64,000 bases of DNA from Oceanimonas doudoroffii (GTDB lineage: Bacteria > Pseudomonadota > Gammaproteobacteria > Enterobacterales > Aeromonadaceae). The DNA lies in contig NZ_NBIM01000010.1 in NCBI RefSeq assembly GCF_002242685.1, forward strand, positions 1 through 64,000, written 5' to 3'. The translations under genes and the position numbers were made by a program. A model generated the notes under the pieces. That model saw only the letters and a program-made list of their open reading frames with translations. It had not been told where the DNA came from and did not search any database. Of this stretch, positions 1-64,000 are shown piece by piece. How positions within the stretch are numbered: position 1 is the stretch's first letter; each line of letters begins with the position of its first letter.

Positions 1-72
1 AACATCCTGCGAGTGCCCACACAGTTTGCTTGATAAATTGTTAAAGAGCGTTGACCCTTCAGCGGGTCAGGG
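1..72 (-). other. rRNA operon leader (5' of 16S rRNA), partial
   Basis: Read on the minus strand, this stretch carries the conserved leader found just upstream of 16S rRNA in gammaproteobacteria: CGCTCTTTAACAATTTATCA followed by the conserved GTGTGGGCACTCG. The 16S gene itself should start a little beyond the left edge and is not in the window. The place downstream of gmhB is the same as rrnH in E. coli. Confidence 0.88.
39..50 (-). promoter_or_regulatory. rrn boxA antitermination element
   Basis: The minus strand reads CGCTCTTTAACA, one base different from the E. coli rrn leader boxA (TGCTCTTTAACA). In the known system this RNA element binds NusB/NusE and lets RNA polymerase read through rRNA without Rho termination. 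Confidence 0.85.
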
Positions 73-78
73 CTGCGT

Positions 79-106
79 ATTCTACGCAATCCTTGGTGTT
101 CGTCAA
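79..106 (-). promoter_or_regulatory. rrn P2 promoter
   Basis: On the minus strand TTGACG (106-101) is separated by 16 bp from TAGAAT (84-79). The 16-bp spacing and the position just upstream of the boxA leader are typical of rrn P2. Confidence 0.75.
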
Positions 107-183
107 GCGTTGAATCAAACTTTGTTTCGTGTTGTTTCAACCCTTGTGACCGTCGGCGTGTTCCGCCGTGTCAGTGAGGGCGC

Positions 184-211
184 ATTATAGGGAGCCGCCG
201 ATTTTGCGCAA
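184..211 (-). promoter_or_regulatory. rrn P1 promoter
   Basis: On the minus strand TTGCGC (211-206) is followed after 16 bp by a consensus TATAAT (189-184) and a GC-rich discriminator GCGCCC, the features of a growth-rate- and ppGpp-regulated rrn P1. It lies about 100 bp upstream of P2, as in E. coli. Any Fis sites would fall between this promoter and gmhB; I did not identify them confidently. Confidence 0.78.
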
Positions 212-277
212 GGGCTTTTTGAGGAAAAATCACTTCACATAGCTCAAGCGTTCAAAGGTTGACCGGAATGATGGAAA

Positions 278-835
278 TTACTGCGCCTCGGGCAGTTGCC
301 GTGCAAATTCCACCAAAGAAGGATAGACGCTTTTCGCCAGTTTTTCCCCTTCCTCGGTAATTTCCTTGCCGGTACGCACCAGCACGGGGTGGCCCACGCC
401 GGCGGCGATGGCCGCATTCATGTCCGAGACCTTGTCCCCAACCATAAAGGAAGCAGCCAGATCGATGTTCAGCTCCTTGGCCGCGTCCAGCAGCATGCCC
501 GGTGCCGGCTTGCGGCAGTCGCAGGCTTTGGTGTCGGGACCGTTACCAGCGGAGGGGTGGTGGGGGCAGAAATAGATACCGTCAAGATCCACGCCCCTAT
601 CGGCCAGGGACCAGTCCATCCATTCGGTCAGACGCATAAAGTCGTCTTCGGTAAACATGCCCCGGGCAATGCCCGACTGGTTGGTGACCACCACCAGCAG
701 ATAGCCTTTTTCCTTGAGCGAACGGAGGGCGTCGATCACTCCCTCGATAAAGATGAAATCGTCGGAATGGGAAACATAACCGCTGTCCTGGTTGATAACG
801 CCGTCCCGGTCGAGAAAAATCGCTGGCTTTGCCAC
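278..835 (-). CDS. gmhB: D-glycero-beta-D-manno-heptose-1,7-bisphosphate 7-phosphatase
   Basis: HAD-family phosphatase that removes the 7-phosphate from heptose-1,7-bisphosphate during ADP-heptose synthesis for the LPS inner core; cytosolic. Near the N-terminus it has the HAD nucleophile motif FLDRDGV (D9 and D11) and, around residues 90-107, the zinc-binding CPHH...CDCRK loop typical of GmhB. Length of 185 residues fits the family. I chose the GTG at 835 because GAAGGCAGG lies just upstream; a longer TTG start at 856 would overlap the preceding transporter gene and lacks a ribosome site. It is the last gene of a peptide-transporter operon, while an rRNA operon follows on the same strand, as in E. 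coli. Confidence 0.93.
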
Positions 836-848
836 TTTGTACCTGCCT

Positions 849-1862
849 TCAGTCAATCGTTACCGGGCGCATGTTAGCACAGGGCTGCCGGGCGCCGGAG
901 GCAATTTCTGCGGCGTAATGGCAGGCTACCCTGTGCTGCTGCCCTTGCAGCAAAGGCACTTCCCTGGCGCAACGTTCACCGGCATAAGGGCAGCGGGTAC
1001 GAAAGTGGCAGCCGCTTGGAGGATTGGCCGGGGATGGCAGTTCACCACTCAGCATCATGGGGTCCTGGCGCTCCCTGGGGTTTGGCTGTGGTATGGCCGA
1101 GATCAGTACTTTGGTATAGGGATGCCGTGGCTGCCGGTAGAGTACGTCCGCCGGCGCCTGCTCGACGATGCGTCCCAGATACATGACGGCAATATGATCC
1201 GAGACATGTTTGACTACCGACAGGTCGTGGGCGATGAACAGCATGGCCAGCCCCCGTTCCTGCTGCAGTGACAGCAATAGATTAAGGATCTGCGACTGCA
1301 CCGACACGTCCAGCGCCGACACCGCCTCGTCACACACCAGTAACCTGGGGTTGAGCGCCATGGCACGGGCAATGCCGATGCGCTGCCGCTGCCCGCCGGA
1401 AAACTCGTGAGGAAAGCGATCCAGCGCCGAGGCCGGCAACCCGACCCGCTCCAGCAGCTCCGCTGCCCAGGCCTGGCGTTCGCGCCAGCTGCCCAGCCGG
1501 TGAATGACAAAAGGTTCCTGCAACAGGGTACCTATGGTATGACGGCCGTTGAGGGATTCCTGAGGGTCTTGAAACACCATTTGCATCTGCCGCCGCAGGG
1601 GCTGCATTTGCCGCCGGCTGTACTGGGTAATATCGGTGCCGTCGTAAACAATGCGCCCGGAGGTGGGTTCGTGCAACTTAAGCAGGGTACGCGCCAAGGT
1701 AGACTTGCCACAGCCCGATTCTCCCACCAGTCCCAGGGTCTTGCCTTCTTCCAGCTCAAAGCTGACCCCATCGACCGCATACAGGGTTTTTCCCGAACGC
1801 AGCAGCCCCCCTCCAAGCGTAAAATGCTGCGTCAATCCATCCACTTTCAGCAGGGTGCTCAT
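849..1862 (-). CDS. Peptide ABC transporter ATPase, DppF/YejF C-half type
   Basis: ATP-binding subunit of a dipeptide/oligopeptide importer. It shows Walker [10 protein letters not shown], the signature [14 protein letters not shown], Walker [13 protein letters not shown] and the switch histidine in FIAHDLS. A C-terminal oligopeptide-transporter extension ([12 protein letters not shown], then a Cys-containing [11 protein letters not shown] segment) is typical of DppD/DppF/OppF. The start at 1862 shares one base with the stop of the preceding ATPase (TGATG), implying translational coupling. In E. coli YejF the two ATPase halves are fused; here they are two genes. The substrate is probably short peptides, inferred from the neighbouring YejA/B/E-like subunits. 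Confidence 0.9.
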
Positions 1863-2839
1863 CAGGATAACTCCCGCCAGTGGTGGCACCAGACGTGGTG
1901 CACGCTATCCGCCTGCTCAAGAGCCGGCTGGGTGGCGCACACCTCGGTGCTGTAGGGGCAGCGGTTGGCGAAACGGCAGCCGGCAGACTGCTCCTCCAGC
2001 GAGGGCACCTGCCCGGCGATGGCCGGCAACTCGGTTTTTCCCGGCCGATCCAGCCGGGGAATGGACGCCAGCAGGCCCCGTGTATAGGGATGGCGGGGGT
2101 GTTCAAACAACTCAAACACCCCTGCCTGCTCGGCACTGCGGCCGGCATACATCACCAGTACACGATCGCAGATCTGGGCCACCACACCCAGATCATGGGT
2201 AATAAAGATCACCGCCATGTTATTTTGCCGCTGCAGCTCGCGGATCAGGTGCAGGATTTGCGCCTGAATGGTCACGTCCAGTGCCGTGGTGGGCTCATCG
2301 CAAATCAGCAGTTCCGGTTCGCAAGCCAGCGCCATGGCGATCATCACCCGTTGCCGCATGCCCCCGGAAAGCTGGTGGGGATAAGCGGCCAGTCGGGCCT
2401 CGGCTTCCGGAATCCCCACCCGGCGCAGCATGGTCAGGGCCGCCTGCCGGCGCTGCGCCTTGTTCAGCTCCGGACGGTGCAATTCATAGACTTCCATCAG
2501 CTGGCGGCCCACGGTATGCACCGGATTTAGGGCTGTCATCGGCTCCTGAAAGATCATGGCGATCTTGTTGCCCCGCAACCGGTAGCGCTGTTGTGGGCTC
2601 AAGGTCAGCAGATCCTCGCCCTGAAACAGCGCCCGGCCTTTTTCCACCCTGCCCGCAGGTTGTGGCAGCAGGCCCAGCAGGCTGAGGGCGGTGACACTCT
2701 TGCCACAACCGGACTCGCCCACCAGCCCCAGGGTTTGCCCCGGCGCCAGCGAAAAACTGACGTCATCCACCACGCGAAAACAACCCGCTTCGGTGGTAAA
2801 GCTGACCGCCAGATTGTCCACTTCCAGCAGATTTCCCAT
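1862..2839 (-). CDS. Peptide ABC transporter ATPase, DppD/YejF N-half type
   Basis: First ATPase of the importer. Walker [11 protein letters not shown], signature [15 protein letters not shown], Walker [15 protein letters not shown] and FITHDLG are all intact, so it should hydrolyse ATP. The C-terminal [15 protein letters not shown] and [14 protein letters not shown] segment is the oligopeptide-transporter ATPase tail. It shares one base with the upstream binding-protein gene and one with the next ATPase, so the two ATPases and the binding protein are probably made in matched amounts. Together they replace the single fused YejF of E. coli. Membrane-associated at the cytoplasmic face. Confidence 0.9.
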
Positions 2840-4641
2840 CAGGCTTCGGGTCTCCGCCAGGTTTCCACCACCTCCAGCACCGGCTCATAGCGCTTGCCGC
2901 CAGCCTTGATTTCGGCCTGTTGCTGCTGATCGATCCAGAACAGGCCGCCGGTGCTATGGGGGTAACCTTCCATCGGCCAGAACAGGGATGGCGAGCGCTG
3001 GGTGCCTTTGCTCTCGGGCAGTTTCACATAACGCCAGTAAGCTTCCCGGGTGTAGGGCACCTGATAACCGGGTATAAAGATGGCCAGCTCGTGCACCCGG
3101 CGCTGTATTTGTCGGGAAATCGCCGCCTTGGCGTCCAGATCCATGGTGCGGCGGTATTCCTCGATTAACCGGTCGAGCTCGGCATCACTGATATTGAACA
3201 GGTTGTTGGTCTGAGGCTGGTCGGCGTTCAGGGAGTGGAAAAACTCCCAGTACTGGGGGTAAAGGCCGCCGCCACTCCAGCCCAGCCAGGCCGCCTCGTG
3301 TTTTTTCTCCAGCATGGCTTTGAAACCGGTGGCGCCATCCACCAGGTTAAGCTGCAGATCCAGGCCGGCCTTGCGTGCCTCTTCCCGCAGAATGGCCAGG
3401 CGAGCGGTGTGCTCCTGAGTGGTGTAGGTCACCGCCAGGCTGAGCCGGTCGCCCTGGCTGTTCAGCAGTATGCCCCCCGGCCCCTGGCGATCGTAGCCGG
3501 CCTCGGCAAACAGTGCCCGGGCTTGCTGAATGTCGTAGTCGCGGGCACGAATGTCATAATCGGTGAAATCCCCATAACCGGTGCCAAAGCCGTGCATGCG
3601 CTCGTAGTCGCCGCGCAATATGGTGTCCAGCATGCGCTGCATATTGATGGCATGGGCCATGCCCTGACGCACCCGCACATCCGCCAGTCTGGGGTGGGCG
3701 GTGTTGAGATGCAGCCCCTGGGCGCCCTGGCGCATTTCGTTATAGAACCAGATACGATTAATCAGGCCGTTGCGGTATTCGGGGGTGTTGGTCTTGTCGT
3801 GCCACCATTCGGGCAGGATCAGGCCAAAGGTGTCGATGTCACCACGCAGAAAGTGGCGGTAGGCGATATTGAGATCCCGTACCACGGTCAGCCGAATTTC
3901 ATCCACATTGAACCTGTGCTTGTAGTAGGTAAGCTCGTTGCCCCACCAGTCATTCAGCCGCTTGAAGGTAATGGAGCGACCCCGTTTGACATCACTTATC
4001 ACATAGGCGCCGGTCACCGGCACCACCTCCCAGTTATAACGGCGCACCCAGTCTTCGGTCATTTCATAGTAATGCTCGGGCTGGGGTACCAGGCCCACTG
4101 TATTGAGCAGCTCACGCCGGCTCTTGGGGCTGCCGGCGGTCACCGAGATGGTGTAATCGTCGTATTTGACCACCTCGGTGATTTCTTCGGTGAAGTAGTT
4201 GTTGTACCAGGGCGCCCGAATCACCTTGGATCGCATGAATTCCAGCGCAAACAGAAAGTCGTCGGCGGTCACCGGCTCGCCGTCGGACCAGCGAGCCTTT
4301 GGATTCAGCCGGAAATACATGGTGCGGTTGTCGTCGCCAAAGGCCCAGTGGGTGGCCAGGGCAGGAATGGGGTTTTCGGTGTCGGGGTGCAAGCCATACA
4401 GCCCGAGCTGGTTCTCCAGCACAAAAGAACGGAACGAAGTGTTGGAGTCGGGCCCCACGGTGCGAAAGGTGAGCGGAAAGCTCATCATCGTCATGTTGAA
4501 ACGCCCGCCCCGCTTGGCCTCGGGCGAGGCAAAAATGGGATCCGCGTCATTGGTTTCCCACTCCAGGTTTTCGGGCAGCTCCGCCGCCTGCAGACTCAGG
4601 GCCAGACCAAAAGACGCGAGTATTGCCAGCAGTTTGTTCAT
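2839..4641 (-). CDS. yejA: Periplasmic peptide-binding protein, YejA-like (SBP family 5)
   Basis: Solute-binding protein of about 600 residues with an N-terminal signal peptide (MNKLLAILASFGLALSLQAA), so it is exported to the periplasm. The body has the family 5 features seen in YejA: an RGGRF segment after the mature N-terminus, the WSDGEPVTADDFLFALEF block and a GDIDTF block. E. coli YejA takes part in uptake of peptides, including peptide-nucleotide antibiotics; ligand preference here is inferred only. It lies between the permease gene yejE and the two ATPases. The start ATG at 4641 lies 11 bases after the yejE stop. Confidence 0.86.
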   Translation of the reverse strand: MNKLLAILASFGLALSLQAAELPENLEWETNDADPIFASPEAKRGGRFNMTMMSFPLTFRTVGPDSNTSFRSFVLENQLGLYGLHPDTENPIPALATHWAFGDDNRTMYFRLNPKARWSDGEPVTADDFLFALEFMRSKVIRAPWYNNYFTEEITEVVKYDDYTISVTAGSPKSRRELLNTVGLVPQPEHYYEMTEDWVRRYNWEVVPVTGAYVISDVKRGRSITFKRLNDWWGNELTYYKHRFNVDEIRLTVVRDLNIAYRHFLRGDIDTFGLILPEWWHDKTNTPEYRNGLINRIWFYNEMRQGAQGLHLNTAHPRLADVRVRQGMAHAINMQRMLDTILRGDYERMHGFGTGYGDFTDYDIRARDYDIQQARALFAEAGYDRQGPGGILLNSQGDRLSLAVTYTTQEHTARLAILREEARKAGLDLQLNLVDGATGFKAMLEKKHEAAWLGWSGGGLYPQYWEFFHSLNADQPQTNNLFNISDAELDRLIEEYRRTMDLDAKAAISRQIQRRVHELAIFIPGYQVPYTREAYWRYVKLPESKGTQRSPSLFWPMEGYPHSTGGLFWIDQQQQAEIKAGGKRYEPVLEVVETWRRPEA

Positions 4642-4652
4642 GCAGTCCTCAC

Positions 4653-5699
4653 CTATTCGTAACGGGAAAAGTGTTTGGGATCAAAGGCTTCACGAATGGC
4701 CTCACCGATAAAGGAAACATTGATCAGCACCAGCGACACCGCCGTCACCACGGACGCCACTATCCAGGGCGAATCCAGGTGGTTAACACCCTGACGCAAC
4801 AGCTCGCCCCAGCTCGGGGTAGGCGGAGGCAAGCCAAAGCCCAGGTAATCGAGGGCGGTGAGCAGGGAAATATTGGCCACCACGGTAAAGGGAGCCAGGG
4901 TCACTATCATCATCAGGGTATTGGGCAGGATATGGTGCACGATAATACGCGTCGTGCCCGCCCCCTGGGCCCGGGCCGCCAGCACATAGTCCCGGGCCTT
5001 TTCCTTGTAGGTCAGGGTGCGCATGTACCAGGTAATGCCCATCCAGCCAAACAGCACGTTGATGGCGACAAACAGGGCAAAGTTGGGCTGAGTAATCGAC
5101 ACCAGTATCATGATCACGTAAAGAAACGGCACCTGGGACCAGATCTCGATAAAGCGCTGAAACAGCAGATCGAAGCGACCGCCGAGAAATCCCATCAGGC
5201 AGCCCAGCATCACGCCAATCACATAACTGGCGGTGAGCGCGATAAAGGCAAAGCCCACCGCGGTACGAAAGCCGTATACCAGCCGCGCGACCATGTCCCG
5301 GCCCGAGCTGTCGGTGCCGAGAAAGTGCCGGTTTGCCAGGCTGGGCGCCGTGGGTGGATAGGTGCTGCCGCTGTAATCCTGCTCATAGGGACTCCAGGGC
5401 ACCAGGGGCAGCAGCACCCAGTTGCCGGGCTGCTCGCTCAGCACTCGCTTCAGCTCTCTGTAGTCGGTTTCATATTGATAACCGAGATCAAAGGTGTCGC
5501 CGGTGATCACGGCACCATAGGTGGGAAAGTACAGCTCACCCTCATATTTCACCAGCAGCGCCCGGTTGCTGACCCACAGCTCGGCGGCGGCGGCCAGCAA
5601 CACCATCACCATAAAAATCACAAAGGCGTAGTAACCGCGTTTAATGCTGCGAAAACGGCGCAACTTCTTTTTGGTGACATCGGAAAGCAGTCTAGCCAT
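4653..5699 (-). CDS. yejE: Peptide ABC transporter permease, YejE/DppC type
   Basis: Inner-membrane permease of 348 residues. The N-terminus holds a basic segment followed by one membrane span (about residues 23-42), then a long periplasmic loop containing WVLLPLVPWSPYEQDY, then the transport domain with five to six spans. The cytoplasmic coupling region AARAQGAGTTRIIVHHILPN (the EAA loop) is clear. Similarity to E. coli YejE runs throughout, including DYLGFGLPPPTPSWGELL and the C-terminal FIGEAIREAFDPKHF. It overlaps yejB by 8 bases. Confidence 0.9.
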   Translation of the reverse strand: MARLLSDVTKKKLRRFRSIKRGYYAFVIFMVMVLLAAAAELWVSNRALLVKYEGELYFPTYGAVITGDTFDLGYQYETDYRELKRVLSEQPGNWVLLPLVPWSPYEQDYSGSTYPPTAPSLANRHFLGTDSSGRDMVARLVYGFRTAVGFAFIALTASYVIGVMLGCLMGFLGGRFDLLFQRFIEIWSQVPFLYVIMILVSITQPNFALFVAINVLFGWMGITWYMRTLTYKEKARDYVLAARAQGAGTTRIIVHHILPNTLMMIVTLAPFTVVANISLLTALDYLGFGLPPPTPSWGELLRQGVNHLDSPWIVASVVTAVSLVLINVSFIGEAIREAFDPKHFSRYE

Positions 5700-6711
5700 C
5701 GAACCTCACTCGCGGATCCACCAGCGCCACGCAGATGTCCGACAATATGTTGCCCAGCAGCATCAACAGTGAGGTCACCGCCAGTATGCCCATTACCACC
5801 GGATAGTCCCTCTCCACCACCGCTTCGTAGCCCAGCAGGCCCAGGCCGTCGATATTAAAGATCACTTCAATCAGGAAAGAGCCGGCGAAAAACACCGAAA
5901 TCACGTTGCCGAAGTGGCTGGCAATGGGGATCAGGCTGTTGCGCAGGGCATGGCGGGTCACCGCCTTGCCAAACGGCAGGCCCTTGGCCACGGCGGTGCG
6001 CACATAATCCGCCGACAGGTTTTCCATCAGGCTGTTTTTCATGGTCATGGTGAGCACCGCGAAATCGCCGATGGCGTAGGCAATCAGCGGCAGCAGGGCA
6101 TGGTGAAACAAATTCAGGGTTTTGGGCCAAAAGCCCTCCAGATAGTAGAAATCGTCCCCCACAAAGCCACCCATGGGAAACCAGCCCAGCTGAAAGGCGA
6201 ACACCGTCAGCAGAAAAATGCCCACCACATAAGCCGGCAGGGCATAGCCGGCATAGATAAACATGGAGCTGATGCTGTCGAAGCGGCTGTTATGCCTGAG
6301 TGCCTTGAGCACTCCGAGGGGAATGGACACCAGATAACTGAGAATAAAGGTGCTAATGCCAAAAAAGGCCGACACCGGCAGCCGTTCCTGGATCAGCTCC
6401 CACACCGGCAGGTAGTAACGGGTGGACTCCCCCAGATCGAGCCGCACCAGCTTGCCCAGCCAGTCCAGGTAGGCTTCGCCCACCGGCTTATCAAGCCCGT
6501 AAAATTCCTTGAGCTCATCGATTTGCTCGGAGGACAACACCTGCCCGCCCCGGCTACTCTGGCTGAACTCGCTGCCCGCCAGCTGACTTTCCATCAGCAT
6601 GCGTTCAACCGGGCCGCCCGGCACAAATCGGGTAATGGCAAACACCACCAGGGTAATGCCGAGAAAGGTGGGGATCAGCAGCAATAATCGACGCAGAAAA
6701 TACTGGCCCAT
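5692..6711 (-). CDS. yejB: Peptide ABC transporter permease, YejB/DppB type
   Basis: First gene of the transporter operon; inner-membrane permease of 339 residues. It begins MGQYFLRRLLLLIPTFLGIT, like E. coli YejB, with PGGPVERM shortly after, and ends GLGLLGYEAVVERDYPVVMG then SDICVALVDPRVRFDG, which also match YejB. Six membrane spans are expected; the coupling loop is TAVAKGLPFGKAVTRHALRN. The operon order yejB-yejE-yejA-ATPase-ATPase-gmhB is read from the minus strand, divergent from metN. Confidence 0.9.
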   Translation of the reverse strand: MGQYFLRRLLLLIPTFLGITLVVFAITRFVPGGPVERMLMESQLAGSEFSQSSRGGQVLSSEQIDELKEFYGLDKPVGEAYLDWLGKLVRLDLGESTRYYLPVWELIQERLPVSAFFGISTFILSYLVSIPLGVLKALRHNSRFDSISSMFIYAGYALPAYVVGIFLLTVFAFQLGWFPMGGFVGDDFYYLEGFWPKTLNLFHHALLPLIAYAIGDFAVLTMTMKNSLMENLSADYVRTAVAKGLPFGKAVTRHALRNSLIPIASHFGNVISVFFAGSFLIEVIFNIDGLGLLGYEAVVERDYPVVMGILAVTSLLMLLGNILSDICVALVDPRVRFDG

Positions 6712-6954
6712 CGTTTTCCTTATCTTCGTTCCCTGAAACGCTCAGCCTGAAAACTCTGAGTATCGCGAATCACCAACAGGGTTGCCTGCTGTCGATTCCC
6801 TTGTTCAATATTCCTTCGACTAATGCATAACAGTCGAGTCTTATCATGCCAGCTTACGGCTTATGCTGTTCTTTTTCATCCTATATCAAGGCATTGGAAA
6901 AAGGGACAAGGCACTAGCCAGTTTTCATTCTCGCGCCGTGACGGGAAATACTCG

Positions 6955-6983
6955 TTGACTCGGACGTCCAGACGGCTTAGCAT
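6955..6983 (+). promoter_or_regulatory. metNIQ promoter
   Basis: TTGACT (6955-6960) and TAGCAT (6978-6983) are separated by 17 bp, a good sigma-70 arrangement. The expected start is near 6990, giving an 80-base leader before the metN ATG at 7073. The whole spacer is occupied by two met boxes, which would give direct repression by promoter occlusion. Confidence 0.7.
6962..6977 (+). promoter_or_regulatory. Tandem MetJ operator (met boxes)
   Basis: GGACGTCC followed directly by AGACGGCT: two adjacent 8-bp units matching the MetJ consensus AGACGTCT at 6 of 8 and 7 of 8 positions. MetJ with S-adenosylmethionine binds two or more tandem met boxes. The units lie between the -35 and -10 hexamers of the metNIQ promoter. 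metJ itself is not in the window. Confidence 0.72.
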
Positions 6984-7072
6984 CCTCTGCCATCTGTCAT
7001 GCCAGCATGACTTGTCCCTGTTCTTACGCTGTCTATGCAGTGGATAACCATACCGGAAGGGCCCATCCTCCG

Positions 7073-8116
7073 ATGATCAAACTGACCAATATTACCAAGC
7101 GCTACGGAGCGGGCGAGAATGCCGTTCACGCCGTTAAAAACGTCGATCTGGAGGTCGCTGCCGGCCAGATCATGGGCGTTATCGGCGAATCCGGTGCCGG
7201 CAAGAGCACCCTGATCCGTTGCGTCAACCTGCTCGAGCGCCCCACCGAGGGTCGCGTATACGTGGACGGCCAGGATCTGACCGCCATGGGCGGTACCGAA
7301 CTGTCCCGTGCCCGCCGCAATATCGGCATGATTTTTCAGCACTTCAATTTGTTGTCGTCGCGCACCGTCTTCGACAACGTGGCTCTGCCCCTGGAGCTGG
7401 CAGGCACCCCCAAGGCCGAGATCAAACAGCGGGTCAGCGAGCTGCTGGAGCTGGTGGGACTGTCCCATCGCGCCAGCGCCTACCCCAACGCCCTGTCGGG
7501 TGGTCAGAAGCAACGGGTGGCCATCGCCCGGGCACTGGCGCCGGCACCCAAGGTGCTGCTGTGTGACGAGGCCACCTCGGCGCTGGATCCGCAGACCACC
7601 CAGTCCATTCTGGCACTGCTGAAAGAGCTCAACCAGCGCCTCGGGCTGACCATATTGCTGATCACCCACGAGATGCAGGTGGTGAAGTCCATCTGCGACC
7701 GAGTGGCCATTATCAACGACGGTGAGCTGGTGGAACAGGGAGAAGTTGCCTGGTTCTTTGCCAACGCCCAGACCGATCTGGCTCGGCGCTTTATCGCCTC
7801 CACCATTCATCTGGAAATTCCCGATGAATACCAGGCCCGGCTATCGGCCGAACCGGTAGCCGATGCCCTGCCCCTGGTGCGGCTGGGTTTTACCGGCGAA
7901 ACCGTGGATACGCCACTGATCTCCATTCTCAGCCGCGAGCTGCAGGTGGACGTCACCATTCTCAGCGCCGACATCGAATATGCCGGCGGCGTGAAGTTCG
8001 GCTTTATGCTGGCCGAGCTGGATGGCCAGCCAGAACAGACTCAGGCCGCCATCGTTTACCTTCAGGAACACAAAATTCAGGTGGAGTTACTCGGTTATGT
8101 CCGACGCCATGATTAA
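7073..8116 (+). CDS. metN: Methionine ABC transporter ATPase
   Basis: ATPase of the D/L-methionine importer MetNIQ. Walker [10 protein letters not shown], signature [15 protein letters not shown], Walker [12 protein letters not shown] and H-loop LITHEMQ are intact. The C-terminal hundred or so residues form the NIL (ACT-like) regulatory domain, which in E. coli MetN binds methionine and inhibits transport when the pool is full. I chose ATG 7073 ([11 protein letters not shown]), where homology begins; the frame stays open further upstream without a ribosome site. The stop overlaps metI by 20 bases. Confidence 0.95.
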
Positions 8117-8750
8117 CCTGCTGCTCTCGGCACTCTGGGAGACCCTGATCATGACCTTCGGCTCGGGCGCCATCGCCTGTGCCCTGGGCTTGCCGCTGGG
8201 CATTGCCCTGCACGTAAGCAAACCCGGCCAGATATGGGAAAACAAGGCCTTTAACAAGATTCTGGGTACGGTGGTGAACATCGGCCGTTCCGTGCCCTTT
8301 ATCATTCTGCTGGTGGCCATCATTCCCTTTACCCGGTTGGTGGTCGGCACCAGCATCGGCACTTGGGCCGCCGTGGTGCCGCTGACCGTTGCCGCCATTC
8401 CCTTTGTGGCTCGACTGATGGAAGGGGCGCTGATGGAAGTGCCGTCAGGGCTGGTGGAAGCGGCCCAGGCCATGGGCGCCCGCCGGCTGCAAATCGTGTA
8501 CAAGGTATTGCTGCCCGAAGCCCTGCCGGGCATGCTCAACGGCATCATCATCACCCTGGTCACCCTGGTCAACTACTCGGCCATGGCCGGCGCCGTGGGC
8601 GGTGGTGGCCTGGGTGATGTGGGCATTCGCTACGGTTACCAGCGTTTTGATCCGCAAATCATGCTGATCACCGTGGTGATACTGGTAGTACTGGTACAAA
8701 TCATTCAGAGCGCCGGCGAGCGGCTGGTGGCTCATATGGATCGTCGCTGA
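8097..8750 (+). CDS. metI: Methionine ABC transporter permease
   Basis: Integral membrane subunit of MetNIQ, 217 residues with five predicted spans. The coupling loop is [25 protein letters not shown] (central residues AMGAR), the usual MetI motif. The start is ATG 8097 ([11 protein letters not shown]), within the 3' end of metN, which suggests translational coupling. It ends shortly before metQ, so the three genes form one transcription unit. Confidence 0.95.
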
Positions 8751-8775
8751 GTTTTCTTATATCAAGGAGTGCATC

Positions 8776-9606
8776 ATGAAAGCTGGATTGAAATCATTCG
8801 CCACCCTGGGCGTACTGGCTTCGGCCCTGGCCCTGGCCGGTTGCGGCGAACAGGCCGAACAGACCACCACCGAAGCCGCCGCGGTCAAACCGCTGCGCCT
8901 GGGCGTGATTGCCGGTGCCGAAGAGCAGGTCGCGGAAGTGGCCGCCAAGGTGGCCAAGGAGCAGTATGAGCTGGAAGTCGAGCTGGTATCCTTCAGCGAT
9001 TACGTGACCCCCAACGTGGCCCTGAGCGATGGCAGCCTGGACATCAATGCCTTTCAGCACAAACCCTACCTCGACAAGCAAATCGCCGATCGCGGCTACG
9101 AGCTGACTCCGGTAGGCAACACCTTTGTTTACCCCATCGCCGCCTACTCCAAGGTGATCAAGTCCCTGGATGAACTGGCCGAAGGCGCCAAGGTAGCCGT
9201 CCCCAACGATCCCACCAACCTGGGCCGCAGCCTGCTGCTGCTGGAGCAACAGGGCCTGATCGAGGTGGACGATGCCGTGGGTCTGGAAGCCACTCCGCTG
9301 AACATTACCGCCAACCCCAAAAACCTCGACATCATCGAGCTGGAAGCACCTCAGCTGCCCCGCTCCCTGGATGACGTGGCCTTTGCCATCATCAACACCA
9401 CCTATGCGTCACAGATCGACCTGTTGCCCGGTCGCGACAGCCTGTTCGTGGAAGACAAGGAATCTCCCTACGTTAACCTAATCGTGTCCCGCATCGACAA
9501 CCAGAACGACGAGCGCATTCAGACCTTTGTCAAGGCCTACCAGAGCGAAGAGGTCTACCAGGCCGCGCTGGAGCTGTTCAAGGGCGGCGTGGTCAAGGGC
9601 TGGTAA
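8776..9606 (+). CDS. metQ: Methionine-binding lipoprotein
   Basis: Substrate-binding lipoprotein of MetNIQ, 276 residues. The N-terminal signal ends in the lipobox LALAGC, with Cys23 as lipidation site, so the mature protein is anchored to the outer leaflet of the inner membrane. The body is NLPA/MetQ family: LGVIAGAEEQVAEVAAKVA, VALSDGSLDINAFQHKPYLD and ANPKNLDIIELEAPQLPR. AAGGAG lies 7 bases before ATG 8776. A strong terminator follows. Confidence 0.96.
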   Translation: MKAGLKSFATLGVLASALALAGCGEQAEQTTTEAAAVKPLRLGVIAGAEEQVAEVAAKVAKEQYELEVELVSFSDYVTPNVALSDGSLDINAFQHKPYLDKQIADRGYELTPVGNTFVYPIAAYSKVIKSLDELAEGAKVAVPNDPTNLGRSLLLLEQQGLIEVDDAVGLEATPLNITANPKNLDIIELEAPQLPRSLDDVAFAIINTTYASQIDLLPGRDSLFVEDKESPYVNLIVSRIDNQNDERIQTFVKAYQSEEVYQAALELFKGGVVKGW

Positions 9607-9628
9607 TCCGGCGTTCACTTTATCCTCA

Positions 9629-9659
9629 GGGCCACGGCATGCCGTGGCCCTTTTTTTTT
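9629..9659 (+). terminator. metNIQ terminator
   Basis: Perfect dyad GGGCCACGG-CATG-CCGTGGCCC (9629-9650) followed by nine T residues. It lies 23 bases after the metQ stop. Confidence 0.93.
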
Positions 9660-9704
9660 GTTGCTGCCATAATGCTTATTTAACGATTGAGCCGGAAGGG
9701 AATT

Positions 9705-10202
9705 ATGCTGAACTGGTATCTGGCCCATTGCCGCCCGCGAGAAGAAGAGCGGGCCCTGCTGCACCTCGACAACCAGCAGATAGAAACCTTCTGCCCCCTG
9801 ATCGAGGTCAAGAAACTGATACGGGGTAAACGGGTCCTGCGCAACGAAGCCCTGTTCCCGGGCTACCTGTTTCTGCGTGCCGACCTGGAACAGACCAGCT
9901 GCGCCACCCTGGGTTCCACCCGGGGCATTCGCAACCTGGTGCGTTTTGGTGGAACCCCCTGCGTGGTGCCCGACGAGCTGATCCACGACCTGATGTGCCG
10001 CACCGGTGACGACCGCCTGGGCGAGCAGTTGAGCAACCTGCCTAACTGCGGCGACCGGGTGATCATCAATGAAGGTCCCTTTGCAGGCATGGAGGCCATC
10101 TATCAGGAGGCGGACGGCGACAGCCGCGCCATGCTGCTGTTGACCCTGCTGCAAAGCCAGACCCGCGCCAGCTTTGCCAACACCGACTACAGCCGGCTTT
10201 AA
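9705..10202 (+). CDS. rfaH: Transcription antitermination factor RfaH
   Basis: NusG paralogue of 165 residues that binds RNA polymerase paused at ops sites and promotes expression of long operons for LPS core, capsule, pili or toxins. The N-terminal NGN domain includes WYLAHCRPREEERALLHLDNQ and the FPGYLFLRADLE block; the C-terminal KOW-type part holds GDRVIINEGPFAGMEAIYQE. I chose ATG 9705 (MLNWYL) with GGAAGGG in front rather than an upstream GTG at 9687. It is monocistronic, after the metNIQ terminator. Confidence 0.93.
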   Translation: MLNWYLAHCRPREEERALLHLDNQQIETFCPLIEVKKLIRGKRVLRNEALFPGYLFLRADLEQTSCATLGSTRGIRNLVRFGGTPCVVPDELIHDLMCRTGDDRLGEQLSNLPNCGDRVIINEGPFAGMEAIYQEADGDSRAMLLLTLLQSQTRASFANTDYSRL

Positions 10203-10226
10203 TTCTGAGAGGAGCGCCTGGGTCCC

Positions 10227-10256
10227 CTTATCGTTATATTTCCCCCTAACGATAAG
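10227..10256. repeat. Perfect 10-bp inverted repeat between convergent genes
   Basis: CTTATCGTTA (10227-10236) and TAACGATAAG (10247-10256) are exact reverse complements around a 10-base spacer. It sits between the ends of rfaH and the convergent LysM/barrel gene. There is no T-tract, so it is not a typical intrinsic terminator; a transcript-end hairpin or a protein-binding site are possible. Confidence 0.8.
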
Positions 10257-10259
10257 CAG

Positions 10260-11444
10260 TCAGCGCCGCTCCAGCACCATCACCCTGTGGTATTGCAACG
10301 GCCGGTAATCCGCGGTACCGGAGGGCTTGGGCGGTTGCCACCAGAGCCCGGGCGCCAGCCGCAACGGCAGCTCCACCATCAGCCGCAGCCGAGAATCGAG
10401 CTCGTCCTCGCTGTTGCTGAGCACCGAGGTCTGCAAGCGCAGTATGCGCCAGGGCGCATAGCTGAGAGACCACTGGGTGGAAGAAGACGCCTTGTACTTG
10501 TCACCGCTGCCAAACAGCCGCAGCCGGTCTCCTTGCCAGCGGTAATACTGACCGCTGACGCTCAAGCCCGGCACCGCACTCAGCCGCCCTTCCCCAAACC
10601 ACACCCTGCCCACCGCGGGCCGCTCCCGCAACGTATCCGTATGCCAGGGCGACAGCGGCCGGTACTGCACCGCCCCCATCCTGAAGTCCTCATGCTCCAG
10701 CCACAGCAGCAGGCCACCGCGGCGATGGGCACCCTGCTCCTGGTAGTCGAACAGCGGCTGCAGGTGCACCAGGGTGCGCGGCCTGAAGGGACGGCGGTAA
10801 TGCAGCCCCAACTGGTAGGTAAACCGCTCGTCCCGGTAATCCACGCCCAGTTCGGTATCCAGGCCTTGCCACAGGGGCAAGGCCAGCTGGCTGCTGGCCT
10901 CGGCTTCATGATCAAACAACGGCAGCTGATAATCCCAGTACCAGTCGCTGGGGTTAAGCCAGGGCAAGGTGGTCAACTGCTCGGTTCCAAAAGACAGGGT
11001 ATCGTCGGCCAGGTGCTCGGTCTGGGCCAGCACAAAGCCGTCCAGGCTGTCGGTGGCCGCGGCCCGTGCGGCGGTGGCCAGGGTCAACAGCAGCTCATCG
11101 GATTTGGGCGCTCGAGCCGGATTGGGACGCCCCAGGGCGGGCAGAGGCTCATGATGGCGTTGCTGCACAGACTCCGGGGCCGGCATGGCGGTGGCGAGCG
11201 GGCGTGATGCCGGGGCAGGGCCGGGCGGCCGGTCAGGCACCCAGATCCAGTCATCGGGCGACAAGGGCACCATAAAACGTTCGCGATTAAACTCCCATCG
11301 CAGACGACGCTCACTCAACTGGTAACGCTGGGCCAGGCTGGCCCAGCTCTCGCCTTCGGCAACCCGATGCATCACCATCACTGGGCCGGCGGCCCGTGCA
11401 AATGCCACCGTCCATAAACACAGCAGCAGGCACAACCACCGCAT
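10260..11444 (-). CDS. LysM plus inverse-autotransporter-type beta-barrel protein, no passenger
   Basis: 394 residues. A signal peptide (residues 1-19, MRWLCLLLCLWTVAFARA) is followed by a LysM-like segment (HRVAEGESWASLAQRYQLS...IWVPDRP, about 25-75), a Pro/Ala-rich linker and, from about residue 130, a region that aligns in my reading with the intimin/invasin inverse-autotransporter barrel: SFGTEQ, YQLPLFD, WHTDTLRERPAVGR, SGQYYRWQGDRLRLFG, SLSYAPWRIL and a C-terminal YRPLQYHRVMVLERR. It stops at the barrel, so no exported Ig-like passenger is encoded, as in short YchO-like proteins. ATG 11444 has GGAGGC upstream. It starts 39 bases after dgt and probably shares the arcB-dgt transcript. Function unknown. 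Confidence 0.66.
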   Translation of the reverse strand: MRWLCLLLCLWTVAFARAAGPVMVMHRVAEGESWASLAQRYQLSERRLRWEFNRERFMVPLSPDDWIWVPDRPPGPAPASRPLATAMPAPESVQQRHHEPLPALGRPNPARAPKSDELLLTLATAARAAATDSLDGFVLAQTEHLADDTLSFGTEQLTTLPWLNPSDWYWDYQLPLFDHEAEASSQLALPLWQGLDTELGVDYRDERFTYQLGLHYRRPFRPRTLVHLQPLFDYQEQGAHRRGGLLLWLEHEDFRMGAVQYRPLSPWHTDTLRERPAVGRVWFGEGRLSAVPGLSVSGQYYRWQGDRLRLFGSGDKYKASSSTQWSLSYAPWRILRLQTSVLSNSEDELDSRLRLMVELPLRLAPGLWWQPPKPSGTADYRPLQYHRVMVLERR

Positions 11445-11483
11445 GTTCAGGCCTCCACTCACCCGTTCAGTTCAGGACCGCGT

Positions 11484-12839
11484 TCAGCCCTGCAGGCCAC
11501 ACAGCAAACGATATTCTTCCAATACATAAGTGTCCGTCATGCCACTGATGAAATCCAGCACCAGGCGCACGCGAAAATACCACTCCCGCTCGACGTCACT
11601 TTCAAAAAAAGGCGCGTTTTGGCTGTCCCTGTGATAGGCGGCCAGGTGCCGAGGTGGCAGTCGGTGGTAGAGCCGGCGCAGCACCTGGCCGTTGGCGTCG
11701 GCGCGCTCGTCCAGGCCGGTAAACTCCGCCGCCGGCAGCGCCAGCAGCGGCGCAAAGGCATCCAGTACGCCCTTGAGCGCGGCAAAGCCGGCCAGCTCCA
11801 GCGACTCTACTTCCCGCCGGCGAAACACGTGGCGATGGGCAAAGGCTTTCAACCACTGCAGCGCCTGGGCCGGGGGCTGCTCCACCGCCAGCAGGGGCTG
11901 ATCGTGCTCGCCGTCGAGAATGGCCTGCTGATGCGCCAGGTACTGGTCGCTCACCAGTGGCAGCAGATCCTGCCCCAGACGCTGGCGAAAGCGACTGAAA
12001 AAGCCCGGCTGATCGACGTTCGACTCTCGCCACAGCCGTTGCAGGTAATCATTGCCTTCCCCCAGCAGCGCCCGCTCCAGCTCGGCCAGGCTGAGCACCC
12101 CCCGATCCACCGCGTCTTCCAGGTCCGCCACGCCATAGGCCATGTCATCCGCCGCTTCCATCAGAAAGGCCAGCGGAAAGCGGCCATAGGCGGTGGCGGG
12201 AAAATGCTGTCGAATTTGCTGCACCAGGGGGCGCTCACTGAAAAAGTGGCCGGGCTTTTGCTGCCAGCGGCCACCGGTTCTGGGCTGGTAGGCGCCACGC
12301 ACATATTTCTGCAACGCCGCCAGCTGGCTCAAGGTCAGGTTCAGCTCCTGCAGGCTGTGCAGAAGCCGCAGGCTCTGGGCATTGCCCTCGAACTGACGCA
12401 GATCCGCCAGCAGCATGGGCCACTGCCGCGACGGCGAGCCCACGGCCCGGCGAAACAGCCCCGGCAGTCGCTGGCCCAGCCAGTCAATGATCACCGCCTC
12501 GCCAAAGTGACCAAAAGGCGGATTGCCCACATCGTGCAGCAGACAGGCCATTTCCACCAGACTGACAAAGGCGTCCCTATCCACCTGATCATCCAGCGCC
12601 GAGACCACCCGCAGTGCCAGCTGACGGCCGGTTTCCTTGACCTCCAGGGAGTGGGTCAGGCGGCTGCGCACCGAGGCCTTTACATCCAGCGGAAACACCT
12701 GAGTCTTCTGTTGCAGCCGGCGCACCGGCGAGCATTGCACAATCCGGGCCCGATCCGCTTCAATGGCCTGCTCCGGGGTTTGCGCGTGGGGCTCGGGATG
12801 CAACCGATCGGCACGGATCAGCGGCTCATAACGGCTCAT
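11484..12839 (-). CDS. dgt: Deoxyguanosinetriphosphate triphosphohydrolase-like protein
   Basis: HD-domain dNTP triphosphohydrolase of 451 residues, which splits dNTPs into nucleoside and triphosphate. The metal-binding pattern is visible: RLTHSLEV, then CLLHDVGNPPFGHFGE (HD pair), then the later helix with EAADDMAYGVADLEDA (aspartate ligand). Shorter than E. coli Dgt (about 505), in line with the dGTPase-like subfamily, so strict dGTP preference is uncertain. Its ATG overlaps the arcB stop by 4 bases, implying translational coupling to the sensor kinase gene. Confidence 0.9.
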   Translation of the reverse strand: MSRYEPLIRADRLHPEPHAQTPEQAIEADRARIVQCSPVRRLQQKTQVFPLDVKASVRSRLTHSLEVKETGRQLALRVVSALDDQVDRDAFVSLVEMACLLHDVGNPPFGHFGEAVIIDWLGQRLPGLFRRAVGSPSRQWPMLLADLRQFEGNAQSLRLLHSLQELNLTLSQLAALQKYVRGAYQPRTGGRWQQKPGHFFSERPLVQQIRQHFPATAYGRFPLAFLMEAADDMAYGVADLEDAVDRGVLSLAELERALLGEGNDYLQRLWRESNVDQPGFFSRFRQRLGQDLLPLVSDQYLAHQQAILDGEHDQPLLAVEQPPAQALQWLKAFAHRHVFRRREVESLELAGFAALKGVLDAFAPLLALPAAEFTGLDERADANGQVLRRLYHRLPPRHLAAYHRDSQNAPFFESDVEREWYFRVRLVLDFISGMTDTYVLEEYRLLCGLQG

Positions 12840-15190
12840 GCCCGCTGCTCCAGCCAGCGGCGCAGCTCATTCAGATCCGGCGGCAGCAGCCGGTTGAGTT
12901 CCGCCACTCGATCATTCAGGTGCTCCCACCAGTCGGGCAGCTCCGGGCTCTGGATTTGCTGGGCCAGCAACTGTACTCGCTTCAGCCCCACCGAGCCGGC
13001 CGCTCCCTTGATCTTGTGGGCCTCTTCCACTATTTCCTGCTGCTGGCGTGCGGCGGTAAATTCATTGAGTCGGGCCAGGTAATCACTGGCCATGTCCGCC
13101 AGCATGTCCACGCTCGACAACAGCGCCTTGGCGCCCACGGTATCCACATAGTCCTGCAGGAATATCGTGTCCAGTACCGCCTCATCGGCCTGCACTGGCT
13201 CCACTGCCGGCACGGCCGGGGTCGATGCCGGCGCGGCCCTGTTACAGGGCGGTCGATGGCCGAAGAAACGCGCCAGCACGCCCTTGATGGCCTTGGACGA
13301 CAGCGGCTTGCTGATGGCGTCATCCATCCCCCCGGCCAGATACTTTTGCTTGTCGCTGATCACGTTGGCGGTGAGCGCCACCAACGGCGGCAACGCCTGC
13401 CCCTGCTGTTGCGCTTCTTCTCGCAGCCGGATTGCGATATCAAAGCCGGTCATGTCGGGCAGCTGAATATCAAGAAAGATCAGGTCGTAATCGTACTCGG
13501 CCAACAACGCAAAGGCCTCGCCGCCGTCCCGGGCCACGCTCACCCGGTGGCCCAGCTTTTCCAGCAGGGCGCAGGCCACGGTCACGTTGAGTTCCACGTC
13601 TTCCACCAGCAGCACCGACAAACAGGGCAACTGGGCCAGCACGGGATCGTCCTTGGGCGCCTGAGCGGTGGGCACGGTAATGGTCACACTAAAGCAGGAG
13701 CCCTCGCCCGGCTCGCTGTCCAGCTCGATGCTGCCATTCATGGCTTCTACCAGTTGCTGCGAGACCGCCAGGCCAATGCCGGTGCCGGTGGCGTGTTTCT
13801 TGCCTTCAATCTGGAAATAGAGCGCGAAGATCTTCTGCTGCAGTGCGGCGGGAATGCCGATGCCGGTGTCTTCAATGTCAAAGCGCAGGGTAACCTGGCC
13901 TGGTGCCAGCTCGTCGGCCAGGCAACGTATGGTGACACCGCCGTCGTCGGTAAACTTGACCGCATTGCCCACCAGGTTCCACAGCACCTGGCGCAGCCGA
14001 GTGCCGTCGGCCAGTATCCACTCGGGAATGTCGCCGTCCCGGTCAAAGTGCAGGTAGAGCCCCTTTTGTTCCGCCTGCAGCCGGGCCAGGCTCTCCAGAT
14101 CGTCGAGAAAGCCGGGAAAGTCCATGGGCTCGGGAGCCAGCTCCAGCCGGCTGCGATCCATCTTGTCGAGATCGATGATGTCGTTGAAGATGTTGCCCAG
14201 GGTGACGGCGCTGAAGTGAATGGTCTTGAGGTGCTGACGCTGATCCTGACTCAGCTCGGTGGCCAGCAATATGCGACTCAGGCCGACAATGCCGTTGAGC
14301 GGCGTGCGCAACTCGTGGCTGATGGTGGAAATAAAGGTGGTCTTGTCGCGACTGGCCTTTTCCAGCTGCTCCTGATAACGCTTGCGTTCGGTGATGTCGC
14401 GACCAAAGCCGAGCAGACCCAGGCGCTTGCCGTCCCGATCAAAGAAGGGCACCTTGCGCAACTCAAAACAGGCCCGGCGGCCGTCCGGATATTGCAGCCA
14501 CTGCTCGTAGGTCTGGCTTTCGTTGCGGGCAAACACCTCCTTGTCGGTCTCCACCACCTTGATCGCCACGTCTTCCGGGTAGACATCGTAGGGGGTCAGG
14601 CCGATAAGCTCCTTTTCCTGCCGGCCAAGCAGGTTTTCCATGGCCTTGTTGCAGCCGGAGAACTCTTCCAGTTCGTTGCGGTAATACACCAGATCGGGGG
14701 AAGTATCGATAAAGGAGCGCAGCAGCGCCGAGCGTTCCTGGGATTCCAGCTGCGCCTTTTCGCGCTGATAGACCTCCCCTTCCAGATCCTCAATGGCCTG
14801 CTGGCGGGCGGCCTGGGCCTTGCGGGTTTCCTCTATCTGGCGGTTGAGCAGTTCGATTTTTTCCTGCAGTTCGCTGTTCAGCTCCAGATCCCGTTCACGC
14901 ATCTGCTGTAACCGCTGTACCAGCCGGCTCAGGCGCTGGCGGGAGTCTTCCAGCTGATCCACCACCACGGACAGAAAATACACCGCCCAAGGGGTAACCA
15001 GCAGGCCAAAGAAGATGGAGCGCACCAGATCAATGGACTCCACCGAACCGCGCAAAAACAGGGTCACCCCCACCTGTATAAAGATGGCCAGCAAAATAAT
15101 GCAGGTGGCCAGCAGCATGCTGAAGCGCACTATGCCCAGCTTGGTCATCAGGTCCACATAGTACTGGGCCCAGGTTTTAATGGGTTTCAT
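12836..15190 (-). CDS. arcB: Aerobic respiration control hybrid sensor kinase ArcB
   Basis: Tripartite hybrid kinase, 784 residues, that senses quinone redox state and phosphorylates ArcA. Two N-terminal membrane spans (within 20-80, around VESIDLVRSIFFGLLVTPWA), a coiled coil, a PAS domain (from LRSFIDTSPDLVYYRNE to GFGRDITERKRY), a histidine kinase domain with STISHELRTPLNG (His292, same number as E. coli), a receiver domain with phospho-acceptor Asp574 (FLDIQLPDM) and a C-terminal HPt domain with His725 (EEAHKIKGAAG). Start chosen at ATG 15190 (MKPIKTWAQYYVDLMTKLG) to match E. coli ArcB; the frame is open 29 codons further upstream. No metJ-like or other operator was recognised at its promoter. 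Confidence 0.96.
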   Translation of the reverse strand: MKPIKTWAQYYVDLMTKLGIVRFSMLLATCIILLAIFIQVGVTLFLRGSVESIDLVRSIFFGLLVTPWAVYFLSVVVDQLEDSRQRLSRLVQRLQQMRERDLELNSELQEKIELLNRQIEETRKAQAARQQAIEDLEGEVYQREKAQLESQERSALLRSFIDTSPDLVYYRNELEEFSGCNKAMENLLGRQEKELIGLTPYDVYPEDVAIKVVETDKEVFARNESQTYEQWLQYPDGRRACFELRKVPFFDRDGKRLGLLGFGRDITERKRYQEQLEKASRDKTTFISTISHELRTPLNGIVGLSRILLATELSQDQRQHLKTIHFSAVTLGNIFNDIIDLDKMDRSRLELAPEPMDFPGFLDDLESLARLQAEQKGLYLHFDRDGDIPEWILADGTRLRQVLWNLVGNAVKFTDDGGVTIRCLADELAPGQVTLRFDIEDTGIGIPAALQQKIFALYFQIEGKKHATGTGIGLAVSQQLVEAMNGSIELDSEPGEGSCFSVTITVPTAQAPKDDPVLAQLPCLSVLLVEDVELNVTVACALLEKLGHRVSVARDGGEAFALLAEYDYDLIFLDIQLPDMTGFDIAIRLREEAQQQGQALPPLVALTANVISDKQKYLAGGMDDAISKPLSSKAIKGVLARFFGHRPPCNRAAPASTPAVPAVEPVQADEAVLDTIFLQDYVDTVGAKALLSSVDMLADMASDYLARLNEFTAARQQQEIVEEAHKIKGAAGSVGLKRVQLLAQQIQSPELPDWWEHLNDRVAELNRLLPPDLNELRRWLEQRA

Positions 15191-15835
15191 CGGTTTTTGT
15201 CCTTCGCAACGGCAGAGGGAAAGAATACCGGCTCCGAAGTGGACTGTCATGTCACCGCCGTGCTTGTCGGCATGCATTTCAGGTGGTCACTGAATCCCGT
15301 TGCACCAAAACGGAACGGGCGCAACCGAAAGCGCGGGAAGATTTGACGTAACTCAGTGCCACATCGGCCCGTTTGGTGCCCATACTGACTACCCAAAATG
15401 GCGCACTTGCACCAAAATTGAACACCTAACAAGCTGATAAAAATGATTTTTCCGTTGAATGCACCTCGATGGGGCAGAGGTTGCGCCATTAAAAGGCATG
15501 GCAAAGGTCAAATCTTTACGACCCTTTTGTTGTAATAAAACAACATACCGAATAGTTATGCGTTTTCCAGCGAGGGGATTGGAGCGCCGGGATAAGCGAG
15601 CACAAACGCCCGCCCGCCGCCGGATTTAAGCCTAAATAAAACACTTTTTCATTAAAAAACACCACCCTGGCCATGGTGAAAAGATATTCAGTTGATGTGT
15701 TTATTTAATTGACCTCACAAATAAATATCGATATTTTTGTAATTTAGCCACTTATGGCAACGGACGCTTCAGAGCATGATGCGCTGACAAGAAAGCAGTC
15801 GCTCGGCCACCGAGCTCGAGCAATGGAGGAATGCA
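15191..15835. promoter_or_regulatory. arcB / gltB divergent regulatory region
   Basis: Long divergent gap with no convincing gene; one possible 85-codon minus-strand frame has no ribosome site and an unlikely composition. The arcB-proximal half has three GCACCAAA motifs (about 15302 and 15410 on plus, 15373 on minus) and TGCACC-TCGAT-GGGGCA (15460-15476), which resembles an NtrC site (TGCACC-N5-GGTGCA) with one mismatch. The gltB-proximal 180 bp are AT-rich, as in Lrp/IHF-controlled gltBD promoters. I looked for a sigma-54 GG-N10-GC element and did not find one. Confidence 0.5.
15709..15737 (+). promoter_or_regulatory. Probable gltBD promoter
   Basis: TTGACC (15709-15714), a 17-bp spacer and TATTTT (15732-15737) inside the AT-rich tract. 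The predicted start near 15744 would give a leader of about 90 bases before gltB. It is the best sigma-70 match in the gap but has not been compared with a scoring matrix. Confidence 0.45.
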
Positions 15836-18800
15836 ATGTCTCTTTATGATCCCCGGCTTGAGAAGGACAACTGTGGTTTTGGCCTAATCGCCCATACAGA
15901 AGGCGAAACCAGCCACAAGCTTGTTCGTCTCGCCATTTCGGCACTGGATCGCATGCAGCACAGGGGTGGTATCGCCGCCGACGGCAAAACCGGCGACGGT
16001 TGTGGCCTGCTGATGCAGAAACCCGACAGTTTCTTTCGCGCCGTGGCGGAAGACAAGGGCTGGAACCTGGGCCGCAAGTACGCGGTCGGCATGCTGTTCC
16101 TCAACCCGGATGCCGCACTGGCCGAACAACACCGCCAAATCATCAATGAAGAGCTGGAGCGGGAAACCCTGAGCCTGGTGGGCTGGCGCGAAGTGCCGGT
16201 CAACCCCGGCGTGCTGGGCGAGATCGCCAAGGCCTCGCTGCCGCGCATTGAGCAGGTGTTCGTCAACGCCCCCACCGGCTGGGCCGAAAAAGACATTGAG
16301 CGCCGCCTTTATATCGTGCGCCGCCGCATTGAAAAGCGCATCAGCGACGACTTCTTCTACGTGGTCAGCCTGTCCAACCTGGTGATGACCTACAAGGGCC
16401 TGTGCATGCCCGCGGATCTGCCCAGATTCTACCTGGATCTGGCCGACATTCGCCTGCAGTCCGCCATCTGCGTCTTCCACCAGCGCTTCTCCACCAACAC
16501 CCAACCGCGCTGGCCGCTGGCCCAGCCGTTCCGCTTCCTGGCCCACAACGGTGAAATCAACACCATAGGCGGTAACCGCCAGTGGGCCCAGGCCCGGGGC
16601 TACAAGTTCGCCTCGCCGCTGCTGCCGGATCTGCAGGAGGCCGCCCCCTATGTGAACACCTCGGGCTCCGACTCCTCCAGCCTGGACAACATGCTGGAGC
16701 TGTTCCTGGCCGGCGGCATGGACTTGTTCCGCGCCATGCGCATGCTGATCCCGCCCGCCTGGCAGAAGAACCCGGCCATGGACGAAGACCTGCGCGCCTT
16801 TTACGACTTCAACTCCATGCACATGGAGCCCTGGGATGGCCCCGCCGGCATCGTGATGTCCGACGGCCGCTTCGCCGCCTGCGCCCTGGACCGCAACGGC
16901 CTGCGCCCGGCCCGCTTCGTGCGCACCAAAGACGGCTTTATCACCCTGGCATCGGAAATCGGCATCTGGGACTACACCCCGGACGAGGTGCTGGAAAAGG
17001 GCCGGGTCGGTCCTGGTGAGCTGTTCGTGGTAGACACCGCCAGTGGCAAGATCTGGACCAGCTTTGAAATCGATGACGACCTCAAGGGCCGCCACCCCTA
17101 CAAGGAGTGGATGACCAAGCACAAGCGCAAACTGGAGCGCTTTGAAGACCTGCCCGACGACCAGGCCGGCCAGTGCGAACTGGATGAACAACAGCTGCGC
17201 ACCTATCAGAAGCTGTTCGGCTATTCCATGGAAGAGCTGGATCAGGTCATTCGCGTAATGGGCGAAAACGGCCAGGAAGCTGTCGGCTCCATGGGCGACG
17301 ATGCCCCCATGGCGGTACTGTCCAGCCGGGCCCGCTCCGTCTATGACTATTTCCGCCAGATGTTTGCCCAGGTGACCAACCCGCCCATCGATCCGTTGCG
17401 GGAAAACCACGTCATGTCCCTGGCCACCCTGATCGGCCGGGAGCAGAACGTATTCAACGAAACCCACGGCCATGCCCACCGGGTTCAGTTTGAATCGCCC
17501 ATTCTGCTGTATTCCGACTTCCATCAGCTGATGGGCCTGGATCAGACGCACCACAAGCATGCGGTGCTGGATCTGAACTTTGACCCGGCCGAGGGCCTGA
17601 AGGCGGCACTGGAGCGGCTGTGCGAGGAAGCCACCGCCGCCGTGCGCGATGGCGCCGTGCTGCTGGTGCTGTCCGACCGTGCCATTCGCGAAGACCGGCT
17701 GCCGGTGCCGGCCGCCATGGCGGTGGGTGCGGTGCAACGCACTCTGGTGGAAGCCAACCTGCGCTGCGACTCCAACATTATCGTGGAAACTGCCAGCACT
17801 CGGGATCCGCACCAGTTTGCGGTGCTGCTGGGCTTTGGTGCCACCGCCATCTACCCCTACCTGGCCTACGAGACCCTGGGTCGCCAGGTGGCCGATGGCG
17901 TACTGAAGATGTCCCTGCGTGAGGCGCTGCTCAACTACCGCAACAGCATCAACAAGGGCCTGTACAAGGTGATGTCCAAGATGGGCATCAGCACCATCGC
18001 TTCCTACCGCTGCTCCCAGTTGTTTGAAGCCATCGGCCTGCACGACGACGTGGTGCAGTACTGCTTCAAGGGCGTATCCAGCCGCGTACAGGGTGCCGGT
18101 TTTGAGGATTTCCAGCAGGATCTGTTCAACCTGGCCAAACTGGCCTGGATTGCCCGCAAGCCCCTCAATCAGGGCGGCCTGCTCAAGTACGTGCACGGTG
18201 GCGAATATCACAGCTACAACCCGGATGTGGTTAACAGCCTGCAAAAGGCGGTGCGCTCCGGCAACTATGACGACTACAAGGCCTACGCCAAGCTGGTGAA
18301 CGAACGTCCGGTGGCCATGCTGCGGGATCTGCTGACCCTCAAGCCCGCCGGCTCCGGCATCGATCTGAGCCAGGTTGAGCCGGCCACCGAGCTGTTCCCG
18401 CGCTTTGACAGCGCTGCCATGTCCATCGGCGCCCTGGGCCCGGAAGCCCACGAGTCTCTGGCCATTGCCATGAACCGTCTCGGCGGCCAGAGCAACTCCG
18501 GTGAAGGCGGTGAAGATCCCCGTCGATTCAACAGCCTGAGAAACTCCAAAATCAAGCAGGTGGCGTCTGGTCGCTTTGGTGTTACCCCGCACTACCTGAT
18601 GAACGCCGAGGTCATTCAGATCAAGGTGGCCCAGGGCGCCAAGCCCGGCGAGGGCGGCCAGCTGCCCGGCCACAAGGTGACCGCCGAGATCGCCAAGCTG
18701 CGTTACGCGGTGCCGGGCGTGACCCTGATTTCACCGCCGCCGCACCACGATATCTACTCCATCGAGGATCTGGCCCAGCTGATCTTCGACATCAAGCAGA

Positions 18801-20293
18801 TCAACCCGAGCTGCATGGTATCGGTCAAACTGGTCTCCGAGCCCGGCGTGGGCACCATTGCCACCGGTGTGGCCAAGGCCTATGCGGACCTGATCACCGT
18901 GTCCGGCTATGACGGCGGCACCGGCGCCAGCCCGCTGACCTCGGTCAAATACGCCGGCTCCCCCTGGGAACTGGGCCTGGCCGAAACCCAGCAGGCGCTG
19001 GTGGCCAACGGCCTGCGCCACAAGGTGCGGCTGCAGGTGGACGGCGGCCTCAAGACCGGCCTCGACATCGTCAAGGCGGCCATTCTCGGCGCCGAAAGCT
19101 TTGGCTTTGGCACCGGCCCCATGGTAGCCCTGGGCTGCAAGTACCTGCGTATCTGCCACCTGAACAACTGCGCCACCGGCGTGGCCACCCAGGACGAGAA
19201 ACTGCGCCGGGATCACTTCCTCGGCCTGCCGGAAATGGTGGAGAACTATTTCAAGTTCATCGCCGAGGAAACCCGCGAGCTGATGGCCCAGTTGGGCGTA
19301 ACCAAGCTGACCGATCTGATTGGCCGCACCGACCTGCTGGAAGCCCTGCCCGGCCTCACCGCCAAGCAGCAGAAGCTGGACTTGTCCGGCATTCTGGCCA
19401 AACCCGAGCCCAAGCCGGGCCTGGGCGTGTTCTGCCAGGAAGGCAACCCCAACTTCGACAAGGGTGTGCTGAACCTGAAGATGACCGAAGACGCCCTGGC
19501 CGCGGTAGAGAGCAAAAGCGGCGGCGACTTCTATTACAGCATTCGCAATACCGACAGATCCGTGGGTGCCCGCCTGTCCGGAGAAATCGCCAAACGCCAC
19601 GGTAACCAGGGCATGGCGGCGGATCCGGTGCGTATTCACCTGGACGGCACCGCCGGCCAGAGCTTTGGGGTGTGGAACGCCGGCGGCTTGGAAATGATCC
19701 TGACCGGTGACGCCAACGACTATGTGGGCAAGGGCATGACCGGCGGCAAGCTGGTGATCAAGTCCCACGTGGGCGTGGCCTTTTCTTCCAAGGACGCCAC
19801 CCTGGCGGGCAACACCTGCCTCTATGGCGCCACCGGCGGCCACCTGTACGTGGCCGGCCGCGCCGGCGAGCGTTTCGCGGTGCGCAACTCCGGTGCCATC
19901 GCCGTGGTGGAAGGCCTGGGCGACAACGGCTGTGAATACATGACCAGCGGCATTGTGACCGTGCTGGGCCGCACCGGCGTGAACTTCGCGGCGGGCATGA
20001 CCGGCGGCTTTGCCTATGTGCTGGATGAAAGCGATGATTTCGAGCTCAGAACCAACTTTGAGCTGGTTGAGCTGCTGGGGCTGGACGAGCTGGTGATCCA
20101 CCAGGAGCACCTGCGCGGCATCATCACCCAACATCTGCAGGAAACCGGTAGCGACCGGGCGCAGGAAATACTGGCCAATTTTGACCGTTACCTGCCCATG
20201 TTCAAGCTGGTCAAACCCAAATCCAGCGATGTGAAATCCCTGCTGGGCCACCAGAGTCGCTCCACCGCCGAGCTTCGGGTCCACGCGCAGTAA
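15836..20293 (+). CDS. gltB: Glutamate synthase (NADPH) large subunit
   Basis: Alpha subunit of GOGAT, 1485 residues. It makes two glutamates from glutamine and 2-oxoglutarate in ammonium assimilation. Cys13 (after DN, before GFGLIAH) is the expected N-terminal nucleophile of the class II glutaminase domain after removal of a short propeptide. The central and FMN-binding synthase domains follow ([31 protein letters not shown]). The 3Fe-4S cluster cysteines are C1101, C1107 and C1112 ([12 protein letters not shown]). The C-terminus is the glycine-rich beta-helix GXGXG domain. GGAGGA lies 6 bases before ATG 15836. gltD follows after 12 bases. Confidence 0.97.
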   Translation: [1485 protein letters not shown]

Positions 20294-21721
<1,428 letters not shown>

Positions 21722-21741
21722 GCTCGATTATCTTCATGTGC

Positions 21742-21768
21742 AAAGGCCGCTCAATGAGCGGCCTTTTT
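21742..21768 (+). terminator. gltBD terminator
   Basis: AAAGGCCGCTC-AAT-GAGCGGCCTTT with five T residues at the end; an 11-bp perfect stem 21 bases after the gltD stop. Confidence 0.9.
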
Positions 21769-21798
21769 GTTTGAACTGTCAGTTGAATCGTGCAAATA

Positions 21799-22030
21799 CG
21801 TCGGCCAAAGGGCACTGCTTCTTCGGCACACCGTAAACCCATCCTTGGCGCGAAGGGCGCGCCGAAGCAGACACCCTTTGCCCTCCTTATTCACCACCGA
21901 GCTGTCTGAAGATATTTGCTGGCAACACTGGAGTTACCTGAAGCAACGGTAGGGATTGCCGGAGCCGACCGTCAAATGCCATGGATGGCATTTGCCGAGC
22001 GTTCCAAGGATGGGCTCGAAGCGTGTCGGC
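21799..22030. repeat. Mosaic intergenic repeat, copy A (gltD/mtnN gap)
   Basis: Three modules, each found again in other gaps, occupy most of the 430-base gltD-mtnN gap. Module 1 (21799-21834, 36 bp) matches the minus sense of 48505-48540 and 54394-54429. Module 2 (21839-21888) matches the minus sense of 54318-54366. Module 3 (21929-22030, about 100 bp) matches the minus sense of 48179-48280 and contains the dyad AAATGCCATGGATGGCATTT (21974-21993). No reading frame here has a ribosome site or a recognisable product. The remainder up to mtnN shows nothing further. Confidence 0.8.
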
Positions 22031-22152
22031 GCAGGCAACCCTGCTGGTGCTTCGCATGGCAGGCCTTCAGGACGAATTCCCCCTTTCTGCAATCGGCCTT
22101 TTTCCTTGATGGTGTTACACTTGCGGCCATCATTTTTGCGGAAATCAGTGTT

Positions 22153-22851
22153 ATGACTATCGGAATTATCGGGGCCATGGAGCAGGAAGTGGCCGAGCTG
22201 CGCGCCCTGCTGGAGAACGCCACCACCACAACGGTCGGCGGCTGCGAATTTTATCGAGGCAGCCTGTCCGGCAAGGACGTGGTGATCACCCGCTCCGGCA
22301 TCGGCAAGGTGGCCGCCAGCATCGCCACCACATTGCTGCTGGAGCGCTTTGCACCCAACTGCGTGATCAACACCGGCTCCGCCGGCGGCTTTGATCCGGC
22401 CCTGCACGTGGGCGATGTGGTAGTGTCCAGCGAGGTGCGCTTTCACGACGTGGACGTAACCGCCTTTGGTTACGAAATGGGCCAGATGGCTCAGCAGCCA
22501 CCGGCCTTTACCGCCGATCCCGCCCTGGTGGAGCTGGCCCGCGAATGCCTCACCGGCCAGGAAGAGATTCACTCGGCAGTGGGACTTATCTGCACCGGCG
22601 ACCAGTTTATGCACCGGGAAGATCAGTTGAAAAAAGCCGTGACCGATTTTCCCTCCATGAAGGCCTGCGAAATGGAAGCCGGTGCCATCGCCCAGGTATG
22701 CCATCAGTTCAAGGTGCCTTTCGTGGTGGTGCGCGCCCTGTCTGACATCGCCGGCAAGGAACAGGCCGAGTCCTTTGAAGCCTTCCTGGAAGTGGCCGCC
22801 CGCCACTCCTCGGCCATGGTCAAGGCCATGGTGCAGCGCTTGCCCGGCTAA
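22153..22851 (+). CDS. mtnN: 5'-methylthioadenosine/S-adenosylhomocysteine nucleosidase
   Basis: 232 residues, the same length as E. coli MtnN (Pfs). It cleaves adenine from methylthioadenosine and S-adenosylhomocysteine in SAM recycling. It begins [37 protein letters not shown] and the nucleoside-binding [18 protein letters not shown] block are present, and ALSDIAG carries the catalytic aspartate. The frame is open far upstream through the repeat region, but homology starts at ATG 22153. cbiB follows after 3 bases, so this leads an operon mtnN-cbiB-btuF. Confidence 0.95.
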
Positions 22852-22854
22852 ACC

Positions 22855-23778
22855 ATGGCACACCTGCTCGAGCATTCGCTGACCCTGCTGACCCTGGCGC
22901 TGCTGCTCAGCCTGCTGCAGCCCGCCGATCGCCTGCAGCCGCTGCTGACCGCGGGCCTGGCCCGGCTGGGCCGGCGGCTAAACAAGTCCGGCTATGGCCA
23001 GGGTTATTTGCGGGCGGCGGGCGTCGGCCTGTGGCTGGTGGTGCTACTGCCACTGCTGGCGGCCTGGTGGGCGCTGGCAGAGCTGGCCCCCTGGCCGGCC
23101 CTGCTCGATGTGCTGCTGCTGTGGGCCTGCCTCGATGCGGGCCGGCTCACACGGCGGTTGCCACAAACACTTCGGCAAATTCCCGAGCAACGCCATCTGG
23201 CCCGGCTGACCCTGGCGCCCCTGTGTTTGCGCCAGACCGATCCGCTGTCGGAGCTGGGACTGCGCAAGGCGGTGGCGGAAGTGGCGGTGTTGCGGCTGGC
23301 CGGTGACTTTACCCTGGCCTGCTGGTACCTGGTCGGTGGCATTTACGCCGCTCTTGGCTTTGCCCTGCTGCGACTGGCGGTGCAGGCCTGGCCGGCCAAG
23401 CTGGCCAACTGGCGTGCCTTTGGCTCCCTGCCCTCTGCCCTGTATCGGGCCATGGCCTGGCTGCCGTTCCACCTGCTGGCCCTGACCCTGCTGATTTACC
23501 CCGGCTCCCGCCGGGCCCTGGCGGCCTGGTCCAGAGGCGGCCTGTGGGCCTTTCCCGCCGCCGGCAGGGCGCTGGCGGTGGCCGCCGGCGGCGTGGATGC
23601 CGGTCTGGGCGGCCCACGCCGCTATACGCAAGCCACCGATTACTACCCCAAGCTGGGCAGTGGCAACCCCATCGGCTTCGCTCAGGCACACAGCCTGCTG
23701 CTGCGACTGAGCCTGGCGCCGCTGTTCTGGCTGTCGCTGGCCTGGACCCTGACCCTGGTTCCCCTGTTTTATGACTAA
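22855..23778 (+). CDS. CobD/CbiB family cobalamin biosynthesis protein
   Basis: Membrane protein of 307 residues with several long hydrophobic segments, rich in Leu/Ala. Late features LSELGLRKAVAEVAVLRLAGDF and PRRYTQATDYYPKLGSGNP correspond to the CbiB/CobD family, which joins the aminopropanol moiety to the corrin ring. Its place between mtnN and btuF is the common arrangement in Vibrio-like bacteria, where it is thought to act in corrinoid salvage rather than de novo synthesis. The sequence is divergent from enteric CbiB, so activity is uncertain. It overlaps btuF by 8 bases. Confidence 0.78.
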   Translation: MAHLLEHSLTLLTLALLLSLLQPADRLQPLLTAGLARLGRRLNKSGYGQGYLRAAGVGLWLVVLLPLLAAWWALAELAPWPALLDVLLLWACLDAGRLTRRLPQTLRQIPEQRHLARLTLAPLCLRQTDPLSELGLRKAVAEVAVLRLAGDFTLACWYLVGGIYAALGFALLRLAVQAWPAKLANWRAFGSLPSALYRAMAWLPFHLLALTLLIYPGSRRALAAWSRGGLWAFPAAGRALAVAAGGVDAGLGGPRRYTQATDYYPKLGSGNPIGFAQAHSLLLRLSLAPLFWLSLAWTLTLVPLFYD

Positions 23779-24586
23779 ATGGCTGTTATGCCTGCTGCTG
23801 GTGCCTTGCCTGGCCGTTGCCGAGCCCAGGCGCATCGTCAGCCTGGCCCCTCACATTACCGAAATCCTGTTCGCCATCGGTGCCGGTGACCAGGTGGTGG
23901 GCGTGGACGAAGCCAGCGACTACCCCGAAGCCGTGGCCAGACTGCCCAAAATCGCCAATTATCGTTCCATTAACCTCGAAGGCATTCTTGCCCTGAATCC
24001 CGATTTGGTGATCGCCTGGCAAAGCGCCCAGTCACTGCAGGTGCAACCCCTGATTCGGCTGGGCATTGAGGTGGCCTATTCCGAGCCCAAACGGCTTGTC
24101 GACCTCGGCGACGATCTGGAGCGTTTTGGCCGGCTCACCGGCCATGAGCAACAGGCCGCACAGGTAGCCGCCCACTACAGGCGCACCCTTGACGCCCTGC
24201 GTGAACAGTATCGGGGAGTGACGTCGGTAAGCGTGTTTTATCAGCTGAACGAGGTGCCGCTGATGTCTACCAGCCGCCATACCTGGATTGGCCAGGCGGT
24301 CAGCCTGTGCGGAGGCGCCAGCATCACCGCCGACAGTCCCACGCCCTATCCGCAGATCGATCGGGAATTCGTGCTGGCGCGAAACCCCGAGGTGATACTG
24401 GCGGAAAGCCAGCAGGCGCTGAACGCCTGGCACGCCTGGCCGGAGCTGACCGCGGTCAGCCGCAGGCAGCTGTTTACCATCAATGTCGACGCCCTGCACC
24501 GCTTTACGCCCCGCACCGCCGGCGGCATTGCCGCCCTGTGCCGGCAACTGGAGCTGGCACGGCATTCCGGGCAGCGACTGGATTGA
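23771..24586 (+). CDS. btuF: Vitamin B12-binding periplasmic protein
   Basis: Periplasmic corrinoid-binding protein of the BtuCDF importer, 271 residues. The signal peptide is MTKWLLCLLLVPCLAVA, then RRIVSLAPHITEILFAIGAGDQVVGVDEASDYP, the hallmark start of the family III binding proteins. HTWIGQAVSLCGG and PQIDREFVLARNPEVILAES are further BtuF features. btuC and btuD are not next to it here. No cobalamin riboswitch-like element was seen upstream of the operon. Confidence 0.9.
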   Translation: MTKWLLCLLLVPCLAVAEPRRIVSLAPHITEILFAIGAGDQVVGVDEASDYPEAVARLPKIANYRSINLEGILALNPDLVIAWQSAQSLQVQPLIRLGIEVAYSEPKRLVDLGDDLERFGRLTGHEQQAAQVAAHYRRTLDALREQYRGVTSVSVFYQLNEVPLMSTSRHTWIGQAVSLCGGASITADSPTPYPQIDREFVLARNPEVILAESQQALNAWHAWPELTAVSRRQLFTINVDALHRFTPRTAGGIAALCRQLELARHSGQRLD

Positions 24587-24641
24587 GGTATGCTGGTGCG
24601 CCCTGTACCATGGCGCCCCTTTTTTATTGAGGTAAAGACAA

Positions 24642-25271
24642 GTGTTGCCGCTGGTTGAATCGGTGTTTTACTGGAGCGATTTGTTCGGCACCGCCGTGTT
24701 CGCCTTTTCCGGCGTATTGGTGGCGGGCCGCCTGCGCATGGACGGCTTTGGCGTTATCGTGCTGGCGGCCGTGACCGCCATCGGCGGCGGCACCATTCGG
24801 GACCTTATTATTGGTGCCGAGCAGGTGTTCTGGGTGGCCAATACCGTCTACCTTTGGGTGATCCTCGGCACCGCCCTGCTGGGGCTTTATCTCGTGCATC
24901 TGCCCCGGCGCCTGCCCTGGTACATGCTGCCCCTGGCCGATGCCTTTGGCCTGGCCATTTTTACCGTGATCGGCGCCGACAAGGCCCTGAGCCACGGCAC
25001 TTCGGGCATGGTGGCAGTGGTGATGGGGGTGATCACCGGGGTCGCCGGGGGCATGATTCGGGATGTGCTGGCCCGGGAAGTTCCCATGGTACTGCAGCGG
25101 GAAATCTATGCCACCGCCTGCATTCTGGGCGGCATGCTCTATACCGGCTCCCTGGCACTCGGCCTGCCGGTCCTGCTGGCTACCGGGCTGGGCATGCTGG
25201 GCACCTTTGTGCTGCGGGTGGCCGCCATTCGCTGGCACCTGTCCTTGCCCGCCTTTTCCCTGACGCGGTAA
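24642..25271 (+). CDS. TRIC family membrane channel protein (YadS type)
   Basis: Integral membrane protein of 209 residues made of a tandem repeat of the TRIC/UPF0126 domain: [11 protein letters not shown] in the first half and [16 protein letters not shown] in the second, each preceded by hydrophobic spans. Family members act as potassium-permeable or broader cation channels; the substrate here is not known. The start is GTG 24642 with TGAGGT upstream; TTG 24645 is an alternative. It is downstream of btuF, with a weak hairpin between them, as with btuF/yadS in E. coli. Confidence 0.85.
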
Positions 25272-25293
25272 ACCTGCCGACGTTGAACGTCAT

Positions 25294-25326
25294 AAAAAAG
25301 GGCAGCTCTTTCGAGCTGCCCTTTTT
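25294..25326. terminator. Bidirectional terminator, TRIC gene / tyrS
   Basis: AAAGGGCAGCTC-TTTC-GAGCTGCCCTTT with A-tract before and T-tract after, between two converging genes, so it can serve both. Confidence 0.93.
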
Positions 25327-25342
25327 AGCGTAAGCGTCAGGC

Positions 25343-26539
25343 TCAGGCCACGGTCACTTTGGCGAACTTGCGCTTGCCCACCTGATATACCGCCTGGCCG
25401 GGCTGCACCTGCAGCTTGCCGTCTTCCAGCTTCTCACCGTCCACCTTGACCGCACCCTGCTTAATCATGCGCAGGGCTTCAGAGGTTGAAGCCACCAGGC
25501 CTGCGTCCTTCAGCAGGTTGGCGATGCCCATGCCTTCGGCACCGGCGGTCAGGGTCACTTCCGGCAGGTCGTCGGGAATGGCGTTCTTTTGAAACCGCTG
25601 CACAAAGTCCTGATGGGCCTGCTCGGCGGCCGCTTCATTGTGGTAGCGGGTGATGATTTCCTTGGCCAGCAGGATCTTGGTATCGCGGGGGTTGGCGCCG
25701 TTGGCCACTTCCTGCTTGAGGGCGGCCAGCTCGTCCAGGCTGCGGCGGGACAGCAGCTCGAAGTAGCGCCACATCAGCTCGTCGGACAGTGACATGATCT
25801 TGCCGAACATCTCGTTCGGGGCTTCATCCACACCAATGTAGTTGCCGGCGGACTTGGACATCTTCTTGATGCCGTCCAGGCCTTCCAGCAGCGGCATGGT
25901 CAGCACCACCTGGGGCGACATGCCTTCGTCCTTCTGCAGCTCGCGGCCCATCAGCAGGTTGAACTTCTGATCGGTACCGCCCAGCTCCACGTCCGCCTTA
26001 AGGGCCACGGAATCGTAACCCTGCAGCAGCGGGTACATAAACTCGTGAATGGCAATGGACTGGCCGGACGCGTAGCGTTTTTTGAAATCGTCCCGCTCCA
26101 GCATACGCGCCACGGTCAGCTTGGAAGCCAGCCGAATCATGCCGGTAGCACCCAGTTCGCCGAGCCAGCTGGAGTTGTACACTATCTCGGTTTTCGCCGG
26201 GTCCAGCACCTTGAACGCCTGCTCGGCATAGGTTTTGGCATTCTCTGCCACCTGTTCGGCGGACAGCGGCGGGCGGGTGGTGTTCTTGCCGGAAGGATCC
26301 CCAACCTGGGCGGTAAAGTCGCCGATCAGCAGCAGCACCTCATGACCCAGGTCCTGGAACTGACGCAGCTTGTTAAGGATCACGGTGTGGCCCAGGTGAA
26401 TATCGGGGGCGGTAGGATCCATGCCCAGTTTCACCCGCAGCGGACGACCTTCCTTCAGCTTGGCAATCAGCTCTTCTTCAACCAGTATCTCTTCGGCACC
26501 ACGTTTGATTTCCGCCAGCGCCGCTTCCAGCTGGGACAT
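25343..26539 (-). CDS. tyrS: Tyrosyl-tRNA synthetase
   Basis: Class I aminoacyl-tRNA synthetase, 398 residues, which charges tRNA-Tyr. It has [10 protein letters not shown] (HIGH motif, residues 48-51), KKMSKSAGN (KMSKS loop) and a C-terminal S4 RNA-binding domain ([19 protein letters not shown]). The sequence type is the TyrZ-like (TyrRS-2) class rather than E. coli TyrS. I chose ATG 26539 ([14 protein letters not shown]), where CAGGAGTGA lies upstream; the frame is open 20 codons further. It is divergent from the peptidase gene. Confidence 0.95.
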
Positions 26540-26719
26540 GACAACTTCACTCCTGTTCGGTGTGCCTGACAGGCCACTCCCCATGGACGCCGAAAACACG
26601 GGCAGTCGGGGTAAAAGGTGGTGCAGGCGAGATCATTAAGAAACAAGCCATATTACTGGAATGGCGCGAAAATTGGAAAGACTGTAGAATTTTTGGCAGT
26701 TATCAGGGAAGAGCACACG

Positions 26720-28003
26720 ATGCCCGTTATCAGACTGTTCAGAATACTGCCCCGCGGCCACCGCATTGCCATTTCGATTCTCGCCGCCGGCATGGGATTG
26801 CTGACCTTGCTCCCCAGCGAATCGGCCCTGGCCAGCCGCGACCGCCCCACCGGGATCACCGTCGGCGAGCCCCAGACCCTGCCGCTGGAGGTGGAAAACA
26901 TTCCGTTTATCGATAATCGCATCCACACGCGTGAGCAGGTGGTGCAAATCCGCTCCGGCGACACCCTGTCGCTCATCTTTGCCCGACTGCAGCTGCCCTC
27001 GGCCCTGCTGCACAATATCAGCCAGCTGTCGACCGCCGCGCCGCTGCAAACCCTGCACCCGGGGGACAAGCTGACCTTTCGCCTTGATCGGGAAGACCGC
27101 TTCGTCGGCCTGCAATATCCCCTCGATGCCGCCCGCACCCTGGAAATTCGCCAGGGCCAGGACGGGTTGGAAAGCCGGGTACACAGTGTGGAACTGGAAA
27201 GTCGCAACAAGTTTGCCCAGGGCAAGGTCGACTCCAGTTTCTGGAATGCCGGGGTCTCCGCCGGGCTCAGTGCTGGCCAGATCATGAGCCTGGCCGGCAT
27301 GTTCGCCTGGGATCTGGACTTTGCCCTCGACATTCGCGCCGGCGACCACTTCACCGTGCTGTTTGAAGAAACCTACAAAGACGGCTTTCGCGTGGGCACC
27401 GGCGATATTCTTGCCGCCGAGTTCGTGAACCAGGGCAATGTCTATCGGGCGGTGCGCCACGACGACGGCAATTATTACTCGCCGGAAGGCCGGGCCATGC
27501 GCAAGAGCTTTCTGCGCGCCCCGGTGAACTTCAGCCATATCAGTTCCAACTTCAACCCGCGCCGGTTGCATCCGGTCACCGGTCAGGTGCGGCCGCACCG
27601 CGGCATTGATTATGCCGCCCGCACCGGTACTCCCGTGGTGGCGGCGGGCAGCGGCGTGGTGACCGAGTCGGGCTACAACCGCTTTAACGGCAACTATGTG
27701 TTTATTCGCCATGACGGCACCTACCTCACCAAGTACCTGCACCTGCATGAACGGCTGGTGAAAAAGGGACAGAGGGTGAAGCAGGAGCAAAAAATCGGCA
27801 CCGTGGGCGCCACCGGCCGAGTGACCGGTCCACACCTGCACTACGAGTTTCTGGTCAACGGCGTGCATCAGGATCCCAAAACCGTCAAGCTGCCCCAGGC
27901 CGCCAAGCTGCCGGCGGCAGAGCTGGCCCGCTTTCAGCCCAGGGCCAACCAACTGCTGGCCCAGCTGACCCGGGTCAGCGAGATCATGCTGGCAAAAAAT
28001 TAG
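26720..28003 (+). CDS. M23 family peptidoglycan metallo-endopeptidase (MepM/YebA type)
   Basis: 427 residues. An N-terminal membrane anchor or signal sequence (FRILPRGHRIAISILAAGMG) is followed by an OapA/LysM-like region (VVQIRSGDTLSLIFARLQLP, about residues 75-130), then a lysostaphin-like M23 domain with HRGIDYAARTGTPVVAAGSG (first zinc ligands) and GPHLHYEFLVNG (last ligand), all catalytic residues intact. It probably cuts cross-links in peptidoglycan in the periplasm during growth. ATG 26720 is preceded by a purine-rich AGGGAAGAG. Divergence from tyrS is common in related genomes. Confidence 0.9.
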   Translation: MPVIRLFRILPRGHRIAISILAAGMGLLTLLPSESALASRDRPTGITVGEPQTLPLEVENIPFIDNRIHTREQVVQIRSGDTLSLIFARLQLPSALLHNISQLSTAAPLQTLHPGDKLTFRLDREDRFVGLQYPLDAARTLEIRQGQDGLESRVHSVELESRNKFAQGKVDSSFWNAGVSAGLSAGQIMSLAGMFAWDLDFALDIRAGDHFTVLFEETYKDGFRVGTGDILAAEFVNQGNVYRAVRHDDGNYYSPEGRAMRKSFLRAPVNFSHISSNFNPRRLHPVTGQVRPHRGIDYAARTGTPVVAAGSGVVTESGYNRFNGNYVFIRHDGTYLTKYLHLHERLVKKGQRVKQEQKIGTVGATGRVTGPHLHYEFLVNGVHQDPKTVKLPQAAKLPAAELARFQPRANQLLAQLTRVSEIMLAKN

Positions 28004-28048
28004 CTGCCGGTTCTCGGCATTGGCACGGGAACGTCGCCCCGGCTTCAA

Positions 28049-28084
28049 TAAAAAACGGCCCGCTTGCTGCGGGCCGTTTTTTAT
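28049..28084. terminator. Bidirectional terminator, M23 peptidase / HIT gene
   Basis: AAAAACGGCCCGC-TTGCT-GCGGGCCGTTTTT, a 13-bp stem with A/T tracts on both sides, at the end of two converging genes. The T-tract overlaps the HIT gene stop codon. Confidence 0.92.
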
Positions 28085-28509
28085 TCGCTGGACACAAAGT
28101 CGGGCAGGCTTGCCAGTCGCTCGCGCCAGCTGGCCGCCTCGGCCTCGAGATTCTGATAGGGGCTGGCCTCAAAACGACCCCAAATGGGGCCGGGCCAGGC
28201 ATCATCCCCGGTAAAGCGGGCGACATGATGCAGATGAAGCTGGGGCACCATGTTGCCCAGTGCCGCCACATTGAGCTTGTCCGGCAACAGCGCTGTTTCC
28301 ATCAGCCGGCCAAGGGCACAGGACTCGCGCATCAGCTGTTGCTGCTCGTCCTCACTCAAATGATGGATCTCACGAATATCGGCACGCCGGGGCACCAGGA
28401 TCAGCCAGGGATAGCGGCCGTCTTTGGCGAGCAACACTCGGCTCAGGGGCAGATCACCCAGCACCATACCATCGGCCGCCAGGCGCTCGTGCAACACAAA
28501 GCCGCTCAT
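28081..28509 (-). CDS. HIT domain protein
   Basis: 142 residues of the histidine-triad nucleotide-binding superfamily. WLILVPRRADIREIHHLS and the triad region VPQLHLHHVARFTGDDAWP (HLHHVAR) are visible, the latter a variant of the H-phi-H-phi-H-phi-phi motif. Such proteins hydrolyse nucleotide derivatives; the substrate is unknown. It overlaps the glutaredoxin gene by 4 bases and is the last gene of erpA-glutaredoxin-HIT. Confidence 0.85.
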   Translation of the reverse strand: MSGFVLHERLAADGMVLGDLPLSRVLLAKDGRYPWLILVPRRADIREIHHLSEDEQQQLMRESCALGRLMETALLPDKLNVAALGNMVPQLHLHHVARFTGDDAWPGPIWGRFEASPYQNLEAEAASWRERLASLPDFVSSE

Positions 28510-28832
28510 GAATCCTTGCCGAAATGCATCCGCAGGTAGGCGGCAATATCCGCCGACTCATACAACCAAAAATAGTCGCCGTTGTCCTGTTCAATACGCA
28601 GGCAGGGCACCATACGCTGACCACCGCCGGCCATCAGCGCCTGCAGGTGTTCGGAGTCATTGGTGTCGTACTCGGCCAGTTCCAGGCCCAGTTCGGCCAC
28701 CACGGCTTTAACACGCTGGCAATAGGGACACCATTCTTTCTGATACAGCGCCAGCCGCTCGGGGCTGTTTACCGCCGGCGCCGCCTCGGCGGCCTGGCTT
28801 GCACCGCCGCCAAAAAAGTCAAACAGGGACAT
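28506..28832 (-). CDS. Glutaredoxin-like protein
   Basis: 108 residues with a dithiol CPYC active site (Cys35, Cys38) in YQKEWCPYCQRVKAVVAELG and a thioredoxin-fold GSH-binding region MVPCLRI...YESADIAAYL. The N-terminal 24 residues are a low-complexity Gly/Ala segment not needed by the fold. It probably reduces disulfides or glutathionylated proteins. Only 7 bases separate it from erpA, so a shared transcript with the Fe-S carrier is likely; a role in Fe-S handling is an inference. Confidence 0.87.
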   Translation of the reverse strand: MSLFDFFGGGASQAAEAAPAVNSPERLALYQKEWCPYCQRVKAVVAELGLELAEYDTNDSEHLQALMAGGGQRMVPCLRIEQDNGDYFWLYESADIAAYLRMHFGKDS

Positions 28833-28839
28833 ATGCGCC

Positions 28840-29184
28840 TCAGATGCTGAAGGAAGAACCGCAGCCGCAGGTGCTGGTGGCGTTGGGGTTGGTCACCAGA
28901 AAGCGGGAGCCTTCCAGGCCTTCCACGTAATCGACGGTGCCGCCCACCAGATACTGCAGGCTCATGGCATCCACCACCATGACGATGCCGTTCTTTTCGA
29001 TCACGGTGTCGCCGTCGTTGCTGCTTTCGTCAAAGGTAAAGCCGTACTGAAAACCGGAACAGCCGCCGCCGGTAATATAGACCCGCAGCTTCAGATTGGG
29101 GTTTTCCTCTTCGGCGATCAGGGCCTTGACCTTGTTCGCTGCCGCATCACTCATCTGGATCGGCAGGGGGACTGCTTCGCTCAT
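28840..29184 (-). CDS. erpA: Iron-sulfur cluster insertion protein ErpA
   Basis: A-type Fe-S carrier, 114 residues, same length as E. coli ErpA, delivering clusters to targets such as IspG/IspH and respiratory enzymes. The three ligand cysteines are conserved: C42 (GGGCSGFQ), C106 and C108 (CGCGSSFSI). I chose ATG 29184 ([10 protein letters not shown]) behind GAGGT; the frame is open 13 codons further upstream. It is divergent from hemL. Confidence 0.95.
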
Positions 29185-29253
29185 CACTACCTCGTTAATA
29201 TCGGTGTCGGCAAAATTATCCAATACCCGACCAATCAGTTCAAGTATTGTGCG

Positions 29254-29278
29254 ACTCAGGCCGATTCTCGGCCTGAGT
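29254..29278. repeat. Perfect 11-bp dyad in the erpA/hemL intergenic region
   Basis: ACTCAGGCCGA-TTC-TCGGCCTGAGT. It sits between divergent promoters, just upstream of a TATAGT (29288-29293) that could be the hemL -10 element. It may be an operator or a cruciform; the following bases TGGATTTTG are a weak T-tract, so a terminator is less likely. Confidence 0.75.
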
Positions 29279-29354
29279 GGATTTTGTTATAGTCGGCCCA
29301 CACCGGCCGCCACGCCGCGGCCTTTCACGCTCATGAACACCAAGGATTATGTGC

Positions 29355-30641
29355 ATGTCCAAGTCTGACGAACTCTTTAACCAGGCCCGCCGCTTTATTC
29401 CCGGCGGTGTCAACTCACCGGTGCGCGCCTTCAGTGGCGTGGGTGGCACGCCCCGTTTTATCGAGCGCGCCGACGGCGCCCGCATGTATGACGTGGATGG
29501 CAACAGTTACATCGATTACGTGGGTTCCTGGGGTCCGATGATTCTGGGCCACAACGCCGCCGTGGTAAAAGATGCGGTGATCGAGGCCGTGTCCCGCGGC
29601 CTGAGCTTTGGCGCCCCCACCGGGGTGGAAGTGACCATGGCCGAGAAGGTGTCCCAGCTGGTGCCCTCCATGGAGCAGGTGCGCATGGTCAACTCCGGCA
29701 CCGAGGCCACCATGAGCGCCATTCGTCTGGCTCGGGGCTTTACCGGTCGCGACAAGATTCTGAAGTTTGAAGGCTGCTACCACGGTCATGCCGACTGCCT
29801 GCTGGTCAAGGCCGGCTCCGGTGCCCTGACCCTGGGCCAGCCCAATTCCCCCGGTGTGCCCGCCGACTTTGCCAAGCACACCCTGACCTGCACCTTTAAC
29901 GATCTGGACTCGGTGCGGGCCGCCTTTGAGGCCGCCCCCGCGGACATCGCCTGTATCATCGTGGAGCCGGTGGCCGGCAACATGAATTGCATTCCCCCCG
30001 CCCCCGGCTTCCTGGAAGGCCTGCGCACCCTCTGTGACGAGTTCGGTGCCCTGCTGATCTTTGACGAAGTGATGTGCGGTTTCCGCGCGTCTCTGGGCGG
30101 CGCTCAGGAGCGCTTTGGTGTGAAACCCGATCTGACCACCCTGGGCAAGATCATCGGCGGCGGCATGCCGGTGGGCGCCTTTGGCGGTCGCCGTGACGTG
30201 ATGGAGCACCTGGCGCCCACCGGCCCCGTGTATCAGGCCGGCACCCTGTCCGGCAACCCGGTGGCCATGGCCGCGGGCCTGGCCACCCTGAACGCCATCG
30301 GCCAGCCCGGTGTGTACGAAGCCCTGGAGCGAAAAACCAAGGAGCTGGTGGATGGCCTGCAGGCCGCGGCAGACAAGCACGGTATCCCCTTTACCACCAA
30401 CCGGGTCGGCGCCATGTTTGGTTTCTTCTTTACCGAGGAGAAAAACATCAGTTGCTACGAGCAGGTCACCCGCTGCGATCTGGGCGTCTTCAAGCGCTTC
30501 TTCCACCTGATGCTGGATCACGGCGTCTACCTGGCTCCCAGCGCCTTTGAAGCGGGCTTTATGTCTCTGGCCCACGGTGAGCAGGAAATTGCCGACACCC
30601 TGGCCGCCGCCGACAAGGCCTTTGCCGCGCTCAAGGGCTAA
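29355..30641 (+). CDS. hemL: Glutamate-1-semialdehyde 2,1-aminomutase
   Basis: PLP enzyme of 428 residues that makes 5-aminolevulinate in the C5 route to heme. [13 protein letters not shown] near the N-terminus, [32 protein letters not shown] and the PLP-lysine block [18 protein letters not shown] are present. ATG 29355 is 8 bases after AAGGA; an ATG at 29349 is too close to it. Monocistronic, with a strong hairpin downstream. Confidence 0.96.
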
Positions 30642-30681
30642 GGTTTAAGCAAACCGGTTTCGAGAAACAGTAACTGGGATT

Positions 30682-30750
30682 GCCGTAACGAAGTCAAAAG
30701 CCTGCTGCGAACATTCATGTTGTTCGCAGCAGGCTTTTTTAATGAGTGGC
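30682..30750. repeat. Mosaic intergenic repeat, copy D (after hemL)
   Basis: About 70 bp related to the minus sense of the block at 53981-54050 and to part of 48440-48496: the shared run goes from CCGTAACGAAGT through the CGAACATT...TGTTCG dyad to AATGAGTGGC. Here the dyad is extended to an 18-bp stem followed by T residues, so the repeat supplies the hemL terminator. The following stretch to about 30785 (GCGTGTCGG...ACCCTG) also resembles 22021-22043 weakly. Confidence 0.7.
30696..30740. terminator. hemL terminator (within repeat copy D)
   Basis: An 18-bp perfect stem: AAAAGCCTGCTGCGAACA (30696-30713) pairs with TGTTCGCAGCAGGCTTTT (30721-30738), followed by more T. The A-tract on the left allows it to work for the converging VOC gene as well. 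Confidence 0.92.
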
Positions 30751-30807
30751 TTTCGCCGTGGCGTGTCGGTGGAGGTACCCTGTAGTTTCGATCGCCAGAC
30801 TCTCCTC

Positions 30808-31233
30808 CTACGCCGGCCGCTGAATCTCCACCAAGGGTGCCTCCAGCAGCTCCACGCTGTTGCCGTCAGGGTCCATGATAAACACATACCGCTCACAGGT
30901 CTGGCCCGGTACCGGGGTCGGCTTGTCGGCCAACAGTCCGGCACCGTGCAGGCTGCTTAACGCATTGTCCAGATCCTCCACCTGCAACGCGAAATGCCTG
31001 AGCCCCAGCCGATGACCATGGGCCCAGGGCGGTAGCGCCGCCAGATCCGGCTCGTCCGCCGGGCGAAAACAGTACAACTCCAGTCGCGCCTGCCCCAGGC
31101 GCAGGTGACAGATCTGCAGCACGCCCTGCTCATCCTGCCAGCGATAATCCGGCTCAAAACCGAGCCCCCGGTAAAACCCTTCGGCCGCATCCAAGTTTCG
31201 CACGTTCAGGGTTACATGATGAAAAGCAAACAT
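30808..31233 (-). CDS. VOC (glyoxalase/bleomycin-resistance fold) family protein
   Basis: 141 residues with two betaalphabetabetabeta modules: FHHVTLNVRNLDAAEGFYRGLGF at the start, LGLRHFALQVEDLDNAL in the middle and YVFIMDPDGNSVELLEAP at the end. The His at the start and the final Glu are the usual metal ligands. Substrate cannot be read from sequence; members include lactoylglutathione lyases and dioxygenases. ATG 31233 has GGAGGT 8 bases upstream; the frame is open 10 codons further. It is convergent with hemL. Confidence 0.86.
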   Translation of the reverse strand: MFAFHHVTLNVRNLDAAEGFYRGLGFEPDYRWQDEQGVLQICHLRLGQARLELYCFRPADEPDLAALPPWAHGHRLGLRHFALQVEDLDNALSSLHGAGLLADKPTPVPGQTCERYVFIMDPDGNSVELLEAPLVEIQRPA

Positions 31234-31313
31234 GGCGGTCACCTCCGTCTCTCTATTCAGCATATACGGAGACGGCGGCTTTCACCCGTTTGAAGAAAAG
31301 CGGCCCCAACAAC

Positions 31314-31338
31314 AAGGGGGAGCAAACTGCTCCCCCTT
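31314..31338 (-). terminator. Possible mrcB terminator hairpin
   Basis: AAGGGGGAGCA-AAC-TGCTCCCCCTT lies 7 bases after the mrcB stop and is a perfect 11-bp stem. On the minus strand it is followed by GTTGTTGGGG, not a clear T-tract, so termination may be weak or the hairpin may protect the transcript end. Confidence 0.6.
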
Positions 31339-31344
31339 GCGGCC

Positions 31345-33675
31345 TCAGCGGGCGAAGTTAAAGATATCCCGCAGCCAGTCGCTAACCTGCTCGCCGGAAG
31401 GCAGCTCGGGCAGGGAAGGCTGGCAGCCGCGTATCGGCGGCAGGTCATGGGTGCGGGCCGGCAGCAGCCGGGTCTGCTCACAGCGGGGATCGGCGGGCTG
31501 GCCGTCGCTGAGGGCGAAATTCACCTGATCAATGCCTGGTGGCGGCGTCAGCTCCAGAGAGTCCACGCCCCGGCCATCCAGATAGCGGCTGTATACCCGC
31601 AGCGCGCCACTGGCGCCGGTCAGCCCGGTGACGCCGTTGTCGTCCCGACCGACCCAGGCGGTAACCAGCTCCTCGTTGTCAAGGCCGGCAAACCAGGCGT
31701 CACGCAGATCATTGGTAGTACCGGTCTTGCCCGCCATTACCCGGTTGGGAAAGCGCGCCGCCAGGTGGGCGGCGGTGCCGCCGGCCACGGCGCGGGTCAT
31801 GGCATAGAGTCCCAGGTAGCCCGCCTCCGGTTCCAGCACCTGCCTTGCCTGGGCATTATGCTGATAGATCAATTCGCCCTCTTCATCCTGAATGGCACGA
31901 ATCGAAGTGAGCGGCTGGTGCAGGCCCTGATTGGCCAGGGTCAGGAACAACTGATTCACCTCAAAGGGGGTCAGCTCCAGGGTGCCCAGCAACATGGACG
32001 GATAGGGCGGAATCGGCTGCTCCACACCCAGGCGCCGCAGCCCGTCCACCACCTTGTCCAGCCCGATCGCCATGCCCAGATTGACCGTGGGCACGTTGAG
32101 GGACTTGGCCAGGGCATCCACCAACAGCACATTGCCGCGATACTGGCGATCGTAGTTCTTGGGCCGCCATACCTGACCGCCTTCGCTGCGCAGGGTCACC
32201 GGCTCGTCCTTCAGGGTGCTGGCCAGGGTAAAGCCGCTTTCCAGCCCCAGGGCATAAACCGGCGGCTTGATCAACGAACCGATGGGGCGGCGCGCCGACA
32301 GCGCCCGGTTAAAGCCGGCAAAGGCCGGATCGGCCCCGCCCACCACGGCGCTGACCTCGCCCTTGCGCCAGTTGGACACCACCATGGCGGCCTCCAGATC
32401 ATTGCGCTTGGTGTTGGCGCGCAGCTGCTTGATCTGCTCGGCCACCGCCTGCTCGGCGGTGTGCTGGGCGATGGGATCCAGGCTGGTGAAAATGCGCAGC
32501 CCGTTCTGATTGAGAAACTCGGGACCAAAGCGGCCCTGCAGCTCATTTCTGAGCAGGCCCATAAAGGCCGGGGTGCGGCCATAGCCCATCCGGCCCCGCT
32601 CGATCAGTCCCAGATCCCGACTGCTGGCCCGCTCATAGGTCTGCCGGTCAATGTGGCCCTCGTTGGCCAGCAAACGCAGCACCAGATCCCGCCGCTCCCG
32701 GGCCCGTTCGGCATTACGCCAGGGGTCATAGAAGGACGGGCCCTTGACCAGCGCCACCAGCAGCGCCATTTGATCCGGGTTCAGTTCATTGATGGGCAGG
32801 CCGAAATAGAAATAACTGGCCAAGCCAAAACCGTGGACACCCTTGGCGCCGTTCTGGCCCAGATAGACCTCGTTGAGGTAGGCCTCGAGGATCTCGTCCT
32901 TGTCATAGCGAAAGTCGATGATCAGGGCCATGTAGGCTTCCTGAACCTTGCGCCACAGGCTGCGATCCTGGGTCAGAAAGAAGTTCTTGGCCAGCTGCTG
33001 GGTCAGGGTACTGCCTCCCTGCACCGTGCGACCGGCCTTGATATTGACCACCAGGGCCCGCAGTATCGCCAGCGGTGACACGCCGTCATGCTGGTAGAAG
33101 TCACGGTCCTCCACGGTGATCAGCGTCTGCACCAGCAGCTCGGGCACCTGATCCAGGCGCACCAGCAGCCGGTCTTCCCGTTCATCCACGTTGAGCCGGT
33201 CCAGCAGCACCGGATCCATGCGCGCATAGCCCAGCTCCCGGCCGTTGTCCGGGTTCTGCATGCGACTCAGGCGCTGGCCGTCAAAGCTCAGCAACAGGGT
33301 GCGGGACTGCTCGGCGCCGTCGGAAAAGTTGAACGGCCGGCGGTGAATTTCAATGCGGTTGTTGCTCACCGCATACTCGCCGGGCCGGGACGGGCTGGCC
33401 ACCTTGCGGTAGTTGAGCAACTGCAGCTCACGCAGCATCTGGGCGTGAGACAGCTTCTGGCCCGGGAACAGCTCCAGCGGCCGGCTGTAGACCAGCGCCG
33501 GCAGCGCCCATTTCTGCCCTTCAAAGCGGGCGCGCACCTGACTGTCCAGGTAAATGCCGAAAACGCCAATCAATACGGCGCCCACCAGGGCCAGCTTGAG
33601 CATCAGCCCCCAGCCAAACCGGCGCTGTTTCTTCACCGGCTTTTTACGGGTTTTGCGGGTTGTCTTTTTTGCCAT
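31345..33675 (-). CDS. mrcB: Penicillin-binding protein 1B
   Basis: Bifunctional class A PBP, 776 residues, that polymerises and cross-links peptidoglycan. A lysine/arginine-rich cytoplasmic tail precedes one membrane span (about 24-43), then the UB2H-like region, a family 51 glycosyltransferase domain with catalytic Glu189 (EDRDFYQHDG) and GGSTLTQQLAKN, and a transpeptidase domain with nucleophile Ser467 (SLIKP), SLN and KTGTTN motifs. The lipoprotein cofactor LpoB is not in the window. hrpB ends 2 bases before its start, so both are probably co-transcribed, as in E. coli synteny. Confidence 0.95.
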   Translation of the reverse strand: MAKKTTRKTRKKPVKKQRRFGWGLMLKLALVGAVLIGVFGIYLDSQVRARFEGQKWALPALVYSRPLELFPGQKLSHAQMLRELQLLNYRKVASPSRPGEYAVSNNRIEIHRRPFNFSDGAEQSRTLLLSFDGQRLSRMQNPDNGRELGYARMDPVLLDRLNVDEREDRLLVRLDQVPELLVQTLITVEDRDFYQHDGVSPLAILRALVVNIKAGRTVQGGSTLTQQLAKNFFLTQDRSLWRKVQEAYMALIIDFRYDKDEILEAYLNEVYLGQNGAKGVHGFGLASYFYFGLPINELNPDQMALLVALVKGPSFYDPWRNAERARERRDLVLRLLANEGHIDRQTYERASSRDLGLIERGRMGYGRTPAFMGLLRNELQGRFGPEFLNQNGLRIFTSLDPIAQHTAEQAVAEQIKQLRANTKRNDLEAAMVVSNWRKGEVSAVVGGADPAFAGFNRALSARRPIGSLIKPPVYALGLESGFTLASTLKDEPVTLRSEGGQVWRPKNYDRQYRGNVLLVDALAKSLNVPTVNLGMAIGLDKVVDGLRRLGVEQPIPPYPSMLLGTLELTPFEVNQLFLTLANQGLHQPLTSIRAIQDEEGELIYQHNAQARQVLEPEAGYLGLYAMTRAVAGGTAAHLAARFPNRVMAGKTGTTNDLRDAWFAGLDNEELVTAWVGRDDNGVTGLTGASGALRVYSRYLDGRGVDSLELTPPPGIDQVNFALSDGQPADPRCEQTRLLPARTHDLPPIRGCQPSLPELPSGEQVSDWLRDIFNFAR

Positions 33676-33677
33676 AA

Positions 33678-36110
33678 TCAGTGCTTCATGTGTTTTTTGG
33701 TGTGCCGGGTGGGCGCCGTATTGGCGGGATCATCGGGCCACGGGTGTTTGGGGTAGCGTCCGCGCATTTCCTTTTTTACCTCCTGGTAGGCTCCTGCCCA
33801 GAAGGCGGCCAGATCCCGGGTGAGCTGCAGTGGCCGGCGCGCCGGCGACAACAGCTCAAGCACCAGCGATACTCGGCCATCGGCCAGGGTGGGCGAACCG
33901 GCCTGGCCAAACATTTCCTGCAGTTTCACCGGCAATACCGGATCTTCTGCCTCACGGTAGCGAATGGCGGCCCGGGTTCCGGTGGCCAGTTCAAGGTGGC
34001 TGGGTAGCAGAGTATCCAGCAATTGCCGTTGTGACCAGTCCAGCCGGCTCAGCAAAATACCATGCCAGTCGAGCCTGGCCAGCTCGTCCCAGCGCCCGAG
34101 CCCGAGCAGGTGGGGCAACAGCCAGTGTTCCGCCTCGTTCAGCCAGGCGCTGTCGTCGCAGCCGGCAAAGCCCCGGTCGGCCAGTTTTTGTCCGGCCAGG
34201 GTCATTCGCAGCCAGGTTTGCCGTGCCTGTTCATTGAGCGGCAGCGCGCCCCAGCCGCGTTTTTGTACTTCCTGCAACAGGCACCGAGCCCGCTGCTCCG
34301 GGCTGACCGTGTTGAGCGGCGTGCGCCGCAGCACCAAGTTGCCAAAGCACCAATGGCGCTCGGCCCGCACTCGGTTGGCACCGTCGTCCCATTCCAGTTG
34401 CTCGCGCTCGCAAAAGCGCGCCGGCACAAAGCGCTGCAACTGCTCCAGCGTCACCGGCTCGGCGGCCTGCACAAACACGCCCCGCTCGCCCCGACCCAGG
34501 CCCGCCACCGCCAGCCAGTCCTTGCCGGTAAGCGGGCTACCCTCGGGCAGATCGGCGCTGAGGCCGCCGGCCAGGCCATAACGACGCCCGGTGCGCAGCT
34601 GCCCCACCCAGTCGGGCCGGGCGTTGGCCAGCAGGGGCCCCACATAGGTGCCCATCGGCTCGGCCACGGGCTGATTAACCCGCTCAAACCAGCGCCGGGC
34701 GCCGGCCTTGAGTCGTCCCCTGGCTGCCAGTAGCTGGCCCGACAGCGGGCCGTCGCCGGGTCGGCCTTCTTCCAGCAGCGCCAACAACCAGGCGCCGTCG
34801 GCCAGGGCACCGGCGTGTCCCTGTTGCTGCCACTCCAGCGCGGTCAGCAGCAGCTGCCCCAACCAGGGCTCGCATCCCAGCTGCCAGACGCGGCGCCCCA
34901 GGAAAGTGAGCTGGTTGCCGGCCAGCATGCCCAACGCCGCCAGTTGCGCCCGGGCCGCCGCCAGTTGGGGGGCCGGCGGCGAGGTCAGCAGCGGCAGCCA
35001 CTCGGGCTCGGCGCCCCAGGCGGCGCACTCCAGCACAAACCCGGCCAGATCGCTTTGTTCGATTTCCGCCGGCCGGCGCGGCGCCAGCCGCTCCTGCTGC
35101 TCTCTGCTCCACAACCGAATGCAGGTGCCCGGCTGCAAGCGCCCGGCCCGGCCGGCTCGCTGAGCGGCCGAGGCCTGACCGATAAGCCGGCTGTGCAGTT
35201 GGGTCATGCCGGCTTCCGGATCAAACCGGGCCAGACGCTCCAGTCCGGAGTCCACCACCATGCGAATGCCTTCAATGGTGAGCGAGGTTTCCGCCACATT
35301 AGTGGCCAGCACCACCTTGCGCCGGCCCTCGGCCGCCGGAGCAATGGCCGCCTGCTGTTCGGCAATTGAAAGGCGACCATAGAGCGGCCTGAGTTCAACC
35401 TCGCCGGGCAGGCGCTCCCGCAGCCACTCCTCGGCCCAACGAATTTCCCGCTCGCCAGGCAGAAAGGCCAGCAGGCTGCCGTCTTCATTACCGAGGGCAT
35501 CCAGCACCGCCCGGCCCAGGCTTTCCTCCAGCCGGCTGTGCTGATTGCGGGGACGGTATTCCAGTTCAACGGGAAAACTTCGCCCTCGGCTCACCACCAG
35601 CTCGGCCTCGGGCAGCAGGGTGTCGAGGGCCAGGCCCTCCAGGGTGGCCGACATCACCATGATCTTGAGATCGTCGCGCAGGGCCTGACATTCCAGGGCA
35701 AAGGCCAGGGCCAGATCCGCCTGCAGGCTGCGCTCGTGAAATTCGTCAAAAATCAGCAGCGAGACACCAGCAAGCTCGGGGTCTGCCTGCAGCATGCGGG
35801 TCAGCACCCCTTCGGTAACGACTTCCAGCCGGGTCTGCTTGCCGCTGCGGCTTTCACCGCGCATGCGATAACCCACGGTCTGGCCGGGCTGCTCACCCAA
35901 CTGGCTGGCCAGATACTGGGCTATGCTGCGGGCCGCCAGCCGGCGCGGCTCCAGCATAATAATGCGACCGTCAATGGCCGGCTGTTGCAGCAGCCACAGC
36001 GGCAGCCAGGTGGACTTGCCGGCGCCGGGGGGCGCCTCAACGATAATCTGGCTGGCCGCCAGCGCCTGTTGCAGGCGAGGCAGGGCCTCTGTGATGGGTA
36101 GCTGATTCAC
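33678..36110 (-). CDS. hrpB: ATP-dependent helicase HrpB
   Basis: DEAH-box helicase, 810 residues. Motif I APPGAGKSTWLP... (reads EAPPGAGKST), motif II DEFH (LLIFDEFHERSLQADLAL; in HrpB the usual DEAH is DEFH), motif III MSATLEG, and motif VI QRAGRAGRLQPG are all there. The C-terminal HrpB domain ends GRYPKHPWPDDPANTAPTR, nearly identical to E. coli. Cellular role is not well defined in the family. The likely start is GTG 36110. Confidence 0.94.
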   Translation of the reverse strand: MNQLPITEALPRLQQALAASQIIVEAPPGAGKSTWLPLWLLQQPAIDGRIIMLEPRRLAARSIAQYLASQLGEQPGQTVGYRMRGESRSGKQTRLEVVTEGVLTRMLQADPELAGVSLLIFDEFHERSLQADLALAFALECQALRDDLKIMVMSATLEGLALDTLLPEAELVVSRGRSFPVELEYRPRNQHSRLEESLGRAVLDALGNEDGSLLAFLPGEREIRWAEEWLRERLPGEVELRPLYGRLSIAEQQAAIAPAAEGRRKVVLATNVAETSLTIEGIRMVVDSGLERLARFDPEAGMTQLHSRLIGQASAAQRAGRAGRLQPGTCIRLWSREQQERLAPRRPAEIEQSDLAGFVLECAAWGAEPEWLPLLTSPPAPQLAAARAQLAALGMLAGNQLTFLGRRVWQLGCEPWLGQLLLTALEWQQQGHAGALADGAWLLALLEEGRPGDGPLSGQLLAARGRLKAGARRWFERVNQPVAEPMGTYVGPLLANARPDWVGQLRTGRRYGLAGGLSADLPEGSPLTGKDWLAVAGLGRGERGVFVQAAEPVTLEQLQRFVPARFCEREQLEWDDGANRVRAERHWCFGNLVLRRTPLNTVSPEQRARCLLQEVQKRGWGALPLNEQARQTWLRMTLAGQKLADRGFAGCDDSAWLNEAEHWLLPHLLGLGRWDELARLDWHGILLSRLDWSQRQLLDTLLPSHLELATGTRAAIRYREAEDPVLPVKLQEMFGQAGSPTLADGRVSLVLELLSPARRPLQLTRDLAAFWAGAYQEVKKEMRGRYPKHPWPDDPANTAPTRHTKKHMKH

Positions 36111-36281
36111 GGGGTTACTCGGCTGGCCTTGAAACCGCTATATTGTGCCAAAAGCCCGGGCAAAGGACTATGGAGCTGGAGCTGTTTAACCGCTGCCCGC
36201 CGGTTCGGCAGGTTCTCAAACGGAACGCGCACCGAAGATTGTGTATAGTGGTTTACAGGTAACCCTGGACGGTTTATTACG

Positions 36282-36291
36282 CTAACGTTAG
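36282..36291. repeat. 10-bp palindrome CTAACGTTAG upstream of the GGDEF-EAL gene
   Basis: Perfect palindrome about 80 bases before the GGDEF-EAL start, in a 259-base divergent gap that otherwise shows no gene. It could be a regulator site, but one short palindrome may occur by chance. Confidence 0.4.
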
Positions 36292-36369
36292 GCATTGTTG
36301 AGTGGTCGTGCCTGGTACCGCGAAACCACTACATTCAAACGCTCCTGGCGAGCCAGGTAAGAGACATCA

Positions 36370-38604
36370 ATGCCTACATTCAGGCTCAGCAGCTTGTATA
36401 TCCTGATGGCCTTTGTGTGCATCTTTGCGGCAGGGGTTTATTACACTCACCTAAGCATTATGGCCGACCGAAAGGAACTGCGGCTGCTGATGGAAGAAGT
36501 GGTCGGTGTTCAAGCCGCCGCCATTGAACGCCGCTTGACCCGTTCCCTGTCGTCCACTTACATCCTTGCCCAGGAAGTGCGGCGCAGTAACGGTCAGTTC
36601 AGGGATTTCGACAAGTTTGCCGAAGAAGTCATACAAACTCTGGGCGGTGTATCCAACCTGCAATTAGCCCCAAACGGGATTACCGAAAGAATCTACCCGC
36701 TGGCAGGCAATGAAAAGGGCATTGGCCATAACCTGTTACGACATGACGTGCGCAGAAAGGAAGCCATCCAGGCCATTGAAAGTAAAAAGCTGACCCTGGC
36801 CGGTCCCTTTATGCTGGTACAAGGGCGCATGGGCATGGTGGGCCGTAACCCTGTCTTTCTGGAACAAAACGGCGATCCCTATTTCTGGGGCTTTGCCACG
36901 GCCCTGATTTACCTGGACGATTTGCTTGCCTTTACCGAGTTGGATCAATTGCAGCAAAAAGGCTATGCCTATGAACTGTCACGTTTGCACCCCGATACTG
37001 GCAAGGTGGATATCTTTGCCCGCTCCACCAGCGGACTGGATAAACAGCAAGTCGCCAAAACCATTCGAGTGCCCAATGGAGAATGGACCATCACCATGAG
37101 CCGCCCCGCCAGCTTCACGCTGCCGGTGGTACTGGGCATTATCTTCAGCCTGTTAATCGCAACCCTGTTTGCTCTGCTCATGCGCCGTATTCTGCGAGAG
37201 CCGGAACGGTTACGACTTCTGGTCAAACAGCAAACCGTCCAGCTGGAACACCTGGCCTTTAATGATGATCTCACTGGCCTTGCCAACCGACGCTTTTTCA
37301 CAGAACAACTGGAGCGCACAATCCTTCATTGCCAACGCGAGGGCGAAAGCCTGGCCCTGATGTATCTGGATCTGGATGACTTCAAACGCATCAATGACTC
37401 CACCGGCCATGACGATGGCGATCGGTTACTGATCGAGGTGGCCCTGCGCCTTCGGGCCGCGGTCAGAAAAAGTGATCTAGTCGGCCGCCTGGGTGGGGAT
37501 GAATTTGCGGTGGTGTTGATGAACATAAAAAGGGCCGACAACGCTCGCATGATGGCCGAAAAAATCATCGCCAGTATCAGCAAGCCCATTAAGCTTGCCC
37601 AACATGAAGCCGTGGTCGGCGCCAGTATTGGCATTACCCTGGCGCCGGAAGACGGCACCAGCAGTGGTGAATTGATGCGCAACGCCGATCTCGCCATGTA
37701 TGACTCCAAACGCGCGGGGAAGAACCAGTTTTCCTTTTACAACCCCAAAATGCAGGAGCAGGCCCTTCACGCGATACACCTTGAGGAAGAATTACGCCAG
37801 GCCGTTTGCCGGCAGGAATTTGCGCTGATGTTTCAGCCCATCATCGCTCTGGAACATGGTCGCACCGAAAAGTTCGAGGCCCTGCTGCGCTGGAACCACC
37901 CACAGCGGGGCATGCAGGCGCCGGGCAGCTTTATTGACACGGCAGAGCAGACGGGCCTGATCGTGCCCATCGGTTACTGGGTGATTGAAGCCGCCTGCAA
38001 GTTTGTGCGCCGGCAGATGCACTCGGGCCACAAGGTCAGGCCGGTGGCGGTGAATCTGAGCGTCTGCCAGTTGCGCGAAGCGGACTTTGCAGACAGGGTA
38101 GAAGCCCTGCTGATCCGCCTGCAAATACCGCCCGAGCTGCTGGAGCTGGAAATTACCGAGTCCATGTTGATGGAAAATGTTGATCTCGCCCTGGTGCTGA
38201 TTGAGCACCTTAAACGTCTGGGCATTCGCATTTCCATTGATGATTTTGGTACCGGCTACTCGTCGTTGTCACAACTGCGCCAGTTTCCCGTCAATTCCCT
38301 GAAAATTGACCGCTCCTTTGTCAGGGATTTGGAAAGCAGCCCGATAGACCGGCAAATGGTGGAGGCCATTACCGCCATGGTGCACAAGCTGGATCTGAAA
38401 GTGGTGGCCGAAGGAATTGAAACCGAACAGCAAATGCGGTTTCTGAGGACCATCGGCTGCGACTATGGCCAGGGCTTTCTGTTTGCCAGGCCGCTGGCGA
38501 CGGAGCAGGCGCTGCACTACCACGGCCATGCCAGTCTGGCGAGGAACAACACCGCTACCGATACTGAAACATGCAACCTGACCGCTGCCGGCGGGCGAAC
38601 CTGA
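36370..38604 (+). CDS. CHASE-like sensor diguanylate cyclase/phosphodiesterase (GGDEF-EAL)
   Basis: Membrane-bound c-di-GMP protein of 744 residues. One span at about 7-25, a periplasmic CHASE-type sensor (LEAKVVGVQ-like helix, then AGPFMLVQGRMGMVGRNPVF), a second span around 256-275, a GGDEF domain with canonical GGDEF at 375-379 and an RxxD inhibitory site at 366-369 (five residues before, the correct spacing), and an EAL domain with EALLRW from Glu503, DDFGTGYSSLS and KVVAEGIET. Both catalytic motifs look intact, so it could act as cyclase and phosphodiesterase. It is an addition to the conserved hrpB-thpR region. Confidence 0.92.
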   Translation: MPTFRLSSLYILMAFVCIFAAGVYYTHLSIMADRKELRLLMEEVVGVQAAAIERRLTRSLSSTYILAQEVRRSNGQFRDFDKFAEEVIQTLGGVSNLQLAPNGITERIYPLAGNEKGIGHNLLRHDVRRKEAIQAIESKKLTLAGPFMLVQGRMGMVGRNPVFLEQNGDPYFWGFATALIYLDDLLAFTELDQLQQKGYAYELSRLHPDTGKVDIFARSTSGLDKQQVAKTIRVPNGEWTITMSRPASFTLPVVLGIIFSLLIATLFALLMRRILREPERLRLLVKQQTVQLEHLAFNDDLTGLANRRFFTEQLERTILHCQREGESLALMYLDLDDFKRINDSTGHDDGDRLLIEVALRLRAAVRKSDLVGRLGGDEFAVVLMNIKRADNARMMAEKIIASISKPIKLAQHEAVVGASIGITLAPEDGTSSGELMRNADLAMYDSKRAGKNQFSFYNPKMQEQALHAIHLEEELRQAVCRQEFALMFQPIIALEHGRTEKFEALLRWNHPQRGMQAPGSFIDTAEQTGLIVPIGYWVIEAACKFVRRQMHSGHKVRPVAVNLSVCQLREADFADRVEALLIRLQIPPELLELEITESMLMENVDLALVLIEHLKRLGIRISIDDFGTGYSSLSQLRQFPVNSLKIDRSFVRDLESSPIDRQMVEAITAMVHKLDLKVVAEGIETEQQMRFLRTIGCDYGQGFLFARPLATEQALHYHGHASLARNNTATDTETCNLTAAGGRT

Positions 38605-38613
38605 GAGCATTTC

Positions 38614-39132
38614 ATGGCAAGTAATGACAACCGGCTGTTCCTGGCCTTTCCCGCCGATGAACTGGCGCCGCCCCTGACCCGGCTGCAGCACCGGCTGGCT
38701 CTGCCCGGCCGACGCATTCCGCTCCATCAACTGCACCTGACCCTGCACTTTCTTGGCCAGTGCAGCCCGGAACAACAGGCTTCCCTGCAGCAGCAACTGG
38801 ACAGACTGCCCCTGCCGGGCTTTGAACTGGACCTGGACCGGCTGGGCTGCTTTCCCCGGGCCGGCGTGGTCTGGCTGGGACCGAGTGCCCCGCCACCCGC
38901 GCTGATGCAGCTGGCCGACACCGTGGAGCTCAAATGCCGAGCCTTGGGGGTGGGCAAACCCCACAAGGCCTACCGCCCCCACATCACCCTGTTTCGCCAT
39001 TGCAAAACCGACACCCTGCCCGTTATACAGCCGGTGCATTACCGGCCCCAGTCCCTGTGTCTGTACCGTTCCACCCTGACCGACCAGGGGCCCGAGTACC
39101 ACTGCCTGCAGCGCTGGCCGCTTGCAGAGTAA
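38614..39132 (+). CDS. thpR: RNA 2',3'-cyclic phosphodiesterase
   Basis: 2H-family enzyme, 172 residues (LigT/ThpR), which opens 2',3'-cyclic phosphates at RNA ends and in vitro ligates tRNA halves. The two HxTx motifs are HLTL (41-44) and HITL (123-126). It starts 9 bases after the GGDEF-EAL stop and could be co-transcribed. In E. coli the same gene lies beside hrpB and sfsA. Confidence 0.92.
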   Translation: MASNDNRLFLAFPADELAPPLTRLQHRLALPGRRIPLHQLHLTLHFLGQCSPEQQASLQQQLDRLPLPGFELDLDRLGCFPRAGVVWLGPSAPPPALMQLADTVELKCRALGVGKPHKAYRPHITLFRHCKTDTLPVIQPVHYRPQSLCLYRSTLTDQGPEYHCLQRWPLAE

Positions 39133-39192
39133 AGTGTTGCCGGGAGCACCACACTGCAAAGCAGAGTCCCTTGCCCGACGGCATTGCACGGC

Positions 39193-39903
39193 CTAACAGC
39201 CAAGCTCAACCGGCAGCGGCTCAATCAACGTCATGCCGTCCGGAGAAATCGCCGCCTTCCAGGCCAGGCATTCCACGCCGGCGGCCACGGCCTCACGCAC
39301 CAGCGCAGCATATTTTGAGTCCAGGTGCTCGGCGGGGCTGACCCGCTCAATGCCGGTGTGCAGCACGCAAAACAGCATCACGGCCCGGTGGCCGGCCTGG
39401 GCACACTCCATCAGTTCGCGCACATGCTTTTGCGCCCGCACGCTCTGGGTATCGGGAAAAAAGCCATTACCCTGCCCTTCATGCAGGGTCACGCTTTTCA
39501 CCTCCACATAGCAGTCGGGCAGGTTGGGGCCGCTCAGCATAAAGTCGATGCGACTGTTCTCGGCACCGTAACGCACCTCGGCGCGCACACGCTCATAGCC
39601 GGCCAGGGCAGCTATACGCTGTTCGCTCAACGCCTCGGCCACCAGCTGGTTGGCCCGGGCGGTGTTGACGCAAATCAAGTCCCCGGCGTCGTCCCGGCAC
39701 AGCTCCCAGGTGTGGGCATATTTGCGTTTGGGATTGTCGGAGGTGGAGTAATACACGCGCCAGCCGGGTTCGGCGCAGCCGGTCATACGACCGGTGTTGG
39801 GGCAGTGCAGAGTCAACTCGTTATCATCGACAATAATGTCGGCCAGAAAGCGTTTATAACGCCGAATCAGCCGTCCCTGAGCCAGGGTAGAGGCAAAATG
39901 CAA
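39193..39903 (-). CDS. sfsA: DNA/RNA nuclease SfsA family protein
   Basis: 236 residues, close to E. coli SfsA (234). It shows RLIRRYKRFLADI, LHCPNTGRMTGCAEPG, YSTSDNPKRKYAHTWEL, GAENSRIDFML, YVEVKSVTL and AVLHTGIERVSPA-like blocks (here CVLHTGIERVSPAEH). The PD-(D/E)xK-type core supports nuclease activity; the sugar-fermentation name is historical. The frame is open 64 codons upstream with unlike composition; I chose TTG 39903 because homology begins there (xHFAS matching xEFSP) and TAGGT lies 6 bases upstream. It is divergent from dksA. Confidence 0.88.
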   Translation of the reverse strand: MHFASTLAQGRLIRRYKRFLADIIVDDNELTLHCPNTGRMTGCAEPGWRVYYSTSDNPKRKYAHTWELCRDDAGDLICVNTARANQLVAEALSEQRIAALAGYERVRAEVRYGAENSRIDFMLSGPNLPDCYVEVKSVTLHEGQGNGFFPDTQSVRAQKHVRELMECAQAGHRAVMLFCVLHTGIERVSPAEHLDSKYAALVREAVAAGVECLAWKAAISPDGMTLIEPLPVELGC

Positions 39904-40102
39904 AATAATACCTATAGTTGTTGAAATGACGTGAAATGGTAACCGTAGCAGGGTCAGGGCCTCCAGCCTTGAAAAGTGAAAGGCCCGCCCCCATCTGGAG
40001 TGCTCACCAAAAGAGATGCCACCTCTTTGGGTGGTTATCGTGGTTTGCGAACACCGGCCATGGCCGTTCGAAGACCACTTTCGCAGAAACAGCACGGTAA
40101 AA

Positions 40103-40132
40103 TTGCGTTGCCAATATGCTTTCTGCTATAGA
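40103..40132 (+). promoter_or_regulatory. Candidate dksA promoter
   Basis: TTGCGT (40103-40108), an 18-bp spacer and TATAGA (40127-40132), about 55 bases before the dksA start. It lies in the 280-base sfsA/dksA divergent gap, which holds no gene. Confidence 0.4.
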
Positions 40133-40185
40133 TAGCCGCTTCTCAAGTTAGGTTGGCGCAATATTTGCTTTTTAGGAGATACGGA

Positions 40186-40638
40186 ATGCCAGCAGTCGAA
40201 ACCAAAAAATCTCTCGGTATTCTGGCTATTGCCGGTGTTGAGCCCTACCAGGCCAAGCCCGACGAAGAATACATGAACGAAGCGCAAAAAACGCACTTCC
40301 GCAAGATTCTGGGCGCCTGGCGCAATCAATTGCGCGAAGAAGTGGATCGCACCGTGGGCCACATGAAGGACGAGGCCGCCAACTTCCCCGATCCGGTTGA
40401 CCGGGCCGCCCAGGAAGAAGAGTTTGCCCTTGAGCTGCGTGCCCGGGATCGGGAGCGTAAACTGATCAAGAAGATCGAAAAAACCCTGCAGAAAATCGAC
40501 GACGACGATTTCGGTTTTTGCGAGCACTGTGGTGTGGAAATCGGCATTCGCCGGCTGGAAGCCCGCCCCACCGCCGATCTGTGCATCGACTGCAAGACAC
40601 TGGCCGAGATCAAGGAAAAGCAGATGGCCGGTTACTGA
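40186..40638 (+). CDS. dksA: RNA polymerase-binding transcription factor DksA
   Basis: 150 residues; binds the RNA polymerase secondary channel and, with ppGpp, controls rRNA and amino-acid promoters. The coiled-coil tip DPVDRA (Asp69, Asp72) is intact, and the zinc finger is CEHC...CIDC near the C-terminus. ATG 40186 (MPAVETKKS) follows TAGGAGA; an upstream GTG/ATG-like extension is not supported. An rrn P1 promoter, its main class of target, is at the left end of this window. gluQ follows after 15 bases. Confidence 0.96.
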
Positions 40639-40653
40639 CCGGTCCGTTACGCC

Positions 40654-41577
40654 ATGAACACCACAGCGCCCGACCGCTACACAGGGCGCTTTGCTCCCTC
40701 CCCCAGCGGTCCCCTTCATTTCGGCTCCCTTGTCGCCGCCCTCGGCAGTTACCTGCAGGCACGCAGCCTGGCGGGGCGATGGCTGGTGCGCATGGAGGAT
40801 CTGGATCCGCCCCGGGAAGTGCCCGGTGCCGCCGACGACATATTGCGCACCCTGGATGCCTTTGGCCTGCACTGGGACGGCGAGCTGGTCTATCAGAGCC
40901 GGCGCCACGGCCGCTATCAGCAGATACTGGACGACTGGGCCAGCCGCGGCCTGATTTATCACTGCCACTGCACCCGCAAACAGATTGCCGCCGCCGGTGG
41001 CCTCTATACCGGCCACTGCCGCGAGCTCGGCTTGCCGGCGAAAAATGCCGCCGTGCGGCTGAAAATGACCACACCGGTCTATGGCTTTGAGGATGGCCTG
41101 CAGGGCGCCGTGTCGGTGGACGAGCGGCTTTCGGAAGAGGACTTTATCGTGCGCCGGCGCGACGGCCTCTATGCCTACAACCTGGCGGTGGTGATCGATG
41201 ACATGGACGCGGGTGTCACACAGGTAGTGCGCGGCGCCGACCTGCTGGAACCCACGGTACGCCAGATTGCCCTCTACCGGCTGCTGCACGCTCCCGAACC
41301 GGGCTGGCTGCACCTGCCGCTGGCGGTGCACGGCGGCCACAAACTGTCAAAGCAGAACCATGCGCCGGCCCTCGACACTCGGGCCCCGGGGCATGCCCTG
41401 TGGCAGGCGCTGACCTTTCTGGGACAGCAGCCACCAACGGATCTATTCGGTGCCGGCGCGACCGAGCTGCTGGCCTGGGCGGTGCGCAACTGGCGCCTGG
41501 AGAAGGTGCCCAAAGGGCCACAGATTGAGCTGAATTGCACCGACAGTTCGCATTTTCAGCGCCCTGCGCTATCATAG
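40654..41577 (+). CDS. gluQ: Glutamyl-Q tRNA(Asp) synthetase
   Basis: 307 residues; attaches glutamate to queuosine in the anticodon loop of tRNA-Asp. It resembles the catalytic part of glutamyl-tRNA synthetase without the anticodon-binding domain: GRFAPSPSGPLHFGSLVAAL (HIGH-like), zinc-binding CHC...C region (YHCHCTRK, YTGHCREL) and KLSKQNHAP (KMSKS-like). The dksA-gluQ arrangement is widely conserved. Confidence 0.94.
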   Translation: MNTTAPDRYTGRFAPSPSGPLHFGSLVAALGSYLQARSLAGRWLVRMEDLDPPREVPGAADDILRTLDAFGLHWDGELVYQSRRHGRYQQILDDWASRGLIYHCHCTRKQIAAAGGLYTGHCRELGLPAKNAAVRLKMTTPVYGFEDGLQGAVSVDERLSEEDFIVRRRDGLYAYNLAVVIDDMDAGVTQVVRGADLLEPTVRQIALYRLLHAPEPGWLHLPLAVHGGHKLSKQNHAPALDTRAPGHALWQALTFLGQQPPTDLFGAGATELLAWAVRNWRLEKVPKGPQIELNCTDSSHFQRPALS

Positions 41578-41616
41578 TGCGCCGATTTTTCAACCCCGAG
41601 CCCCGCGAGGTGTCCC

Positions 41617-43017
41617 ATTTTTTCCCAGATTGCCGGCTTTTGTAAAAAGCTGCTGACCCGACAACAGGAGGCGTTGCCCTTGCAACCCGTGGTACTGACG
41701 CGCGACCAGCACGGTATTTCGCGCCGACAAATCAGTGAGAACGCCCTCAAGGTACTCTATCGCCTGAACAAGGCAGGCTTTGACGCCTACCTGGTGGGCG
41801 GTGGCGTGCGCGACCTGCTGCTGGGACGCCAGCCCAAAGACTTCGACGTGGCCACCAATGCCACGCCCGAGCAGGTCAAGGGGCTGTTCAGCAACTGCCG
41901 GCTGGTGGGGCGTCGCTTTCGCCTGGCCCATGTGTTGTTTGGCCGCGACGTGATCGAGGTGGCCACCTTTCGCGGCCATCATCACAGCGTCAACACCAGC
42001 AAGCACATCTCCGCCCGTTCCAAGGAAGGCATGCTGCTGCGCGACAACGTCTACGGCACCATAGAGGAAGACGCCGAACGTCGCGACTTTACCGTCAACG
42101 CCCTTTACTACAACATTGCCGACTTCACCGTGCACGGCTTTGCCGGCGGCCTGGCCGATCTGGAAGCCCGCCGCCTGGAGCTGATTGGCGATCCCCAAAC
42201 CCGCTACCGGGAAGATCCGGTGCGCATGCTGCGAGCGGTACGTTTCTCCGCCAAGCTGGGACTGTCCATCAGTCCGCGCACCGAAGCCCCGATCAAGGAG
42301 CTGGCGCCGCTGCTGACCGATATTCCCCCGGCCCGGCTGTTTGAGGAGACCCTCAAGCTGCTGCTGGCCGGCCAGGGCGTGGAAACCTATCGCCAACTGC
42401 AGCACTACGGCCTGTTCGCGCCGCTGTTTCCGGAAGCCGCCGAGGTCATGGGGCGAGGCAACAACCGTTATGGCCGCTTTATCGAGCTGGCCCTGGCCAA
42501 TACCGACGAGCGCATCGCCCAGGATCAACGGGTCACCCCCGCCTTCCTCTACGCCGCCCTGCTGTGGGGCCCGGTGGAAACCCGCACTCAGGAATTCGTC
42601 AACGAGGGCGGGCTGGGCTATCACGATGCCTTTATGCTGGCCGCCGACGACGTGATTGGCCGCCAGGTGAAAAGCGTGGCCATACCACGGCGCTTCAGCA
42701 CCGTGGTGCGCGATATCTGGCAACTGCAGGACAGGCTCACCAAGCGCGCTGGCAAGCGCCCCTTCCGCCTGCTGGAGCACCCGAAATTCCGCGCCGGCTA
42801 CGACTTTCTGCTGCTGCGGGCCGAGCTGGATCCGCGCCTCAAGGAGCTGGCCGAATGGTGGACCGAGTTCCAGCAGGCCAACCCGGTGGAGCGCCACCCG
42901 GCGGAGCGTCATTCGGCCGAGCGTCAGCCACAAAGCCGCAATGACGAGGGCAAGGACGGCGGCGGTCGCAAGCGCAAGCGCCCCCGCCGCCGGCCGCGCC
43001 GGAGAAAAGAGTCGTGA
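41617..43017 (+). CDS. pcnB: Poly(A) polymerase I, probable AUU start
   Basis: 466 residues (E. coli 465). Adds poly(A) tails to RNA 3' ends and so promotes decay. Nucleotidyltransferase signature [20 protein letters not shown], then [11 protein letters not shown] and [15 protein letters not shown]; a basic Arg/Lys-rich tail ends the protein. Homology to the E. coli N-terminus (FCRKxL) begins upstream of every ATG/GTG/TTG: translation of [17 protein letters not shown] starts at ATT 41617 with GAGGTG 4 bases before. E. coli pcnB is known to start with AUU. A TTG at 41674 would give a protein lacking the conserved N-terminus. folK overlaps by 4 bases. Confidence 0.9.
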
Positions 43018-43502
43018 CCACGGTGTATGTGGCCCTGGGCGCCAATCTGAATGCGCCCCTGAGACGTATTCGTGCCGCCCAGCAGGCCCTGCTGGCACTG
43101 GCCGAGCCCGGCAGCCTGCGCCACTCGCCGCTGTACAGCAGCAAGCCGATGGGGCCTGCGGATCAGCCCGACTACATTAACGGCGTCTCGGTATTTGACA
43201 CCCAACTGGCGCCCCATGCCCTGCTCGATGCCCTGCAGGCCATCGAGCAGCGGGAAGGTCGGGTGCGCAAGGATGAACGCTGGGGCCCTCGGGCGCTCGA
43301 TCTCGATCTGCTGCTCTATGGTGAGCAGCAACTCGACGACGAGCGCCTGACCGTGCCCCACTACGGCATGAAGCAACGGGAATTCGTACTCTACCCGCTG
43401 GCAGATCTGGCTCCCAGCCTGACCCTGCCCTGCGGCACCAGCCTCTCCTCCCTGCTGCAACAATGCCCCCTTAATGGCATGACCCCTCTGCCCGAGCAGT
43501 AA
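43014..43502 (+). CDS. folK: 2-amino-4-hydroxy-6-hydroxymethyldihydropteridine pyrophosphokinase
   Basis: HPPK, 162 residues, transfers pyrophosphate from ATP to the pterin in folate synthesis. [10 protein letters not shown] at the start, [12 protein letters not shown] and the signature [15 protein letters not shown] are present. It starts with GTG 43014, overlapping the pcnB stop (GTGA), so it is translationally coupled to pcnB. panB follows after 12 bases. Confidence 0.94.
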
Positions 43503-43514
43503 CAGGAAACCATA

Positions 43515-44309
43515 ATGAGCAAAATCACCACCGCCCGGCTGCAGGCCATGAAGCAGGCCGGGGAAAAGATCGCCATGATCACCGCCTACGACGCCACCTT
43601 TGCCGCCCTGTTTGAACAGGCCGGCGTGCACGCCATTCTGATTGGCGACTCCCTCGGCATGGTGCTGCAGGGCGAAAGCAGCACGCTGGGCGTGACCGTG
43701 GACAACATGGCCTACCATACCAAAAGTGTGGCCAACGGCTGTGAAAAGGCGTTTATTGTCGCCGATATGCCGTTTATGAGCTATAGCACGCCCGAGCAGG
43801 CCTGTGCCAATGCCGCCACCCTGATGCGGGCAGGCGCCCATATGGTGAAACTGGAAGGCGGCGACTGGCTGGCTGACACCGTGCAGCAGCTGACCCGCCA
43901 GGGCGTGCCGGTGTGCGGCCACCTGGGGCTTACTCCCCAGTCGGTACACGTGTTTGGCGGCTTCAAGCTGCAGGGGCGCGAGGCCGAACAGGCCGAACAG
44001 ATCAAGCATCATGCCAAAGCGCTGGAAGCCGCCGGCATACAGCTGCTGGTGCTGGAGTGCGTTCCCAGCCGGCTCGCTGCCGACATCAGCCGCATGCTGT
44101 CCATACCGGTCATCGGCATTGGCGCCGGCGCCGATACCGATGGCCAGGTGCTGGTGATGCAGGATGCCCTCGGCCTGACCACCGGCTATGTGCCCAAATT
44201 CACCAAGAACTTTCTTGCCGACGGCGGCAATGTGAAGGCCGCTATCGAGACCTATGTGGCCGAGGTGGCCGCAGGCCGCTTTCCCGGCCCCGAGCACAGC
44301 TTCAACTGA
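43515..44309 (+). CDS. panB: 3-methyl-2-oxobutanoate hydroxymethyltransferase
   Basis: First enzyme of pantothenate synthesis, 264 residues. [30 protein letters not shown], [16 protein letters not shown] segment ([11 protein letters not shown]), MVKLEGG and [15 protein letters not shown] are conserved KPHMT blocks that bind Mg and ketoisovalerate. It is part of a run pcnB-folK-panB-panC with tight spacing. Confidence 0.95.
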
Positions 44310-44319
44310 GAGAACTTCC

Positions 44320-45165
44320 ATGCAACTGGTCAGTACCATTGAACAGCTGCGCGCCACCGTCACCGAATGGCGCCGCGCCGGACTGCGCATCGGCTTTGTG
44401 CCCACCATGGGCAACCTGCATAACGGCCATCTGGAGCTGGTACGCCGGGCCCGGCAGCAGGCCGATAGGGTGGTGGTGAGCATTTTCGTCAACCCCCTGC
44501 AGTTTGACCGGGCCGCCGATCTGGACGCCTATCCGCGCACCCTGGAGCAGGACTGCGAGCGCCTCGGCGATCTGGCGGAGCTGGTGTTTACCCCTACTCC
44601 CGCGCTGATGTATCCCCACGGTCAGCAGCAGCAAACCAAGGTCAGCGTACCCGGGGTATCCGAGGTGCTGGAAGGCGCCCTGCGCCCGGGCCACTTTGAC
44701 GGCGTCAGCACTGTGGTGTGCAAGCTGTTCAACCTGGTGCAGCCCGACCTGGCCTGCTTTGGGGAAAAGGACTACCAGCAACTGGCACTGATCCGTAAAA
44801 TGACCGCGGATCTGAACCTGCCGGTGGAGATCATCGGCGTGCCCACGGTGCGTGCCGACGACGGCCTGGCGCTGAGCTCCCGCAACGGCTACCTGACCGA
44901 GGCCGAGCGGGCACAGGCGCCGGAGCTGGCCGCCACCATGAACTGGCTGGCCGAACGTCTGGCCGCCGGCGAGCGTGATCTCGAACGGCTGGCCGCCGAT
45001 GGCCGCACCCGGCTCGATAATGCCGGTTTTCGTACCGACGGCATCGACATGGTGGATGCCGACACCCTGACCGAGCTGACCGAGCACAGCCGGGCCGTGG
45101 TAATTTTGATGGCCGCCTTTCTGGGCAAGGCCAGACTGATCGACAACCAGGTGGTGGCGCTGTAG
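44320..45165 (+). CDS. panC: Pantothenate synthetase
   Basis: 281 residues; joins pantoate and beta-alanine with [21 protein letters not shown] (HIGH-type ATP site), [23 protein letters not shown] and [10 protein letters not shown] (KMSKS-like) are all present. I chose ATG 44320 ([14 protein letters not shown]), 10 bases after the panB stop; a frame open upstream runs through panB. Confidence 0.95.
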
Positions 45166-45286
45166 AACCATCATCGTTTTTTGGCAGGATAGCCGGACGG
45201 GGCGCAAATGATGCAGCCCCGGTCGCATCGGCCCGGTGATCCCGCCCTTTACGCCTCCAAGGCGGTAACAACGGAGACAAGTGAAC

Positions 45287-45673
45287 ATGGATATGCAACG
45301 CATCATGCTCAGGGGAAAACTGCACCAGGCCCGGGTGACCCACGCCGAGCTCAACTACGAAGGCTCCTGCGCCATCGATCAGGATCTGCTGGATGCGGTC
45401 AACATTCGCGAATATGAGCAGATCGACATTTACAATATCGAGAACGGCGAGCGTTTTCACACCTACGCCATTTCCGGCGAACGGGGCTCAAAGATGATCT
45501 CCCTGAACGGCGCCGCCGCCCGCAAGGCCGCCGTGGGCGATCGCATCATCATCTGCGCCTATGCGCCCATGAGCGAGCAGCAGATCGAATCCTACGACCC
45601 GAACCTGGTTTACCTGGACGCCGACAACAATATCGTGCGCACCAGCAAGAACATTCCGCTGCAACTGGCCTGA
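45287..45673 (+). CDS. panD: Aspartate 1-decarboxylase precursor
   Basis: Pyruvoyl enzyme making beta-alanine from aspartate. The self-cleavage site is EGSC: Ser becomes the pyruvoyl group. With ATG 45287 (MDMQRIML) the Ser is residue 27; ATG 45293 would make it Ser25, the E. coli number, but ATG 45287 has better spacing to GGAGA (9 bases). A GTG at 45281 is also in frame. About 120 bases separate it from panC, so it could have its own promoter. It supplies the beta-alanine used by PanC. Confidence 0.94.
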
Positions 45674-45697
45674 TAACCGGTTTTCACCGCGGTAAAC

Positions 45698-45726
45698 AAA
45701 AAAGGCAGCCAACTGGCTGCCTTTTT
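45698..45726. terminator. Bidirectional terminator, panD / yadH
   Basis: AAAAAAGGCAGCC-AACT-GGCTGCCTTTTT between converging genes; about 12-bp stem with A- and T-tracts. Confidence 0.92.
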
Positions 45727-45758
45727 GCTTGATGGTTGCTCTCCGGTCTCGCGGCCGT

Positions 45759-46532
45759 TTAGTGCCGCAATCCCCGACCGGTGTGGATCAGGTACCAGGC
45801 GGCGGCGTAGAAGGCGGCGATAAAGGCCAGAATAATGCCGTAGGCCACGGTCAGGGGCACGTCGGTGATGCCCAGAAAGCCGTAGCGAAAGGCGTTGACC
45901 ATATAGAGCACCGGATTGGCATGGGACACCCCCTGCCAGAAGCCGGGCAGCAGCTCGATGGAGTAGAACACGCCCCCCAGATAAGTCAGCGGCGTCAGCA
46001 CAAAGGTGGGAATAATGCTGATATCGTCAAAGGTGCGGGCAAAAATGGCGTTAAGCAGCCCGGCCAGGGAAAACAACACGGCGGTGAGGAACACGGTGAC
46101 CACCACGCTGAACAGGTGGCTGACCTGCAGATCCACGAAGAACAGCGACACCAGGCTGACGATCAGCCCCACCAGCAGGCCCCGTACCACGCCGCCACCG
46201 ACGTAACCGGCAATGATCACATAGGTGGGCACCGGCGCCACCAGCAGCTCTTCCACGTTACGCTGAAACTTGCTGCTGAAAAACGACGAGGCCACGTTGG
46301 AATAGGAATTGGTGATCACCGACATCATGATGAGCCCGGGCACGATAAAGGCCATGTAGGAGTAGCCGCCCATCTCACCAATGCGGCTGCCGATCAGGTT
46401 GCCGAAAATCACGAAATACAGGGTCATGGTAATGGCCGGCGGCACCAGGGTCTGCACCCAGATGCGGGTAAAACGCACGATTTCACGATGCAGAATGCTG
46501 TTAAAGGCGATGTAATACTGTCTGGCACTCAT
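45759..46532 (-). CDS. yadH: ABC-2 type transporter permease YadH
   Basis: 257 residues (E. coli YadH 256) with six predicted membrane spans and the ABC-2 membrane domain: NSYSNVASSFFSSKFQRNVEELLVAPVP in the middle and FVLTPLTYLGGVFYSIELLP later. Such exporters move lipid- or polymer-like compounds, but the YadGH substrate is not known. It overlaps yadG by 4 bases. Confidence 0.92.
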   Translation of the reverse strand: MSARQYYIAFNSILHREIVRFTRIWVQTLVPPAITMTLYFVIFGNLIGSRIGEMGGYSYMAFIVPGLIMMSVITNSYSNVASSFFSSKFQRNVEELLVAPVPTYVIIAGYVGGGVVRGLLVGLIVSLVSLFFVDLQVSHLFSVVVTVFLTAVLFSLAGLLNAIFARTFDDISIIPTFVLTPLTYLGGVFYSIELLPGFWQGVSHANPVLYMVNAFRYGFLGITDVPLTVAYGIILAFIAAFYAAAWYLIHTGRGLRH

Positions 46533-47449
46533 GCTTTTCTCCCCTGTTCCACCAGTGTCACGAACAATTCTTCCAGCCGGTTGGCCTTGTTGCGCATGCT
46601 CAGCACGCGAATACCCTGCTCGTTGAGCTGGTCAAACACGCCGTTAAGGCCCTGCTCCTTTTTCACTTCCACTTCCAGGGTGTGGTCGTCCACCATCTGC
46701 CAGTTAAAGCCCGACAGGAAGGGCTCGCGGCAATCGGCGGCCAGATCGAGAATAAAGGTTTCCACATTGAGCTTGCCCAGCAGCCCCTTCATGGTGGTGT
46801 TTTCCACCAGCCGGCCCTTGTCGATAATGCCGATGTGACGGCACAGCATCTCGGCCTCTTCCAGGTAGTGGGTGGTAAGGATGATGGTGATGCCCTGAGC
46901 GTTGATTTCCTTGAGAAAGTCCCACATGGCCCGGCGTATTTCGATGTCCACCCCGGCGGTGGGCTCATCGAGGATCAGCAGTTTGGGCTGGTGCATCAAG
47001 GCCCGTGCGATCATCAGCCGGCGCTTCATGCCGCCGGACAGGGTGCGCGCCGGCAAATCCCGCTTTTCCCACAGATCCAGCTGCTTGAGGTAACGTTCGG
47101 CCCGGACCAGGGCTTCCTTGCGATCCACGCCGTACAACCCGGCCTGGTTAACCACAATCTGGCGCACCTTTTCAAACTGGTTGAAATTGAACTCCTGGGG
47201 CACAAGGCCAATGCAGGACTTGGCCAGTTCCAGCTCGGTGTCGATGTCGTGGCCAAACACCCGCACGGTGCCGCCGCTCTTGTTGACCAGGGAAGAGATG
47301 ATGCCGATGGTGGTGGACTTACCGGCGCCGTTGGGGCCGAGCAGGGCATAGAAGTCCCCTGCTTCCACGCCGAGATCAATGCCCTTGAGCGCCTCCACGC
47401 CGCCGGCATAGGTCTTGCGCAGCCCGGCGATCTCCAGTGCTTTGGTCAT
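46529..47449 (-). CDS. yadG: ABC transporter ATP-binding protein YadG
   Basis: 306 residues, near the 308 of E. coli YadG. Walker A GPNGAGKSTT, signature LSGGMKRRLMIARAL, Walker B LLILDEPTAGVD and LTTHYLEEAE are intact. It works with the membrane partner YadH encoded next. I chose the ATG near 47449 (MTKALEIAGLRKTYAGG), where homology starts; a longer frame would run through the hpt terminator. The start coordinate may be off by one base. Confidence 0.92.
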   Translation of the reverse strand: MTKALEIAGLRKTYAGGVEALKGIDLGVEAGDFYALLGPNGAGKSTTIGIISSLVNKSGGTVRVFGHDIDTELELAKSCIGLVPQEFNFNQFEKVRQIVVNQAGLYGVDRKEALVRAERYLKQLDLWEKRDLPARTLSGGMKRRLMIARALMHQPKLLILDEPTAGVDIEIRRAMWDFLKEINAQGITIILTTHYLEEAEMLCRHIGIIDKGRLVENTTMKGLLGKLNVETFILDLAADCREPFLSGFNWQMVDDHTLEVEVKKEQGLNGVFDQLNEQGIRVLSMRNKANRLEELFVTLVEQGRKA

Positions 47450-47462
47450 GTGTACTCCCAAT

Positions 47463-47497
47463 GAAAAACATATGCCTGGGCAAGGACCAGGCATATG
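47463..47497 (-). terminator. hpt terminator
   Basis: Inverted repeat CATATGCCTGG / CCAGGCATATG, 11-bp stem with a 7-base loop, then TTTTT on the minus strand. It lies about 30 bases after the hpt stop and just before the yadG start. Confidence 0.8.
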
Positions 47498-47526
47498 AAG
47501 GAATGGATGATGTAAAAAGCGAGGCG

Positions 47527-48057
47527 TTACTCCAGCGGCACAACCTTGCCGATATAGGGCAGGTTGCGGTACAGCTGGGCGTAGTCGATGCCGTAACCTA
47601 CCACGAATTCGTCGGGAATGGTAAAGCCCACCCAGTCGACCGGCACCTGTACCTCACGCCGCTCGGGCTTGTCGAGCAGGGTGCAGATGGTAAGTGAGGC
47701 CGGATTGCGCAGAGACAATATTTCCCTTACCTTGCTCAGGGTGTAACCGGTGTCGATGATGTCTTCCACGATTAGCACGTGCTTGCCATGGATCTCGTCG
47801 TCCAGATCCTTGAGGATGCGCACGTCCCGGTTGCTGTCCATGCTGTTGCCGTAGCTGGAGGCGGTCATGAAGTCGAGCCGCACCGGCACGGTGAGCTGAC
47901 GGCACAGATCGGCCAGAAAGACGCAGGAGCCCCGCAGCAGGCCCACCATGACCACTTCGTCGACGCCCTGATAGTGGGTGTTAATCTGTTCGCCCAGGGT
48001 CCTGGTTCTGGCATTGACCTCTTCGGTGCCGATCAGCACATCCACTCGGTGTTTCAT
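47527..48057 (-). CDS. hpt: Hypoxanthine phosphoribosyltransferase
   Basis: 176 residues; salvages hypoxanthine (and guanine) to IMP/GMP with PRPP. The PRPP-binding loop [32 protein letters not shown] and [20 protein letters not shown] are typical. It is on the minus strand upstream of yadGH, with a terminator between. Confidence 0.95.
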
Positions 48058-48575
48058 TGTTTCTGCTCCGTTCGGGTGCGAGCCACCCGGCTGTGATTAA
48101 AGCGGTATTTTAGCGGAATTCCCAAACCTGTGCACAAACGCGGATACGCAACGCGAAGCATCAGTGCGGTTGCACTCCGCCGACACGCTTCAAGTACTTC
48201 CCTGTAACGCTCGAAAATGCCATCCATGGCATTTTATGGTCGGCTTCGGCAATCCCCACTGCTGCTTCGAGTTACCTCGGCATCGCCTGCATGCAGTCAG
48301 GTCAGTACATTCTGAGGAGGGCAAAGGCCCACTGCGCCATGGCCGAAAATTGCTCCTGCATGTTCGGCATTCCCGCCATCCCTGGCGGTCAGATGCGCAG
48401 TGGAGCCCCCATGGGGCGAGCCTGCTCGCCGTAACGAAATGTTTCAGCCCGACCGAACATTCAGTATGTTCGCAGCGGGTTGAAACATTGAGTGGCATGT
48501 CATCACGGCGTGCCGAAGAAGCAGTGCGCTTTGTCCCACGAAGTGCACTGTACCCACAGACAACTTGTTTTTACT
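48058..48575. other. Gap hpt / ubiX: repeat-filled, no gene seen
   Basis: The gap is largely made of mosaic repeat modules (see copy B). Frames of 100-150 codons run across it on both strands, but they lack ribosome sites, have high Arg/Pro/Ser/His content and follow repeats found in other gaps, so I do not call them. The hpt promoter should lie within the first 80 bases next to 48057; I did not identify it with confidence. Confidence 0.65.
48179..48540. repeat. Mosaic intergenic repeat, copy B (hpt/ubiX gap)
   Basis: Three shared modules in a row. 48179-48280 matches the reverse of 21929-22030 and holds AAATGCCATCCATGGCATTT. 48336-48496 (about 160 bp) matches the reverse of 53981-54142 and contains three dyads: CGCCATCCCTGGCG, GGCGAGCCTGCTCGCC and CGAACATTCAGTATGTTCG. 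48505-48540 is the 36-bp module, same sense as 54394-54429 and reverse of 21799-21834. Differences between copies are mostly in loops and linkers. Confidence 0.83.
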
Positions 48576-49223
48576 TCAAGCTTCCGGCTTCGAGCCTGGG
48601 TTCGCGCCATACCCCCAGCGGCTGACCAGATCCTGATCCACACCCAGGTGATCCAGGATCCGCGCCACCATAAAATCGACCAGATCGTCGATGGTTTTCG
48701 GCTGGTGATAAAAGCCCGGCGCCGCCGGCATTATCGTCACCCCCATGCGCGCCAGTTTGAGCAGGTTTTCCAGGTGGATCTCGGACAGTGGCGACTCCCG
48801 GGGCACCAGGATCAACTGCCCCTTTTCCTTGATCACCACGTCGGCGGCCCGCTCGATCAGATTGTCGGAGGCGCCGCTGGCAATGGACGCCACCGTGCCC
48901 ATGGAGCAGGGGCAGATCACCATGCGTCGGGGCGCCCCCGAGCCCGAGGCCACCGGCGAGAACCATTCTTCCTTGCCATAGGCCCGAATTTGGCCAGGCT
49001 CGGCGCCGTAACGCTCACACAAATACTCGGCCAGCAGCTCCGGTTTGCCCGGCCACTGTTCGCCCTGCTCGGTGGCCAGCACCACTCGCGCGGCACCGGA
49101 CACCAGCAGGTGCACCTGCATGCCGGCTTTTACCAGACACTGCAGCAACGCCAGCGCATAAGGCGCACCGGAGGCGCCGCTCAGGGCCAGGGTGATCTGC
49201 TGATCACGGGCATACTCAGCCAT
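48576..49223 (-). CDS. ubiX: Flavin prenyltransferase UbiX
   Basis: 215 residues; makes prenylated FMN, the cofactor for the decarboxylase UbiD in ubiquinone synthesis. FMN-binding [65 protein letters not shown] and [20 protein letters not shown] are all hallmark blocks. ATG 49223 lies inside the 3' end of mpl (8-base overlap), so the two are translationally coupled. Confidence 0.95.
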
Positions 49224-50574
49224 GGGCCACCTCCAGCCCCGCCAGCAGCTTGCCGTGAATGCCGCCAAAGCCGCCGTTGCTCATGATGAGAATTTCGTCA
49301 CCGGCCTCGGCGTCGCGCACCAGGGCGTCAATCAGCGCATTGAGGTCGTCAAACACTCGGCCTTGCGGGCAACTCCCGGCCACGGCCTGCAGATCCCATT
49401 CCAAGCCCGGCGGCTGAAACAGGTAGGTGGCATCGGCCTGTTGCAGTGAATCGGCCAGCTCCCGCTGGTGTATACCCATTTTCATGGTATTGGATCGCGG
49501 CTCCAGCACCGCCAGCACGCGGCGGCCTGCACTGCGGGCCTTGAGGCCGGCCAGGGTGGTGGCGATGGCGGTGGGATGATGGGCAAAGTCGTCCCACACG
49601 CGAATGCCGGCTACCTCGCCCTTTTGCTCCATGCGCCGCCTGGGCGGCACAAAACCGCACAGGGCGGCGATGCCGTCCGCCACCGGCACCCCGGCGTGGC
49701 GAGCGGCGGCCAGGGCCATCAGTCCGTTGTTGACGTTATGCAGCCCCATACAGGACCAGTTCACCTCGCCCACCCGCTCATTGTCGAGCCAGACCGCAAA
49801 GCGGCTGCCGTCGGCGGCCTGCAGCTCGGCGCGCCACAGGCCGTCGTCGCCCACGTATTCCAGCTCGCTCCAGCAGCCCAAGTCCTTTACCTGTTCCAGC
49901 GCGTGAGTGTGAGTGGGCATCAGGATCCGGCCATGGCCGGGCACCATGCGCAGCAAATGATGGAACTGCCGCTGGATCGCCGCCAGATCCGGAAAAATAT
50001 CCGCATGATCAAACTCGAGGTTGTTGAGGATCAGGGTGCTGGGCCGGTAGTGCACAAACTTGGATCGCTTGTCGAAAAAGGCACTGTCGTACTCGTCCGC
50101 CTCGATCACGAAAAACGGCGACTCGCCGAGGCGGGCAGACACGTCAAAGTTGCCGGGCACGCCACCGATCAGAAAGCCGGGATGCAGGCCGCAGTCCTGC
50201 AGCACATGGGCCAGCATGCCGGAGGTGGTGGTCTTGCCGTGGGTACCGGCCACCGCCAGTACCCAGCGGTCCTGCAACACATGCTCCAGCAACCACTGAG
50301 GCCCGGAGGTATAAGGAATGCGCCGGTTGAGCACGGCCTCCACACAGGGGTTTCCCCGGCTCATGGCGTTGCCGATCACCACCAGATCCGGCATAGAATC
50401 CAGCTGGGCTGGATCATAGCCTTCGATCAGCGCGATGCCCTGCTGCTCAAGCTGGGTGCTCATGGGCGGGTAGACATTGGCATCGCTGCCGGTCACCTGG
50501 TAGCCAAGCTGACGGGCCAGCACCGCCAGACCACCCATAAAGGTGCCACAGATACCGAGAATATGAATGTGCAT
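49216..50574 (-). CDS. mpl: UDP-MurNAc:L-alanyl-gamma-D-glutamyl-meso-diaminopimelate ligase
   Basis: 452 residues; reattaches recycled tripeptide to UDP-MurNAc, in peptidoglycan recycling. [21 protein letters not shown] starts the Mur-ligase N-terminal domain, [18 protein letters not shown] is the ATP-binding loop, and [21 protein letters not shown] follows. ATG 50574 (MHIHILG) matches the family start; the frame is open 35 codons upstream. It is divergent from ppa. Confidence 0.95.
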
Positions 50575-50640
50575 AGGCTGCCTTCGGCGTAGTGAAAGTG
50601 GAGGCATTCTAGCAACCCGGCGGCACTTTGGGCACTGCTC

Positions 50641-50670
50641 TGGCGATTCACGCGACAGCCCGGTTATAAT
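50641..50670 (+). promoter_or_regulatory. Candidate ppa promoter
   Basis: A consensus TATAAT (50665-50670) with a weak -35 TGGCGA (50641-50646) 18 bp upstream. The predicted start near 50677 gives a leader of about 100 bases before ppa. Confidence 0.45.
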
Positions 50671-50774
50671 GCAGGCCACGCATCGCCGTCAGCCATTTGT
50701 ATAACAGATGCAATGCAGCCACGGTGGTACACTCTTTTCACAATTCCGTTACTGACTATCTACAAGGAAACGTC

Positions 50775-51305
50775 ATGAGCCTGAACCTGGTACCGGCCGG
50801 TAAGAGCCTGCCCGAAGATATCTATGTGGTTATCGAAATTCCTCAGAACGCCGATCCCATCAAGTATGAAGTGGACAAGGACACCGGCGCCGTGTTCGTG
50901 GATCGTTTCATGTCCACTCCCATGTTCTACCCCTGCAACTACGGCTACGTGAACCAGACCCTGTCCCTGGACGGCGACCCGGTAGACGTGCTGGTGCCCA
51001 CTCCGCACCCGCTGGTACCCGGTGCCGTGATCCGCTGCCGTCCGGTGGGTGTGCTGAAGATGACCGACGAGTCCGGTGAAGACGCCAAGGTGATCGCCGT
51101 TCCCCACAGCAAGCTGACCAAGGAATACGATCACATTCAGGACATCAACGACGTGCCCGAGCTGCTCAAGGCCCAGATCAAGCACTTCTTTGAGCGCTAT
51201 AAAGAGCTGGAAGCGGGCAAGTGGGTGAAGGTAGAAGGCTGGGAAGACAAGGCCGCCGCCGAAGCCGAAATCCTGGCTTCCGCCGAGCGCTACAACAAGG
51301 CGTGA
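50775..51305 (+). CDS. ppa: Inorganic pyrophosphatase (family I)
   Basis: 176 residues, same length class as E. coli Ppa; hydrolyses pyrophosphate and pulls biosynthesis forward. Active-site blocks [26 protein letters not shown] and the signature DGDPVDVLV are intact. ATG 50775 ([18 protein letters not shown]) follows AAGGA by 6 bases; the frame is open 26 codons upstream. Monocistronic with a strong terminator. Confidence 0.96.
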
Positions 51306-51326
51306 TAGTTCATTCCTTGTAAACAC

Positions 51327-51356
51327 AAAAAAAGAGCACTTCGGTGCTCTTTTTTT
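51327..51356. terminator. ppa terminator
   Basis: AAAAAAAGAGCAC-TTCG-GTGCTCTTTTTTT with a stable UUCG loop. The symmetric A/T tracts make it usable on both strands, which fits the small converging frame at 51446-51532. Confidence 0.93.
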
Positions 51357-51445
51357 GTTGGTGTGGCGGTCAGCCGGTCCGGGATAACCCCTTGATGACA
51401 AAGCCCCTAATGGGCCTTATGCTGTATGCAGTTTGACCGGTTGCC

Positions 51446-51532
51446 CTATATCATGACGGCGAGGATCCCGAGGCTTGAGACATAGCCGATGAACAGAAGC
51501 AACCAAGTCATCCTGGACTTGTCTTTTTGCAT
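51446..51532 (-). CDS. Candidate 28-residue membrane microprotein
   Basis: A short frame on the minus strand: ATG 51532, stop TAG ending at 51446. A perfect AAAGGAG lies 6 bases upstream of the ATG. The product starts MQKDKSRM (basic/polar) and continues TWLLLFIGYVSSLGILAVMI, one uninterrupted hydrophobic segment of 20 residues, so it would be a single-span inner-membrane protein with the basic end in the cytoplasm. It lies between ppa and the TIGR03899-like gene, converging on ppa, and can use the ppa terminator. I do not recognise the family. It may be chance, but ribosome site, charge pattern and hydrophobicity agree. Confidence 0.6.
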   Translation of the reverse strand: MQKDKSRMTWLLLFIGYVSSLGILAVMI

Positions 51533-51605
51533 TCGGTGCTCCTTTCGAAATTGCAGTCGAATGTTAACATGATGAAAACAAAATTAACAAGCTGAATCGA
51601 CGTTC

Positions 51606-52424
51606 ATGAACGCCAAACCACCCAGTCAGGATTCAAAGATCAAAAACAGCAAACACCTGCTGCGTGAACTCGCCGAGCAGCGTGGCCTGGCCGGACAGCT
51701 GCACGGAGATCCTGCCAATAGCCTGGGGGATCGTTACCAAGTTCGCCGGCAGCTGGACGAGGCCGCACGCCAGAAAAACCTGGAAACCATCATCGGTCAG
51801 GCCCATGAGCTGTGCGGCACCGAGGTGGCTGGCGAGCCGGATCCGGACTGGCTGAGCCATTTTCTGGATCTGGCCGAAAACATCCGTCACCCTGCCATGC
51901 AGCAGTTCTGGGCGCGTATTCTGGCCCGGGAAATCGGCCGGCCCGGACGCTGCTCGGTGCAGTCGCTGACCTGCCTGCGGCGCATGACTCAGAAGGATGC
52001 CCTGCTGCTGCAACGGGCCGGCGCCCTGGGTTGCCATTTCGGCGACGACAACCTTCGGCTGATCACCGGCTTCCGGCAAAAGGGGCTGTGGCAGGGGCTA
52101 CGTCAGCAAAAGCTCAATCCGGGCAAGTATCGCCTGCCCTACGCCGGGCTGATGCAGTTGTTTGAGCTGGGCTTGTTGCACCAGACCGAACTGGAGTCGG
52201 GGGAGTTGGTAGCCAGCACTCCGCTGACCCTGGTGCTGGCGGGTAGACGGCTGCAACTGAGCCCTCGGCGCCGGGGGGTGCGGCTGCTGTATCACCGCTT
52301 TACCGCCACCGGCAATGAGCTCGCCGGGTTGATGACGGAAGTGACGCCCAAGGAGTACGTCACGGATCTGATGGAGCTGCTGGCCCCGCTGGGCCAGCTG
52401 GAACAGGCGGGCGGAGAGGCTTAA
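51606..52424 (+). CDS. Uncharacterised protein, resembling TIGR03899 family
   Basis: 272 residues, no signal peptide or membrane span. The stretch HFLDLAENIRHPAMQQFWARILAREIGRPGRCSVQSLTCLRRMT resembles in memory the TIGR03899 family of unknown function found in Vibrio, Shewanella and relatives and the related DUF2806-like fold; the family label is recalled, not searched. Arg-rich and probably helical. The ribosome site of ATG 51606 is poor (only AAGCTGAATC upstream). It converges on cysG with a 4-base overlap of the coding ends and no terminator between. Confidence 0.72.
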   Translation: MNAKPPSQDSKIKNSKHLLRELAEQRGLAGQLHGDPANSLGDRYQVRRQLDEAARQKNLETIIGQAHELCGTEVAGEPDPDWLSHFLDLAENIRHPAMQQFWARILAREIGRPGRCSVQSLTCLRRMTQKDALLLQRAGALGCHFGDDNLRLITGFRQKGLWQGLRQQKLNPGKYRLPYAGLMQLFELGLLHQTELESGELVASTPLTLVLAGRRLQLSPRRRGVRLLYHRFTATGNELAGLMTEVTPKEYVTDLMELLAPLGQLEQAGGEA

Positions 52425-53815
52425 CCGGCGCGTTCAAGGGAAACGTCTGGAACTCCGGTGTTGAACCAGGCCAGGCTGTCCGCCAGTGAGGCCACCGAAC
52501 CGATCACCATCAGCGCCGGGCTTTCAACCCGAGTGGCGAGTTCGCTCAGTCCACTCAGCTCGCCCCGCACCACCTTCTGTTGCCGCGTGGTTCCCCGTTC
52601 GATCAGCGCCACCGGGGTGCCGGCGTCCAGGCCGTGGGCCAGCAGTTGCTGCTGAATATGCCCCGAGCGCATCAGTCCCATGTAGATAACCAGGGTCTGG
52701 CGGCCGCAGGCCAGGCTGGCCCAGTCCGGCTCTTCACCGTTCTTCTTGCAGTGGCCGGTAATGAATACCGCGCTCTGGGCATGATCCCGATGAGTAAGAG
52801 GAATGCCCGCATAGGCGGTGGCGCCGGCGGCGGCGGTAATGCCCGGCACCACCTGGTAACGAATACCCGCGGCCACCAGGGTCTCCAGCTCTTCCGCGCC
52901 CCGGCCAAACATAAAGGGATCGCCGCCCTTGAGCCGCACTACCCGCTTGCCTGCCAGCGCATGATCCACCAACAACTGGTTTATTTGATCCTGCGGCACG
53001 CTGTGGTTGCCCGCCTTCTTGCCCACGGGGATCCGCTCCGCCTCGGGACGGATCAGCGCCATGATCTCGTCGGACACCAGTTGATCGTAAAGCACCACAT
53101 CGGCCTTTTGCAGCTCGTTCAGAGCCTTGATCGTCAGCAGATCCGGATCCCCCGGCCCCGCCCCCACCAGGATCACCTCACCGCTTGAGGGCTGTTGCAC
53201 TTCCTGCTGCAGCCACTTCTCGGCGGCGGCCAGGTTGCCGTGCTTGAGAAAGGCATTGAGGGTGCTGTCGTCCTGAGTGCGGGCCCAGAACCGGCGGCGC
53301 TCGTCGCTGTTGCCCAGGGTGTTTTTCACCCGCTGGCGAAGGCGGCCGGCCACCTCCGCCAACGCGCCCCAGTGGGACGGCAGCAGGGCGTCGAGCCGGG
53401 CCCGCAACAAGCGAGCCAGCCAGGGCGCCTTGCCGCCGGTGCTGAGTGCCACCTGCAGCGGAAAGCGTTCCACCACGGACGGAAAGATCACCGCCGAGCG
53501 CTTGCTGTCGTCGGCCTTGTTCACCAGCAGGCCGCGCTGGTTGGCAAGCTGGTAGACCCGGGCGTTGACTTCCGCACTGTCGGTGGCGGTAACCACCAGA
53601 AAGCGGCCGTCGAGATGAACCTCATCAAAGGAAGCCTGAAGCCACTCGAACTCGGACAGCTGTTGTTCCAGTTCGAGGCAGAGCTTCGGAGCCACCACGG
53701 TCAGCCTGGCGCCCCGGGACAGCAGCAAGCGGGCCTTGCGGGCGGCCACGGCACCGCCGCCCACCACCAGGCAGGGACGTTGTTCAATGCTGATAAAAAG
53801 AGGCAGGTGTTCCAT
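52421..53815 (-). CDS. cysG: Siroheme synthase (trifunctional)
   Basis: 464 residues; turns uroporphyrinogen III into siroheme, the cofactor of sulfite reductase CysI encoded nearby. The N-terminal NAD-dependent dehydrogenase/ferrochelatase half starts MEHLPLFISIEQRPCLVVGGG and contains LSTGGKAPWLARLLRARLD; the C-terminal SAM-dependent methyltransferase half has VGAGPGDPDLLTIKAL, RLKGGDPFMFGRGAEE and VVPGITAAAG. Its gene is separated from cysH by the repeat-rich gap. Upstream, at the same distance as for cysJ, lies a shared 20-bp dyad. Confidence 0.95.
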   Translation of the reverse strand: MEHLPLFISIEQRPCLVVGGGAVAARKARLLLSRGARLTVVAPKLCLELEQQLSEFEWLQASFDEVHLDGRFLVVTATDSAEVNARVYQLANQRGLLVNKADDSKRSAVIFPSVVERFPLQVALSTGGKAPWLARLLRARLDALLPSHWGALAEVAGRLRQRVKNTLGNSDERRRFWARTQDDSTLNAFLKHGNLAAAEKWLQQEVQQPSSGEVILVGAGPGDPDLLTIKALNELQKADVVLYDQLVSDEIMALIRPEAERIPVGKKAGNHSVPQDQINQLLVDHALAGKRVVRLKGGDPFMFGRGAEELETLVAAGIRYQVVPGITAAAGATAYAGIPLTHRDHAQSAVFITGHCKKNGEEPDWASLACGRQTLVIYMGLMRSGHIQQQLLAHGLDAGTPVALIERGTTRQQKVVRGELSGLSELATRVESPALMVIGSVASLADSLAWFNTGVPDVSLERAG

Positions 53816-53879
53816 GGCCGGCTCCGCGAATAACGATAGACAGCCTAACTATAAACCCCGGGTCATATAGCCACATAAT

Positions 53880-53899
53880 AATAAAAAATGATTTTTTAT
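53880..53899 (-). promoter_or_regulatory. Candidate CysB-type operator of cysG
   Basis: The minus strand reads ATAAAAAATCATTTTTTATT, 65-84 bases before the cysG ATG. It shares 17 of 20 bases with the element upstream of cysJ and contains an ATAAA...TTTAT dyad. The sulfur regulator CysB (LysR type) is the natural candidate, by inference from the genes served. Confidence 0.5.
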
Positions 53900-53980
53900 G
53901 CCTTTAACGCATTAGTGGTGTCTTCAGAGCTGTACAGAGGTCGAACAAAGGCACTACTTCACGACACGCTTCGGTGAAGG

Positions 53981-54429
53981 CCACTCACTAAAAATACCTG
54001 CTGCGAACATACTCAATGTTCGGTCAGGCATTTTTACTTCGTCACGGCGAGCAAGCTCGCCCCATGAACGCTCGGCAAATGTATCTGACCGCCAGGGATG
54101 GCGGGAATGCCGAAAATGCAGGAGCAACTTTTCGGCCATGGCATTTGATCGGTCGTGAAGCAGACACCTTTGCTCTCCCTCTTCGGCATCGACTTCGCCT
54201 ATAACAACTCTTTGAACGCTTGCGCGAATATCAGGATTGGAAGGAACCTTTCTATTTACAGAAAAGATATACATTCCCACGAGAAGTGTGGAAACGAGAG
54301 GCAACTCGGCAGTTAACAAGGAGGGCAAAGGGTGTCTGCTTCGCCGGCCCTTCGCGCCAGGGATGGCGAGACGGAGCTTACATGGAGGTATTTACAGCGT
54401 GCCGGAGAAGCAGTGCGCTTTGTCCGACG
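53981..54429. repeat. Mosaic intergenic repeat, copy C (cysG/cysH gap)
   Basis: Contains the 160-bp block 53981-54142 (reverse of 48336-48496), with dyads CGAACATACTCAATGTTCG, GGCGAGCAAGCTCGCC and CGCCAGGGATGGCG; a block 54318-54366 (reverse of 21839-21888); and the 36-bp module 54394-54429 (same sense as 48505-48540). The stretch between them (54143-54317) includes GAAGCAGACACC (near 54157), again a piece of the second block, and otherwise unique sequence. Confidence 0.83.
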
Positions 54430-54460
54430 ACCTTGCCTGGACTGACAAACAGCGCAAAGC

Positions 54461-54490
54461 AAAAGGGCCGGCAAATGCCGGCCCTTTTTT
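54461..54490. terminator. Terminator after cysH
   Basis: AAAAGGGCCGGC-AAAT-GCCGGCCCTTTT, a 12-bp stem with T-tract on plus and TTTTGCTTT on minus, 4 bases after the cysH stop. It would end the cysJIH transcript and separate it from the repeat gap. Confidence 0.88.
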
Positions 54491-54493
54491 AAA

Positions 54494-55261
54494 TTAGATA
54501 CCACTACCGTCGGACTCGGGCACTTCGTGCAGGCCGCATTCGCGCTTGAGGCCGTTGAAGCGGGTATCCGCTTCGCTCATGCCCGGCTCCCACCTGGTGG
54601 TGGTATGCACATCGCCCACCGACACATAACCTTGTTCCCACAGCGGGTGATAAGGCAGGTCATGGTCCTTCAGGTAGTAGTGCACGTCCTTGTTGCTCCA
54701 GTCGATGATCGGCAGGAACTTGAACAGGCCGTTCTGCACGCCCAGCACCTGCAGCCCCTCACGGGTATCGGACTGGCTACGGCGCAGACCGGAGAACCAG
54801 GTAGTGGCGTTCAGCTCGCGCAGTGCCCGCTGCATCGGCTCCACCTTGTTAAGGTGGTTGTAGCGGCTGATGCCTTCCACGCCCTGCTCCCACAACTTGC
54901 CGTGGCGGGCTTCCTGCCAGGCGGCAGATTCCGCCGCCCGGTATACCTTCAGGTTGAGCTTGAGACGCTCGGTAAGCTCGTCGATAAAACGGTAGGTCTC
55001 GGGAAACAGATAGCCGGTATCGGTGAGGATCACTGGAATCTCGGCCTTGGCCTGAGTCACCAGGTGCAGCATCACCGCCGCCTGAATGCCGAAACTGGAG
55101 GAGAGCACAGGCTCTCCCGGCAGATTGTCCAGGGCCCAGCGCACCCGCTCGGGGGCGCTCATGGCGGCCAGCTCTTTGTTGAGTGGCGCCAGGGCCTCGA
55201 CCTGCTCCTGTCGGGACAGGCCGGTCAGCTCGTCAAGAGCGGGCAACACACTAGACTGCAT
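54494..55261 (-). CDS. cysH: Phosphoadenylyl-sulfate (PAPS) reductase
   Basis: 255 residues; reduces PAPS to sulfite with thioredoxin. PP-loop [32 protein letters not shown] and the catalytic ECGLH near the C-terminus (Cys242) are present. The absence of the extra cysteine pairs of APS reductases indicates the PAPS-specific class. It overlaps the end of cysI by 11 bases, so it is the last gene of cysJIH. Confidence 0.95.
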
Positions 55262-56942
55262 AGAAATCCCTCGCTGAATCGACCACCGGCGCTATGATGC
55301 CGGCGCGGATGACGAAGTCGCCAAAGCCTTCGCCCGGCTCGCGCTCGGCGGCCCAACGGCCCACCAGGCCGTCGATCTCTTCCAGGATCTGGCGATCGGT
55401 AATGTTTTCCTTGTACATACGCGGAATGCGGGTGCCTTCCCGATTGCCGCCCAGGTGCAGGTTGTAGCGCCCGGGTGCCTTGCCCACCAGGCCGATCTCC
55501 GCCAGCATGGCGCGGCCACAACCGTTGGGGCAACCGGTGACCCGAAAGATGATGCTGTCATCGTTCACGCCGTGCTTGGCCAGCACGCCTTCAATCTCGG
55601 TGACGAACTCGGGCAGGAAGCGCTCGGCTTCCGCCATCGCCAACGGACAGGTGGGCAGCGCCACACAGGCCATGGAGTTCTGGCGTTGCTCGGACACGCT
55701 GTCGTCCAGCAGGCCATACTGACGGGCCAGGGCCTCGATGGTGGCCTTCTGCTCGGTGGGCACACCGGCGATGATCAGGTTCTGGTTGGCGGTCAGGCGG
55801 AAGTCACCCTGGTGCACCTTGGCGATCTCGACCATGCCGGTTTTCAGCGGCTTGCCCGGGAAGTCCAGAATGCGGCCGTTCTCGATGAACAGGGCCAGGT
55901 GGTGCTTGCCATCGACGCCTTCCACCCACCCCAGGCGATCGCCGCGGCCGGTGAATTCGTAGGGACGGCTGGCTTCAAACTGAATGCCGGCCCGCTTTTC
56001 CACTTCGGCCTTGAACGCATCCACTCCCACCCGCTCCAGGGTGTACTTGGTCTTGGCGTTCTTGCGCTCGGAGCGGTTGCCCCAGTCGCGCTGGGTAGTG
56101 ACCACGGCGGCGGCCACTTCCAGGGTGTGGGACAACGGAATGAAACCGAAGTCGCTGGCCTTGCGCGGATAGGTGTTGGTGTCGCCGTGGGTCATGGCCA
56201 GGCCACCGCCCACCAGTACGTTAAAGCCCACCAGCTTGCCGTTGTCGGCAATGGCCACAAAGTTCAGATCGTTGGCGTGCACGTCCACGTCGTTTTGCGG
56301 CGGGATCACGACCGTGGTCTTGAACTTGCGCGGCAGGTAGGTGGAGCCCAGAATCGGCTCTTCGTCGGTGGTTTCCAGGCGCTCGCCGTCCAGCCAGATC
56401 TCGGCATAGGCGCGAGTCTTGGGCAGCAGGTGCTCGGAGATCTTCTTGGCCCACTCGTAGGCTTCCTGGTGCAGCTCGGATTCGATCGGGTTGCTGGTAC
56501 ACAGTACGTTACGGTTCACGTCGCCGGCGGTGGCGATGGAGTCGATACCGGTCTTGTTCAGGGTCTGGTGCATCAGCTTGATGTCACGCTTGAGCACGCC
56601 GTGAAACTGGAAGGTCTGACGGGTGGTCAGGCGAATGCTGCCGTACATGGTGTGGTCGGCGGCAAACTTGTCGATCACCAGCCACTGCTCGGGAGTGATG
56701 ATGCCGCCGGGCAGACGGGCGCGCAGCATCACGTTGTGCAGGGGCTCCAGCTTTTGGGCGGTCCGCTCGTTGCGAATGTCCCGATCGTCCTGCTGATACA
56801 TGCCGTGAAAACGGATCAGCTGGAAGTTGTCGCCGTTAAAACCACCGGTCAGCGGATCCTGCAGATCCTGCTCTATGGTGCCGCGCAGGAAATTGCTCTC
56901 GCGCTTGAGGCGTTCGTTGTCGGACAGTTTTTGCTCGCTCAT
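55251..56942 (-). CDS. cysI: Sulfite reductase (NADPH) hemoprotein beta-component
   Basis: 563 residues; reduces sulfite to sulfide with siroheme and a 4Fe-4S cluster. The cluster cysteines lie in [20 protein letters not shown] and [32 protein letters not shown] and NVLCTSNP also match. ATG 56942 ([21 protein letters not shown]) lies 1 base after the cysJ stop, with AAAGGGA inside the cysJ end; an ATG at 56954 is also in frame. Works with CysJ and needs siroheme from CysG. Confidence 0.96.
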
Positions 56943-56943
56943 C

Positions 56944-58743
56944 TTAATAGACATCCCTTTGGTAACGCTTGGCGCTGCGCAGCGCATCCACATATTCTTC
57001 GGCCTGCTCGCGGCTCTTGCCGCCGTGCTGGGCCACCAGCTCGATCAGGGCTTCGTGCACGTCTTTGGCCATGCGGTTGGCGTCACCGCACACGTAGAAG
57101 TGGGCGCCCTGCTCCAGCCAGGCGTACACCTCGGCGCCTTCTTCCTTCAACTTGTGCTGCACGTACACCTTGTCGGCCTGATCCCGGCTGAACGCCAGGG
57201 AAATGCGGTCCAGCAGGCCGGATTTGACGTAACGCTGCCACTCGATCTGGTACAGAAAGTCCTGGGTGAAGTGGGGGTTGCCAAAGAACAGCCAGTTCTT
57301 GCCCTCGGCGTCGCGGGCGTCCCGCTCCTGCATAAAGGCGCGGAAGGGCGCGATGCCGGTGCCCGGTCCCACCATGATCACCGGGGTGTTGTCGTCGGCG
57401 GGCAGGCGGAAGTTGTCGTTGTGCTCCACGAACACCCGCACTCGGCCACCTTCTTCCAGGCGATCGGCCAGATAGGAAGAGGCACCGCCGGCACGGTCTT
57501 CACCGTCGTGATCGAAACGCACCACGCCCACGGTCAGGTGCACTTCCTCATCCACTTCCGCCTGGGAAGAGGCGATGGAGTACAGTCGCGGCGTCAGCCG
57601 GCGCAAAGCGCCCTGCAGCTGCTCGGCGGTAAGCGCCACCGGTTGCGCGGACACGATGTCCCGAATCTGATGGTTGGCGCAGTACTCGCGCAGGGCGGTC
57701 TTGTCGTCCAGCAGCGCCTTGAGAGCATCGCTGCCGGACAGCTCGGCGTAGGCCTGCACAAAGCTGGCGTAACCCTGGGTCAGCTCATAGTGGTTGATCA
57801 ACGCCTCGCGCAGGGACAGGCTCTTGTCGTCCACCTTAACCTCGGTGTCGCCGGACAGTTCCACCAGCCGCAGCAGGGCGTCCACCTGGGCTTCGTCATT
57901 GGTGAACCACACGCCCAGCGCGTCGCCGGGCTGATAGGTCAGGCCGGATTCTTCCAGGGAAATTTCGATATGACGCACATCCCGGTCGGAATCCCGGCCG
58001 GTGATTTTCTGGTTGGTGGACAGCTCGGCGGCATAGGGATTCTTCTTGCTGTACAGGCTTGCCACCCCTTGAGTGGCAGGCGCGCCCGGAATCACCTGAT
58101 TGGCGGCCTCGGCAGACAGTGCATCTTTCAGCAGCTCAAAGGCCGAGTTACCCCAGTCGGTGGCCGGGCCTTCATAGTCCACGTCGCAGTCGAGGCGAGC
58201 CAACAGCGGCTTGGCGCCGGCCTTGCTCAGGTATTCGTCAAAATCCTTGCCGGTCTGGCAGAAGAATTCATAGGAGGAATCCCCCAGGCCAATCACGCCG
58301 TAGCTCAGTCCATCCAGCTTGCCAGCCTTGCCGGCCTTGAGCTGCTTGTGAAATTCAATGGCGTCATCGGGTGCCTCACCCTCACCATTGGTACTGGCCA
58401 CGATCAGTACATGGGTTTCCTTCTTGAGCTGCTTGATCTTGTAGTCGGCTACATTGAACAGCTCGGCGGCCACGCCGCTGGCATCGGCCTGGGCCTTGAG
58501 GGCCGAAGCCACACCCTTGGCGTTGCCGGTTTGTGAGGCGTAAAGAATGGTCAGCTTGCCTGCCGGTTGCGCGGCGGCGGCGGGCTGGGCCGCAATGGCC
58601 TGGCCGTGCTGGCTGATGCCATAGAGATAGCCGCTTACCCAGGCCAGCTGGGTGGCGTTGAGCTCGGCCGCCACCTGAGTGAGCTTGTGCACCTGTTGTT
58701 CATTGAGCGGGCTGGCGGCCGCCGCGAGTTCCTTTAAAAGCAT
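56944..58743 (-). CDS. cysJ: Sulfite reductase (NADPH) flavoprotein alpha-component
   Basis: 599 residues, same length as E. coli CysJ. A flavodoxin-like FMN domain (about 63-205, [18 protein letters not shown]), a connecting domain, an FAD-binding segment ([21 protein letters not shown]) and an NADP-binding part ([17 protein letters not shown]) ending in RYQRDVY. Passes electrons from NADPH to CysI. Ribosome site GGGGAAGG before ATG 58743. First gene of cysJIH. Confidence 0.96.
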
Positions 58744-58807
58744 GACATTGCCTTCCCCTTTTTCGAATTGGACATAGCTTAAGTCAGGGCAAGGAAAAAC
58801 AATAAAG

Positions 58808-58827
58808 AATAAAGGGTGATTTTTTAT
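58808..58827 (-). promoter_or_regulatory. Candidate CysB-type operator of cysJIH
   Basis: The minus strand reads ATAAAAAATCACCCTTTATT, 65-84 bases before the cysJ ATG, with an AATAAA / TTTATT dyad when one more base is included. The same spacing and 17 of 20 bases are seen upstream of cysG. CysB is a reasonable but unproved ligand. Confidence 0.55.
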
Positions 58828-58848
58828 TCGTTAAAAGAATATGACTTG

Positions 58849-58903
58849 GGAGTAAGGAGTAAGGAGTAAGGAGTATGTATGTTCTCCTCACTCCTTACCC
58901 TTT
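58849..58903. repeat. Heptad tandem repeat (GGAGTAA)n with inverted partner
   Basis: Nearly four copies of GGAGTAA (58849-58875) are followed after a short spacer by CTCCTCACTCCTTACCC (58884-58900), the imperfect reverse complement of the array, so the tract can fold into a long hairpin. It lies between the cysJ promoter and the rpoC terminator. Units of this kind may vary in number by slippage. Confidence 0.8.
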
Positions 58904-58918
58904 ACGCCTGACATCATG

Positions 58919-58946
58919 AAAAAAGGGCTTCCTTGCGGAAGCCCTT
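58919..58946 (-). terminator. rpoBC operon terminator
   Basis: On the minus strand AAGGGCTTCC-GCAA-GGAAGCCCTT is followed by TTTT, about 26 bases after the rpoC stop. The stem is a perfect 10 bp. Confidence 0.93.
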
Positions 58947-58971
58947 GTCTTATCAGCGAGTTGGTTACTGC

Positions 58972-61900
58972 TTATTCGTCGGCGTTACCGGCGTTCAGCA
59001 GGTCGGCGAGGCTCTGCTCGGCTTCGTCGGCGGAGATTTTCACCGGCTGTTCCGGCTGACGACGGGCCTGACGGCCCTGATGGTAGGCAAAACCGGTACC
59101 GGCCGGTACCAGGCGACCCACGATCACGTTCTCCTTCAGACCACGCAGGTCGTCGACCTTGCCGGCCACGGCCGCTTCGGTCAGCACTCGAGTGGTCTCC
59201 TGGAAGGAGGCCGCCGAGATGAAGGACTCGGTGCTCAGTGAGGCCTTGGTAATACCCATCAGCACGTGGCGGTAGCCGATGGTACGCTTGCCGTCGGCTT
59301 CCAGGGCACGGTTGGCCTGGCGAATGCGCACCACTTCGGCCTGTTCGCCTTCGATAAAGTCGGAATCACCGGCGTCCATGATCTCGGCACGACGCAGCAT
59401 CTGACGCACCACGGTTTCGATGTGCTTGTCGTTGATCTTAACACCCTGCAGGCGGTAAACCTCCTGCACCTCGTTGACGATGTAGTTCGCCACCGGGCTG
59501 ATGCCGCGCAGACGCAGAATGTCGTGGGGAGACTCGGCGCCGTCGGCCAGCACTTCGCCCTTCTCGACCTTCTCACCTTCGAACACGTTGAGGTGACGCC
59601 ACTTCGGAATCATCTCTTCGTAGGCATCGCCCCCTTCCAGCGGCGTGATCACCAGGCGGCGCTTGCCCTTGGTTTCCTTGCCAAAGGAGATGGTGCCGGA
59701 GATCTCGGCCAGAATTGCCGGCTCTTTCGGTTGACGGGCTTCGAACAGGTCGGCAACCCGCGGCAGACCACCGGTGATGTCCTTGGTACCGCCGGATTCC
59801 TGGGGAATACGGGCCACGGCATCACCCACGTTAACCTGAGCACCGTCTTCCAGGCTCACGATGGCGCGGCCGGGCAGGAAGTACAGGGCTGACAGATCGG
59901 TGTCCGGAATGAACACGTCCTTGCCGGCGTCGTCTACCAGCTTGACGGTGGGGCGCAGTTCCTTACCGGAGCTGGGACGCTCGTTCACGTCCATCACCAC
60001 GATGCTGGACAGACCGGTCAGCTCGTCGGTCTGACGGCTGATGGTGACGCCATCGATCATGTCGATGAACTTCACGCGGCCCGCCACCTCGGTAATGATC
60101 GGGTGAGTATGCGGATCCCAGTTGGCTACTACCTGACCGGCCTGCACCAAACCACCGTCCTGTTGCTCCAGCACGGCACCGTAGGGCAGTTTGTGGTTTT
60201 CCCGGGTCTGGCCCATCTCGTCGATGATGGTCAGCTCGGAAGAACGGGACACGATAACGGTCTTGCCGTCCATGTTGGTAACGGTCTGGGCATTCTGCAG
60301 CTTGACGGTACCGCTGTGCTTGACCTGAATGCTGCTCTCTGCCGCCGCCCGCGATGCCGCACCACCGATGTGGAAGGTACGCATGGTCAGCTGGGTGCCC
60401 GGCTCACCGATGGACTGGGCGGCGATAACACCGACTGCCTCGCCCTGGTTAACCAGGTGGCCACGGGCCAGATCACGACCGTAACAGTGGGCACAGACGC
60501 CGTGGTCGTTGTCACAGGTGATAACGGAACGCACCTTGACGCGGTCGACGGAGCTGGCTTCCAGCAGATCACACAGCTGCTCGTCGAGCAGGGTGTTGCG
60601 GGCCACCAGCACTTCGTCTTCGGTACCCGGCTTGATCACATCCTCGGCCACAACCCGGCCCAGTACGCGCTCGCGCAGGGGTTCTACCACGTCACCGCCT
60701 TCGATCAGCGGCATCATCCACAGACCTTCGTGAGTACCACAGTCGTCGGTGGTAATCACCAGATCCTGGGCCACGTCCACCAGACGACGAGTCAGGTAAC
60801 CGGAGTTCGCGGTCTTCAGTGCGGTATCGGCCAGACCCTTACGGGCACCGTGGGTCGAGATGAAGTACTGCAGTACGTTCAGACCTTCACGGAAGTTCGC
60901 AATGATCGGCGTTTCGATGATGGAGCCGTCCGGCTTGGCCATCAGGCCCCGCATACCCGCCAGCTGACGGATCTGGGCGGCACTACCCCGGGCGCCGGAG
61001 TCGGCCATCATGTAGATGCTGTTAAAGGAGTCCTGCAGCTCTTCTTCGCCGTCGCGGTTGAGCACGGTGTCCTTTGACAGGTTTTCCATCATCGCCTTGG
61101 ACACCCGCTCGTTGGCGCTGGCCCAGATATCGATAACCTTGTTGTAGCGCTCACCGGCGGTAACCAGACCGGACTGGAACTGGTCCTGAATCTCGGTCAC
61201 TTCGGCTTCGGCCTCGTCGATGATGTCCTTCTTGGCATCCGGAATCACCATGTCGTTGATGCCCACGGACACACCGGACAGGGTGGCGTAATGGAAACCG
61301 GTATACATCAGCTGATCGGCGAAGATAACGGAGTGCTTCAGGCCCAGCAGGCGATAGCAGCCGTTCAGCAGCTTGGAGATCTGCTTCTTGCCCATGGCCT
61401 GGTCGATCATTTCAAAGGGCATGCCCTTGGGTACGATCAGGCTCAGGATGGCGCGGCCGATGGTGGTGTCACGCACGGCGGTACGCTTCACCAGGGTACC
61501 GTCTTCCTGCTTCTCAAAGTCGGTGATGCGCACCTTGACCCGAGCGTGCAGCTCGGCATGACCGGCGCGGTATACCTTTTCGGCTTCCTTCGGGCTGGTC
61601 AGCAGCATGCCCTCGCCCTTGGCGTTGATGCGATCACGGGTCATGTAGTACAGACCCAGTACCACGTCCTGGGACGGGACGATGATCGGCTCGCCGTTGG
61701 CGGGAGACAGAATGTTGTTGGTGGACATCATCAGCGCGCGGGCTTCGAGCTGGGCTTCCAGGGTCAGCGGTACGTGTACCGCCATCTGGTCACCGTCGAA
61801 GTCGGCGTTATAGGCCGCACACACCAGGGGGTGCAGCTGAATGGCCTTGCCTTCGATCAGCACCGGCTCGAACGCCTGAATACCCAGACGGTGCAGGGTG

Positions 61901-63180
61901 GGCGCACGGTTCAGCAGCACCGGGTGCTCGCGAATCACCTCGTCCAGGATATCCCAGACTACGGCTTCTTCGCGCTCAACCATCTTCTTGGCCGCCTTGA
62001 TGGTGGTGGCCAGGCCGCGGGTTTCCAGCTTGCCGTAGATGAAGGGCTTGAACAGCTCCAGGGCCATCTTCTTGGGCAGACCGCACTGATGCAGGCGCAG
62101 GGTCGGACCCACGGTGATAACGGAACGACCGGAGTAGTCGACCCGCTTACCCAGCAGGTTCTGACGGAAACGGCCCTGCTTACCCTTGATCATGTCGGCC
62201 AGGGACTTCAGCGGGCGCTTGTTGGAGCCGGTGATGGCACGGCCACGACGGCCGTTGTCCAGCAGGGCGTCAACGGATTCCTGCAGCATGCGCTTTTCGT
62301 TGCGCACGATGATGTCGGGCGCAGCCAGGTCCAGCAGGCGCTTCAGACGGTTGTTCCGGTTGATCACCCGGCGATACAGATCGTTCAGATCCGAGGTCGC
62401 GAAGCGGCCACCATCCAGCGGCACCAGCGGACGCAGATCCGGCGGCAGTACCGGCAGTACCGTCATGACCATCCACTCGGGCTTGTTGCCGGAGAAGTGG
62501 AAGGCTTCCATCAGCTTCAGACGCTTGGTGATCTTCTTGCGCTTGGTTTCGGAGTTGGTGGAATCCAGCTCCTCACGCATGACGTTGATTTCACCTTCGA
62601 GATCGATGTCTTTCAGCAGGGCCAGCACGGCCTCGGCGCCCATCTTGGCGTCGAATTCGTCACCCCACTCTTCCAGCGAGTCCAGGTACTGCTCTTCAGA
62701 CAGCATCTGGCCGCGCTCCAGGCTGGTCATGCCCGGCTCGATAACCACGTAGGATTCAAAGTACAGCACCCGCTCGATATCGCGCAGGGTCATGTCCAGC
62801 AGCAGGCCAATACGGCTCGGCAGGGACTTCAGGAACCAGATGTGGGCAACCGGGCTGGCCAGCTCGATGTGACCCATGCGCTCACGGCGCACCTTGGTCT
62901 GGGTAACTTCAACGCCGCACTTTTCACAGATCACGCCGCGGTGCTTGAGGCGCTTGTACTTGCCGCACAAACACTCATAGTCCTTGACCGGTCCGAAGAT
63001 CCGGGCACAGAAAAGGCCGTCACGCTCCGGCTTGAAGGTACGGTAGTTAATGGTCTCAGGCTTTTTGACTTCGCCATAGGACCAAGAGCGGATCATGTCG
63101 GGCGAGGCCAGACCGATTTTGATACCGTCAAACTCTTCAGTCTTACTCTGCGCTTTCAAAAACTTAAGCAAGTCTTTCAC
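58972..63180 (-). CDS. rpoC: DNA-directed RNA polymerase subunit beta'
   Basis: 1402 residues (E. coli 1407). N-terminal zinc site [20 protein letters not shown], catalytic Mg loop [12 protein letters not shown] (about residue 458), the trigger-loop/bridge-helix region [20 protein letters not shown] and the second zinc site (CGTHEGLW, then [13 protein letters not shown]) are intact. The start is GTG 63180, as in E. coli, with GGAG 6 bases upstream. The N-terminal [23 protein letters not shown] fits the family. It follows rpoB after about 85 bases. Confidence 0.98.
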
Positions 63181-63208
63181 GTTAGTCTCCTGTGAGGAGT
63201 TCTACCTG

Positions 63209-63240
63209 GGCGCCCCTACTCCCTAGAGAGCGGGGGCGCC
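63209..63240 (-). other. rpoB-rpoC intercistronic hairpin
   Basis: GGCGCCCC (63209-63216) and GGGGCGCC (63233-63240) form a perfect 8-bp GC stem with a 16-base loop between the two cistrons. There is no T-tract; it may be an RNA stabiliser or processing site. Confidence 0.55.
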
Positions 63241-63265
63241 GTTATTTCCGAGGCAGTCTGGTGCC

Positions 63266-64000
<735 letters not shown>

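Follow-up and report, generated by a model that had tools for sequence, protein, structure and literature searches.

We report that two blocks of about 160 bp in the window, i.e., the whole stretch of 64,000 nucleotides from Oceanimonas doudoroffii that was analysed, are probably long-form heads in one so far unnamed family of mobile, non-autonomous hairpins for which the folded single strand would be the recognised form. The family looks like a small mobile element able to flip in place and to swap its head, and it is found in intergenic gaps of many bacteria, marine ones among them. The 160-bp block is the exchangeable long-form head of a larger hairpin and not the whole element (Table 1; G and L numbers denote genomes and loci).

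The initial annotation described the block as shared, in inverted orientation, by the gaps between hpt and ubiX and between cysG and cysH. This is borne out: positions 48346-48394 and 54083-54131 are 96% complementary and positions 48403-48496 and 53980-54073 are 77% complementary, while the Pfam matches of the flanking genes (phosphoribosyltransferase, flavoprotein, CysG domains and PAPS reductase) agree with the gene names. Chance resemblance of the blocks is excluded because 13 places in the own genome match the block at E≤0.01 (blastn), which likewise rules out two-copy paralogy; the outcome of only two copies in the genome, named in the annotation as speaking against a repeat, thus did not occur. 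The BLASTN and covariance checks proposed there returned many sister-genome copies with compensating changes. The open reading frames over the blocks are mechanical only, and a coding reading appears unlikely.

Table 1. Members and parts of the hairpin family in the window. R1 is the long-head covariance model, whose seeds include both window copies, and R2 the short-head model, whose seeds include both window companions (48147..48276 and 54320..54425); A1 to A3 are alignments.
Feature	Position	Strand	Evidence
Copy 1, long-form head, ubiX/hpt gap	48336..48496	+	R1, E 9.5e-57; alignments A1/A3
H1 of copy 1, GCCGAAAA / TTCGGC	48342..48368	+	A3 structure, pair counts
H2 of copy 1, CCGCCA tccc TGGCGG	48373..48388	+	structure, pair counts
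H3 of copy 1, GGCGAGC / GCTCGCC	48415..48430	+	structure, pair counts
H4 of copy 1	48438..48489	+	lower stem 48438-48451 with 48476-48489; apex 48454-48472
Copy 1 5' outer arm, type B, shortened; longer in G005 ortholog	48316..48335	+	
Copy 1 3' outer arm	48505..48536	+	
Copy 2, long-form head, cysH/cysG gap	53980..54142	-	R1, E 4.8e-61
Copy 2 outer arm, left side in window	53945..53969	-	
Copy 2 outer arm, right side in window	54153..54172	-	
Short-form type A companion, divergent pair with copy 1	48147..48276	-	R2 core 48179-48244, E 3.9e-19
Short-form type B companion, divergent pair with copy 2	54320..54425	+	R2 core 54343-54406, E 7e-15
Third divergent pair	21799..22055	.	R2 core 21964-22030, E 1.1e-19
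Lone H4 module, shortly past gene end (frame by eye)	30684..30752	+	R1 30612-30750, E 1.9e-9; A2

The elements follow a common plan in which two mutually pairing outer arms of about 25-40 bp enclose a conserved head. In the short head two small hairpins make up a three-way junction, and the long head, in the own genus, comprises four hairpins. All three dyads listed in the initial annotation are present; at least four exist, the hairpin at 48342-48368 and the lower stem of the last hairpin having been overlooked. Its statement that loops and linkers take up most of the changes is correct in part, but the last hairpin carries many stem changes that are matched on the opposite side (10 of 16 pairs, seven copies). 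In this hairpin, H4, the apex is conserved and the lower stem is hypervariable yet matched, with two-sided changes at all 14 of its 14 pairs among 66 distinct long copies. The outer arms differ in sequence from copy to copy. Read as terminal inverted repeats they have a median length of 30 bp (including the inner six), and they are 25 bp or longer in 68 of 93 class-wide matches or 66 of 89 distinct places (alignment A7, in which four places occur twice, L320/L360 and L328/L399, leaving 89 places and 86 distinct rows). Among 13 copies in G298 the arms are 62% different between copies over 22 nt, and the mismatch within a copy is 1%.

Both window copies stand beside a short-form member, and these companions are themselves repeated: the stretch 48147..48276 has 25 matches in the own genome and 54130-54500 has 28. 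The third divergent pair consists of a type B remnant (21799-21907, minus strand) and a short type A element (21931-22055, plus strand). The lone H4 module at 30684-30752 is terminator-like in sequence.

Pairing is conserved from copy to copy; it was evaluated for the long head in an alignment, A4, of 60 sister-genome copies (the best of those listed, thinned for G015 and G019) together with seven own copies, 66 of which are distinct, and for the short head in the 86 distinct cores. Two-sided changes were found at 30 of the 42 long-head pairs versus 15.8 in shuffles, and 93.1% of the cells in the short cores pair versus 65.7% in shuffles. In alignments fitted to the models, covariation was 0.327 for the long head versus 0.042-0.073 when slid, and 0.694 for the short core versus 0.076-0.119 in the control. 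For the short head there was no clear excess of pairs with two-sided changes (16 versus 14.9 in shuffles; 86 of 500 shuffles reach it) or of further pair types (52 versus 48.1; 28 of 500), and a second evaluation gave a similar picture.

The wobble pairs differ between the strands. H4 holds 64 G-U versus 5 A-C pairs on the block strand, with G-U in excess in 16 of the 17 genomes that have either (identical rows are included in these per-genome counts), and the outer arms class-wide hold 51 G-U versus 11 A-C pairs (10 genomes versus 2, with 4 ties). The bias is reversed in P3 (4 versus 12), in P2 of Halomonas (2 versus 8) and in H1 (4 versus 9), and it is absent in H3 (6 versus 6). Since G-U exceeds A-C in most block-strand helices, one single strand is seemingly kept folded. 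Such a bias would be unexpected for a double-stranded site, which argues against a host-maintained DNA cruciform, i.e., a structure to which a chromosome protein such as gyrase or an HU/IHF-like one would bind and which is kept by selection as in BIMEs. Intergenic location, high copy number, the BIME-like appearance of the divergent pairs and the lack of a common gene orientation would fit a cruciform; an indispensable host function is nevertheless difficult to reconcile with 65 copies versus none in two genomes of one genus, or with site polymorphism between sister species, and we consider this reading decidedly improbable.

The strand-specific wobble and the covariation in long and short heads would also be expected of a structured RNA family, where the block strand is transcribed (as 3' UTR or sRNA) into a fold that would protect, process or regulate the transcripts next to it. 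The position relative to genes bears on this reading, which we regard as unlikely. Gene orientation was called by a script that scores codons and not by reference to a curated gene set. The Halomonas copies have the block strand in line with the upstream gene, downstream of which it lies, in 46 of 54 copies (55 of 69 Halomonadaceae matches were used, the others being excluded by hand, mostly near locus ends, and one further was short), and this sample alone suggests a 3' UTR element. Across the class the block strand shares the direction of the upstream gene in only 26 of 62 copies (62 of 93 matches used; 23 weak, 3 short and 5 repeats left out), so that a general 3' UTR element is unsupported. 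In the own genus the bias runs the opposite way: the gene that lies 3' of the element points towards it in 42 of 51 cases (51 of 67 callable; 15 weak and 1 short left out). There is no common rule across the samples, and the Halomonas and genus biases are not predicted by a pure insertion model either. Moreover, divergent pairs always hold one antisense member. The inconsistent orientation, together with the in-place inversion of some elements from one related species to another, makes a cis-acting RNA role the less likely reading.

With our own finder, and without other gene ends as a control, no terminator was seen in the 150 nt before any of 55 Halomonas copies, an observation in favour of the RNA reading, and a sense terminator followed 4 of the 55. 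The elements were rejected as terminators themselves, TTTT being present on the 3' side of H4 in only 10 of 67 long copies. Rfam returned 10 matches at E≤5 for positions 47900-54600, none at the gathering score (a SNORND104 match overlapping the end of copy 1 scored 18.2 bits against a cut-off of 40), and in a scan of 15 loci a single match at E≤0.1, which fell short of its cut-off. No Rfam family at its cut-off thus supports the RNA reading, nor does an existing Rfam entry cover the block, an outcome that the initial annotation had raised.

The behaviour of the elements was followed by comparing genomes. At the hpt/ubiX site the whole divergent pair is inverted in G002, and two of the three sites found to hold an element in G162 as well as in G278 show in-place inversion; many orthologs retain their orientation, and one pair (L430/L420) is decaying in place. 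Short heads are found on like arms at the copy 1 site in G013 and at the copy 2 site in G002, and a neighbouring element has a long head in G003 and a short head in G005 and G013. We infer that the block came to be shared by both gaps when the long head took the place of short heads at two old sites of insertion, the direction of replacement being the likely one. The locus pair L442/L331 represents a filled and an empty site, and at this single empty site no clear target-site duplication was detected. That the arms are copies of the local target was rejected, the arm sequence being absent at one clean empty site. In an arm-versus-target comparison between G298 and G332 the sequences were too diverged. 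No transposition event was seen in the genome comparisons made.

Among the matches listed, R1 finds the long form in at least 22 of 23 genomes of the own genus, and the short form is present in roughly a sixth of the sampled gammaproteobacterial genomes (43 of 274, own included). Carriers include Zobellella denitrificans ZD1 and Halomonas campaniensis. Its distribution is patchy, with 65 copies in G298 and none in G332 of the same genus. Copies are mostly chromosomal. Carriage by phages or plasmids was rejected: one exact pattern gave no match in viral contigs, and in 72,556 plasmid records one short head gave none and the long block a single match, 78.5% over 78 bp in a Halomonas record of 1.8 Mb.

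Mobile hairpins that invite comparison are the REPINs, which, as described in excerpts of PMC3116915, are inverted hairpin units, non-autonomous and probably recognised as single strand. REPINs or BIMEs with their REP-associated Y1 tyrosine transposase (RAYT) and the present family are alike in being short non-autonomous intergenic hairpins, in inverted pairs and probably recognised as single strand. The present elements also have smaller hairpins inside a larger one, which would be comparable to a pair of REP hairpins if REP motifs were among them. Unlike REPINs the present family has a three-way-junction head and copy-specific arms, and movement by a RAYT seems very improbable. PF01797 (Y1_Tnp), which also covers IS200-type genes, is, among the matches listed, absent from 5 of the 22 genus genomes carrying R1, is present class-wide in 16 of 20 carriers versus 14 of 20 non-carriers, and is absent from G298 despite its 65 copies. 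In 18 Y1 loci the best R1 match had E 0.0019 and the rest >0.1, and in 22 such loci R2 gave one weak short-head match (E 0.0007, L470 of G162), so that, save for the latter, there is no association with Y1 genes by genome or locus. No mobilising enzyme was found, PF01797 being the only transposase family tried.

The annotation's suggestion of an ERIC/BIME-like repeat, a non-autonomous element or an RNA of unrecognised family was right in kind, but the block is a head and not a unit, and ERIC is unmatched. ERIC (RU-1), on which Zo reportedly published a paper for Gammaproteobacteria in 2011, is likewise an intergenic imperfect palindrome (100-270 bp) with many copies in Gammaproteobacteria and has a similar short string, GGAGCTTACAT. 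As published, however, the ERIC sequence forms one long hairpin; R2 on two E. coli ERIC loci (L474/L475, filters off) scored no higher than 7.8 bits, at a place that is not in the ERIC core, and one short element gave no match at E≤10 in 20,395 E. coli records. By these three observations the family is not ERIC, and there is next to no likelihood that the family is a divergent member of it or another already named enterobacterial repeat.

Integron attC sites have variable matched stems and one strand is recognised as a folded hairpin; as so described, they resemble the present elements in both respects. Correia elements and other bacterial MITEs are also small, non-coding, intergenic and palindromic, and according to excerpts of a MITE review (PMC10969869) Correia elements can invert. 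They differ from the present family, where the internal head rather than the terminal repeats is conserved, the arms vary by copy and the one empty site has no clear target duplication. No naming of the present family was found in open-licence PMC papers, including excerpts of PMC3116915, PMC10969869 and PMC2759123.

In the mobile-hairpin model that we favour, an enzyme whose gene lies elsewhere would recognise the folded single strand, most likely ssDNA, via its head. Inversion and arm-to-arm copying would keep the arms identical while their sequence drifts, and heads may spread from copy to copy by conversion. A wider reading, which we advance tentatively, is that the elements form a class of mobile DNA across Gammaproteobacteria whose sole conserved part is an internal three-way-junction head that is recognised on one strand; perfect long arms would be continually rewritten as matched pairs by inversion and arm-to-arm copying, heads would be swapped and grow by new hairpins, and the enzyme would be unrelated to Y1/RAYT.

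If our interpretation is right, a repeat present in 43 of 274 gammaproteobacterial genomes has no Rfam family and is absent from the open-licence PMC literature searched. It would then provide a system for two open questions, namely by what means the arms of bacterial palindromic DNA stay identical and how hairpins that are non-autonomous can spread in the absence of a RAYT, and comparison of genomes gives a direct view of its heads, its arms and its flips in place.

We report that the roughly 160-bp block which the initial annotation described as shared, in inverted orientation, by two intergenic gaps is real, and that the two copies (table below) correspond over their full length. The genome contains 13 block matches in total (blastn, E≤0.01), seven of them covering the whole block or the greater part of it and the other six just one half, left or right. 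The consensus of the aligned copies comprises four hairpins (H1-H4), and the fold predicted for copy 1 is more stable than 200 of 200 shuffled sequences, both as DNA (plus strand) and as RNA (both strands).

Positions of the two block copies in the window
Copy	Positions	Strand	Gap
Copy 1	48336-48496	+	ubiX/hpt
Copy 2	53980-54142	-	cysH/cysG

Among 67 long copies from this and sister genomes the sequences flanking the block on both sides pair with each other, such that the block forms the head of a larger hairpin. The position of the arm pair is the same in most of these copies, approximately 8-10 nt upstream and 14-17 nt downstream of the block (a few lack a pair at this place), while the arm sequence varies widely from copy to copy; the mean local arm score is 16.2 within a copy vs 10.5 between arms of different copies. 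The genome also carries short forms of approximately 110-130 bp including the arms, of two arm types (A and B), and when folded singly most of 23 such forms give a long arm stem with two small hairpins, i.e. a three-way junction, which the truncated ones do not. Elements of type A and type B are often adjacent and point apart, at about a dozen places in the genome as judged from coordinates read by eye. H4 also occurs by itself at 30684-30752, shortly 3' of a gene end, with a terminator-like stem having A-rich and T-rich ends; on visual inspection its apex, which in other copies reads GACC-hairpin-GCAG, is similar to a minimal short head.

Pairing was evaluated using two covariance models, R1 (long head, seven full copies) and R2 (short head, 17 copies), which served to align the 67 long copies and 93 matches found in 27 further gammaproteobacterial genomes, respectively. 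In the R1 alignment, two-sided changes are present in 30 of 42 pairs (shuffles 15.8 ± 1.7) and in 284 cells (74.0 ± 8.5), where cells count sequences and not events, and covariation is 0.327 vs 0.042-0.073 with the partner slid; the lower stem of H4 is hypervariable yet matched, with two-sided changes in 14 of 14 pairs. In the R2 alignment of short heads, pairing holds in 93.1% of the cells (65.7% in shuffles), with a covariation of 0.694 vs 0.076-0.119 slid; however, neither the pairs with two-sided changes (16 vs 14.9) nor the further pair types (52 vs 48.1) are clearly more numerous here than in shuffles. Both alignments are fitted to their models and hence lean toward structure.

Measurement of the outer arms did not depend on a model. 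Outside the core of the 93 R2 matches their median length is 30 bp, including the six inner pairs, and 68 of these matches, corresponding to 66 of 89 distinct places, have arms of 25 bp or longer. The 13 copies in genome G298 differ mutually by 62% over 22 nt with a mismatch within copies of 1.0%, and the corresponding values are 64% and 1.7% in G149, and 48% and 5.3% in G245. Given this high difference between copies and low mismatch within them, the arms mostly change as matched pairs. In G127 the arms are nearly common to the copies (7% between, 2.7% within), and the values for G143 (20% and 17%) show that old or decaying sets also exist.

On the block strand, transition-type mismatches are mostly G-U and fewer are A-C, although the counts come from related copies and are not independent. 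The G-U/A-C numbers are 92/28 for the long form (64/5 in H4; 16 genomes favour G-U and one A-C), 51/11 for the class-wide outer arms (symmetric script; 10 genomes vs 2, with 4 ties), 39/5 for the short arms of this genome, 170/122 for the long arms of the genus, 82/53 for the Halomonas arms and 29/7 for class-wide helix P2. Class-wide P3 (4/12), Halomonas P2 (2/8), H1 (4/9) and H3 (6/6) go against this bias. Since a double-stranded site is not expected to generate a G-U bias, we infer that a single strand folds by itself, either as RNA or as single-stranded DNA. The orientation of neighbouring genes was called by a codon-score method. The element runs in the same direction as the upstream gene in 26 of 51 copies in the genus, where the 3'-side gene reads toward the element in 42 of 51, in 26 of 62 copies class-wide, and in 46 of 54 copies in Halomonas, a strong bias unlike other groups. 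This lack of a common rule argues against a general cis-acting RNA role, the local biases in Halomonas and the genus notwithstanding.

Comparison of orthologous sites provides insight into how the elements change. In the sole clean filled/empty pair (L442 vs L331) the empty site lacks the arm sequence, and thus the arms came with the element there; no clear target duplication is visible at this pair. Among the copies taken from G162 and G278 (14 and 15), three sites are occupied in both genomes; orientation is kept at one (L430/L420), and the element is inverted at the other two, where approximately 3 kb of flanks align at 87% (L429/L439) and 81% (L436/L426). Likewise, G002 carries the whole element pair at hpt/ubiX in the opposite orientation to that in G000, G005, G009 and G013, while other orthologous long copies in the genus keep their orientation. 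An apparent inversion at L004/L107 was rejected, as two different members of one pair had been compared. The copy 1 site carries a short head on the same arm type in G013, the copy 2 site a short head on like arms in G002, and the element neighbouring copy 2 has a long head in G003 and a short one in G005 and G013. With differing heads on like arms at the same sites, long and short heads substitute for one another on unchanged arms, the long head probably being the replacement at the sites of copies 1 and 2.

Full elements, as identified by model, are present in six of 23 genomes at hpt/ubiX (G000, G002, G005, G007, G009 and G013, with a weak remnant in G021) and in six of 23 at cysG/cysH (G000, G002, G003, G005, G013 and G019). 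The cysG/cysH locus of G009 stops at a distance of 449 bp from the cysH match and contains just the right-hand portion of a short head. The short element adjoining cysH there (L448, 1952-2400) seems to be interrupted by another insertion, with a 24-residue tail that, read by eye, resembles the terminus of an IS110-type transposase (no Pfam match). In G016 this gap lacks the element and has a 133-aa gene with CBS domains (L458, 1066-1467, minus strand; E 1.2e-29), and by eye G018 (L462) likewise has a CBS-domain gene instead of the element.

With R1 (E≤0.001), matches were obtained in 29 of 61 genomes. Within the genus 22 of 23 genomes match, this one included, against one of 14 from the family's other genera and six of 24 further afield, the latter weaker and mostly to the H1/H2 part. 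As 47 candidates per genome were scored, the highest copy counts are lower bounds. A pattern for the H1/H2 part found at least 120 stretches in named genomes; the 80 matches listed are mostly from Halomonas, Vreelandella, Modicisalibacter and Chromohalobacter, and also include Oceanisphaera, Zobellella and Thalassolituus. At E≤1e-4, R2 found the short head in 43 of 274 genomes sampled from the class, representing 39 of 222 genera. A search around G298 covered 40 genomes including G298 and gave matches in 10; G298 has 65 copies, and its same-genus neighbour G332 has none. In another order (G056), the H1/H2 part is repeated several times in tandem near 1300-1700 of L063. L155 has a weak guanidine-II riboswitch match (194-243, minus strand; 30.2 bits vs a cut-off of 32).

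Taken together, these hairpin elements form a real and widespread family without a name in the sources searched (no Rfam family at cut-off, and none in the open-licence papers searched). The tests made here place it neither among the REPINs nor among the ERICs. The Y1_Tnp domain (PF01797) of the Y1/RAYT transposases that move REPINs is absent from five of 22 carriers in the genus, and its frequency in non-carriers (14 of 20) is close to that in carriers (16 of 20); near Y1 genes the best R1 match has an E of 0.0019 (18 loci) and R2 gives a single weak match (22 loci; L470 1999-2062, minus strand, in G162; E 0.0007). The elements do have terminal repeats as MITEs do, and their manner of working is similar to that of REPINs and MITEs: most likely they are non-autonomous and mobile, and recognised as a folded single strand via the head.
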